Assembly: GCA_020051175.1 (NCBI GenBank)
Contig: JAGVJJ010000052.1
Coordinates: forward strand, 1-54,375
DNA from: Bacteroidia bacterium
GTDB lineage: Bacteria > Bacteroidota > Bacteroidia > 2-12-FULL-35-15
Direction of reading: 5' to 3'
Length of the DNA: 54,375 bases
This document shows, piece by piece, positions 1 through 54,375 of the stretch. The first letter of the stretch is position 1, and each line of letters begins with the position of its first letter. The position numbers were made by a program, and so were the translations under genes. The notes under the pieces are model-generated. The model saw only the letters and a program-made list of their open reading frames with translations. It was not told the origin of the DNA and searched no databases.

Positions 1-327
1 ACCTGTACTGCCAGTACTTCCGGTACTTCCATTAATACCCACACCAGCTGCTATTGCCTGCCAATAAGTTCCATTGAAGTAATAAAATTTGTTATTGGTC
101 GTAAGATAGATCAATAGCCCTGTTACCGGGGAAGTTACCGATGCCGTATCTGCAATACGAGGAGCTAAAAATCCTTTATCGTTTGATGTAAGATCTAGCA
201 GCGCGCTGGAGGCCGGATTGATTGTACCAATACCAACATTGTTTTGGGCATTGAGATCAAAACATAACCGAAAAAAAATAACTGCCAAAAATATAAGACG
301 ACAATACGCAAAATAACTGTTTTTCAT
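1..327 (-). CDS. Collagen-like fibre protein, N-terminal part only (cut by window start)
   Basis: This is the first 109 codons of a gene whose rest lies left of the window. It opens with ATG at 327-325 and a hydrophobic signal peptide ending near 'LNAQ'. The same head domain as in the next four genes follows ([50 protein letters not shown]). The last visible residues already enter Gly-X-Thr repeats ([10 protein letters not shown]). It sits 82 bases downstream of the S74-tipped gene on the same strand, so it is probably the distal member of the fibre gene run, although a TAnnTTTG box at 355-362 could give it its own start. I infer an exported collagen-like stalk protein. The length and tip type cannot be known from this window. 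Confidence 0.85.
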   Translation of the reverse strand, partial: MKNSYFAYCRLIFLAVIFFRLCFDLNAQNNVGIGTINPASSALLDLTSNDKGFLAPRIADTASVTSPVTGLLIYLTTNNKFYYFNGTYWQAIAAGVGINGSTGSTGSTG

Positions 328-354
328 AGTACAAAAATGTTAATCAAACCAATA

Positions 355-362
355 CAAAAATA
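355..362 (-). promoter_or_regulatory. Bacteroidota -7-like element (TATTTTTG)
   Basis: On the minus strand TATTTTTG matches the TAnnTTTG box exactly, 27 bases upstream of the ATG at 327. I see no well-spaced -33 TTTG, so this is a weak call. Confidence 0.3.
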
Positions 363-409
363 CAATATCAATTATACAAGATCGGTTAAAATATCAAAAA
401 ACTGAGACT

Positions 410-7633
<7,224 letters not shown>

Positions 7634-7682
7634 TTAAGAAAACCGGCCATATAAAATTGGGGATGGTTCTCTCAAAATCAAG

Positions 7683-7715
7683 TAAAGATACATGATTTAC
7701 ACCATATAAAGCAAT
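7683..7715 (-). promoter_or_regulatory. Putative promoter of the fibre gene run
   Basis: Read on the minus strand: ATTG, 21-base spacer, TATCTTTA. This is close to the Bacteroidota TTTG-N19-21-TAnnTTTG consensus (last base of the -7 box off). It lies about 70 bases upstream of the start at 7615. Confidence 0.4.
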
Positions 7716-7820
7716 TTTTAAGAGATGAACTTTTGTTCTTGGGCCATAAAATGGTTTAGCAGCCCATTCTGGGATTAATAAACCCTATTTAGAAATAATA
7801 ATTTGTCAACACCAAGTCTT

Positions 7821-11522
<3,702 letters not shown>

Positions 11523-11701
11523 GTTCTGAACTGCTTCAAAATTTACAATTAACCAACCAAACACCAGCCCCCGATGACATTCCCAGTATATATATAAATA
11601 CAACAAAACAATTGGCATTGATACAACTCTACTATAAATGACAACACCGTTTTATTAAGAACGCCAAATTGTAAATGTCACAGAATAACTGGGAATATAA
11701 G

Positions 11702-11738
11702 AAAAACCTCCATCAGCTGTTTTTAGCAGCCAATGGAG
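11702..11738 (-). terminator. Rho-independent terminator after the 11766-13892 gene
   Basis: On the minus strand a CTCCAT/ATGGAG stem extended by GCTG/CAGC around an A-rich loop is followed by GTTTTTCTT. It lies 28 bases past the stop of the stalk-only fibre gene and separates that unit from the next gene. Confidence 0.75.
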
Positions 11739-11765
11739 CGCCCTAAAGCATTTTAAGTTCTCCTT

Positions 11766-13892
<2,127 letters not shown>

Positions 13893-13937
13893 CGGTCAGT
13901 TTTTTTGTAATTGTTTCTTTTTGTTGGTTAGGTTCTA

Positions 13938-15839
13938 TTATTTATTAATATCATTTAAAATTTTAAATTCAGTTCTACGATTAATTTCTCGCCCTTCTTC
14001 TGTTTCATTTGAAAACAGTGGGTCTGCTTCCCCATATCCTTTTGCAACGAGTTGCTGTGTATTTACACCGGCAGAAATCAGGTAATCCACAACAGATTGG
14101 GCACGGGCTTGGGAAAGTTGCAGATTGTATTGTTCTGAACCATCACTATCGGTGTAACTGGCAACTTCAATCCGCAGGTTCTGATTCGCTTTCATTAGGG
14201 CAACAAGACGCAATAACTCTGTTTTGGACTCAGGACGCAATGTTGCTTTTCCAAGGTCATAAAAAATGTTTTTGGCATTAATTTTATTACCAACATTCAG
14301 CTTTTGAAGCGGAACGTGTTTGTCAATTTTTTTAAATGCCGCAGACTCCGGAATATTAAAGTTTTCGGAATAGAAAAGGTAACCATCCTTTTTAACGGCT
14401 ATACCATAGTTTTTACCAGCAGGCAGGGAAATCAGAAACTTTCCGGTAACACTGTTGGATTTAATACTGGTAATAACCTCATTGCTGTCGTTATCAATGA
14501 TTTCCATATCAGCAGCCAACGGCTCAAAAGTTTCGTAATCAATCACAACACCTTTAAATAAAGTAAGTTTAGAGGCGCTTTCGCTTTTCTGATTTTCCGG
14601 ATATTTAAATGTTATTTTATAAATATCTTTTTTTCCACTTCCACCATCGCGACCGGAAGAATAATAACCAGTACTTCCATCAGCAGTAATTACAAAGAAC
14701 AAGTCATCACCAACCGTATTGATAGGAGCTCCTAGGTTAACTGGCTTACTCCATTTTCCTTTTTCGAAAACGGTTTTATATACATCAAATCCGCCAACTG
14801 AATTATGCCCTTTTGAACTGAAGTAGAGCGTTTTGCCATCAGGATGTATATAAACACCTTCCTCATCTCTTTTCGTATTTACATCCGGACCCATATTTTT
14901 GGCTTCCCCCCAGTTTCCACGCTTGTCCTGCTTGCAATACCAGATGTCAAGACCACCTTGTCCATGCTTACGGTCGCTGACAAAATAAATGGTTTTACCA
15001 TCAGGAGAAATACTAGCCGATGTTTCATGACGGGAAGAATTTATTGGCTGAGGCAATACCAGAGGTATTGACCAGTCTTCACCTTTTAAAGACGATGCAT
15101 AAATATTACCATCTGGTTCACCTTTATACAATAAAAGGTTTTGTCCGTCATTAGAAAGTGCAATAGCCGAATTATTTCTTTTTGGCTGATTTACGGAAGG
15201 CCCCAAAAGCTTTGCAGGGCTCCATACATCAAGCGAATCATTATAATAAGAAACGAATACATTTTCCATCCTTTCTGCCCTCTTTGAACTGTCTTTTGCA
15301 CCAATAGGGCGTTTTGAAGTGAATATCATCATTGCCCCATCGGCAGAAATAATAGGGGCAAATTCAGAATATGGAGTATTTATTGCCTCACCCATGTTTT
15401 TTACAGTAATAATTACTGAGTCTGTTTTTACAGAAGTGTCAGTCGTTTTTAAACCAAGTATATTCGGTGCAATTGTTGTTTCTGTTTTTTTAGGTTGCAC
15501 CTCCGTTTTAGCTGAATCAGTTTTAACAACGGGAGTTTCAGCATTGTTTTTTGCTGAATCTGTTTTTACAAGCGGAGTAACTCCAGGACTTGTTTTTGCA
15601 GAATCTGTTTTCACAACCGGAGTAACTCCAGGACTTGTTTTTGCAGAATCGGTTTTTACAGCAGCAGAATTTCCTTGATTATTTGCACCATCGGTTTTTG
15701 CAGAGTCAGTAAAAACTGGAGTTTGTATATTTTCCAAAACAGGTGTTTTATTTGTAGTGGAATCAGAAACCTGGCTAAAGGACTGCAATTTACCAATCAC
15801 TATTAATCCCAGCAGGAATACAAGCTTTTTCATAAGCAA
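13938..15839 (-). CDS. PD40 beta-propeller / OmpA-family outer-membrane protein (PorE-like)
   Basis: 633 residues. Signal peptide (MKKLVFLLGLIVIG; the Met at codon 3, position 15833, is an alternative start), then a low-complexity linker with VKTDSAK repeats (about 58-115). PD40 propeller blades follow at about 170-400 (ISPDGKTIYFVSDR, IHPDGKTLYFSSKG, ITADGSTGYYSSGRDG), then a carboxypeptidase-regulatory-like domain (about 426-503). A C-terminal OmpA domain (about 523-630) has NIFYDLGKATLRPES, the peptidoglycan-binding LSQARAQSVVDYL and NRRTEF. The T9SS protein PorE has the same PD40-regulatory-OmpA order with an extra TPR domain, which I do not see here. It follows the PorP/SprF gene by 63 bases, a pairing typical of T9SS accessory modules. 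Likely role: anchoring an outer-membrane complex to peptidoglycan. Confidence 0.85.
   Translation of the reverse strand: MLMKKLVFLLGLIVIGKLQSFSQVSDSTTNKTPVLENIQTPVFTDSAKTDGANNQGNSAAVKTDSAKTSPGVTPVVKTDSAKTSPGVTPLVKTDSAKNNAETPVVKTDSAKTEVQPKKTETTIAPNILGLKTTDTSVKTDSVIITVKNMGEAINTPYSEFAPIISADGAMMIFTSKRPIGAKDSSKRAERMENVFVSYYNDSLDVWSPAKLLGPSVNQPKRNNSAIALSNDGQNLLLYKGEPDGNIYASSLKGEDWSIPLVLPQPINSSRHETSASISPDGKTIYFVSDRKHGQGGLDIWYCKQDKRGNWGEAKNMGPDVNTKRDEEGVYIHPDGKTLYFSSKGHNSVGGFDVYKTVFEKGKWSKPVNLGAPINTVGDDLFFVITADGSTGYYSSGRDGGSGKKDIYKITFKYPENQKSESASKLTLFKGVVIDYETFEPLAADMEIIDNDSNEVITSIKSNSVTGKFLISLPAGKNYGIAVKKDGYLFYSENFNIPESAAFKKIDKHVPLQKLNVGNKINAKNIFYDLGKATLRPESKTELLRLVALMKANQNLRIEVASYTDSDGSEQYNLQLSQARAQSVVDYLISAGVNTQQLVAKGYGEADPLFSNETEEGREINRRTEFKILNDINK
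15505..15670 (-). repeat. 45-bp imperfect coding tandem repeat (VKTDSAK linker)
   Basis: Four imperfect units of about 15 residues built on VKTDSAKTSPGVTP encode the flexible linker after the signal peptide of the OmpA-family gene. The middle two are nearly identical in DNA, which suggests recent duplication. Confidence 0.75.
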
Positions 15840-15902
15840 TAGAATATTTTTAATAATAAAAGTTTAAAACAAGTTTTGTTGACTGGACACATTGCCTTAA
15901 TC

Positions 15903-16973
15903 TTAATCTTCATCATCCAACAAACGTGGAGCGGAATGAAACGGATTCGGGTTAACATATTTCAAAGAAATCTCAATTCCCCCTTTACCTCTTGTAGCAG
16001 CGGTTAAGCCCGATACGTTAACATCATAACTGAGCCCGAAAGAGTAATTGGAATGCTCGAGAAGCACCATAGGAGCAATGGCATCTTTAAGACGGTAATG
16101 AGCCCCAAAGGAAACTGCAGTTCCTTTATATACCCCTGTATACTTTGATTTTTCTTTTATGGTCATTCTTATCATTGTACCTACATTTAACTGAGAAGAA
16201 GGCCCCTGAATAAAGTAGGCCATACTTGGTACAATTGCAAGGTCGGACTGAGGTACACCAATAAGCGCATTTCCGTGAACCACAAACTTAGCGTATAGCT
16301 GATCGTTAGTAATATCCGTATAATTTTGCTTTGGGGTATTTACATTTTGTGCAGAAAACCCAAAATTGGCTCTCAGCTGATCATTCGCACCCAATGATGA
16401 TGCTTCTGAAGCATATCCCCAGGCTAACCCCAATGAAAAATCACCATATCTGGTTGGAGGCAATGCAGAAACATCATTGGAAAGAATATTAGGATCGAAA
16501 CCGCCAATGCTCGGATTGTACTGACTTTCCCATTGCATAGCAGCAACAGAAACACTTTTTTGAACATAACCACCCTGTAAACCGCCTGATAATGTATTAT
16601 TTGCATTGATGTGAACAACACCTGCCAATGAAAGGTTAATTTGGGTTGTTCCCATTTTTAAATCTCCCGCGACATCTTTAAATCCGGTAATACCAACACC
16701 AACATGAGCCCTTTCCCATCTTTTTTTCATAAAAGCCCCATCCACAGAGAAGAATGCCGTGTTGAACGCTGCACCATTAGCAGAAAGGCCCCTCCACTGA
16801 TTTTTATAATTCAGGAATGCTCTCTGGTCACCCTCTGTACCTGTGAGTGCAGGGTTTAGAACCAGCGGGATCATTGTTGTTTGAGTAAAGTGGATGTCCT
16901 GTGCAAAAGAAGAACGAATGTTCATCAGTACGGCACTCAGGATTATGGTTGCGAGTAAAATTTTTCTTCTCAT
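15903..16973 (-). CDS. Type IX secretion system membrane protein, PorP/SprF family
   Basis: 356 residues. A signal peptide (MRRKILLATIILSAVLMN, ending near 'SFAQ') leads into the family hallmark DIHFTQTTMIPLVLNPALTG and FLNYKNQWRGL. The rest alternates short beta strands typical of an outer-membrane barrel (FSVDGAFMKKRWERAHVGVG, LEHSNYSFGLSYDVN), and length is normal for the family. SprF-like proteins are needed for secretion of partner substrates carrying a type B C-terminal signal, and they are usually encoded next to that substrate. Here the type B protein lies 52 bases upstream. I infer a dedicated pair, with the PD40-OmpA protein as third component. Which fibre proteins, if any, use this channel is not shown, because none of them carries a recognisable T9SS signal. 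Confidence 0.9.
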   Translation of the reverse strand: MRRKILLATIILSAVLMNIRSSFAQDIHFTQTTMIPLVLNPALTGTEGDQRAFLNYKNQWRGLSANGAAFNTAFFSVDGAFMKKRWERAHVGVGITGFKDVAGDLKMGTTQINLSLAGVVHINANNTLSGGLQGGYVQKSVSVAAMQWESQYNPSIGGFDPNILSNDVSALPPTRYGDFSLGLAWGYASEASSLGANDQLRANFGFSAQNVNTPKQNYTDITNDQLYAKFVVHGNALIGVPQSDLAIVPSMAYFIQGPSSQLNVGTMIRMTIKEKSKYTGVYKGTAVSFGAHYRLKDAIAPMVLLEHSNYSFGLSYDVNVSGLTAATRGKGGIEISLKYVNPNPFHSAPRLLDDED

Positions 16974-17025
16974 TGTTCTGTATCAGTGGGTTGAACTTGA
17001 ATTCCTGTATTAAATTCTTAATATT

Positions 17026-18252
17026 TTATCTAAGCAATGTAACGTTTCCGCTTCTGTCAAACTCTTCTCCGTTCTTAAACTTGCCTTTTGCGAAATAAAC
17101 AAAAACACCTACGTTCATTGGTTTCCCTTTAAAGGAGCCATCCCAGCCTACAGTAGCATCAGTGGTTTCAAACACTTTGCCTCCCCAACGGTCATAGATT
17201 GTAAATGTAAGTTCATCTATTGAATTGCCTAAAAGGTGAAGTACATCATTATTACCATCACCGTTTGGAGAGAAAACGTTCGCCACAAATACTGCAGGCA
17301 TTTCTTCAGCAAGTATAAACGGAGCGTGAGAGAAGTCCGTATGACCATATTTGGTAATACCTACAAGGTTGTTGCCTGTAGTTTCAGCAACTACACCAAT
17401 ATTTTTCCACATGTTATCCCATTGCGCAAGCAGCTGGTAATTTCCATCTTCAACCGGATCATAATAAACAGTAACATCAGCAGCGTCAGAAGAATTGGTA
17501 CTGCTTATCCTGTGATAAAAATTAGGATTTGCATCACCAATTGTAACCTCCCTGTTACCGCGATCATAGCTTTCAGTAGTTGCATCAACATTTGCCATCC
17601 TTACTTTAAACGTATTGTCGGTTGCCGGTGTAATTTCAACCGGGCGGTAACGTGAAGTACCTACGTTTGAACCCACAGGGAACAGATATACTTCAGATGC
17701 TGTTGTATTCCTGGAAAGGCCACCATCATTGGTACTGCTTACAAAACCGCTGCTACGCGTAACAACTCCTGTACCTGGGGATAACACAAATACCGTATTG
17801 TCGCCTGCTTCGAAGTCTTTAGTATTTAATGCAAGGGTGTCCTCAATCTCAACATCAATGCTATCCAGTTTGCGTGCTCCAACACCAATCAACTCAAGGT
17901 TATTAAAACGGGTAATAGTGGTTCCACCTATATTTTGTGAAGCCTGAATTGCTGAATCCAGGTGCACCCATCCATTTGTACCACTGGAAAACACAGCATT
18001 TGTAGGATTTTCATTCGTCCAGTTACCCCTGATATAAAAATTACCGGAATTCACTATCTGGCCTTCCTGCTGGTGTGTTACATCCCCATTGATAACAAAC
18101 TGGTTGTTGCTATTAAAAATGGTTATACCGTTATTCAGAAAGCTGACCTGGGAAGTAACATCCAGGGCACACACTCCAACCAGAATAGCAGCAATAAGTA
18201 CTGCTTTAGGTGAATGTTTACGTACGTTTAGGTTCTTGTAAATATTATTCAT
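17026..18252 (-). CDS. Secreted protein with T9SS type B (gliding-associated) C-terminal domain
   Basis: I take the ATG at 18252 (MNNIYKNLNVRKHSPKAVLI), which places the charged segment directly before the hydrophobic signal core; an upstream in-frame ATG at 18279 is possible. The product is 408 residues. The C-terminal 85 residues are the CHU_C/type B sorting domain: NVFSPNGDGNNDVLHL, FTIYDRWGGKVFETTD, GWDGSFKGKPMNVGVFVYF. The middle is beta-rich and unrecognised (NNGITIFNSNNQFVINGDVT). It precedes the PorP/SprF gene by 52 bases and probably leads the operon that runs to 11766. Likely exported by T9SS and attached to the surface or part of the secretion or fibre apparatus. Confidence 0.88.
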   Translation of the reverse strand: MNNIYKNLNVRKHSPKAVLIAAILVGVCALDVTSQVSFLNNGITIFNSNNQFVINGDVTHQQEGQIVNSGNFYIRGNWTNENPTNAVFSSGTNGWVHLDSAIQASQNIGGTTITRFNNLELIGVGARKLDSIDVEIEDTLALNTKDFEAGDNTVFVLSPGTGVVTRSSGFVSSTNDGGLSRNTTASEVYLFPVGSNVGTSRYRPVEITPATDNTFKVRMANVDATTESYDRGNREVTIGDANPNFYHRISSTNSSDAADVTVYYDPVEDGNYQLLAQWDNMWKNIGVVAETTGNNLVGITKYGHTDFSHAPFILAEEMPAVFVANVFSPNGDGNNDVLHLLGNSIDELTFTIYDRWGGKVFETTDATVGWDGSFKGKPMNVGVFVYFAKGKFKNGEEFDRSGNVTLLR

Positions 18253-18339
18253 ATATCTTAATATTTTGAATATGTCCAAAATAAATAACCGTTGTTGAGA
18301 TTTGATTTATTTGTAGACAGTTAAAAATAGTTGGTCTAG

Positions 18340-18347
18340 CAAATATA
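18340..18347 (-). promoter_or_regulatory. Bacteroidota -7 element (TATATTTG) ahead of the T9SS unit
   Basis: TATATTTG on the minus strand matches TAnnTTTG exactly, 88 bases upstream of the ATG at 18252. No clear -33 TTTG at the right spacing. The region 18253-18537 has no gene. Confidence 0.35.
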
Positions 18348-18537
18348 CAAATTCGTGATAAAATAAAGAAAAATAAATTCTAGCCACAAGTTTTTTTTTC
18401 AAACACAGCAACTTCCTGACAATCAACACATTGATGCAAAATCATGAAACTATCTGCACTTTTTTGTCGATAACTAGTAGCAATATGCCAGGTTTTACAT
18501 GCAATTTGTGGATAAAAAACAAAATTTTAATCCGATT

Positions 18538-19404
18538 TTAATCCCCTTCGGTCAAATTGCTTTTCAGGTAATCCATTATCAAAATTGCTTCCCTGGCCTG
18601 TCTTACATCATGAACACGCAGTATTCCTGCTCCCTTTTGAAGCGCAATAGTATTCAGAACAGTTGTGCCGTTCAATGCATCAGCAGCTTTTATGTTTAAC
18701 AATTTGTTAACCATAGACTTGCGGGAAAAGCCAACAAGGATTGGTAGCTGAAGGACATGAAAGTCATCAAGGGTTTGTAATAAGCGGTAATTATGTTCCA
18801 GCAGTTTTCCGAACCCGAAACCCGGATCAATAATTATTCTTGTTATGCCTAATTTATTTAATTCCGCCTTTTTTAGGGTAAAAAAGGCAAGTACTTCTTT
18901 GGTTACATCCGCATATTGCGGCTGTATTTGCATGGTTTGAGGTGTGCCCTGGATGTGCATGAGCACATAAGGAACATTCAGCTTTGCAATGGTTGTAAAC
19001 ATAGATTCGTCCATTGTTCCTCCCGAAATATCATTGATTAAATGCGCTCCGGCACTAACCGCCAACTCTGCCACACCAGCCCGGAAAGTATCGGCCGAAA
19101 TGACGACACGCGGAAAGTTCTTTTTTACAGATTCTACAACCTTTATAAGCCGCTCAGCCTCCTCTTCAGCAGAAATGTGTTCTGCACCGGGACGCGTAGA
19201 ATATGCGCCTATATCAATAATATCAGCACCTTCATCTATCATTTCGCCAGCTCTCTCCAACCATAAGCCTTCTGAAGTATATTGGCCCCCGTCATAGAAA
19301 GAATCGGGGGTTACATTTAAGATGCCCATCACCAAAGGCGAAGCACCAGGTGTGAATATCTGTTTTATTATATTTTCGCAAAAAACTGTATCTTGCAGCG
19401 TCAT
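18538..19404 (-). CDS. folP: Dihydropteroate synthase
   Basis: 288 residues, normal for the family. It condenses 6-hydroxymethyl-dihydropterin diphosphate with p-aminobenzoate in folate synthesis, in the cytoplasm. All the signature segments of the TIM-barrel enzyme are visible in order: LVMGILNVTPDSFYDGG (pterin/pABA loop 1), DIIDIGAYSTRPGA (loop 2), HLINDISGG, YVLMHIQGTPQTMQ, IIIDPGFGFGK, LPILVGFSRKSM, and ILRVHDVRQARE. It is transcribed divergently from the DUF1599 gene with only 49 bases between, an arrangement I recall as common in Bacteroidota. No obvious truncation or resistance-type insertion. Confidence 0.97.
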   Translation of the reverse strand: MTLQDTVFCENIIKQIFTPGASPLVMGILNVTPDSFYDGGQYTSEGLWLERAGEMIDEGADIIDIGAYSTRPGAEHISAEEEAERLIKVVESVKKNFPRVVISADTFRAGVAELAVSAGAHLINDISGGTMDESMFTTIAKLNVPYVLMHIQGTPQTMQIQPQYADVTKEVLAFFTLKKAELNKLGITRIIIDPGFGFGKLLEHNYRLLQTLDDFHVLQLPILVGFSRKSMVNKLLNIKAADALNGTTVLNTIALQKGAGILRVHDVRQAREAILIMDYLKSNLTEGD

Positions 19405-19453
19405 TTTTTAAATCAAAGGTTTTTAAAGATTTTAAGAATACTAAAACCAGCAC

Positions 19454-20026
19454 ATGAGTTCAACAGACATTCTATCCGTAACCAAAAATATGAATAAAAC
19501 CGCTACTCAATACGATACGGCCATTGCAATGTGCAAAGACATCTTTATTAAAAAGATGAAAGACTATGGTACAGCATGGCGCATCCTGCGCACCAGCTCC
19601 ATTACAGACCAGATTTTTATAAAAGCCCAGCGGATAAGAAATATAGAAGAGAAGGGTACTCAAAAAATCAGCGAAGATGTAAAATCGGAATACATAGGCA
19701 TTATAAACTATTCCATTATCGGGCTTATACAGCTGGCATTAAAAAATGATCCCCGTATGGAACTGCCTGCCGATGAAGTAAGTAAATTATATTCTAATTA
19801 TGCAAATGAGGCAAGGAATTTGATGGAGAACAAAAATCATGATTATGGCGAAGCATGGCGTGATATGCGCGTAAGTTCACTCACCGACCTGATCCTGATG
19901 AAACTATTGAGAATAAAACAAATTGAAGACAACAAAGGTGAAACCATCATTTCTGAAGGTATTGATGCCAACTTTCACGATATGATCAATTATTCTGTAT
20001 TTGCATTGATTAAATTGAACCAGTAA
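19454..20026 (+). CDS. DUF1599 protein (nucleotide-modification-associated domain, duplicated)
   Basis: 190 residues consisting of two copies of the same roughly 80-residue domain. Copy one carries MKDYGTAWRILRTSSITDQIFIKAQRI and copy two NHDYGEAWRDMRVSSLTDLILMKLLRI (quoted loosely by their conserved DYG-AWR and SS-TD cores). The predicted all-helical fold fits DUF1599, which is grouped with nucleotide-modification-associated proteins; a precise reaction is not known to me. No signal peptide. It opens the plus-strand run and is divergent from folP. The BT_3928-type gene follows after 31 bases, so the two are probably co-transcribed. The family call is good; the cellular role is unknown. Confidence 0.85.
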   Translation: MSSTDILSVTKNMNKTATQYDTAIAMCKDIFIKKMKDYGTAWRILRTSSITDQIFIKAQRIRNIEEKGTQKISEDVKSEYIGIINYSIIGLIQLALKNDPRMELPADEVSKLYSNYANEARNLMENKNHDYGEAWRDMRVSSLTDLILMKLLRIKQIEDNKGETIISEGIDANFHDMINYSVFALIKLNQ

Positions 20027-20057
20027 TACTAACTTATACTATCAATCACTAAAAATT

Positions 20058-21173
20058 ATGAAAATTGTAACTAATATCGCCCGTGTTTTAGTAGGACTAT
20101 TATTTATCTTTTCTGGCTTAATAAAAGCAAATGATGCTATTGGTTTTGGATACAAACTGGTAGAATATTTTGAGGTGTTCGGAACGCATTTCCTGGTGCC
20201 GCTTGCACTCCCTTTGGCCATTTTTATCTGTGTTTTTGAGGTTATCCTTGGCTTTACCCTGTTAATGGGAGCGAGAGTAAAACTTACACTGTGGCTGTTG
20301 CTGCTGATGATTGTATTTTTCACCTTTCTTACCTTTTACTCTGCATATTTCCAGAAAGTATTGAGCTGCGGGTGCTTTGGCGATGCAATTCCTCTTACCC
20401 CTTGGGAATCATTTACAAAAGACTTGATTTTACTTGTACTGATTATTATATTGTTTATTGGCAGACAACACATACAGCCCTTGTTCGGCCAACGCTTTGA
20501 AAACATTTTACTTGTTATTGTAGTTATTGCCGCTACAGCGTTTCCTATTTATACCTATAATTATTTGCCTGTTAAGGATTTCCGCCCTTACGCTATTGGA
20601 AAGAATATTCCGGAACAAACAAAAGGTATTCCTGATGAATTGAAATATTATTATATACTAAAAGACAAAAAAACAGGAGAAACAATAAAGGTTGATGCTT
20701 GGCCAGAAAAATGGGATTCTATTTATGATTACGTTGGAAATGACCCCGTAATTACAAAAAAAGGAATTGAGCCCAAAATAAAAGATTTCTCTATTTCAAG
20801 CCTGGAAGGCTCTGATTACACACAGGACATTATCGAAAACCCGAATTACAACTTTTTACTTATCTGCTATGATTTGGATAAAGCAGATAAAGAGGTATTT
20901 GGTAAGGTAAATGATTTTGAGGCATTGTGCAGGCAGGACAGTATTGCCTTTGTAGTACTTACAGCATCAACAAAAGAAACCATAGAAAAATTCAAACAGG
21001 AAGTACATACCAATGTTCCATTTTACAATTCCGATGGTACTGTTTTAAAAACGATGATACGTTCAAATCCAGGTCTGATGCTGTTAAAAGGAGGTACCGT
21101 AATTGATATGTGGCATTACCACTCCTTCCCATCTTACAACAACGTAAAAGAGCAATACTTTAAGAAGCAGTAA
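20058..21173 (+). CDS. BT_3928-type DoxX/MauE-like membrane protein
   Basis: 371 residues. The N-terminal half has about four membrane helices of the DoxX/MauE type (ARVLVGLLFIFSGLIKANDA, LVPLALPLAIFICVFEVILG, LWLLLLMIVFFTFLTFYSAY) followed by a conserved CGCFGD. The C-terminal part (about 230-371) looks like a thioredoxin-fold domain (FLLICYDLDKAD ... NPGLMLLKGGTVIDMWHYH) but lacks a CxxC pair, so it is probably not a classical disulfide reductase. The CGC motif near the membrane may carry redox-active cysteines, as in MauE. It lies between the DUF1599 gene and an ABC permease (3-base gap to the latter), a conserved Bacteroidota neighbourhood. Function is unproven. Confidence 0.82.
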   Translation: MKIVTNIARVLVGLLFIFSGLIKANDAIGFGYKLVEYFEVFGTHFLVPLALPLAIFICVFEVILGFTLLMGARVKLTLWLLLLMIVFFTFLTFYSAYFQKVLSCGCFGDAIPLTPWESFTKDLILLVLIIILFIGRQHIQPLFGQRFENILLVIVVIAATAFPIYTYNYLPVKDFRPYAIGKNIPEQTKGIPDELKYYYILKDKKTGETIKVDAWPEKWDSIYDYVGNDPVITKKGIEPKIKDFSISSLEGSDYTQDIIENPNYNFLLICYDLDKADKEVFGKVNDFEALCRQDSIAFVVLTASTKETIEKFKQEVHTNVPFYNSDGTVLKTMIRSNPGLMLLKGGTVIDMWHYHSFPSYNNVKEQYFKKQ

Positions 21174-21176
21174 ATT

Positions 21177-22256
21177 GTGGTAAAATTTATCCTGAAACGT
21201 TTATTTTATGGCTTTCTTGTACTGCTTGGCGTTATTGTAGTAGTGTTCCTGCTGTTTAATGTTTTGCCTGGCGACCCTGCCCGGCTAATGCTTGGTCAGC
21301 GTGCGGATCAGGCTTCCATTGATGCTATTAACAGAGATTTGGGCCGTGATAGGCCACTCAGTGTTCAGTTCATGATGTACCTGAATGATTTGTCGCCTGT
21401 TTCCATTCACAACAAATCAGATAAAACACACTATCTGTACCTGAGCCCTGAAAAATATTCTTCGTGGGTGCAACTTTGTCCCCTGCCGGATTCCAAAGTA
21501 GTGGTATTAAAATTTCCTTACTTAAGACGCTCCTATATTTCAAAAAGAAAAGTTTCGGATATTATTATTGAAACCATACCAGAAACAGCGGCCCTGGCCT
21601 TTTCATCCATCATTTTCGGCTCGGCACTAGGGATATTGCTGGGCATATTTTCGGCTTTAAAGAAAAACTCCTGGTTCGATAAATCGGCACTTGTGTTCGC
21701 CATATTCGGAATGTCGCTGCCCTCTTTTTTTATTGGTCTGATAATAGCCTGGCTCTTTGGGTATGTGCTCCGCGATTATACGGGGCTTAACAATGTAGGC
21801 TCCTTATTCACAACAGATGATTATGGTGACGAGCACATGACCTTGAAAAATATCATATTGCCTACCGTTACCTTGGGATTACGTCCCCTGGCCATAATTA
21901 TACAACTTACACGCAGCTCATTGCTGGAAGTGCTTTCACAGGATTATATACGTACTGCTACTGCCAAAGGGCTCAGCTTTTATAAAGTGGTTTTTAAGCA
22001 CGCCTTAAAAAATGCGCTAAACCCTGTTGTTACAGCCATTTCCGGATGGTTTGCAGGTTTAATGGCCGGAGCGGTTTTTGTTGAAATTATTTTTGGATGG
22101 AAAGGTATCGGCAATGAGGTGGTGGAAGCATTAAGCAGGAATGACTTGCCGGTGGTAATGGGTGCTACACTTATATTTACACTTATATTTGTTTTCATAA
22201 ACATTGCCGTTGATATTATTTACGGAGTGCTCGATCCGAGGGTAAGGGTGCAGTAA
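21177..22256 (+). CDS. ABC transporter permease, DppB/OppB family
   Basis: 359 residues starting at GTG (21177), three bases after the upstream stop; no ATG fits the conserved N-terminus. It matches dipeptide/oligopeptide permeases: MVKFILKRLFYGFLVLLGV, FNVLPGDPARLMLG, a periplasmic insert, then five or six helices and the EAA-type cytoplasmic loop at about 246-266 (LEVLSQDYIRTATAKGLS ... HALKNALNPV) that contacts the ATPase, ending in DIIYGVLDPRVRVQ. It would import a peptide- or nickel-like substrate across the inner membrane together with a second permease, ATPases and a binding protein. None of those is encoded in this window, so it is an orphan here. Confidence 0.92.
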   Translation: MVKFILKRLFYGFLVLLGVIVVVFLLFNVLPGDPARLMLGQRADQASIDAINRDLGRDRPLSVQFMMYLNDLSPVSIHNKSDKTHYLYLSPEKYSSWVQLCPLPDSKVVVLKFPYLRRSYISKRKVSDIIIETIPETAALAFSSIIFGSALGILLGIFSALKKNSWFDKSALVFAIFGMSLPSFFIGLIIAWLFGYVLRDYTGLNNVGSLFTTDDYGDEHMTLKNIILPTVTLGLRPLAIIIQLTRSSLLEVLSQDYIRTATAKGLSFYKVVFKHALKNALNPVVTAISGWFAGLMAGAVFVEIIFGWKGIGNEVVEALSRNDLPVVMGATLIFTLIFVFINIAVDIIYGVLDPRVRVQ

Positions 22257-22265
22257 ATACCTTTC

Positions 22266-22293
22266 CCACTCCTTTTCAAAGGAAATGGAGTTG
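22266..22293. repeat. Small imperfect inverted repeat between permease and tpiA
   Basis: CCTTTTCAAAGG forms the centre of a short hairpin with flanking CACTCC and GGAGTTG arms. There is no clear U-run, so it is a weak terminator at best. It resembles a decayed copy of the CTCTCCaaaGGAGAG repeat seen in aspS. Confidence 0.35.
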
Positions 22294-22361
22294 TGCAATT
22301 GAGATAGTTAATATCCATTTAAATCATTTCTTCTTCCAAGGAGAATTCAGGAATAATTATT

Positions 22362-23126
22362 ATGAGAAAAAAAATTGTTATCGCGAACTGGAAAATGAAC
22401 AAGGGCCTGAGTGAGGGCCTGCAACTGGTTGATGAAATTGCAAGCGATTCAAGCATCCGGTCCAATGATGTATTGAAAGTAATTGCACCTTCTTTTGTTC
22501 ACCTGGCTTCCGTTGCTGATAAATTAAAAAACGCCAACGGCTTTGCTGCATCTGCTCAAAATTGCCATCATGTAAAAAATGGCGCATATACAGGTGAAGT
22601 ATCAGCAGAGATGATTGCATCTGCCGGTGCAAAATATGTAATTATTGGTCATTCCGAGCGGAGACAGTACTTTAATGAAAACAATGAACTACTGGCACAA
22701 AAAGTAAATGTAGCACTTGCCAACAACCTTGTTCCGGTATTTTGTATTGGCGAAAACCTTACTGAACGTAATGCCAATCAGCACCTTGAAGTTGTAACGC
22801 GCCAGATGAAAGAAAGCCTTTATCATTTATTGCCGGCAGATTTCAGCAAAGTTATAATTGCATATGAGCCTGTGTGGGCCATTGGTACCGGAGTTACAGC
22901 CACTGTACACCAGGCGCAGGGGATGCACAACCATATACGCAGTGAAATTAATAAAAAGTATGGTAAAGAAGTTTCCTCAGCTACCTCCATTCTTTATGGT
23001 GGAAGCTGCAATCCTCAAAATGCCAGAGAACTATTTGCCTGTATTGATGTTGACGGTGGCCTTATTGGTGGTGCATCACTGAATGCAGAGGATTTTATTG
23101 CTGTTATCAAATCGTTTGGCTCGTAA
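22362..23126 (+). CDS. tpiA: Triosephosphate isomerase
   Basis: 254 residues, standard length. It interconverts dihydroxyacetone phosphate and glyceraldehyde-3-phosphate in glycolysis and gluconeogenesis. The catalytic set is complete: NWKMN (Lys), VIIGHSERRQYF (His), IAYEPVWAIGTG (Glu and the start of the flexible loop 6), and the phosphate-binding ILYGGSCNP and VDGGLIGGASL. It begins 105 bases after the permease and is followed 124 bases later by prmA. No unusual features. Confidence 0.98.
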   Translation: MRKKIVIANWKMNKGLSEGLQLVDEIASDSSIRSNDVLKVIAPSFVHLASVADKLKNANGFAASAQNCHHVKNGAYTGEVSAEMIASAGAKYVIIGHSERRQYFNENNELLAQKVNVALANNLVPVFCIGENLTERNANQHLEVVTRQMKESLYHLLPADFSKVIIAYEPVWAIGTGVTATVHQAQGMHNHIRSEINKKYGKEVSSATSILYGGSCNPQNARELFACIDVDGGLIGGASLNAEDFIAVIKSFGS

Positions 23127-23250
23127 GGCCAATCGCATAAATCATAAAACCGGGATACCTTAGACGATTAGCAAATAATTGTTAACAGCCCCCATTTGTT
23201 TCCAAAGCTTCTTTATCTTTAAGCACATATAAGTTATTTTTCACGATTTT

Positions 23251-24087
23251 ATGAGTCATATAGAGCTTATTGTTAATGTAGAGCCCAAAGAACAAGGGAG
23301 TGATGTTCTTATTGCAGAACTTTCTGAAAATGGCTTTGAGAGCTTTGTCGAAAACGACACAGGCTTTTCCGCTTATATCAGCAAGGATATATTTGATGAA
23401 TCAGTAGTAAAAGAACTGTTTTCAAACTATGCCTCTGTTTTCAATGTTCACTTTACTATTAAAACCATTGAGCAACAAAACTGGAATAAAGAATGGGAAA
23501 GTAGCTTTAGTCCGATAGAAGTGGATGGTAAGTGCATAATTAGAGCTCCTTTTCATGAAGCTCAAAAAGGTTTTGTTTATGATATAATAATAGAGCCCAA
23601 AATGTCGTTTGGAACAGGGCACCACAATACAACACAGCTGATGATTCAAAAGCTGATGAAACTGGATGTTCCCGGCAAATCACTGCTGGACATGGGATGT
23701 GGAACAGGTGTGCTTGCAATACTGGCTGCAATGATGAAAGCCACAGCTGTAACAGCTATTGATACTGACGAGTGGAGCTATGAGAATACGATTGAAAATA
23801 TAAACAAAAATACTGTTTCCCATGTGGATGTTTATAAAGGAGATGTAAAACTTTTGGCCGGAAAAATATTTCATATTATATTAGCAAACATCAACAAAAA
23901 TGTGCTACTTGCTGACATGGCCGAATATCATAGAGCACTTGAAAAAGGAGGTGATTTGATATTAAGCGGCTTTTTTGAAACGGATATAAGTGAGCTGCAA
24001 AAGCAAGCAGAAAAACTAGGCATGAGGCTTGCAGAATCTGCTGTGAGCAGTCAGTGGGCCATGCTTCATTTTATTAAAAATAAATAA
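23251..24087 (+). CDS. prmA: Ribosomal protein L11 methyltransferase
   Basis: 278 residues. It uses S-adenosylmethionine to trimethylate ribosomal protein L11. An N-terminal substrate-recognition domain (about 1-95) precedes the Rossmann methyltransferase fold. Diagnostic segments are NWNKEWESSFSPIEV, MSFGTGHHNTTQLM, LLDMGCGTGVLAILAAM (SAM motif I), TAIDTDEWSYENTIEN (motif II) and IILANINKNVL, the PrmA form of motif IV. It lies on the same strand as tpiA and 42 bases before the large exported protein gene. No sign of damage. Confidence 0.95.
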   Translation: MSHIELIVNVEPKEQGSDVLIAELSENGFESFVENDTGFSAYISKDIFDESVVKELFSNYASVFNVHFTIKTIEQQNWNKEWESSFSPIEVDGKCIIRAPFHEAQKGFVYDIIIEPKMSFGTGHHNTTQLMIQKLMKLDVPGKSLLDMGCGTGVLAILAAMMKATAVTAIDTDEWSYENTIENINKNTVSHVDVYKGDVKLLAGKIFHIILANINKNVLLADMAEYHRALEKGGDLILSGFFETDISELQKQAEKLGMRLAESAVSSQWAMLHFIKNK

Positions 24088-24129
24088 CATTTAAAAGTTC
24101 AGGAACTAATACCTTGAAAACCTCATTTA

Positions 24130-27100
24130 ATGAAAAAACTAAAGTATTTAATTTCAATAGCTGTTGTATTTTTTTCTTTATCAAAAGCAACAGCACAGCT
24201 TAACCCAATCAAACAATACTCTGAAAATCCGGTTGTATTCCTTGAAGAGTTAAAAACCACGTTTGAAGTAACAAATATGGGTAAGAAGGAAATCAAAGAG
24301 TTTATGGAGCAATTTACACTTGCCTGGAACTCTCCTAAATACAATGACAAGCTAAAAAAAGCAACCTACAATTCCTGTAACCTGATGATTAAGAAAAAGC
24401 TGCGTATTCTTCCTGAATACAAAAGCTATCTTACTTCTATCATGAACTTTGTGAATTCCAACCAAAGTGAAGACAACTTTATTGCATGGCAGGAGTGTAT
24501 CAATAAAATCCTGAACGGTAAAGTCATCAAATACTTTTCTGATTACCTGGAAATGAGTGAAAACCTGTTTATTTCCAATACATTTTACACATCGGCTGTA
24601 GTCTCCTATTCTTCCAACAACAACAATTATAAATTTGAATATGACAGTGTTCCGGTAGTTATATTTCCAAGCTTAAACCTGCGTTGCTATAACAATCAGA
24701 ACGATAGTGGAATTATATACAATACCAAAGGTATCTATTATCCTTATACAGGTATTTTTATTGGGCAGAACGGTAAAGTAAACTGGAAGAGGGCGGGCTT
24801 TGAAGACAATGTGGTTTATGCCGAGTTAAAAAAATACCAGATATCCCTTAAAACAAGTGGTTTTACTGCTGACTCCGTAACGTTTTATAATTCCAACTAT
24901 TTTCAGAAACCTTTGATTGGTCGATTAACGGAAAAAGTAGTTTCAGAGAAGGGTGCTAACATTAGTTATCCTCGTTTTGACTCTTACAGCAAGCGAATGA
25001 AGATTCCCGACATTGCTAAAGATGTGGATTATGACGGGGGTTTTAGCATGAGGGGGCCAAAATTTATTGGTTCCGGTAGTAAGGAAGAAGATGCTCTTTT
25101 GATTTTTAAGCGTGAGGGGAAAAAATTCCTGGTAGTGGGCTCCAAGTCCATTGGTATTACAAAAGAGAAACTATTGGCCGAAAGTGCAAATATTAAATTC
25201 TATTTTGATAAAGACTCTATAACGCACCCCAGCGTAAACATGAAATTTATTACGGAAAGCCGTATGCTATCACTTGTACGGAGCAACAATGGTATTTCTA
25301 AATCTCCATTCATTAATACTTTTCACAAAATAGATATGTTCTTTGAGGAGCTGTCGTGGAAAATTGACGATCCAAAAATTGATTTAAAAATGCTGGTTGG
25401 AAATTCCTCTGAAGATGCCTTATTTGAATCGACCACTTATTTCCGTCCAGACCGTTATGATAGACTGCAGGGGCTTGATCCAATAAATCCACTAATACAA
25501 ATGCGCGATTTTTCTAAAAAGAATGGCAATACGCGCGATTTTTCAGGAGATGAATACTCCCGTTATCTTAAGCTTTCACCCAACGAAGTACGCCCAAACC
25601 TTATCAGTTTATCGGCTCAGGGACTTATTACATATGATTCGGAAGACGATGAAGTACACATCAATGATAAGCTGTTTGATTATATAGCCTACCGTTCTGC
25701 CAAACTTGATTATGATGTAATCCAGTTCCCCTCAGTAGCACGTGGGGCTATCAACGCAAGCGTTAACCTTCTAAATTATGATATGACCATTTTTGGGGTG
25801 AAGCAGGTATACATGAGTGACTCGCAGAACGTAACCATTTATCCTGCCGAACAAAAAATATTGCTGAAGAAAAACCGCGATTTTGTATTTGCAGGGGTAG
25901 TACATGCCGGACGTTTCGACTTTTTCGGAAAAGAATTTTCATTCGACTACAACAAATTTATTGTAGACCTGAAGAACGTGGATTCCCTGCGTTTGACTGT
26001 GAAATCAAGAGAGCCCAATGCTTACGGAGAATTTCCTTTAGTGAAGGTTAAAACAGTTATTGAGCACATTAACGGTAACCTGGAAATAGATGAACCCGGT
26101 AATAAATCCGGTTTAAAGCGATACCCCAAGTACCCTATATTCAACAGCTTTAAAGACTCCTACGCGTATTATAACAAAAAGCAGATTCAAAATGGAAAAT
26201 ATCCAAAAGATAAATTTTATTTTCACCTTGATCCATTCACAATCGACAGCTTGGACAACTTCTCCAATGAAGGTTTGAATTTTAAAGGAGAGATGGTAAC
26301 TGCAGGCATTTTTCCTGTTTTCAGGGAAGCCTTAAAACTTCAGCCAGACTATTCCCTGGGCTTTGTAACACAGGCACCAGATGCAGGCTACCCGCTATAT
26401 GGAGGCAAAGGAACATATAACAGTACCATCAAACTTAGCCACCAGGGGTTAAAGGGAGCTGGCAGTATCAGCTATGTTACCTCCGTTTCACACTCGGATG
26501 ATTTCACTTTTTACCCAGATTCCACCAATGCAATTGCCCAAAAGTTTGATATAAAAGAACAAAAAACACCACCTGAGTTTCCTACGGTGCATGGCGAAGA
26601 TGTAAAGATCCACTGGGTACCGGGAAAAGATATTTTGCAGGCGTGGAACAATAAAGATAAAAAGTTCGAGGCGTATAACAAACGTTCCGAATTCAACGGG
26701 GAGTTAGATTTAACTCCGAGGGAACTAACAGGAAATGGAACGGTAGACTTTAACAGCGCAAAAATGGATGCCAAGCTTATAAACTTTAAATCCATAGCGT
26801 TTAATTCAGATACCGCCAACTTTTCACTTAAGGATGCTACTACCGGAGACATTGCTTTTTCTACATTCAATGTAAAAGCAAATGTTGACTTTGACAAAAG
26901 ATTAGGAGAGTTTAAATCCAATGGTCAGGGATCTGTGGTGCAGTTTCCTTCTAACCAGTATATCTGTTATATGGAAAGTTTTAAATGGTATATGGATGAA
27001 GGCAACATCGAAATTGGTGGCAGCGACAAAACTGCAAAAGCCACGAAAGACGATTTGGATCTGGAAGGACCAGAATTTATCTCCGTTCACCCTAAGCAGG

Positions 27101-28602
27101 ACTCATTGCGCTTTCGCGCCTCAGCAGGTAAGTATGACTTAAAAAAACTTGTGATATCTGCAAAAGGTGTGACGTATATTAACCTGGCCGATGCTCGCGT
27201 TTATCCGGATCAGGGAGAAGTTTTTGTTGATAAGAATGCAGTTATGCGCCCGCTGACAAATTCGAAGATTGTTGCAAACTCAGTTACCAAATACCACAAT
27301 CTGTATAATTGTACTGTAACGGCACATGCACGTAAGAACTATACAGGTTCTGGCTACTACGACTATATTGACGAAACAAAAGCAAAGAAAACGTTCTACT
27401 TCAGTGATATAGGGGTTGATACAACGTATCAAACGTATGCGGAAACAGAAATCAAAGATACATCCAACTTTGCACTCAGCCCTAACTTCTCATACAAGGG
27501 GAAAGTAAAGCTGCAGGCAGCAAAAACATTTCTTGTATTCGATGGGGCTGCACGTATTGTTCATCAATGTGCATCCATTCCGAAAACCTGGTTCAGGTTT
27601 GAATCAGAGATCGATCCAAATTCAATTTATATTCCTATTCCAAAGGAACCGTTGGATGCTTCTGAAAGACCTATTGCAGCATCACTTATGGTTACAACAG
27701 ATTCAACCCACTTTTATTCGGCTTTCCTTTCACCAAGGAAATCAACAAACGATACATATGTATTGCCGGCTGATGGATTTTTATACTTCGATAAAACTGC
27801 GAGAGAATACAGGATTTCAAATAAAGAGAAACTTGTTGAGCGCTCGCTCCCCGGAAATTACCTGAGTTTAAATGTTGCTGAATGCAAAACGTATGGTGAA
27901 GGTAAGGTGAACCTGGGAGGCGATTTTGGCCAGGTTAAAATTGAATCGTTTGGCAATGTTACGCACACACTTATTTCAGACTCTACATTATTTGACATGC
28001 TTATGTCCATCGACTTTTTCTTTGATGATGGTGCTATGACAAAAATGAGCGAAGCAATCAACGGGGATTCACACCTGAAACCTACTGACATTTCACGTCC
28101 GGTATTTGAAAAAGGATTGAGAGAGATGATTGGTAAAGAGCAGGCAGATAAGCTTATTTCACAATTGAACTTATACGGTTCATACAAAAAATTCCCGGAT
28201 GAGCTTAAGAAAACGCTGTTCCTGAACGATGTAAAAATGAAGTGGAACAAAGAAACACGCTCTTATACATCCTCCGGCCAGATTGGAATTGGTAACGTAA
28301 ACAAAAACCAGATAAATAAATTTGTTGATGGAAAAATAGAGCTGGTGAAGAAACGTGGTGGTGATGTTCTGAATATATACCTGGAACTTGATCCCACTAA
28401 CTGGTATTATTTTAACTACACCCGAGGTACAATGCTTGCAGTTTCTTCAAACGAGGCATTTAACACAATTCTGAAAGAACTGAAACAGGATAAGCGTAAA
28501 AAGGCTGGTGAAAAAGGCGAGCAGGATTATTACTACAACGTTTGCCCGCCAAACAAAAAAACTGCATTTTTGCGTAAAACCAGCAAAGAAACAGAAGAGT
28601 AG
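24130..28602 (+). CDS. Very large exported protein of unknown function
   Basis: 1490 residues; I do not recognise the family. A clear signal peptide (MKKLKYLISIAVVFFSLSKATAQ) predicts export, probably to the periplasm or outer membrane. The first 150 residues look helical (KKEIKEFMEQFTLAWNSPKY, KKKLRILPEYKSYLTSIMNF). Most of the remainder is strand-rich with many short charged beta segments (FDKDSITHPSVNMKFI, KVNLGGDFGQVKIESFGNVT), suggesting a long repetitive beta structure such as a beta helix, loosely like LPS-transport or AsmA-type proteins. There is no T9SS signal at the end. Its stop overlaps the plsY start by one base, so they are translationally coupled and a link to the cell envelope is plausible. 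Confidence 0.85.
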   Translation: MKKLKYLISIAVVFFSLSKATAQLNPIKQYSENPVVFLEELKTTFEVTNMGKKEIKEFMEQFTLAWNSPKYNDKLKKATYNSCNLMIKKKLRILPEYKSYLTSIMNFVNSNQSEDNFIAWQECINKILNGKVIKYFSDYLEMSENLFISNTFYTSAVVSYSSNNNNYKFEYDSVPVVIFPSLNLRCYNNQNDSGIIYNTKGIYYPYTGIFIGQNGKVNWKRAGFEDNVVYAELKKYQISLKTSGFTADSVTFYNSNYFQKPLIGRLTEKVVSEKGANISYPRFDSYSKRMKIPDIAKDVDYDGGFSMRGPKFIGSGSKEEDALLIFKREGKKFLVVGSKSIGITKEKLLAESANIKFYFDKDSITHPSVNMKFITESRMLSLVRSNNGISKSPFINTFHKIDMFFEELSWKIDDPKIDLKMLVGNSSEDALFESTTYFRPDRYDRLQGLDPINPLIQMRDFSKKNGNTRDFSGDEYSRYLKLSPNEVRPNLISLSAQGLITYDSEDDEVHINDKLFDYIAYRSAKLDYDVIQFPSVARGAINASVNLLNYDMTIFGVKQVYMSDSQNVTIYPAEQKILLKKNRDFVFAGVVHAGRFDFFGKEFSFDYNKFIVDLKNVDSLRLTVKSREPNAYGEFPLVKVKTVIEHINGNLEIDEPGNKSGLKRYPKYPIFNSFKDSYAYYNKKQIQNGKYPKDKFYFHLDPFTIDSLDNFSNEGLNFKGEMVTAGIFPVFREALKLQPDYSLGFVTQAPDAGYPLYGGKGTYNSTIKLSHQGLKGAGSISYVTSVSHSDDFTFYPDSTNAIAQKFDIKEQKTPPEFPTVHGEDVKIHWVPGKDILQAWNNKDKKFEAYNKRSEFNGELDLTPRELTGNGTVDFNSAKMDAKLINFKSIAFNSDTANFSLKDATTGDIAFSTFNVKANVDFDKRLGEFKSNGQGSVVQFPSNQYICYMESFKWYMDEGNIEIGGSDKTAKATKDDLDLEGPEFISVHPKQDSLRFRASAGKYDLKKLVISAKGVTYINLADARVYPDQGEVFVDKNAVMRPLTNSKIVANSVTKYHNLYNCTVTAHARKNYTGSGYYDYIDETKAKKTFYFSDIGVDTTYQTYAETEIKDTSNFALSPNFSYKGKVKLQAAKTFLVFDGAARIVHQCASIPKTWFRFESEIDPNSIYIPIPKEPLDASERPIAASLMVTTDSTHFYSAFLSPRKSTNDTYVLPADGFLYFDKTAREYRISNKEKLVERSLPGNYLSLNVAECKTYGEGKVNLGGDFGQVKIESFGNVTHTLISDSTLFDMLMSIDFFFDDGAMTKMSEAINGDSHLKPTDISRPVFEKGLREMIGKEQADKLISQLNLYGSYKKFPDELKKTLFLNDVKMKWNKETRSYTSSGQIGIGNVNKNQINKFVDGKIELVKKRGGDVLNIYLELDPTNWYYFNYTRGTMLAVSSNEAFNTILKELKQDKRKKAGEKGEQDYYYNVCPPNKKTAFLRKTSKETEE

Positions 28603-29237
28603 TGATCACAACAACCAACATATTGCTCCTTATTGCAGCTTATCTCCTCGGCTCTATACCTACTGCCGTTTGGGTAGGCAAGTATTTTTACAATATTGAT
28701 GTAAGAGAACATGGAAGTGGAAACGCTGGGGCAACAAATGTATTCAGGGTACTCGGCAAAAGAGCAGGTATACCTGTACTGCTGATTGATGTCCTGAAAG
28801 GATTGCTGGCAGTAAAACTGGCCTATATTAACACCGATTTGGAAGGCACTTACCGTTTTGTAAATCTCCAGCTGGTTCTGGGCCTTGCATCACTTGCCGG
28901 ACATATTTTTCCTGTATTTGCTTCCTTTCGTGGCGGTAAAGGTATTGCAACGCTGCTTGGGATTGTATTGGCATTGTTGCCTTATGCGGCATTTGTATCC
29001 ATGGGAATTTTCCTGATTGTGTTGCTTGCAACAGGATATGTGTCTTTAAGTTCCATGTCGGCTGCTGTTGCATTCCCATTGATTATCATTTTTATTTTCA
29101 AGGTTACAGTGCCTTCTCTTATTGTTTTTTCTGTGCTCATTGCTATAATGGTACTGGTAACACATCAGAAAAATATAATGCGCTTAATACGAAACGAAGA
29201 ATCGAAGGTTAGCCTCTTCAAGAAAAATAAAGGATGA
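28602..29237 (+). CDS. plsY: Glycerol-3-phosphate acyltransferase PlsY
   Basis: 211 residues. This integral inner-membrane enzyme transfers acyl from acyl-phosphate to glycerol-3-phosphate, the first step of phospholipid synthesis. The three family motifs are visible: LLGSIPTAVWVGK, the GSGNAGATNVFRVLGKRAG loop, and FASFRGGKGIATLLG, with several membrane helices between. The start is GTG at 28602, whose first base is also the last base of the upstream TAG stop; this overlap decides the start and implies translational coupling to the 1490-residue gene. No ATG lies upstream of the conserved N-terminus. Confidence 0.97.
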   Translation: MITTTNILLLIAAYLLGSIPTAVWVGKYFYNIDVREHGSGNAGATNVFRVLGKRAGIPVLLIDVLKGLLAVKLAYINTDLEGTYRFVNLQLVLGLASLAGHIFPVFASFRGGKGIATLLGIVLALLPYAAFVSMGIFLIVLLATGYVSLSSMSAAVAFPLIIIFIFKVTVPSLIVFSVLIAIMVLVTHQKNIMRLIRNEESKVSLFKKNKG

Positions 29238-29268
29238 AATTTACTCATTCATTGCACCCATTCTCTGC

Positions 29269-29985
29269 TTGATAAAACCGACCTTGATATTAAAACTGAT
29301 GCTCCTTGCTCTTTTGTCACTGAGTATTCATGTATTAATTGGGCAAACCGTCACTATTTATGGAGAAGCTTACGACAAAGAAAGCAAGCTTCCTTTACCC
29401 AAACTGATGGTCATCAATAAAAGGACCAACAATGGGACTTTTGCTGATTCAGAAGGAAAGTTTACAATTACTGCGCTGCAATCCGATACACTAATGCTAT
29501 CAGCTATTGGTTTCAGGGTAAAAAAGATATCATTAAAAGACTCTGTAGCCAAAAAACAATATACAATATTGGTTCCGCTTGAGAAGCTTTATTTTACACT
29601 GAAAGAAGTAAGTGTTTTCGCTCCACGCAGCCTTAACGAAATTCAAAAAGATATTGATAAGCTTGGAGTTAAAAGAACCTATTCAACGGAAAATATTGAT
29701 GCCATATCCAGCCCCATTACTTATCTTTATGAACGTTTCAGTAAATTCGGGCGTTCCAAACAAAAAGTAGCGGAATGGGAAAATGAAGATATGAAGCGGG
29801 ACATTCTTAAAGACCTTTTCAGGCTGTATATTAAGCACGATATAATAGATTTGAGTGAAGAAGAATTTGACGCATTTATTAAATACCTGCAATTGAGCGA
29901 TGAATTTATAAAGAATGCATCGCAGCTGGAGCTTGTGCTGGCCATTAAGGGCAAATATGAAAACTTTAAATACCGCTGGAAATAA
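29269..29985 (+). CDS. Exported carboxypeptidase-regulatory-like domain protein
   Basis: 238 residues. The start is uncertain: TTG at 29269 gives a signal peptide with two lysines before the hydrophobic core (MIKPTLILKLMLLALLSLSI), while ATG at 29299 leaves no positive charge. After the signal, QTVTIYGEAYDKESKLPLPK ... NGTFADSEGKFTITAL ... DTLMLSAIGFRVKK is the beta-sandwich regulatory domain common in Bacteroidota surface proteins and TonB receptors (about 27-100). No receptor barrel follows. The rest (about 115-238) is helical and charged and unrecognised. It lies 31 bases after plsY and 9 bases before comEC, so it is part of that operon. Role unknown. Confidence 0.82.
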   Translation: MIKPTLILKLMLLALLSLSIHVLIGQTVTIYGEAYDKESKLPLPKLMVINKRTNNGTFADSEGKFTITALQSDTLMLSAIGFRVKKISLKDSVAKKQYTILVPLEKLYFTLKEVSVFAPRSLNEIQKDIDKLGVKRTYSTENIDAISSPITYLYERFSKFGRSKQKVAEWENEDMKRDILKDLFRLYIKHDIIDLSEEEFDAFIKYLQLSDEFIKNASQLELVLAIKGKYENFKYRWK

Positions 29986-29994
29986 TCCATTCGC

Positions 29995-32097
29995 ATGAAC
30001 ATCTGGAACCAGGCTCCATTTGTACGTTTGCTCCTACCCTTTCTCACCGGCATTATCTGTGCTGTTTATCTGCCTTTTCAATCTGAGTACATTAGCTATT
30101 TTGCACTACTTTTACTTGCAATATTAAGTATTACAGTACTTGTACCCCGACTCAATTTTTCATATAAAAAAACATGGGTGTTTGGACTATTGTTAAATAC
30201 GCTCTTGTTCCTGCTTGCATACCAGCTCACCATTGTTAATACCGAAAAGTTTGATTCTAAACATTACACCCATTACTCCACTAATGGTCCACAGTATGCA
30301 TATATAAGAATTGCCGAACCCTTCCAGGAAAAAGAAAAATCGATTAAGGTAGTTGGAGAAATAAAAAGAATCAAGCACAACGGCTCGTGGCTCAACACGA
30401 ACGGTAAGGCGATGATGTATTTCAAAAAGGACTCTATCTCCTTGCAAATCAACTATGGCGATGAACTTATTGTACATACAACGTTTAAACCCGTACCTCC
30501 ACCACAAAACCCAGGGGAATTCAACTACAGGAGGTTTCTGTCATTTCACAATGTGTACGAGCAGGCATACATAAACAGTGGCAACTGGCTCCAGTCAGGC
30601 ACAAACAGCAGCAACCCGCTTCTGAAATACTGTATTGATCTTCGGAATGCATTGCTTGATGTACTTCGCAAAAATCACATTGCAGGCGATGAATTTGCTG
30701 TAGGTTCTGCACTTTTACTGGGCTTTGAAGACAAGCTGGATGCGGATATAATTTCTGCATATTCCAGCACCGGGGCTCTACATGTATTGTCAGTATCCGG
30801 TTTACACGTGGCTATCGTATACCTGATTTTTAGCTGGCTGCTCTTTTTTCTTGACAAGGTTAAACACGGGAATATTATAAAAGCTACAGCACTTATAATT
30901 CTTCTCTGGTTATACTCAGCTCTTACGGGCCTCTCTCCTTCGGTGTTGAGGGCAGCAACTATGTTCAGCTTTATCATAATAGGTAAAGCCTATAACCGCT
31001 ATACAAATATATACAATACACTGGCAGCCTCTGCTTTCTTATTGCTTGCGTTTGATCCATATCTGATTATGCAGGTTGGTTTTCAGCTTTCTTACCTTGC
31101 TGTTATTGGCATAGTATACATACAACCCAAAATATACGCTTGGTTTGATTTTAACAACTGGTTACTTGACCAGGTATGGACAATTACTTCGGTTTCCATA
31201 GCCGCACAGATTGCTACATTTCCGCTTGGCTTGCATTATTTTCACCAGTTTCCGAATTATTTTCTTTTGTCCAATCTTTTGGTAATCCCTGTATCAACCG
31301 CGATTGTTTATTTAGGTGTAGCCCTTTTTGCTTTTGCCAAACTATCCTTTATTGCAGGCTACCTTGGACTTTTATTTGGCTGGTGCGTGTGGTTTCTCAA
31401 CCAGTCTGTAATTATAATCGAAAAATGGCCCTATGCACTATTGCAGGGCATTTCCATATCTGTTTTCGAAACATGGTTGTTATATGGTGTTATCATTCTT
31501 TTTCTCTATTATTTTATCCAGCGCAGGTTTCAGTATTTAGTTATTGCATTGCTGGTATGCATAGTAATCCTATTTTCACAGTTAATTGAACAACACCAGC
31601 AAAACAAACAAAAAAAATTTATAGTTTACAATGTTCCTAAAACAAGTGCCATTGATTTTATCAATGCAAAAAGCAACGTATTGCTCACAGACACTGCATT
31701 TGCGAAAAACGAAAGTCGCTTATTGTTTCATGTGCGGCATAACTGGTGGGACCTGGGGTTGAATAATACAAAAATCATTTCCGACAGCATCAGAACAGAT
31801 AACTTATATATCAGCAAAAATTTCATCCAGTTCCACACAAAAAAAATTCTTCATATAAATGAAGCAATACAAGCAACTGCCGGTAGCGTTCCGGTTGTAC
31901 CAGTCGATTATCTCGTAATATCTGAAAACACGAACTTAAAAATTACTGATTTAATAAATTGTTACCACCCGCGTATCATTGTTTTTGACTCCTCCAATTC
32001 CGATTATAAAATAAAAAAATGGAAAGAAGATTGCAGCCGATACCAACAGAATTTTCACGCTGTAACGGAATCTGGGGCATTCGTTGCGGATATTTAA
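29995..32097 (+). CDS. ComEC/Rec2-family competence membrane protein
   Basis: 700 residues. ComEC forms the inner-membrane channel that takes up single-stranded DNA during natural transformation. Membrane helices begin at once (FVRLLLPFLTGIICAVYLPF). A DUF4131-like region follows (about 50-200, FQEKEKSIKVVGEIKRI, PGEFNYRRFLSFHNVYEQAY), then the competence core with the signature STGALHVLSVSGLHVAIVYL (about 260-280) and ALTGLSPSVLRAATMFSFII. The C-terminal soluble part is short and lacks the metallo-beta-lactamase HxHxDH motif found in Firmicute ComEC; I recall many Bacteroidota homologues being like this. It follows the previous gene by 9 bases. Confidence 0.93.
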   Translation: MNIWNQAPFVRLLLPFLTGIICAVYLPFQSEYISYFALLLLAILSITVLVPRLNFSYKKTWVFGLLLNTLLFLLAYQLTIVNTEKFDSKHYTHYSTNGPQYAYIRIAEPFQEKEKSIKVVGEIKRIKHNGSWLNTNGKAMMYFKKDSISLQINYGDELIVHTTFKPVPPPQNPGEFNYRRFLSFHNVYEQAYINSGNWLQSGTNSSNPLLKYCIDLRNALLDVLRKNHIAGDEFAVGSALLLGFEDKLDADIISAYSSTGALHVLSVSGLHVAIVYLIFSWLLFFLDKVKHGNIIKATALIILLWLYSALTGLSPSVLRAATMFSFIIIGKAYNRYTNIYNTLAASAFLLLAFDPYLIMQVGFQLSYLAVIGIVYIQPKIYAWFDFNNWLLDQVWTITSVSIAAQIATFPLGLHYFHQFPNYFLLSNLLVIPVSTAIVYLGVALFAFAKLSFIAGYLGLLFGWCVWFLNQSVIIIEKWPYALLQGISISVFETWLLYGVIILFLYYFIQRRFQYLVIALLVCIVILFSQLIEQHQQNKQKKFIVYNVPKTSAIDFINAKSNVLLTDTAFAKNESRLLFHVRHNWWDLGLNNTKIISDSIRTDNLYISKNFIQFHTKKILHINEAIQATAGSVPVVPVDYLVISENTNLKITDLINCYHPRIIVFDSSNSDYKIKKWKEDCSRYQQNFHAVTESGAFVADI

Positions 32098-32155
32098 TCC
32101 TTTATATAAATTCTCTTTCTTATCACCTCTTTCCCAAAAACACCCTTTTATGTAT

Positions 32156-32163
32156 TAACTTTG
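32156..32163 (+). promoter_or_regulatory. Bacteroidota -7 element (TAACTTTG) just ahead of the Smr gene
   Basis: TAACTTTG matches TAnnTTTG and ends 6 bases before the ATG at 32169. If it is used, the transcript would be leaderless or nearly so. No clear -33 partner. Confidence 0.4.
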
Positions 32164-32168
32164 TAAAT

Positions 32169-33212
32169 ATGAAATTTAAAATTGGTGACAAGGTTCGTTT
32201 TTTAAACGAAAAAGGAGAAGGCACCGTAAGCAAGATTATTAATAAAACTACTGTTGGCATTACCATTGAAGATGGCTTTGTTATACCTTTTACTATTTCT
32301 GAGCTTGTTTTGATTCAGGATGAAACAGCTCAGCATCCACCTTCAAAAAATACGTTTCAAGCCCCAAAACCTGTTGAAATAAAACCGGTTATTGAAAAAG
32401 CAGAAGTCATTCAGAGCAAAAAGGAAAAGGCAGGAATATACATTGCATTTTCACCAGAAAATCCAAGTGATATAACACATTCGGACTTTAATGTATGGTT
32501 GATCAACAATACAGAAAACCACGCCTTGTTTACCTATTCGCTTTTTCAGAATGGTAATTATACCACACTGGAAACAGGAAAAGCCTCAAGCCACGAGTAT
32601 ATACTGGTAGAAACCATCAACAGAAAAAAGCTGCATGATTTCTCTACTTTTAAGGTGGACGTATTGTTTTATCATCAAAATGAACATTCCCCCCACCCTC
32701 CTGTAAGTGAATTTGTTAAGCTGAAACCAATAAAACTTTACAAGGAAAACGCATTTGCTTATAACAGCTTTATTGCTGAAAAAGCCTTGCTGATCAACAT
32801 TTGCAACACTGAAACATCACCTCAGCAGGATATTTTTGAAACAAAAACAGACCTGTCTAAAATTCTTTTTCAAAAGCGCACACACACTGAAACATACAAA
32901 AAATCAAAACCTCATATAAGCAATGACCCGGCTTATGAAATGGAAGTCGACCTTCACATTGAAGAACTGATTGATAATTTCAAAGGCATGAGCAATGCAG
33001 AAATTATTCAGATACAACTGAAACACTTCCAGAGGACACTCGATACCGCCATAAATGAGCATTACCGAAAACTTATTGTAATACACGGTGTTGGTAATGG
33101 CCGCTTAAAACAGGAAGTCAGAAATATACTCTCATCGTACCGCAACCTGCAGTATTTTGATGCTTCCTACAGCAAATACGGCTTTGGGGCAACTGAAATC
33201 CTTATTCATTAA
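32169..33212 (+). CDS. DUF2027 / Smr-domain protein
   Basis: 347 residues from the ATG at 32169. The open frame extends back into comEC, but the conserved protein begins MKFKIGDKVRFLNEKGEGTV, which fixes the start. Residues 1-60 form the DUF2027 beta-barrel-like module. A strand-rich middle (about 90-220, VWLINNTENHALFTYSLF) follows. The C-terminal Smr domain (about 258-347) has the two hallmarks VDLHIEELIDN and KLIVIHGVGNGRLK and ends FGATEILIH. Smr domains nick or bind branched DNA, or act as endonucleases on stalled mRNA in other proteins; which applies here is unknown. It is the last gene before rnpB. Confidence 0.9.
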   Translation: MKFKIGDKVRFLNEKGEGTVSKIINKTTVGITIEDGFVIPFTISELVLIQDETAQHPPSKNTFQAPKPVEIKPVIEKAEVIQSKKEKAGIYIAFSPENPSDITHSDFNVWLINNTENHALFTYSLFQNGNYTTLETGKASSHEYILVETINRKKLHDFSTFKVDVLFYHQNEHSPHPPVSEFVKLKPIKLYKENAFAYNSFIAEKALLINICNTETSPQQDIFETKTDLSKILFQKRTHTETYKKSKPHISNDPAYEMEVDLHIEELIDNFKGMSNAEIIQIQLKHFQRTLDTAINEHYRKLIVIHGVGNGRLKQEVRNILSSYRNLQYFDASYSKYGFGATEILIH

Positions 33213-33223
33213 GCCTTTTTTCG

Positions 33224-33231
33224 TACCTTTG
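33224..33231 (+). promoter_or_regulatory. Bacteroidota -7 element of rnpB (TACCTTTG)
   Basis: TACCTTTG matches TAnnTTTG and lies 7 bases upstream of the first base of the RNase P P1 helix at 33239, exactly where a -7 box should be. I do not see a good -33 TTTG. Confidence 0.6.
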
Positions 33232-33238
33232 TACCATT

Positions 33239-33622
33239 AAACAGGCCGTTCTATCGCTGTCCCGCTTTAGCGGGAGAGAGGAAAGTCCGGGCAACGCAGA
33301 GCATCCCACTTCCTAACGGGAAGGGTCTATAGCAATATGGATACAGAAAGTGCCACAGAAAATTACAGCCTTGCCCCAACTTGTTGGGAGCAGGTGATGG
33401 TGAAAACGTGAGGTAAGAGCTCACGGGAGCAGCTGGCGACAGTTGTTCCGGGTAAACCTTGGGAGTTGAAAGACCAAATAAACCGGAGCTTAAGGGCTGC
33501 TCGCCCAATTCCGGAGGGTAGGTTGCTTGATCCCCAGGGTGACTTGGGGACTAGATAAATGATAGAAACTTACCCTGATGTATATCAGGGTTTGACAGAA
33601 CCCGGCTTACAGGCCTGTTTAA
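33239..33622 (+). ncRNA. rnpB: RNase P RNA (bacterial type A)
   Basis: The catalytic RNA that matures tRNA 5' ends. Hallmarks: closing P1 helix formed by AAACAGGCC at the 5' end (33239-33247) and GGCCTGTTT at the 3' end (33612-33620); a P3-type hairpin TCCCGCTTTAGCGGGA; the universally conserved GAGGAAAGTCCGGGC near 33277-33291; and the 3' core TTTGACAGAACCCGGCTTA. The total of about 384 bases is normal. A T-rich run (AATTTTTTATTTTTC) directly after P1 probably serves as terminator. It sits alone between the Smr gene and the E2 gene with its own -7 box. Confidence 0.96.
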
Positions 33623-33702
33623 TTTTTTATTTTTCACCACTAACATATTAATTGACAACACCTTATCACATAAAATCAAATCAAAAACCGGTATCACCGC
33701 TC

Positions 33703-33733
33703 TTTGTTTATCTGAAATATTAGGTTATTTTTG
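33703..33733 (+). promoter_or_regulatory. Bacteroidota promoter of the E2 gene
   Basis: TTTG (33703-33706), 19-base spacer, TATTTTTG (33726-33733): an exact match to the TTTG-N19-TAnnTTTG consensus. The leader to the ATG at 33825 would be about 85 bases. Confidence 0.65.
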
Positions 33734-33824
33734 TAACCGCTTTACAGGAGCTTTTTTTAAGGGCATATTTTTTTTGAAAAAGCTGGCTGACAATTTGAAT
33801 TTTTAACGGACGATATAAACGAAA

Positions 33825-35168
33825 ATGGCACAAGTAGAATTAATCATGCCTAAAATGGGCGAGAGCGTTGCAGAAGCAACCATTATCAAATGGTTAAAAA
33901 AAGAAGGGGATAAAATTGAAGCCGATGAAACCGTATTGGAAATTGCAACGGATAAAGTGGATAGTGAAATACCATCAACTGCTGCCGGTATCCTTGTAAA
34001 GCGTCTTTTTAATGAAGGGGATGTGGTTCAGGTTGGCAAGGCCATTGCACTTATTTCTACTGATGCTACAGCTGCTGTTGAAACAAAAACAGAAGCCCCT
34101 GTTCAAAAAACAGAGGTGGTGGCTACGCAAACAACTGCTCATGCACCATCTGCACAAACCATTGATAAAAATTCATCTTCAGGAAAATTCTTTTCACCGT
34201 TGGTACGTAACATTGCCAAAGAAGAAAAGGTATCCATGCAGGAGCTGGAGGCTATCCAGGGAACTGGTGCCAACGGACGTGTTACCAAAAATGATATCCT
34301 TGCTTACCTTCCTACCAGGGGTAAACAGGCCGCTTCAGGCACCAATGTTGCTGCGGTAAGCGAAAAAGAAACCAAAGTAGAGCCTCAGGTAGTTCAAACT
34401 GCATCAGTTGCGAAAGATACAGCACCGTCACATAACAAACCAGCCGTAAGCGTTAATGCTGGCGATGAAGTAATTGAAATGGACAGGATGCGTAAGCTGA
34501 TTGCCGATCACATGGTGATGAGCAAGCACACTTCTCCTCACGTAACTTCATTTGTTGAGGCAGATGTTACCAACATTGTGCTCTGGCGAGAAAAGGTGAA
34601 AAAGAATTTCGAAAAGCGCGAAGGCGAAAAATTAACCTTCACCCCTATTTTTATTGAGGCGCTTGTAAAAGCTATAAAAGATTTCCCGATGATCAATATT
34701 TCCGTGGATGGAAATAAAATTATCAAGCGTAAAAACATCAATGTAGGGATGGCAACTGCATTAGCATCAGGCAACTTAATTGTGCCAGTTATCAAAAATG
34801 CCGATATGCTGAACCTTACAGGCATTACCAAACAGGTGAACGACCTTGCTAACCGCGCGCGTACAGGCAAACTTACACCGGATGACATACAAGGGGGAAC
34901 CTATACAATTTCAAATGTTGGTTCTTTTGGCAATGTAATGGGCACACCAATTATCAATCAGCCGCAAGTGGCTATCATGGCTGTAGGTGCTATCAAAAAG
35001 AAGCCTGCAGTGATTGAAACACCTACAGGCGATGTAATTGGCATACGTCACTTCATGTTCCTTTCACACTCTTACGACCACCGTGTAGTAGACGGCTCAT
35101 TGGGGGGACAATTTGTGCGCAGGGTTGCGGATTACCTTGAGCAGTGGGATCTGAACCGAGAATTTTAA
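33825..35168 (+). CDS. 2-oxo acid dehydrogenase E2 component (dihydrolipoamide acyltransferase)
   Basis: 447 residues. Acyl-transferring core of a pyruvate, branched-chain or 2-oxoglutarate dehydrogenase complex. One lipoyl domain (2-78) with the lipoylated lysine in EIATDKVDSE (Lys44); a flexible Ala/Thr/Gln linker; the peripheral subunit-binding domain (about 123-163, SPLVRNIAKEEKV ... GRVTKNDILAYL); a second linker; and the catalytic domain from about 205 with the active-site SHSYDHRVVDGSLGG near residue 415-428. The sequence does not settle the substrate. The single lipoyl domain and MPKMGESVAEATI start resemble branched-chain or unspecific Bacteroidota E2s. No E1 or E3 gene is nearby. 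Confidence 0.92.
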   Translation: MAQVELIMPKMGESVAEATIIKWLKKEGDKIEADETVLEIATDKVDSEIPSTAAGILVKRLFNEGDVVQVGKAIALISTDATAAVETKTEAPVQKTEVVATQTTAHAPSAQTIDKNSSSGKFFSPLVRNIAKEEKVSMQELEAIQGTGANGRVTKNDILAYLPTRGKQAASGTNVAAVSEKETKVEPQVVQTASVAKDTAPSHNKPAVSVNAGDEVIEMDRMRKLIADHMVMSKHTSPHVTSFVEADVTNIVLWREKVKKNFEKREGEKLTFTPIFIEALVKAIKDFPMINISVDGNKIIKRKNINVGMATALASGNLIVPVIKNADMLNLTGITKQVNDLANRARTGKLTPDDIQGGTYTISNVGSFGNVMGTPIINQPQVAIMAVGAIKKKPAVIETPTGDVIGIRHFMFLSHSYDHRVVDGSLGGQFVRRVADYLEQWDLNREF

Positions 35169-35170
35169 TT

Positions 35171-35246
35171 TAGATGTGAGATATGAGATGTGAGATATGA
35201 GACCAGTTTGGCTATCTCAAATCTCACATCTCAATACTCATATCTG
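35171..35246. repeat. Long imperfect inverted repeat made of a GAGATRTGA microrepeat
   Basis: Left arm 35171-35202 and right arm 35213-35246 are imperfect reverse complements around a 10-base loop. Each arm is itself built from repeats of GAGATGTGA/GAGATATGA. It lies directly after the E2 stop and just before the TTG start of the next gene. A related single arm occurs at 53044-53072. Confidence 0.75.
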
Positions 35247-35250
35247 AACT

Positions 35251-36732
35251 TTGGAAAAGCACATCTTAAGCAAATCAACTTTCTTACGGGGGCTTCAATG
35301 CTCCAAATCACTATATCTGTATAAAAATTTTATACAGCTGCGTGATCCTGTTTCACCGGAACAGAAAGCGATTTTCAACCGTGGCAATAATGTTGGGATA
35401 CTTGCACAACAGCTGTTTCCGGGCGGTATAGATGCAACGCCCGAAAAACGCTCTGATAACCTTGCAGCAGTTGAAAAAACACAACAGCTTATCGCCAGCG
35501 GGGTGGAAATAATATATGAAGCTGCATTTCAGCACGAGCAGGTGCTTGCCATACTGGATATACTTGTAAAAAAAGATAACCAGTGGTATGCTTATGAAGT
35601 AAAGAGTTCCTCCAAAATATCAAATACGTATTTGCTGGATGCATCCCTTCAATATTGGGTTATAACAAAATCCGGGCTGGATTTGAGTGATATATCGCTT
35701 GTTACCATTAACAATCAATACGTTCGGAAAGGCGCATTAAATGTGCAGGAACTGTTCTCCATTACATCTGTATTGAAAGATGCACTCCGCAATCAACCGC
35801 TGATAGAGGAGCAAATACAACTTTCCATGCTAGTGACTGCTAATGCCCGTATGCCCGAAATAGCTATTGGAGAGCATTGCTTTAGCCCTTACTCCTGTGA
35901 TTTTATGGGTACATGCTGGAAAAATGTACCTAAAAATTCTGTTTTTGAAATAACAGGCGTGCCTAAGGCTGAGTTGTTCAACCTGTATCACAACGGTTTC
36001 AAAACAATCAATGAAATTCCGGAAAGCAACACGCTGAATAAAAATGCCAATATTCATGTACAATCCGTAAAACAAGGCGAGGCCAGAGTAGATAAAGCAG
36101 CAATAAAAGAATTCCTTGATAAAATAAGCTACCCGCTTTTTTTTATGGATTTTGAAACATTTATGCCGGCTGTACCCATATATAACAATACAAAACCTTA
36201 TCAGCATATTCCGTTTCAGTACTCATTGCACTACAAAAAAGAAAAGGATGCTCCAGTTGAGCACATTGACTTCCTTGCAGAACAAGGCACTGATCCACGA
36301 AAAGCGTTTCTGGAAAGTCTTTTAAAACATACAGAAGCTCCAGGTACGATCCTGGTTTTTGACACATTGATGGAACGCAATGTACTCAATGGATTGAAAA
36401 AAGATTTCCCTGAGCATACTGCTGAAATTGATAACCGTTTAAGCCGTATGATAGATTTAATGCAACCTTTCCAGGAAAGAAGCTATTATCATCCAGCAAT
36501 GAAGAATTCCCATTCGATAAAAAACATTCTTCATGCCCTTATCCCGGAAATGGCTTACACCGACTTAAAAATATCCAGTGGAAGTATTGCTATGATTGCT
36601 TTTGAGCAACTGCAGACTGAAACAGATATTTTTAAAATTATTCAGACACGTGAAGAACTTACGGAATACTGCAAACTGGACACCCTTGCCATGGTGAAAA
36701 TTTTTGAAATACTTGAAAAACAGGTGGAATAA
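35251..36732 (+). CDS. DUF2779 protein: Cas4/RecB-like nuclease fold plus DEDD-like domain
   Basis: 493 residues starting at TTG (35251), chosen because the conserved N-terminus KHILSKSTFLRGLQCSKSLYL begins there. N-terminal half: RecB/Cas4-type PD-(D/E)xK features (ILDILVKKDNQWYAYEVKSS, then a QYW segment) plus four cysteines placed as in an Fe-S cluster: Cys17, and about 210, 215 and 221 in CFSPYSCDFMGTC. C-terminal half: an exonuclease-like DEDD pattern starting FFMDFETFMP (about 297) and ending EYCKLDTLAMVKIFE. I infer a DNA or RNA processing enzyme with two nuclease-type domains. The biological role of DUF2779 is not established to my knowledge. No CRISPR array or cas gene is nearby. Confidence 0.85.
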   Translation: MEKHILSKSTFLRGLQCSKSLYLYKNFIQLRDPVSPEQKAIFNRGNNVGILAQQLFPGGIDATPEKRSDNLAAVEKTQQLIASGVEIIYEAAFQHEQVLAILDILVKKDNQWYAYEVKSSSKISNTYLLDASLQYWVITKSGLDLSDISLVTINNQYVRKGALNVQELFSITSVLKDALRNQPLIEEQIQLSMLVTANARMPEIAIGEHCFSPYSCDFMGTCWKNVPKNSVFEITGVPKAELFNLYHNGFKTINEIPESNTLNKNANIHVQSVKQGEARVDKAAIKEFLDKISYPLFFMDFETFMPAVPIYNNTKPYQHIPFQYSLHYKKEKDAPVEHIDFLAEQGTDPRKAFLESLLKHTEAPGTILVFDTLMERNVLNGLKKDFPEHTAEIDNRLSRMIDLMQPFQERSYYHPAMKNSHSIKNILHALIPEMAYTDLKISSGSIAMIAFEQLQTETDIFKIIQTREELTEYCKLDTLAMVKIFEILEKQVE

Positions 36733-36759
36733 GGCTTCTGCTTTTATTGTACTGAACTC

Positions 36760-37407
36760 TCAGGCATTAAATTGTTCCCTCACCTCCTGAACAATTACAT
36801 TCAATTCGCTTATCATCATTGCCGTTGCTCCCCATATTGTCAGTTCTTCTATTTCATAGCAAGGTGCCTTAATCTTATATCCGCTGCTGTGGGTAATCAC
36901 CCTTTCGGTTTTGATAGTTTCATCATTTAAGCTAAAAAGATCAACCGAAATAATCCGTTGTACCTCATAAGTATTAATAAGGAACTCCGGCTGTTTCTCA
37001 ACAAAACCGATATAAGGTGATACCAGGAAATTACTTGGAGGTATATATAACTCGGTAAGTTTACCTATAACCTGAATTTCATTTGTTTCAATTCCTATTT
37101 CCTCATAGGTTTCCCGCAAGGCAGTTTCCTGCAAATCACGGTCGGTTTCCTCAAATTTACCACCCGGAAAAGCAACCTGTCCGCTGTGTACGCCATCATA
37201 CACCGGCCGCTGTATCAATAAGGTATTTACACCACCTTCAGAAGGCAATAATACGATCATTACCGCACTTTTTCGTGGATTCAGCAGCTCCAAATCCGGT
37301 TTTTGCATGTTTTTACGTCCGGCAGGGGCCATTAAAAGCTGGGCATCTTCACCGGGTAAAGCTTGCTGTAAGCGGATTTTAAGCAATTCTATGAATTTAA
37401 AAAACAT
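36760..37407 (-). CDS. NUDIX hydrolase, CoA-pyrophosphatase type
   Basis: 215 residues. The central segment HSGQVAFPGGKFEETDRD followed by LRETYEEIGIE is the NUDIX box with the FPGG signature of the NudL/PCD1 subgroup, whose members cut CoA and derivatives to phosphopantetheine and adenosine bisphosphate. Glu residues in REtyEE would bind the metal. N-terminal KIRLQQALPGEDAQLLMAP fits the subgroup, and VLLPSEGGVNTLLIQRPVYDGV matches its first strand. Convergent with the DUF2779 gene (27-base gap) and divergent from the small-ORF pair. Substrate assignment is from the subgroup only. Confidence 0.88.
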   Translation of the reverse strand: MFFKFIELLKIRLQQALPGEDAQLLMAPAGRKNMQKPDLELLNPRKSAVMIVLLPSEGGVNTLLIQRPVYDGVHSGQVAFPGGKFEETDRDLQETALRETYEEIGIETNEIQVIGKLTELYIPPSNFLVSPYIGFVEKQPEFLINTYEVQRIISVDLFSLNDETIKTERVITHSSGYKIKAPCYEIEELTIWGATAMMISELNVIVQEVREQFNA

Positions 37408-37660
37408 AAAAACTAAAGGGTTGAACCTTGAACCGAACTACTTTATTATACCCCGTTTTAACCAAAATTGCACCAAATGTTAATAAATTAGTTAACAAAT
37501 ATCTTCAAAAATGCATTTTTTTGGAACAGGGGTGAAACTTATTTAAAAAAACCTCCGTAGAAGAATCGGCATTCAAAATCAATTCTTCGGTAGTTTGCAA
37601 AAAAATACCGATATTTGACACAAAAAGCCGGAGTGCGAAAAACGTTAAATCTGAAAGCCT

Positions 37661-37870
37661 ATGAGTCTGGAACAATTACAACAAATGGTTGACTGGTTAG
37701 AACATCAGATAGCATACCTTGAAGGTTCTATAAACGAGGCTCAGCAAACAAATAATTACGGCCGTAAATTGCAGCACGAAGGTATGCGTGATGCTTATAA
37801 CAAATGCCTTTCGCAGCTAAATAAAAGCCTGAAAAAAAGAACGCCTAAAACAGCACCGTCTAACATTTAA
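37661..37870 (+). CDS. Small unknown protein, first of a tandem paralogous pair
   Basis: 69 residues, unrecognised. It is predicted helical: LEQLQQMVDWLEHQIAYLEG, then NEAQQTNNY, then EGMRDAYNKCLSQLNKSLKK, ending in a basic tail. No signal peptide. The ORF 12 bases downstream repeats the same pattern, and the first 20 bases after the start region (GGAACAATTACAACAAATGG) are identical between the two, indicating a tandem duplication. The coherent paralogy is the main evidence that both are real. Upstream 37408-37660 (about 250 bases, divergent from the NUDIX gene) holds no gene and no clear promoter. Confidence 0.72.
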   Translation: MSLEQLQQMVDWLEHQIAYLEGSINEAQQTNNYGRKLQHEGMRDAYNKCLSQLNKSLKKRTPKTAPSNI

Positions 37871-37882
37871 AAATATATCCCC

Positions 37883-38134
37883 ATGAATCCGGAACAATTA
37901 CAACAAATGGTAAAGTGGTTGAACCAACAAATCATTAATTCCAATGAATCAATGAATGAGGCCCATCAAACAAACAACTACTGTAAAGAAACTCAACTTG
38001 AAGGCATGAAAGAAGCATATATGAAATGCCTGAATAAGCTAAGCAAGATGTAACAAGCAGGGGCGTTCTGATTATTGCGCTACATTAATCGGTTGCCCTG
38101 CCTGTAGCTTTAAAGCATTTCCGTTCAATTGTTT
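37883..38134 (+). CDS. Small unknown protein, second paralog, running into the convergent peptidase gene
   Basis: 83 codons from the ATG at 37883 to TAA at 38132-38134. The first 53 residues match the upstream ORF (MNPEQLQQMVKWLNQQI, NEAHQTNNY, EGMKEAYMKCLNKL). The last 30 residues do not match and overlap the 3' end of the convergent M23 gene by 63 bases. Reading one base out of frame after NKL would give a natural-looking short end (SKM then TAA at 38050). This suggests a one-base frameshift that lengthened the tail, or a sequencing error. Function unknown. Confidence 0.6.
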
Positions 38135-39085
38135 AATGCGTGTTGTTGTTGTTCCGAAACGCTTTGCTATTCCCCAGACAGTATCTCCTTTTTCAACAGT
38201 ATACACCTTGGCATCTTTCGGATATGCTGCAATTCCCCACTTGGTTTGCTTAATGGTAAGCTCATTGCAAAGCAGTTTTTGCTCAGTTAATGAAATCAGG
38301 TACTTGGGGTTTATTGGTATGCCCTTGAACCTTACCTCAAAATGCAGGTGAGAGCCCCTGGAATGTCCTGTATTTCCTCCCAAGCCAATTATATCACCTG
38401 CCGATACTACTTGTCCTGGTTCCACTTTTATTTTTGAAAGGTGGGCATATACCGTTTCCAGGCCATTGTAATGGCGGATAATGATCACATTCCCGAAACC
38501 ACCGTACATGCGTGCAACCCTTACCATACCATCAAAAGCGGCTGCCACCCCGTCACCTTTTTCAAGATCAATATCAATACCTTTGTGCTCCCTTTTATCG
38601 CGCCAGCCAAACATGGAGGTTACTGGTCCGTTAAACGGATGGTGGTAATCATTCTGGCCCTTTGAAAGCAGGTTCAAGGTTATCGATGTATCGCCTTCAA
38701 GGTTCAGTAAGTCCTCTTCCGGGAATAATTTATCAATTTCCCAGCTTACGTAATATTCATCAGCCGGAATAATGGCGCTCTTATCAGCACTCTCACCTTC
38801 CTTAAGGTTGGCCACAGCCAAATCTATTTCCGTCAAAAGCTCAACCGGCACCTTTTCCATGCCAAATAAATAATCGACAAGGATGATGAGCTGCCTCTTA
38901 TTCATTTGCTGAATGGCTGTTTTTTGCTCTTCGGCAGGCAGTTTTATAAATTTGGTGGCGAGGCTGTCATCATCGGCAGGAAAACCAATAGAATAGGCCG
39001 GTTTAGCTGTAAAACACAACAGCAAAACTACACTTATCAACAAGCCCGTTTTGATAAAAAACATGTATCTTCCAAAAACCAACAT
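38072..39085 (-). CDS. M23-family peptidoglycan endopeptidase with C-terminal LysM
   Basis: 337 residues. N-terminal hydrophobic signal or anchor (FIKTGLLISVVLLLCFTAKP), a helical spacer, then an M23/LytM domain (about 145-265). The zinc ligands are visible: EHKGIDID (His and Asp) and GSHLHFEV (HxH), with VYAHLSKIKVEPGQVV and IGLGGNTGHSRG between. A LysM module at about 290-337 (VYTVEKGDTVWGIAKRFGT ... LNGNALKLQAGQ) binds glycan. All metal and catalytic residues seem present, so this is probably an active cell-wall hydrolase rather than a degenerate regulator. A promoter-like pair lies at 39112-39142. Confidence 0.93.
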   Translation of the reverse strand: MLVFGRYMFFIKTGLLISVVLLLCFTAKPAYSIGFPADDDSLATKFIKLPAEEQKTAIQQMNKRQLIILVDYLFGMEKVPVELLTEIDLAVANLKEGESADKSAIIPADEYYVSWEIDKLFPEEDLLNLEGDTSITLNLLSKGQNDYHHPFNGPVTSMFGWRDKREHKGIDIDLEKGDGVAAAFDGMVRVARMYGGFGNVIIIRHYNGLETVYAHLSKIKVEPGQVVSAGDIIGLGGNTGHSRGSHLHFEVRFKGIPINPKYLISLTEQKLLCNELTIKQTKWGIAAYPKDAKVYTVEKGDTVWGIAKRFGTTTTRIKQLNGNALKLQAGQPINVAQ

Positions 39086-39111
39086 TTATTACCCTTATAT
39101 TTTGCGGGGAA

Positions 39112-39142
39112 CTAAATTAGAAATTTTTCGGAAATTAACAAA
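39112..39142 (-). promoter_or_regulatory. Putative promoter of the M23 peptidase gene
   Basis: Minus strand: TTTG (39142-39139), 19-base spacer, TAATTTAG (39119-39112). One base differs from TAnnTTTG. It begins right after the terminator at 39145-39177, 27 bases before the ATG. Confidence 0.5.
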
Positions 39143-39144
39143 CA

Positions 39145-39177
39145 AAAAAGCTTCCGGATGTTCCCGAAAGCTTTTTA
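39145..39177 (-). terminator. Terminator of the aminotransferase gene
   Basis: AAAAAGCTTTCGG pairs with CCGGAAGCTTTTT with one mismatch around a short loop and ends in a T run on the minus strand. It lies just past the stop of the 39200-40399 gene. Confidence 0.75.
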
Positions 39178-39199
39178 AACAGTAGCTGGCCCGACAAGT

Positions 39200-40399
39200 T
39201 TACAGCGTTCTGCCAGGATATGCTTTAAGCGCTTTTTCAAGACAAATCATTGCATTTTTAAGTGATTCCTTGTTCAATACATACGCTAATCGCACTTCAT
39301 TCATCCCAGAACCGGGGGTAGAATAAAAACCCGTTGCAGGAGCTAGCATAACCGTCTGATTTTCAAACTCAAACGATTCCAGCAACCATTGACAGAATTT
39401 GTCGGCATTATCAATTGGCAGTCGGGCAATGCAATAAAAGGCACCGCTTGGTTTAGGACAAAATACGCCTTCCATCTTATTAAGTGCCTCAATTAAAAAG
39501 TTCCTGCGCTCCACATATTCTTTCTGAACCTTATCAAAATATTCTTTTGGTGTTTTCAAAGCAGCTTCTGCTCCTATCTGCCCAAATGTAGGCGGACTTA
39601 AACGTGCCTGGGCAAATTTCATGGCCGCGGTCATCACTTCTTTATTTTTTGATATCAATGCTCCGATACGTGCACCACAGGCGCTGTAGCGCTTAGAAAT
39701 GGAATCCAGCAAAACCACATTGTTATCAATGCCGGTAAGGTGCATTACCGAAACATACTCTTTGCCATCATAACAAAACTCACGGTACACTTCATCGGAC
39801 AATAAAAACAAGTCGTATTTCAGCACAAGCTGTTTCAATAGCTCCAACTCCTCCTTAGAATACAAATACCCCGTAGGATTGCCAGGGTTGCAGATCATAA
39901 TCCCTTTTGTTTTGGGTGTTATCAGCTTTTCAAACTCAGCAATTGGGGGCAATGCAAAACCTGTTTCAATAAATGATTTTACCGGTTTCACAACTACTCC
40001 CGCAGCGCATGAAAAGCCATTATAATTGGCATAGAACGGTTCCGGGATAATGATTTCATCCCCATCATTAAAACAGGTCATCATGGCAATTTCAATTGCT
40101 TCTGAGCCCCCCGTAGTAATAATGATGTCGTTTGCATCAATATTTATATTAAAGCCTCCATAATATTCCGCCAGTTTTTTGCGGTACGATTCAATACCAG
40201 CCGAATGAGAATATTCCAGTACAGTGATATCGGCATTCTTAATGGCATCCAGCATTACTTTAGGAGTTTCAATATCCGGCTGACCGATATTGAGATGGTA
40301 TATTTTGCGCCCCTGCTTTTTGGCCGCTTCGGCATAAGGAACCAGTTTACGGATTGGGGAAGAAGGCATTGCATTGCCTTTGATAGCTATTTTCGGCAT
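39200..40399 (-). CDS. PLP-dependent aminotransferase, class I/II (aspartate aminotransferase type)
   Basis: 399 residues. It transfers an amino group using pyridoxal phosphate. Landmarks: YHLNIGQPDIETP near the N-terminus, IIITTGGSEAIEIAMM (cofactor phosphate loop), CNPGNPTGYLYSKEEL, LLSDEVYREF, and the Schiff-base lysine in LDSISKRYSACGARIG (about residue 236-240). The terminal NEVRLAYVLN contains the substrate carboxylate-binding Arg. No signal peptide, so cytoplasmic. A TAnnTTTG box at 40423-40430 precedes it. The exact amino acid substrate cannot be read from the sequence. Confidence 0.94.
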   Translation of the reverse strand: MPKIAIKGNAMPSSPIRKLVPYAEAAKKQGRKIYHLNIGQPDIETPKVMLDAIKNADITVLEYSHSAGIESYRKKLAEYYGGFNINIDANDIIITTGGSEAIEIAMMTCFNDGDEIIIPEPFYANYNGFSCAAGVVVKPVKSFIETGFALPPIAEFEKLITPKTKGIMICNPGNPTGYLYSKEELELLKQLVLKYDLFLLSDEVYREFCYDGKEYVSVMHLTGIDNNVVLLDSISKRYSACGARIGALISKNKEVMTAAMKFAQARLSPPTFGQIGAEAALKTPKEYFDKVQKEYVERRNFLIEALNKMEGVFCPKPSGAFYCIARLPIDNADKFCQWLLESFEFENQTVMLAPATGFYSTPGSGMNEVRLAYVLNKESLKNAMICLEKALKAYPGRTL

Positions 40400-40422
40400 T
40401 CTGTTGATTTTTTATTGGAGCT

Positions 40423-40430
40423 CAAAGTTA
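40423..40430 (-). promoter_or_regulatory. Bacteroidota -7 element (TAACTTTG) of the aminotransferase gene
   Basis: Exact TAnnTTTG on the minus strand, 23 bases before the ATG at 40399. No well-placed -33 TTTG. Confidence 0.45.
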
Positions 40431-40457
40431 CTATTTTTTATAGTAGCTTCTAAAACA

Positions 40458-40489
40458 AAAATCCCCCTCTGAAACTCAGAGAGGGATTT
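40458..40489 (-). terminator. Terminator after the DUF1573 pair
   Basis: AAATCCC-CTCTGA pairs with TCAGAG-GGGATTT around a 4-base loop with one mismatch, followed on the minus strand by TTTTG. It lies 30 bases past the stop of the 40519-40962 gene. Confidence 0.7.
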
Positions 40490-40518
40490 GAGAGATACTA
40501 ATTTACAAAACAAACAGA

Positions 40519-40962
40519 TTATTTTTTCAAATCACCTGTATTGTTAGCCGGAGCCGGATCAGGGTTTACAACACCTTTAATTTTGATAACTTTTGTAGGG
40601 GTATCAGCATTAGATGTTAAAGTAATCGTTTTTTCGAATGCACCGATTCTGTCAGTAGCATATTTTACTTTGATAACACCTGTTCCACCTGGTTTGATTG
40701 GTTCTTTTGGCCAGTTTGGAGTAGTACATCCGCATGAACCAACAGCATTAGAAATAATCAAAGGCTCTTTACCAATATTTGTAAATTTAAATTCACGGTT
40801 ACCATCCGCATTGTGCTCAATAGTACCATAATCCAACACTTCAGTTTCAAATTTAAACTTAGGCGCATTTGGATTTACCGGGTTTGGCGTAGTAGTTTCC
40901 TGAGCTTTTGCACCAATTGCAACGCATAACATTAGGCCAATTGATAAAATTGTTTTTTTCAT
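40519..40962 (-). CDS. Exported DUF1573 protein (second of tandem pair)
   Basis: 147 residues. Signal peptide (MKKTILSIGLMLCVAIGAKA) followed by one DUF1573 immunoglobulin-like beta domain: FETEVLDYGTIEHNADGNRE, FTNIGKEPLIISNAVGSCGC, IKPGGTGVIKVKYATDRIG, KTITLTSNADTPTKVIKIKG. The CGC near the middle is conserved in the family. Found very widely in Bacteroidota; function unknown, likely periplasmic or surface. It is closely related to the gene 50 bases upstream and probably co-transcribed with it; a terminator follows. Confidence 0.9.
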   Translation of the reverse strand: MKKTILSIGLMLCVAIGAKAQETTTPNPVNPNAPKFKFETEVLDYGTIEHNADGNREFKFTNIGKEPLIISNAVGSCGCTTPNWPKEPIKPGGTGVIKVKYATDRIGAFEKTITLTSNADTPTKVIKIKGVVNPDPAPANNTGDLKK

Positions 40963-41012
40963 ATTCTGTGAGTTTTAATTTATTGGTTGATGATTGTTTT
41001 TTATGTTAAAAT

Positions 41013-41540
41013 CTAGTGTTTTTCATAAGGTATTGCTCCACCGTCTTCTTTTTTACCAACCGGGAAAGCATCAGCTCCGGCAGCCTGAACAGTGCCTTTA
41101 ATAGTAAGCACTTTCTGTGGTGTTTTGGCATTGGAGTTAATTGTAACCGTTTTGGTAAATGCTCCAGAACGTTTGGTATCGTAAGTTACCTTTATCACCT
41201 GTGTTTCGCCCGGTTTTATTGGGACGTTTTTAGGATATGTTGGCACCGTACATCCGCAGGAACCTTTTGCGTCTGATATAATCAAGGGTTCTTTACCGGT
41301 ATTTGTGAACTTAAATTCATAAGTCCCATTGCCTTCATACTCCAAGGTTCCAAAATCATGAACATCTTTTTCAAAGGTCATTTCTGCAAGGCTCGTATTT
41401 GCAACCGGCTGTGCTGTTGCTGTTTTTTCTGCAGGTCTGGCTGCAGGTTTTTCCGCCTTTTTATCAGCAGTTTGTGCTACAGTAAATGTTACTGACAATA
41501 TTACTGCGCTTATGGTATAAATTACTTTTTTCATGGTCAC
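41013..41540 (-). CDS. Exported DUF1573 protein (first of tandem pair)
   Basis: 175 residues (MTMKKVIYTISAVILSVTFTVAQ; the second Met two codons in is an alternative start). After the signal peptide an Ala/Lys/Pro-rich linker (about 24-48) leads to one DUF1573 domain: FEKDVHDFGTLEYEGNGTYE, FTNTGKEPLIISDAKGSCGC, PIKPGETQVIKVTYDTKRSG, VTINSNAKTPQKVLTIKG. Same fold and spacing as the next gene, so the pair arose by duplication; this copy has the longer linker and a short polar tail. Divergent from valS. Function unknown. Confidence 0.9.
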   Translation of the reverse strand: MTMKKVIYTISAVILSVTFTVAQTADKKAEKPAARPAEKTATAQPVANTSLAEMTFEKDVHDFGTLEYEGNGTYEFKFTNTGKEPLIISDAKGSCGCTVPTYPKNVPIKPGETQVIKVTYDTKRSGAFTKTVTINSNAKTPQKVLTIKGTVQAAGADAFPVGKKEDGGAIPYEKH

Positions 41541-41630
41541 TTTTAATCAGTTGGATAGATTTAAAATTTCCTGCTTGCTTTACAGCGATAATCGTGCCAA
41601 AATCTTATAAACTGGCAAATTTATTTTTAG

Positions 41631-41638
41631 TAAATTTG
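41631..41638 (+). promoter_or_regulatory. Bacteroidota -7 element (TAAATTTG) of valS
   Basis: Exact TAnnTTTG 39 bases upstream of the chosen ATG at 41678. It supports that start over the much earlier in-frame ATG at 41486. Confidence 0.45.
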
Positions 41639-41677
41639 TTACCCCCAATTTTGGGAAAACGAAGTACGCAAATTAAT

Positions 41678-44329
41678 ATGGAAATTCCAAAAAACTACGA
41701 CCCTAAAATTACTGAAGATAAATGGTATGCCCACTGGCTGAAACATAAATTCTTTAAATCAGTACCTGACAGCAGGGAACCTTATACGATTGTTATTCCT
41801 CCGCCCAATGTTACCGGAGTGTTGCACATGGGGCACATGCTGAATAATACTATACAGGACGTGCTTATCCGCATGAAACGTATGCAAGGTTATAATGCCT
41901 GCTGGGTTCCGGGTACGGACCATGCATCTATTGCTACGGAGGCAAAGGTTGTGGCTTTGTTGAAGGAAAAGGGCATTAAGAAATCGGATCTGAGCCGCGA
42001 AGAGTTCTTAAAACATGCCTGGGAGTGGAAGGAAAAATACGGTGGAATTATTTTAAAGCAGCTGGAAAAGCTGGGTGCTTCCTGCGACTGGGACCGTACG
42101 CGTTTTACAATGGAAGATGACCTGAGCGAGGCGGTAATTGATGTATTTATTGATCTGTACAATAAAAAGCAGATTTACCGTGGAGTGCGTATGGTGAACT
42201 GGGATCCACAGGGGTTAACTGCTGTTTCAGATGAAGAGGTTATCCATAAAGAAGTGAACTCGAAATTGTATTATGTAAAATATAAAATTGAGGGCAGCGA
42301 GGAATTTGTGACCATAGCAACAACCCGACCTGAAACGATCCTGGGAGATACAGCTATTTGTGTTCATCCGAATGATGAACGTTATAAACATTTAAAAGGC
42401 AAGAAAGCAATTGTACCTATCGTAAACCGTGCAGTTCCTATAATTTTTGATGATTACATTGATATGGAGTTTGGTACAGGAGCTCTAAAAGTTACTCCCG
42501 CACATGATATCAATGACTATAATTTAGGTGTAAAACATAAGCTTGAGGTGATTGACACCATTGCTGCTGACGGGAAAATGAGTCCAGCAGCACAATTCTA
42601 TATCGGGGAGGACCGTTTTGCTGTTCGAAAAAAAATAGCGAAAGACCTGGAAGAACTTGGCCAGGTTGTAAAAGTAGAGGATATTAAAAACAAGGTAGGT
42701 TATTCTGAGCGTACAGATGCTGTAATAGAGCCACGTTTGAGCATGCAGTGGTTCCTGAAGATGGATACAGTTTCCAAGCCTGCATTGGAGAATGTATTGA
42801 ATGGTAATATCAAACTGATTCCTGAGAAGTTTATCAATACCTATAAACACTGGATGGAGAATGTACACGACTGGTGTATTTCCCGCCAGTTGTGGTGGGG
42901 CCAACAAATCCCTGCATGGTATGATACAAAAGGCAATACAGTGGTTTGCAAAACCCGGGAAGAAGCTTTTCTGAAGTTAAAAGAGGTAAATCCGGAAGTC
43001 AAAAGTGAGGATGTGAAACAGGATGAGGATGTACTGGATACCTGGTTTTCATCGTGGTTGTGGCCAATAAGTGTATTTGACGGCTTTAAAAATCCGGATG
43101 GAAAAGACATTCAGTACTACTACCCTACCAATGATTTGGTGACCGCTCCTGAAATTTTATTTTTCTGGGTGGCACGCATGATCATTGCAGGCTATGAATA
43201 CCGTGGTGACAAGCCGTTTACAAATGTTTACCTGACAGGTATTGTACGCGATAAGCTTGGAAGAAAAATGAGCAAGTCGCTAGGGAACTCTCCAGATCCG
43301 ATTGATTTGATTGAGAAATATGGTGCAGATGGTGTTCGTGTGGGAATGTTGCTGTGCTCTCCTGCAGGTAACGATTTGCCATTTGACGAAAGCATGTGTG
43401 AACAGGGGCGTAATTTCTCGAACAAAATATGGAATGCATTCCGCTTGATCAAGGGCTGGCAACCACATCCACAACCGCTTTCAAAAGAGGAATACGGTGA
43501 AAACTCTCCTAGCAAAACAGCTGTAGAATGGTTTGATGCCCGACTGAATGAACAGTTGGAACTGATCAATGACTTGTATTCCAAATACAGGATGAGCGAG
43601 GCCTTAATGACAACCTACAAGCTGGTTTGGGACGATTTTTGCTCGTGGTACCTTGAAATGGTAAAACCAGAATTTGTGGATGGCAAATCATTACCGATTG
43701 ACCAGGATACCTATCATTCAACGCTTGTATTCTTTGAGAAAATTTTAAAAGTGGTTCATCCTTTTATGCCATTTATTACCGAAGAAATATGGCATTTATT
43801 AAGAGAAAGAGATGAGAAAGACTGCATTATTGTTTCGGAATGGCCAAAAGTAGAAAAGCCTGACAGCACCATTGTTAAAGACTTTGAAGTGGCAATGGAA
43901 ATCATTACCAATGTGAGGAACATTCGTAAGCAAAAGAATATCTCTCCCAAAGAGAAAATTCAGCTTTTCGAGAAAATGAACCAGGGCTCACCGTTCAAAA
44001 CATTTGATTCCATCATTGTGAAGTTATGCAATTTAAGCGGGCTTGAATATGTAGATCAAAAAGTTGACGGGGCAATCCCTTTTGTGATGAAACATGCGGA
44101 ATTTTTTATCCCGTTTTCACAAAATATTGATGTTGCCGCTGAAAAAGAGCGCCTGGCAAAGGAACTTGAATATAACAAAGGGTTTCTAAAATCGGTGGAA
44201 ATAAAGCTGTCGAATGAAAAATTCATTGCTAATGCCAAGCCGGAACTGATTGCCAATGAAAAGAAAAAGCAGGCAGATGCGGAAGCTAAGATAAAAGCAA
44301 TTGAGGAGCAGCTGGCGGGATTGAACTAA
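41678..44329 (+). CDS. valS: Valine--tRNA ligase
   Basis: 883 residues from ATG 41678 (MEIPKNYDPKITEDKWYAHW). The frame is open 64 codons further up, but that stretch is antisense to the DUF1573 gene. It charges tRNA-Val. Class I signatures: PPPNVTGVLHMGHML (HIGH motif, about 41-55), the editing domain (TIATTRPETILGDTAI), GRKMSKSLGNSPDP (KMSKS, about 529-542), a helical anticodon domain and a C-terminal coiled-coil arm (from about 815). Odd point: after RLIKGW the loop reads QPHPQPLSKEEYGENSPS (about 594-612), which looks like an in-frame dispersed repeat rather than ordinary ValRS sequence. A strong terminator follows at 44332. Confidence 0.97.
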   Translation: MEIPKNYDPKITEDKWYAHWLKHKFFKSVPDSREPYTIVIPPPNVTGVLHMGHMLNNTIQDVLIRMKRMQGYNACWVPGTDHASIATEAKVVALLKEKGIKKSDLSREEFLKHAWEWKEKYGGIILKQLEKLGASCDWDRTRFTMEDDLSEAVIDVFIDLYNKKQIYRGVRMVNWDPQGLTAVSDEEVIHKEVNSKLYYVKYKIEGSEEFVTIATTRPETILGDTAICVHPNDERYKHLKGKKAIVPIVNRAVPIIFDDYIDMEFGTGALKVTPAHDINDYNLGVKHKLEVIDTIAADGKMSPAAQFYIGEDRFAVRKKIAKDLEELGQVVKVEDIKNKVGYSERTDAVIEPRLSMQWFLKMDTVSKPALENVLNGNIKLIPEKFINTYKHWMENVHDWCISRQLWWGQQIPAWYDTKGNTVVCKTREEAFLKLKEVNPEVKSEDVKQDEDVLDTWFSSWLWPISVFDGFKNPDGKDIQYYYPTNDLVTAPEILFFWVARMIIAGYEYRGDKPFTNVYLTGIVRDKLGRKMSKSLGNSPDPIDLIEKYGADGVRVGMLLCSPAGNDLPFDESMCEQGRNFSNKIWNAFRLIKGWQPHPQPLSKEEYGENSPSKTAVEWFDARLNEQLELINDLYSKYRMSEALMTTYKLVWDDFCSWYLEMVKPEFVDGKSLPIDQDTYHSTLVFFEKILKVVHPFMPFITEEIWHLLRERDEKDCIIVSEWPKVEKPDSTIVKDFEVAMEIITNVRNIRKQKNISPKEKIQLFEKMNQGSPFKTFDSIIVKLCNLSGLEYVDQKVDGAIPFVMKHAEFFIPFSQNIDVAAEKERLAKELEYNKGFLKSVEIKLSNEKFIANAKPELIANEKKKQADAEAKIKAIEEQLAGLN
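43461..43514 (+). repeat. In-frame dispersed-repeat-like insert in valS (PHPQPLSKEE type)
   Basis: The loop between RLIKGW and AVEWF encodes PHPQPLSKEE plus a few polar residues. I recognise this peptide as the product of a palindromic repeat scattered through many Bacteroidota genomes. The core palindrome is decayed here (CCGCTTTC against AAAAGAGG). Confidence 0.6.
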
Positions 44330-44331
44330 AT

Positions 44332-44369
44332 AACAAACCCCGGCTACAAGAGTTTCCGGGGTTTGTTTT
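44332..44369 (+). terminator. Terminator of valS
   Basis: AACAAACCCCGG pairs perfectly with CCGGGGTTTGTT around a 12-base loop and runs into TTTTG. It starts 3 bases after the valS stop. The palindrome is symmetrical enough to work from the other side too. Confidence 0.85.
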
Positions 44370-44394
44370 GTAATACTAATTTTAGTGCTGTGTA

Positions 44395-44500
44395 TGTTCT
44401 CTTTTCTTGAAAAAAAGAACCAAAATCCCGATAGCTATCGGGACAAGAACAAACGAGTCCTGCCGCACAGTAGAAGCGGCATCGCGTTTGTTCAATCCTT
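44395..44500. repeat. Dispersed intergenic repeat with CCCGATAGCTATCGGG palindrome
   Basis: A perfect 16-base palindrome (44437-44452) sits between GTTCTCTTTTCTTGAAAAAA/GAACC and GACAAGAAC segments. The opposite strand is open for about 66 codons (ending ...IAIGILVLFFKKREH) without a credible gene. The composition matches a class of Bacteroidota intergenic repeats. It lies between valS and the convergent class V aminotransferase. Confidence 0.55.
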
Positions 44501-44550
44501 GCACACAGGTTTTAAAGGGATGTACGAATACTGAATATTTGAGACAAGAA

Positions 44551-45834
44551 CTATACCTTTTTGATAAAATCAACAAACTCATTTATCTCATCAAAGTTGT
44601 TGTAGATGTGTGTGGAGACGCGGACTGAATTGAGGTTGGATTCACGTACCATTCTCAGGCGAAAAAAATTTTGATTTGCTTTTTTTTCGAATTCAGAAAG
44701 TTCCATTCCCTTTACCCTGAAACCTATCATTGTTCCCCGTGACTGTGTTTCCGTAGGGGTAAGCATCTCAATTTTTTTATCAAGACTGAGCAACTGTTCC
44801 TGCATATTTTGTGCTAAAGTCCTGGAGCGTTCTGCAACACGCTTTGCACCAATCAGGGAAACAAAGTTTACAGCTGCAGCAAGGCCCTGGTACAAATAAG
44901 GGCTTTGAGTGCCATAATCGTATTTATGCGCAGATGGAGCATAACTCCCGAGTAATTGCTTTTGCTCTGATAGTTCGTACGTATCAATAGAATAGGCTCC
45001 AATATTGTATGGCTGAAGCACATCCAGCATTTCTTCCTTCACGTAGAGGAAGCCAGTACCTAACGGCCCCATCAGCCATTTATGTCCGCATGAAGCATAG
45101 AAATCACAGTTTAGCTCTTTCATATCAACAGCAACAGATCCGGGTCCATGAGCGCCATCAATGCACACAAAGAGCTTTTTTGATTTACCCAATGCTGCAA
45201 TTTCTTTTACAGGCATAACAACACCTGTTGTACAGGTAATGTGCGGAATTGCGATTGCTTTGGTTTTGGAGTTAATAAGCGCATTCACGCGATCGATGTT
45301 TTCTTTAGCAGTTGCGGCCGGTATAAACGTTTTAATTATAACACCCTTCAGCTTCGCAACATTAAGCCATGGTGCAGCATTGCCCACATGTTCATGCGAA
45401 GTCATAATTACTTCATCCCCCTTTTTGAGCGGCAGGCCCAATGCAATGATATTAAGTCCTTCGGTGGTATTGTGGGTAAGTGATATTTCAGATGTTTTAG
45501 CATTCAAAAATTCTGCGAGCTTTTCCCTTGAGGCTTCGTGAACAGCATACTCACCTTCCGTATTAGCCTCGATCAGACTTTTTTTAATCATTTCAATAAC
45601 CGGATAAGGCGATGGGCCCATGGTGCCATTGTTAAAATAAACGCGGCTCTTTTTTAATGGGAACTGGTCGCGCACAAAAGCCCAGAAGTGCTCACCTTCA
45701 TTGTAGGGCGGTAAAAGATGCTCAAAATTATTTTCTGCCGCTACAGCCGATGATTGCATTGCATAAGGCAAAACGGTACTACCAATTGTAAGGCTTCCTA
45801 ATTGCTTTAAAAACGTTCTTCTCTTTGTTTCCAT
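44551..45834 (-). CDS. Exported class V aminotransferase / cysteine-desulfurase-like enzyme
   Basis: 427 residues from the ATG at 45834. This start is chosen because the protein then opens with a twin-arginine signal (METKRRTFLKQLGSLTIGST, cut near AVAA). The frame upstream is open for 52 more codons but overlaps a dispersed repeat. The rest is a class V PLP enzyme: RVYFNNGTMGPSPYPVIEM, SLTHNTTEGLNIIALGLPL, MTSHEHVGNAAPWL, FVCIDGAHGPGSV, and the Schiff-base lysine in ASCGHKWLMGPLGTGFLYV (about 250). There is no obvious catalytic cysteine loop of true desulfurases, so an isopenicillin-N-epimerase-like or unknown reaction is more likely. Folded export of a cofactor enzyme fits the Tat signal. 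Confidence 0.88.
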   Translation of the reverse strand: METKRRTFLKQLGSLTIGSTVLPYAMQSSAVAAENNFEHLLPPYNEGEHFWAFVRDQFPLKKSRVYFNNGTMGPSPYPVIEMIKKSLIEANTEGEYAVHEASREKLAEFLNAKTSEISLTHNTTEGLNIIALGLPLKKGDEVIMTSHEHVGNAAPWLNVAKLKGVIIKTFIPAATAKENIDRVNALINSKTKAIAIPHITCTTGVVMPVKEIAALGKSKKLFVCIDGAHGPGSVAVDMKELNCDFYASCGHKWLMGPLGTGFLYVKEEMLDVLQPYNIGAYSIDTYELSEQKQLLGSYAPSAHKYDYGTQSPYLYQGLAAAVNFVSLIGAKRVAERSRTLAQNMQEQLLSLDKKIEMLTPTETQSRGTMIGFRVKGMELSEFEKKANQNFFRLRMVRESNLNSVRVSTHIYNNFDEINEFVDFIKKV

Positions 45835-45927
45835 TTTTTGATGTACTAAATCAAGACGAAAATAGGAATTCTTTTTAAACGGATGTAGTAAAAATTGAGA
45901 TTTGACGTGATTCGGGGGGAGCAGTAA

Positions 45928-45965
45928 TTCAAAAGATTCCTCCGCTTCGGTCGGATGAAGAGGTA
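45928..45965. repeat. Dispersed-repeat fragment (TCCTCCGCTTCGGTCGGA)
   Basis: TTCCTCCGCTTCGGTCGGATGAA carries an imperfect palindrome (TCCgcTTCGGtCGGA). On the minus strand it encodes HPTEAEESFE, a peptide I recognise from repeat-derived ORFs in many genomes. The region 45835-46059 (225 bases) holds no gene. Confidence 0.45.
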
Positions 45966-46059
45966 CACAGTCAGAGCCTATACTGAACAATAAAAAGATG
46001 ATATTTTTTAATAATTCAAAGGGTCTTACTGCAGATAAGGCAGGCTACAATAGAATACC

Positions 46060-49000
46060 TCAGCTGATTTTTATACCAATTATTGTAACATCATCCACCT
46101 GCTCCAGTTCACCTTTCCAATTGGAAAATGTATTTTCCATTTGCTGTTTCTGCTCGTGTAAGGGAAGTCCGGAAATGGATACCAATGCTCTTTTCAGTTG
46201 TTTTGACATCAGTTTTTTACCTTTCGAGCCTCCAAACTGGTCGGCATATCCATCGGTGTACATGTAGAGTATATCTCCTTTGCGGGCAATAATTTCTTTT
46301 TGCGTAAACGGTTTCATATTGGAGTAGAAGCCCACAGGCTGCTTATCCCCTTTATATTCCAAAAGCTCCTTCTCATTGTTATGAGATGAAACAAGGTAAA
46401 CACCATTGTTACCGCCAGAAAAATGTATTTTTACTTCATCACCAGTTGATTTAAAAATTGAAATAAGGGCAATATCTAATCCGTCTTTTCCGCCTTCATC
46501 AACCTGTTCTGGGTTGAGCGCGCAAATGATGATGCGCCTCAGTTCATCCAACATAGCTGCGGGTTCCACCATTTTTTTGGAATGTGAAATTTCATTGAGC
46601 AGGCTTATTCCAATCAAGCTCATGAATGCCCCGGGAATCCCGTGCCCGGTACTATCCGCGCACGCAATCAAAGTTCTATCGGGTAAATCAAAGCACCAGT
46701 AGAAATCGCCACTAACAATATCCCTGGGCTTATAAAGAATAAAATAATCCTTAAGGTTTTGTTTCAATATGTTGTCTGAAGTAAGAAAGCTTTGCTGAAT
46801 ACGCTGAGCATAATTGATACTATCGGTAATACTTTTATTCTTACCGGCAATTTCCCCATAAGCCTTATTCAACTCTTCATTTTTTTCTTCGATGATGTGG
46901 CTCTGCCTGATAATTTTAATATTTGAATTTCTGATTTTAACATAGGAATAGATGCCACTGATAACAATGGCTGCAACGATAGAATAAAACCACCAGGTTT
47001 GCCAGAATGGAGGTAAGATGGTAAATTTAAATGTTACAGGTTCTTTATTCCAGACACCATCACTGTTACAAGCAATGACCCTAAATTCATACTTCCCTGG
47101 CGGCAGGTTGGAGTATATTGCCTCCGTTTCAGGAGATTCTGGACGCCAGTCTTTTTCCAAGCCTTTTAGCATCCACTTATATCTCACTTTTTCAGGAGCT
47201 GTTAAGCTGACTCCAATAAAGTTAAAAGTGAGGTAGTTCCGATTATAATCCAACTCAAGATCAACAGGAAGGTTATTCGAATCAATGGAATCTGTGAATA
47301 ACTTCCAATCTGTATTTGGTTGACCGAACAGCTGAACATTCTTAATACGGGTAATTGGCTCGAGCTCATTTTTCTGATCGTACTCCGGTTGGTAAACCAT
47401 TAAACCTTTCTCAGCCCCAAGCCAAATTTTATTCTTGCTATCTATAAGTATCGCATTTTGCATACATGCTTCTCCCCAAAATCCATCGTCAATACCATAG
47501 TGCCTAACTGAGGCGACCTCCTCATCTTTCATTTCTATTTTATCAATCCCATTATGAAGCCCCACCCACATTGCGCCTTTTTTGTCAATTGCCATTGACT
47601 GTATGATGTTTGAAGCTAAACCATCCTTTTCTGAAATTACTGAAAATTTTCCATCCCTATATTTATACAATCCTGCACCGCTTGTTGCAAACCATAAGTT
47701 GTTATCTTTATCTTCAATCACATTCGAAACTGATTTGGTGGTAAAACCGTCCTTTTCATTTAAATGGGTGATACTGCTTCCATCGTATTGATAGATTCCA
47801 TGATCGGTACAAAACCAAAATACCCCTTTATGGTCCCTAAATATTTTAAAAATAAAATTATTCTGGGGCATCCCACTGATTTTAAATTCTTCTATACTAG
47901 TGCCATTCTTTAATTTTGCAATACCCAACCTGGTTCCCAGCCATATTTCTTTTTTCTCATCAATAAAAATATCGTGAATGTGATTTAATCCTCTTTTGTA
48001 TTCAGATGCTTCAATTCTTTGAAATTTTTTTCCATCAAACTTCAAAATTCCATAGCTTGTTCCAATATAAACAATGCCATCGTTATCTTCTTTAATTACA
48101 GTAATTGCATTGCTTATTTCCCAATCTTTCCTGTTATAATTGATAAATTCCTTACCGTTAAACACACTTATTCCTTCTTTAGCGCTTATCCAATATCTGC
48201 CATCCTTTGCCAAATATATCCCTGTAGGGGTATTGGATATCAGCCCGTCTTTTCCGGTATAAATTATGAAGCGTTCGCTGGATAGCTTTGAAACCCCGTT
48301 TTCTCTAGATGCAAACCATAAATTCTTTTCCCGGTCCTGGAAAATTTTCCAAATTGTATTGTTAACCAGTCCATTTTTTTGTGTAAACAGCTGGGGTTTA
48401 TCATCTTTAAGCTTCAAAAGCCCAACATTGGTGGACATCCAAATGCTACTATCTTTATCTCTGTAGAATGTGTAATAATTGATCTCACCCGAAAAGCCAG
48501 CCGGATTAATCCGTTCCATTCTGCCGTTATTCAATTCATATAAGCCGGCCTCAATCAAAAACCAATAAACATTTTTTTTGTATTCCAGAACAGAATAAAC
48601 GTAATTTGTTTTAAAGCCTTCTTCCATTGAATAATTTACAGCCTTTTGCCCATCGTACATGTATGCCCCGTTACCAAGTGTACTGATCCATAAATGTTTC
48701 TGACTATCTTCATATAAATTAAAAATTATGGAACTGTCTACAAATTTATCTACCCTAAAAGGAGCAAAAGCTGTATCCTTTAAAATGCAAATACCTTTTC
48801 CGGTACCTAATAATGTATTCCCTTTAGAGTCAAAGTGAAAGGTATAAACACGGTTATGCGGGAGCCCATTTTGAGTTGTATACGTTTTATAATATTTCCC
48901 ATCACAAATGGTTAGTCCATTATTGGTGCCAATCAATATCCTGCCGCTTTTGTCCTGAACAATTGCAAAAACAACATTATCGGCCAAACCGTCTTTTTCT

Positions 49001-49230
49001 TTAATATATTCATAGTTTTTTCCATCATACTTTGCAATTCCACCACCATTTGTACCAAACCACATAACACCTTCTTTATCCTGGCAAACTGCAAGCACCT
49101 GTGGTTGAGGCAAACCGTTTTCCACTGTATAATTTACAAAATTATACGTCTGGCCATAAGCCCTATTTAGAAGAATAAGACTGAGAAAGAAAAGGAAAAT
49201 ACAATATAAATGAATGCTTTTCAAAGCCAT
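46060..49230 (-). CDS. Two-component-type propeller sensor with SpoIIE/PP2C phosphatase output
   Basis: 1056 residues. Signal peptide (FLFFLSLILLNRAYGQ), then about 14 Reg_prop blades (30-640) with repeated WFGTNGGGIAKYDGK- and GLADNVVFAI-like units. A Y_Y_Y domain (about 673-743, RYKWMLKGLEKDW, LPPGKYEFRVIACNSDG), one membrane helix (about 747-767, WFYSIVAAIVISGIYSYVKI) and a coiled-coil signalling helix follow. The cytoplasmic SpoIIE phosphatase domain (about 830-1055) shows DIVSGDFYWCFD, ADSTGHGIPGAFMSLIG, DILYMYTDGYADQFGG and QVDDVTIIGIKI. The metal-binding Asp residues appear intact. It is a membrane sensor that should dephosphorylate a Ser/Thr-phosphorylated anti-sigma-type partner. Ligand unknown. 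A TAnnTTTG box lies at 49250. Confidence 0.93.
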   Translation of the reverse strand: MALKSIHLYCIFLFFLSLILLNRAYGQTYNFVNYTVENGLPQPQVLAVCQDKEGVMWFGTNGGGIAKYDGKNYEYIKEKDGLADNVVFAIVQDKSGRILIGTNNGLTICDGKYYKTYTTQNGLPHNRVYTFHFDSKGNTLLGTGKGICILKDTAFAPFRVDKFVDSSIIFNLYEDSQKHLWISTLGNGAYMYDGQKAVNYSMEEGFKTNYVYSVLEYKKNVYWFLIEAGLYELNNGRMERINPAGFSGEINYYTFYRDKDSSIWMSTNVGLLKLKDDKPQLFTQKNGLVNNTIWKIFQDREKNLWFASRENGVSKLSSERFIIYTGKDGLISNTPTGIYLAKDGRYWISAKEGISVFNGKEFINYNRKDWEISNAITVIKEDNDGIVYIGTSYGILKFDGKKFQRIEASEYKRGLNHIHDIFIDEKKEIWLGTRLGIAKLKNGTSIEEFKISGMPQNNFIFKIFRDHKGVFWFCTDHGIYQYDGSSITHLNEKDGFTTKSVSNVIEDKDNNLWFATSGAGLYKYRDGKFSVISEKDGLASNIIQSMAIDKKGAMWVGLHNGIDKIEMKDEEVASVRHYGIDDGFWGEACMQNAILIDSKNKIWLGAEKGLMVYQPEYDQKNELEPITRIKNVQLFGQPNTDWKLFTDSIDSNNLPVDLELDYNRNYLTFNFIGVSLTAPEKVRYKWMLKGLEKDWRPESPETEAIYSNLPPGKYEFRVIACNSDGVWNKEPVTFKFTILPPFWQTWWFYSIVAAIVISGIYSYVKIRNSNIKIIRQSHIIEEKNEELNKAYGEIAGKNKSITDSINYAQRIQQSFLTSDNILKQNLKDYFILYKPRDIVSGDFYWCFDLPDRTLIACADSTGHGIPGAFMSLIGISLLNEISHSKKMVEPAAMLDELRRIIICALNPEQVDEGGKDGLDIALISIFKSTGDEVKIHFSGGNNGVYLVSSHNNEKELLEYKGDKQPVGFYSNMKPFTQKEIIARKGDILYMYTDGYADQFGGSKGKKLMSKQLKRALVSISGLPLHEQKQQMENTFSNWKGELEQVDDVTIIGIKIS

Positions 49231-49249
49231 TTTAGAGTTTATTTCATTA

Positions 49250-49257
49250 CAAAGATA
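49250..49257 (-). promoter_or_regulatory. Bacteroidota -7 element (TATCTTTG) of the propeller-phosphatase gene
   Basis: Exact TAnnTTTG on the minus strand, 19 bases before the ATG at 49230. No clear -33 partner. Confidence 0.5.
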
Positions 49258-49343
49258 TTATTTTATTGAAATGCCCCGGTTTTTGAATAAATATACCTTA
49301 AGTATTTGGATTACATACAAATACAAGCTAATATAAATGCAAA

Positions 49344-49367
49344 GGGCCATCTTTAATAAGATGGCCC
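49344..49367 (-). terminator. Terminator of the T9SS type A protein gene
   Basis: GGGCCATCTT pairs perfectly with AAGATGGCCC around a 4-base loop, and the minus-strand side continues into a T-rich tract. It lies 26 bases past the stop at 49393. Confidence 0.8.
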
Positions 49368-49392
49368 CCCCTTTTACATTAATAATTTAGAT

Positions 49393-51144
49393 TTATTGTT
49401 TTATCATTTTCAGTATATCCAATTTTTGATTGGCTTTTAATTTCAGGAGGTAAATACCCGAAGGCAAGCCATCCGTATTAACACTATATGTATAAGTACC
49501 AGGTTGTTTTTGTGCCTTTTCAATCATTGCCACTTTTTCTCCTAATAAATTATACATTTCAAGCTGGATATCACTCTTTTCAGTCAAAACCACCTTTACT
49601 GTGGCTGATGAAGTATGTGGATTAGGATACACCTCCATTAAATGAGCTATTCTATTTTCAAACTGCTTAACAGAAGTCATCATACACGTTGGATGAATTG
49701 AATCCTGACCTGCCATAAAATCAAGACAATTATGCACTGTAGCACCATTTATTGTAAAATGATAAGTACTGTCCATATACAAACCGGGCATATCTACAAA
49801 CATTTTATATTCGCCATCATCCAGGTTATTGATTTCAAACTGTCCATCAAGGCCTGTTTTATCTTGTCGGAATGCTGAACCACCCGGTTCTTTTCTTACA
49901 ATTATATCAATACCTGGAATGGGATTATTAACACGAATTCCCCAATTCAAATTAAGAAAGCCACTTAACTGTCCCTGTCCAGCAGGTTCAGGATGGTACT
50001 GAAGATGTATTTTATGTCCATCAGAAGTACTATCGTTATATGTGCTAATTGTAGGTGCGCCCAACCAATCTGTAGTATCACCATAATAGGTGGTTAGTGC
50101 ATTTGGGAATGTGTCCAGATCGGGCCTTATAGCAACCCTGTATTGTCCGTAAGGTATACTATCAAACTTAAAACGACCTAGTGTATCCAAAGGTACTTTT
50201 GCAAGGATGTCGTCTTTGGAAAAGTTAGAATGCTCGCGGTATAAATACGCTTCGCCATATTTAACAACATTGAGTTCATTTAATGAATCATAAACGGTAC
50301 CAGATATATAGCCAAAATCAACCGGCAATGTATACCACCCATAATTAACACTTGTATTTGCCTGGTTTACATTCAAATACATAAGAGCAGAAGCTCCAAA
50401 AGTATTGTTACGAAGGAAGGAGTATTCTATATAATTCTCTATTAATGGGTTACCCGGAACTCCTAAAAACGTTCCACCAAGCGAAAAGGCACTGTCTACT
50501 CTTTTTACAGTAATTTTAGTCAACAATACATCATCATAAAATTTGCCATCAGGCATGGTTATGCTACCATAACCAACCGCTGTCATGCCTTTATATTTTG
50601 TGCTCCTTATCATTACATTAAACCCAGAGATACGTCCATAGGTAATCACTTTGGATGTATCGAGAATTTCCCTTTGATAATATACATTTGCAGGAACATA
50701 CAATTCTCTTTTTGTATATATAGCTGTTGTGTCATTCATTATGTAATCTCCTGAAGAAGGCACAGCCTTGGTACTTCGTCCTCCAACCATATATAATCCT
50801 CCAGTGTCTACAACATAATATGAATATAAAGAATCTATCTGAGATAATGGCGCAGTTAAATAAGAACCATGAGTTGAACTTTGAAAATTCGAGAAATATG
50901 GTGTTGTATCCGGAACGAATGTTTCTATCCTATACGGTGATGTGGGACTTGTAAATTCAGTTGAGTAGTCCCAATAGTGATCGACACCAGGAGCCGGGAC
51001 TGTAATTGTTGAGTTCATATCCCAGATTTCGACAACAGCAGTACCTCTAACTGGTAAATAGGTTCCTTCAATGACAGGCCCTACAATCTGAGAATACGAC
51101 AAATAACCTGAAATTGTTAAAATGAGAGTAAGGGCTTTTTTCAT
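49393..51144 (-). CDS. Secreted protein with T9SS type A C-terminal sorting domain
   Basis: 583 residues. Signal peptide (MKKALTLILTISGYLSYSQ) and, at the end, the type A sorting domain: MEVYPNPHTSSATVKVVL, LEMYNLLGEKVAMIEKA, LPSGIYLLKLKANQ and a basic tail. Between them are a first unrecognised beta-rich part (about 20-280) and two small carboxypeptidase-regulatory or CNA-B-like sandwiches (DSIPYGQYRVAIRPD near 330-345; GLDGQFEINNLDDGEYKMFV near 430-450). Likely exported through the outer membrane by T9SS and then anchored or released. No enzyme motif is visible. It has its own promoter-like pair and terminator, so it appears monocistronic. Confidence 0.9.
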   Translation of the reverse strand: MKKALTLILTISGYLSYSQIVGPVIEGTYLPVRGTAVVEIWDMNSTITVPAPGVDHYWDYSTEFTSPTSPYRIETFVPDTTPYFSNFQSSTHGSYLTAPLSQIDSLYSYYVVDTGGLYMVGGRSTKAVPSSGDYIMNDTTAIYTKRELYVPANVYYQREILDTSKVITYGRISGFNVMIRSTKYKGMTAVGYGSITMPDGKFYDDVLLTKITVKRVDSAFSLGGTFLGVPGNPLIENYIEYSFLRNNTFGASALMYLNVNQANTSVNYGWYTLPVDFGYISGTVYDSLNELNVVKYGEAYLYREHSNFSKDDILAKVPLDTLGRFKFDSIPYGQYRVAIRPDLDTFPNALTTYYGDTTDWLGAPTISTYNDSTSDGHKIHLQYHPEPAGQGQLSGFLNLNWGIRVNNPIPGIDIIVRKEPGGSAFRQDKTGLDGQFEINNLDDGEYKMFVDMPGLYMDSTYHFTINGATVHNCLDFMAGQDSIHPTCMMTSVKQFENRIAHLMEVYPNPHTSSATVKVVLTEKSDIQLEMYNLLGEKVAMIEKAQKQPGTYTYSVNTDGLPSGIYLLKLKANQKLDILKMIKQ

Positions 51145-51183
51145 AAATGTATATTTTAAGGTTAGACAAGCTAATTAAACGGT

Positions 51184-51214
51184 TAAACATAAATTTTATC
51201 GGTTAAAGCACAAA
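51184..51214 (-). promoter_or_regulatory. Putative promoter of the T9SS type A gene
   Basis: Minus strand TTTG (51214-51211), 19-base spacer, TATGTTTA (51191-51184); one base off TAnnTTTG. The ATG is at 51144. Confidence 0.5.
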
Positions 51215-51257
51215 AGTTTAACGTATATTGGCTTATAAAGGTTATTAACAATCTTAA

Positions 51258-53036
51258 CTATTTTTTTAAATTTATTCCTAATTCGTCCAATTGAGCCTGG
51301 GCAATAGTTGAAGGCGAATCAATCATCACATCGCGGCCCGAATTATTCTTAGGAAAGGCAATGAAATCACGGATTCCTTCGGCCCCACCAAACAAAGAGC
51401 AAAGGCGGTCGAATCCAAAAGCCAAACCTCCGTGTGGCGGAGCACCAAATTCAAATGCATTCATCAGGAAGCCGAACTGTGCCTGGGCCTCCTCCTTGGT
51501 AAAGCCCAATAAGTTAAACATCCTGGCCTGAATCTCCTTGTTGTGAATACGGATTGAGCCACCTCCTACTTCTACCCCATTAATAACCATATCATAGGCA
51601 TTGGCCCTTACGGCACCAGGCTTTGTATCAATCAAAGCGATGTCTTCGGGCTTTGGCGAAGTAAACGGGTGGTGCATTGCGTGCCAGCGTTGTGTTTCCT
51701 CACTCCATTCAAGCAAAGGAAAATCAATCACCCAATGGCAGGCAAATGTATTTTTATCACGTAAACCGAGACGGGTGCCCATTTCCAAACGCAGTTCCGA
51801 CAAGGCTTTACGGGTTTTGTTTTCATCACCGGCCAAAATCAGGATCAAATCGCCAGGTTGTGCATTAAACGCTTCTGCCCATTTTTTCAGGTCGTCTGCA
51901 TTAAAGAATTTATCCACTGAAGATTTGATGGTTCCATCGGCATTGTAACGGGCATATACCAGTCCGGTAGCGCCAATTTGCGGGCGTTTTACAAATTCTG
52001 TCAGCTCATCGAGCTGCTTGCGGGTATATTCGGCTGCGCCTTTTGCGCAGATACCTACAACCAATTGGGCCTTTTCAAAGACAGGGAAAGCCTCCCCCCC
52101 GGCCGCTCTCCAAAGGAGAGGGGAATTAGTGGAGTTGTTTTTAAGTTCAACGAATTTCATTTCGAAGCGGATGTCAGGCTTATCGTTACCATAGTATTTC
52201 ATGGCATCTGCATAGGTCATGCGTGACAGGGTTGGAATATCAATACCCTTTACTGCTTTAAATAAGTGGCGCACAAGGCCCTCAAACGTGTTTAATATAT
52301 CTTCCTGCTCCACAAAAGCCATTTCGCAATCGATTTGGGTAAATTCCGGCTGACGGTCGGCACGCAAATCTTCATCGCGGAAACATTTCACAATCTGATA
52401 GTACCGATCAAATCCACCCACCATAAGCAACTGCTTAAATGTTTGAGGCGATTGAGGCAAAGCATAAAACTCGCCCTGGTTCATCCTGGACGGTACAACA
52501 AAGTCACGGGCTCCTTCAGGAGTAGATTTGATAAGCACCGGTGTTTCCACTTCCAGGAAATTTAACTTATCCAGGAAATTGCGGGTTTCAATTGCCATCC
52601 TGTGGCGCAGTTCAAGGTTTTTTCGAACCACATTACGCCTTAAATCCAGGTAACGGTATTTCATGCGGATATCGTCTCCACCATCGGTCTCATCTTCGAT
52701 AGTAAAGGGAGGCACAATAGCAGCGTTCAGAACTACAATATTATCGGGGTATATTTCAATATCGCCTGTTGCGATTTTATTGCTTTTGGAATATCTTTCG
52801 GTTACTTTACCTGTAACGCTTATAACAAACTCGCGGCCCAAGCTACGCGCAACATCAACCACTTCCTTTGAAGCATTTTCCGTCTCAATTGTTACCTGTG
52901 TAATTCCATACCTGTCGCGCAAATCGATCCAAAGCAATGAGCCTTTATCCCTTAAGCCCTGCACCCATCCGCTTATTGTAACCGTTTGCCCGGCATTTGA
53001 AGCTCTTAATTCTCCGCAAGTATGTGTTCTTAACAT
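51258..53036 (-). CDS. aspS: Aspartate--tRNA ligase
   Basis: 592 residues; class II enzyme charging tRNA-Asp. The N-terminal OB-fold anticodon domain (about 1-105, [21 protein letters not shown]) precedes the catalytic core: [20 protein letters not shown], motif 2 region ([20 protein letters not shown]), the bacterial GAD insertion ([20 protein letters not shown]), and motif 3 ([16 protein letters not shown]). Odd point: between FVEL and FPVF the sequence reads [18 protein letters not shown] (about 300-317), roughly ten residues longer than I expect in Bacteroidota AspRS and derived from a palindromic repeat. The rest of the protein looks intact. Confidence 0.97.
52092..52137 (-). repeat. In-frame palindromic repeat insert in aspS (NSPLLWR..GGE type)
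   Basis: The insert is centred on CTCTCCAAAGGAGAG (52106-52120), with flanks CCTCCCCCCCGGCCG and GGGGAATT. Translated on the minus strand it gives [14 protein letters not shown] recognise both DNA and peptide as a dispersed Bacteroidota repeat. It occupies the loop between FVEL and FPVF. Confidence 0.75.
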
Positions 53037-53043
53037 AAAAAAT

Positions 53044-53072
53044 TAGATTTGAGATGTTAGATATGAGATGTT
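53044..53072. repeat. Single-arm copy of the GAGATRTGA microrepeat
   Basis: TAGATTTGAGATGTTAGATATGAGATGTTAG lies directly upstream of the aspS start. It is the same repeat family as the arms at 35171-35246, without a matching inverted arm. The rest of 53037-53271 contains no gene. Confidence 0.6.
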
Positions 53073-53271
53073 AGAAAAGCTCCATCTCTTTAATATTTAA
53101 GGCGAATTTACTAAAAAAAGTAATCGTTTCCTGAAATAGATTCCCTGTTTGTTTGCCGACAGCTTTCACCAAGAATAAAGGTGTCTATTTGTATTTGCTT
53201 AAAGTTTATATAAGGGAATAGCGGGGATGGTTAAATTTTATTATTTTCGTCAGATAAAGCCATTTTTAATC

Positions 53272-54372
53272 ATGTCCAGGAATCTACAACTTGTTACTCT
53301 TTTAAGAAAATGCTTTTCGGGCGATAAAATTTGCATTTTTTACCGTGGAAACTTTGATGATATATTTACCGACAAGCTGATTTCCCTGGCAGAACATGAT
53401 GCTGAAAAAAAGGCAAAAAAAAGAATTTCGTTTTTAATATCTGAAAGTTTTCAAAATATCGTGAGGCATGGCAATGCGGAGCTGGGCCATGCACATGACA
53501 GCTTGTTTGGAATGCGCTCGGTTGCACCTTTCTCACATATTTTTTCGTCCAATACAATAACTGAAAAAGATAAAGCCTACCTGGAAGAAAAGCTTGGATT
53601 TATAAACCAACTTGATCCGGAACAGCTTAAACTGCATTATACAAAAATATTGTCGGAAGGAAGCTTAAGCGATAAAGGAGGTGCAGGTCTGGGACTTATA
53701 GAGATGGCGAAACGGTCTAAAAAACCTATACAAACGGAGTTTAAGGAACATAAAGATCATACGTTTGCATTTAATATGCAGATCGATCTTATTGTTGATG
53801 ATAATGCACCTGCAGATCTGCTTGAAAATCCAATGACCATTGAGGAAAATACAGCGATGTATGACCTGATGACGGACAACAATATGATATTTCTTTACAA
53901 GGGCGACTTCAGCGATGAAACGATAAGCCCGATGCTTAATATACTTGAAGGCAACACAGTTAATAGCGGTGATTCCATTGGCTACAAGATTTATCATGCA
54001 GCAGTTGAGCTCATGCAGAATGTGGTACGACATGGTGCCAACCCAAGTACAAAAGAAGGCATATTTGCAATAAACAGAACCGAGAACGGTTATTTTTTGT
54101 GCACGGGTAATTATGTAACAGGAAACAGCTTTACTATTGGGGAGTATATTACCAAACTGAATTTGCTGAATAAAGACGAACTTAATACTTTGTACCGCCA
54201 ACAATTAAAGGCTAGTGTTAATTTACCTGAAAACAGTGCTGGTGTGGGATTGATTGACTTAAGAAGAAGTTTTATGACACCAATAGAGATTAAGCTTGCA
54301 GAAGATAAAAACGGACACTATTTAACCATTGGAATAGAAATACCTTTTAGTGATGGAAAACAAAATAATTAA
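53272..54372 (+). CDS. Tandem SiaB-like (DUF6272) kinase-fold protein
   Basis: 366 residues from the ATG at 53272 (MSRNLQLVTLLRK); a TATTTTCG box near 53242 sits inside the alternative 15-codon extension that begins at 53227, favouring the later start. Two copies of a roughly 180-residue module are visible. Each has an opening IFYRGNFDD / FLYKGDFSDE, a GHKL-type N box (SESFQNIVRHG at about 57-67; AVELMQNVVRHG at about 243-254) and a glycine box (GGAGLGLIEMAKRS; SAGVGLIDLRRS). In Pseudomonas, SiaB is a kinase that phosphorylates the anti-sigma-antagonist-like SiaC and is opposed by the phosphatase SiaA. A tandem duplication is unusual. No SiaC gene is seen, but a SpoIIE phosphatase is encoded 4 kb away. 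Confidence 0.85.
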   Translation: MSRNLQLVTLLRKCFSGDKICIFYRGNFDDIFTDKLISLAEHDAEKKAKKRISFLISESFQNIVRHGNAELGHAHDSLFGMRSVAPFSHIFSSNTITEKDKAYLEEKLGFINQLDPEQLKLHYTKILSEGSLSDKGGAGLGLIEMAKRSKKPIQTEFKEHKDHTFAFNMQIDLIVDDNAPADLLENPMTIEENTAMYDLMTDNNMIFLYKGDFSDETISPMLNILEGNTVNSGDSIGYKIYHAAVELMQNVVRHGANPSTKEGIFAINRTENGYFLCTGNYVTGNSFTIGEYITKLNLLNKDELNTLYRQQLKASVNLPENSAGVGLIDLRRSFMTPIEIKLAEDKNGHYLTIGIEIPFSDGKQNN

Positions 54373-54375
54373 TGC

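Follow-up and report, generated by a model that had tools for sequence, protein, structure and literature searches.

How do genes for long collagen-like fibres come to lie in one run with genes of the T9SS, and do their products belong together? The question is raised by the window, a 54,375-nucleotide stretch of DNA from a member of the Bacteroidia that begins at base 1 of contig C35. On its minus strand, genes for a protein with a T9SS type B sorting domain, a PorP/SprF protein, and a PD40-OmpA protein are followed by five genes that each encode a head domain and a Gly-X-Thr stalk. The intergenic spacing from the type B gene through PorP/SprF and PD40-OmpA to the first fibre gene, that of fibre protein D, is 52, 63, and 45 bases, in agreement with the gaps of 45 to 63 bases given by the initial annotation, and profile matches bear out its naming of the T9SS neighbours. 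The five same-strand genes that it described are likewise present, four of them complete and one (fibre protein E; 1..327) counted as a fragment because the window begins at the first base of the contig; truncated at the contig end, it comprises a signal peptide and a head, with the stalk barely begun. Gene calls are mechanical, taking the longest open frames, and signal peptides were assessed by eye.

Fibre protein D (708 aa; 11766..13892; all coordinates given for features are on the minus strand) consists of a signal peptide, a head (13593..13820), a long Gly-X-Thr stalk, and a short C-terminal end of about 46 residues; its earlier description as a stalk-only protein was wrong. In fibre protein C (1265 aa; 7821..11618), a head (11205..11447) is followed by a Gly-X-Thr stalk at around residues 120–440, a beta-helix-like body, and a C-terminal tip. 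Fibre protein B (1254 aa; 3851..7615) likewise has a head (7298..7537), a stalk at around residues 88–363, a body, and a tip. Fibre protein A (1142 aa; 410..3838) has a head (3512..3754), a stalk at around residues 91–327, a body, and a coiled-coil-like end preceded by an S74 intramolecular chaperone (668..847; PF13884) with an SDxxxK motif at residue 998. The collagen family PF01391 matches all four complete genes, at E-values from 5e-64 (fibre D) to 3e-25.

The head is an N-terminal domain of about 80 residues, 51%–88% identical over 77–79 residues among the window proteins, while the final 150 residues of the four complete fibres are 20%–36% identical. Genome comparison gives good support to a common end with several interchangeable other ends, as first proposed; the shared "head", lying directly after the signal peptide, is more likely to be the base, with the C-termini as tips. 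In 69 of 70 head proteins (the four duplicate loci L094, L095, L097, and L104 being kept), the head begins no later than residue 70. Modules resembling the head are also present in the interior of some fibres, for example at 9288–9545, and the head may therefore be just one module of a fibre. The domain has no match in the local copy of Pfam and none below E 0.3 in the PDB; a newer Pfam entry, PF26696.1, is found on 15/15 head relatives in one relative set. This genome has 27 head-bearing open frames on 13 contigs, and contigs of its assembly break off within stalk repeats. Family scans covered 54 of the 55 complete head proteins collected (a spurious-looking short frame from L016 being dropped) and excluded head genes truncated by contig or stretch ends, leaving the C-termini of the longest (L059, L064–L066, and L074) unscanned. 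Collagen is matched in 34 of these 54, the bodies of the remainder being without it, and the collagen stalk is thus optional among head proteins.

Sequence matches to crystal structures place the fibres near the mosaic adhesive trimeric (MAT) fibres with which the predator Bdellovibrio grips its prey (PMC10769870). PDB entry 8ond is matched by three window proteins, at E-values of 8.5e-9 (fibre A), 1.8e-11, and 3.5e-10. Fibre A also matches 8ojn (8.3e-6), the phage fibre 6f45 (1.5e-4), MyRF (7dc3; 7.8e-4), and many collagens. With the collagen part removed, the body of fibre C matches solely the MAT entries 8ond, 8ojn, 8ol4, 8oml, and 8on4, and that of fibre B solely 8ond and 8ojn (both at E up to 0.1); fibre D has no MAT-like body. 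Judged by their sequences, the window fibres are collagen-stalked relatives of the MAT fibres. Both groups have a signal peptide, a conserved N-terminal domain, a long beta-helical fibre, and a variable C-terminal tip or S74 chaperone, and the 27 head-bearing frames of this genome compare with 21 MATs in B. bacteriovorus (PMC10769870). The window fibres differ in carrying a Gly-X-Thr collagen stalk between the N-terminal domain and the body (the word collagen is absent from the MAT-fibre text), in an N-terminal domain of about 80 rather than about 130 residues, compared by description, and in the genetic linkage of their genes with a partner sorted by the T9SS. What holds the MAT fibres at the cell surface is stated in PMC10769870 to be unidentified.

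Collagen-like Gly-X-Y stalks on non-collagen domains are also found in BclA of Bacillus spores and in streptococcal Scl proteins. In BclA the third position is rich in threonine, as it is in the window stalks, and 1wck is matched in the PDB search with fibre A. Scl models score 72–211 bits on the window fibres, under their cut-offs of 325–400, and inspection by eye shows no sortase signal in the fibres; unlike Scl and BclA, the window fibres have adjoining anchor genes that belong to the T9SS. The collagen proteins of Cardinium were considered as a precedent and set aside, the available portions of two papers mentioning collagen repeats only and drawing no T9SS link; the Cardinium paper, the single result of searches for fibres and T9SS together, mentions collagen-repeat proteins in its accessible part and states that no T9SS was predicted in the genomes studied.

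The type B protein (417 aa; 17026..18279), the proposed fibre anchor, has its likely start at the ATG at 18252, which is also the end coordinate given by the initial annotation. Its sorting domain (residues 332–416; 17032..17286) scores 54.8 bits with PF13585 (cut-off 27) and 47.9 with TIGR04131 (cut-off 35). Residues 40–325 (17305..18162) form an unnamed N-terminal domain, here called tbN, which has no match in the local copy of Pfam and which, as set out below, is the part that accompanies fibre genes from genome to genome; searching the PDB with a profile of this type B family gives a single match, at E 0.84. The PorP/SprF outer-membrane shuttle (15903..16973; PF11751, 132.9 bits, cut-off 22.3; TIGR03519, 175.5 bits) lies directly downstream of the type B gene, 52 bases away, as in a cognate pair. 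The PD40-OmpA protein (13938..15839), a proposed wall anchor, carries a PorE-type beta-propeller (PD40, PF07676) and an OmpA-like wall-binding domain (PF00691). Its best NCBIfam models, CHU_0125_OmpA and T9SS_PorE, both score under their cut-offs (271.9 bits against 600 for PorE), making it PorE-like only, and unlike PorE, a TPR-bearing lipoprotein, it has no cysteine in the signal-peptide region, no lipobox, and no TPR match. A type B protein, PorP/SprF, and PD40-OmpA also stand together in PorE-PorP-PG1035 of P. gingivalis (PMC9143113), and such a triad in one run recalls the five PorE-like/type B/SprF-like operons of F. johnsoniae (PMC12618676); as far as the accessible text of these papers extends, the former describes no fibre partner and the latter does not use the words fibre or fiber. 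The genome encodes the T9SS translocon protein SprA (TIGR04189, 2630 bits).

The terminator proposed after the fibre D gene, which ends at 11766, stands in part: a terminator-like hairpin with a 12-pair stem and a T-run is present at 11708..11738, the longest stem among the hits listed, but such hits over positions 1–19500 are not above chance (14 found, with 17.2 expected from shuffles). Matches to the -33/-7 promoter pattern of Bacteroidota number 4 in the window where 4.35 are expected, none of them in the locus, and 36 sigma-70-like sites are found against 42.5 expected.

Comparison among genomes shows that the linkage of fibres to T9SS genes is genuine and extends beyond the window, and that it runs via tbN and not via PorP/SprF. 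Co-occurrence of the head with PorP/SprF in other genomes, chosen beforehand as the point on which the proposed link could fail, was found. In a same-genome control over seven genomes of the same genus, 8/13 PorP loci with tbN have a same-strand head gene no more than 6 kb away, compared with 1/125 without tbN (Fisher p 4e-9, loci being treated as independent). The tie to T9SS genes made by the initial annotation is therefore sustained, but its choice of PorP/SprF as the partner is not, and tbN loci of type A without PorP point the same way; the type B sorting domain is likewise excluded as the link, with a head at 0/74 type B loci that lack tbN (in genomes not screened for any head genes). 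The linkage tracks tbN even where the protein that bears this domain has a type A signal and no adjoining PorP.

A head gene occurs within three genes on the same strand at 15/35 same-genus tbN loci and at 20/40 loci of other genera (34 genomes; among the matches listed). The latter 40 are a non-random pick from the matches listed, the strongest first plus some lower, and several share genera; at most six candidates were scored per genome. Among the matches listed for these genera, head genes account for 22 of the 209 genes at most three positions from tbN and for none of the 167 at five or more. All 46 head genes of the two sets share the strand of their tbN gene (those of other genera among the matches listed). 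Directly adjacent head/tbN pairs (n = 25) are spaced by -20 to 185 bases in 23 cases and by 288 and 822 bases in the other two, and at 10 loci, including the window, 32–199 bases separate PD40-OmpA from the head gene that comes after it. With the type B sorting domain considered as the link, a named-genome scan of 80 loci found a head gene only at L103 and at L094, which lies on the contig of L064 in a genome already included.

For the same-genome control, 138 of 144 PorP rows were kept (five that scored under the family cut-off and one fragment of 59 positions being dropped), together with 108 of 134 head rows (24 repeat matches within an open frame already counted and two contig-end fragments dropped), in which at least two repeat matches remained, and all 25 tbN places. 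One PorP place (G025 C6 19286) was scored as near tbN though it is of a neighbouring operon, which works against the result.

The association has exceptions. About half of the tbN loci are without a head gene, and in the seven genomes 89/108 head places lie beyond 6 kb, and 76/108 beyond 20 kb, from any same-strand tbN. At L068 the triad stands without a fibre, and at L021 an anchor and a fibre occur without PorP; a same-genus group (L026, L071, L073, and L075–L077) has tbN with PorP/PD40, unless cut off, and no head gene. L062 keeps the gene order seen elsewhere and falls outside the three-gene limit because its PorP reading frame is split. In favour of the link, a quick tree built from 85 tbN domains (duplicates L094, L095, L097, and L104 omitted) has the presence of a head neighbour changing at least 20 times, a count inflated by scoring loci cut by contig ends as having no neighbour, and gene order varies. 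Head and tbN divergence are correlated (Mantel r 0.33, 41 pairs, 5/5000 permutations as high; r 0.48 within the genus and 0.54 outside it, 0/5000 permutations each), but this signal is uninformative because linked, co-inherited genes share a history.

Sorting signals divide the two partners. The fibre proteins have a signal peptide and no T9SS signal, and family scans find a T9SS sorting domain in 0/54 head proteins. By comparison, 36/40 tbN proteins with a head at most four genes away carry one (29 type B, 7 type A). Among tbN proteins without a head neighbour, 34/41 match a self-built type B profile; the domain is thus not special to head-linked tbN proteins.

On balance, we favour a fibre-and-anchor locus, in which tbN proteins would be T9SS-displayed anchors and separately exported fibres would dock by their N-terminal heads, presenting variable C-terminal tips. 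The type B protein beside the fibre genes is probably their anchor. It would be exported by the T9SS and passed to its own PorP/SprF, thereby being retained at the outer membrane with the tbN domain facing outward, and PD40-OmpA would link PorP to the cell wall, as the accessible part of PMC9143113 proposes for PorE-PorP-PG1035. Fibres would dock onto tbN through their heads, so that several fibres with different tips could share one kind of anchor. The comparisons establish the gene families, the division of sorting signals, the sequence kinship with MAT fibres, and the specific, recurring link of head with tbN; that heads touch tbN, that the fibres trimerise and are displayed on the surface, and that they serve as adhesins are predictions from sequence.

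The neighbourhood of tbN and head could also reflect shared regulation only. A wider form of this idea, rather unlikely in our judgement, is that fibres and triad belong to distinct surface systems that are only regulated together or clustered in surface-protein islands, without physical contact; the many head places distant from tbN (89/108) and the half of tbN loci without a head gene speak for it, but the neighbour is specific to tbN (0/74 at type B loci without it, in genomes not screened for head genes; 1/125 at PorP loci without it within the same genomes), and the complete strand agreement and operon-like spacing of head and tbN are hard to square with it. Distinctly less plausible is a role of the tbN protein as an export helper in addition to an anchor, whereby a signal-less fibre would cross the T9SS translocon bound to tbN cargo: the division of sorting domains (0/54 head proteins, 36/40 partners) and sequences that suggest no other route are consistent with it, but so long a triple-helical fibre would make a difficult passenger, and Bdellovibrio, which to our knowledge has no T9SS, displays MAT fibres on its surface. 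We know of no described case of a signal-less partner co-exported through the T9SS. Also unlikely, and offered tentatively, is a combined possibility in which tbN and head form a docking pair dedicated to each other, the T9SS (type A or B) showing a general socket with which alone the signal-less trimeric MAT-type fibres exit.

Descent of the fibre genes from phage or tailocin tail fibres is highly improbable. S74 domains occur in 10/54 and a tail-collar domain in 1/54 head proteins, and many PHROG tail-fibre matches arise, chiefly via the collagen and S74 parts; against this, the proteins start with an apparent Sec signal peptide, head-bearing frames are spread over 13 contigs, and a search of 50,697 phage records with the head of fibre C, the sole head searched, gave no hit at E 1e-3.

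A literature search, with subscription journals mostly outside its reach, found no report that unites such fibres with the T9SS. Seen in many genera of this class, the pairing of head and tbN provides a concrete Bacteroidota candidate for what holds MAT-like fibres and points to a function for one group of type B proteins, and its recurrence in other genera makes the attachment of fibres to the cell testable. It also raises a further testable question: by what route such long fibres, lacking a T9SS signal, leave the cell. Were the docking-pair possibility true, tbN proteins would be the first candidate surface element of MAT-type fibres, and the export of a partner in trans would be a new use of the T9SS.

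Eight minus-strand genes, as defined by gene calls and family searches, stand in a row across the first 18.3 kb of the window. The latter identify a type B T9SS protein (17026-18279), a PorP/SprF protein (15903-16973) and a PD40-OmpA protein (13938-15839), and the other five proteins share one N-terminal domain of about 80 residues, the head. Four of these fibre proteins are complete (A, 410-3838; B, 3851-7615; C, 7821-11618; D, 11766-13892), and the fifth (E, 1-327) is truncated at the contig end, since the window begins at contig base 1. The first four genes, from the type B gene to that of fibre D, are spaced 45 to 63 bases apart, and a hairpin scan places a terminator-like hairpin directly after fibre D on the same strand. 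The PD40-OmpA protein, which contains a 15-residue repeat in its N-terminal linker (15505-15660, 3.5 copies), is PorE-like but not PorE, as its score falls short of the curated threshold and it lacks a lipobox. The run of type B, PorP/SprF and PD40-OmpA genes resembles that for the PorE-PorP-PG1035 surface complex of P. gingivalis (PMC9143113), and five operons of PorE-like, type B and SprF-like genes were counted in F. johnsoniae (PMC12618676). Long Pro-Val-rich plus-strand open frames antisense to the stalks, among them 11905-13461, look like by-products of the repeats and not genes.

The four complete fibre proteins comprise a putative signal peptide, the head and a collagen stalk, followed in three by a long body. 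Proline is very scarce and charged residues are few in the Gly-X-Thr stalks, with 0 to 4 lysines plus arginines in the runs measured. With collagen removed, the body of fibre C matched five distinct sequences of the mosaic adhesive trimeric (MAT) fibres of Bdellovibrio in the PDB (best E 1.8e-11) and that of fibre B matched two (best E 3.5e-10), with no non-MAT PDB match for either body up to E 0.1. A whole-protein search with fibre A matched MAT structures alongside collagens, and its C-terminal end is an S74 chaperone with an SDxxxK motif. Window heads are 51-88% identical, and the C-terminal 150 residues 20-36%. According to PMC10769870, the signal peptide of MAT fibres is followed by a conserved N-terminal domain, and the C-terminal tips are variable; the conserved domain probably rests at the cell surface on an element that the paper states as unidentified. 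By analogy, the shared head is probably the fibre base. The fibre D stalk (12015-12572) holds a 36-base unit (12 residues) in 15.5 copies at 84%, pointing to recent expansion. Other head-collagen proteins (locus L024, 6309-7661; L061, 12982-15189; L069, 10603-11751) finish in a stretch about 36-47% identical to the short C-terminal end of fibre D, which may therefore be a small cap domain.

The head gene is linked to the N-terminal domain of the type B protein (tbN; probed with 286 residues), and this linkage is a strong result. A tbN match was found in 26 of 36 family genomes, all of one genus. Ten other loci had at least 50% tbN identity and sufficient sequence to judge (L063 ends too early), and eight of them (L059-L062, L064-L067; PorP split in L062) have the genes for type B, PorP, PD40-OmpA and head proteins in that order on a single strand. 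The head gene is absent from L068, another locus of at least 50% identity, and directly follows the type B gene in L021. Among more distant loci, L074 repeats the window arrangement, and in L069 a head gene lies immediately upstream. By mechanical count, a same-strand head gene lies within three genes at 15 of 35 same-genus tbN loci, the 35 including a PorP-bearing group without one (L070, L071, L073, L075-L077). Across the class, 162 of 395 genomes (76 of 196 genera) have tbN at E 1e-15; of 40 loci read from other genera (34 genomes), 20 have such a head gene, more often upstream. Across both sets, all 46 head genes share the tbN strand. In L084 (5495-14814), three head fibre genes are interleaved with two tbN genes, and PorP is absent from the stretch examined; a 1677-residue open frame in L072 contains two tandem tbN matches.

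The initial annotation joined the fibre genes to a set of secretion genes and took PorP/SprF as the partner to look for. The join itself recurs in other genomes above controls, but the partner is tbN. In seven same-genus genomes, a same-strand head gene lies within 6 kb of 8 of 13 PorP loci with tbN versus 1 of 125 without (Fisher p 4e-9 if loci are independent). Among 74 type B loci lacking tbN, none had a same-strand head gene within three genes, and in other genera head genes make up 22 of 209 genes up to three positions from tbN and none of the 167 lying at least five positions away. PorP/SprF is thus a bystander. Inheritance of one frozen arrangement is unlikely, because gene order varies and a quickly built tree covering 85 tbN domains implies at least 20 changes in presence of a head neighbour, a number inflated by loci cut off at their ends.

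Sorting signals are divided between the partners. None of 54 complete head proteins has a type A or B sorting domain at E 0.001; 34 match collagen, 10 S74 and one a tail collar. Where a head gene lies no more than four genes away, 36 of 40 tbN proteins carry a sorting domain (29 type B, 7 type A), as do 34 of 41 without a head neighbour by our own type B profile. In 69 of 70 proteins the head starts no later than residue 70, and in 78 of 83 tbN starts no later than residue 110, so that both lie near the signal peptide, which puts tbN at the end opposite the sorting domain; some tbN proteins add PKD, Ig-like or SprB repeats. The head is a very recent Pfam entry (PF26696.1), present in 15 of 15 relatives examined, and tbN itself had no match in a local Pfam copy. 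Among 120 listed of 253 tbN relatives, PF13585 or PF18962 sorting domains and repeat domains occur, with PF04862 in four and a few lacking any entry, all entries being given without positions. Taken singly, the two halves belong to known kinds, namely MAT-type fibres and the T9SS type B surface complex; a literature search found no report of a collagen stalk on a MAT-type body or of a recurring fibre link to a T9SS-sorted domain.

In the window's genome, 27 open frames account for 34 head matches. Scoring of 150 of 249 candidates gave at least 138 collagen matches, and the genome also has 18 PorP/SprF genes above cut-off and SprA. Several of its contigs break off within Gly-X-Thr repeats or right where these begin (window position 1; ends of L012 and L014; starts of L015, L021 and L023); fibre genes are thus under-assembled and true clusters probably longer. 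Very long collagen genes without a head match in the scan (L015, 1-6784; L023, 1-4966) each adjoin similar-looking small secreted proteins and, by eye, form a different collagen-like set. Also by eye, collagen-like proteins of L013 (4967-5836) and L020 (2-5206) differ from the head fibres in C-termini resembling type A signals.

A plausible mechanism for the linkage, read from sequence, is docking of the head on tbN. Three findings count against a simple model: the head gene is missing at half of tbN loci, head-like modules occur also inside fibres, and in the seven genomes 89 of 108 head places lie beyond 6 kb of a same-strand tbN gene and 76 beyond 20 kb. The last distribution fits shared anchors but would also fit a complete lack of contact between head and tbN. 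On the docking reading, we infer that head and tbN would be in contact and that the fibres would trimerise, exit the cell, be displayed at the surface and be used as adhesins. The domain positions suggest a layout of outer membrane, sorting domain, spacer, tbN, head, stalk, body and tip, in which the tbN protein would act as anchor and the fibre would continue outward from its head.
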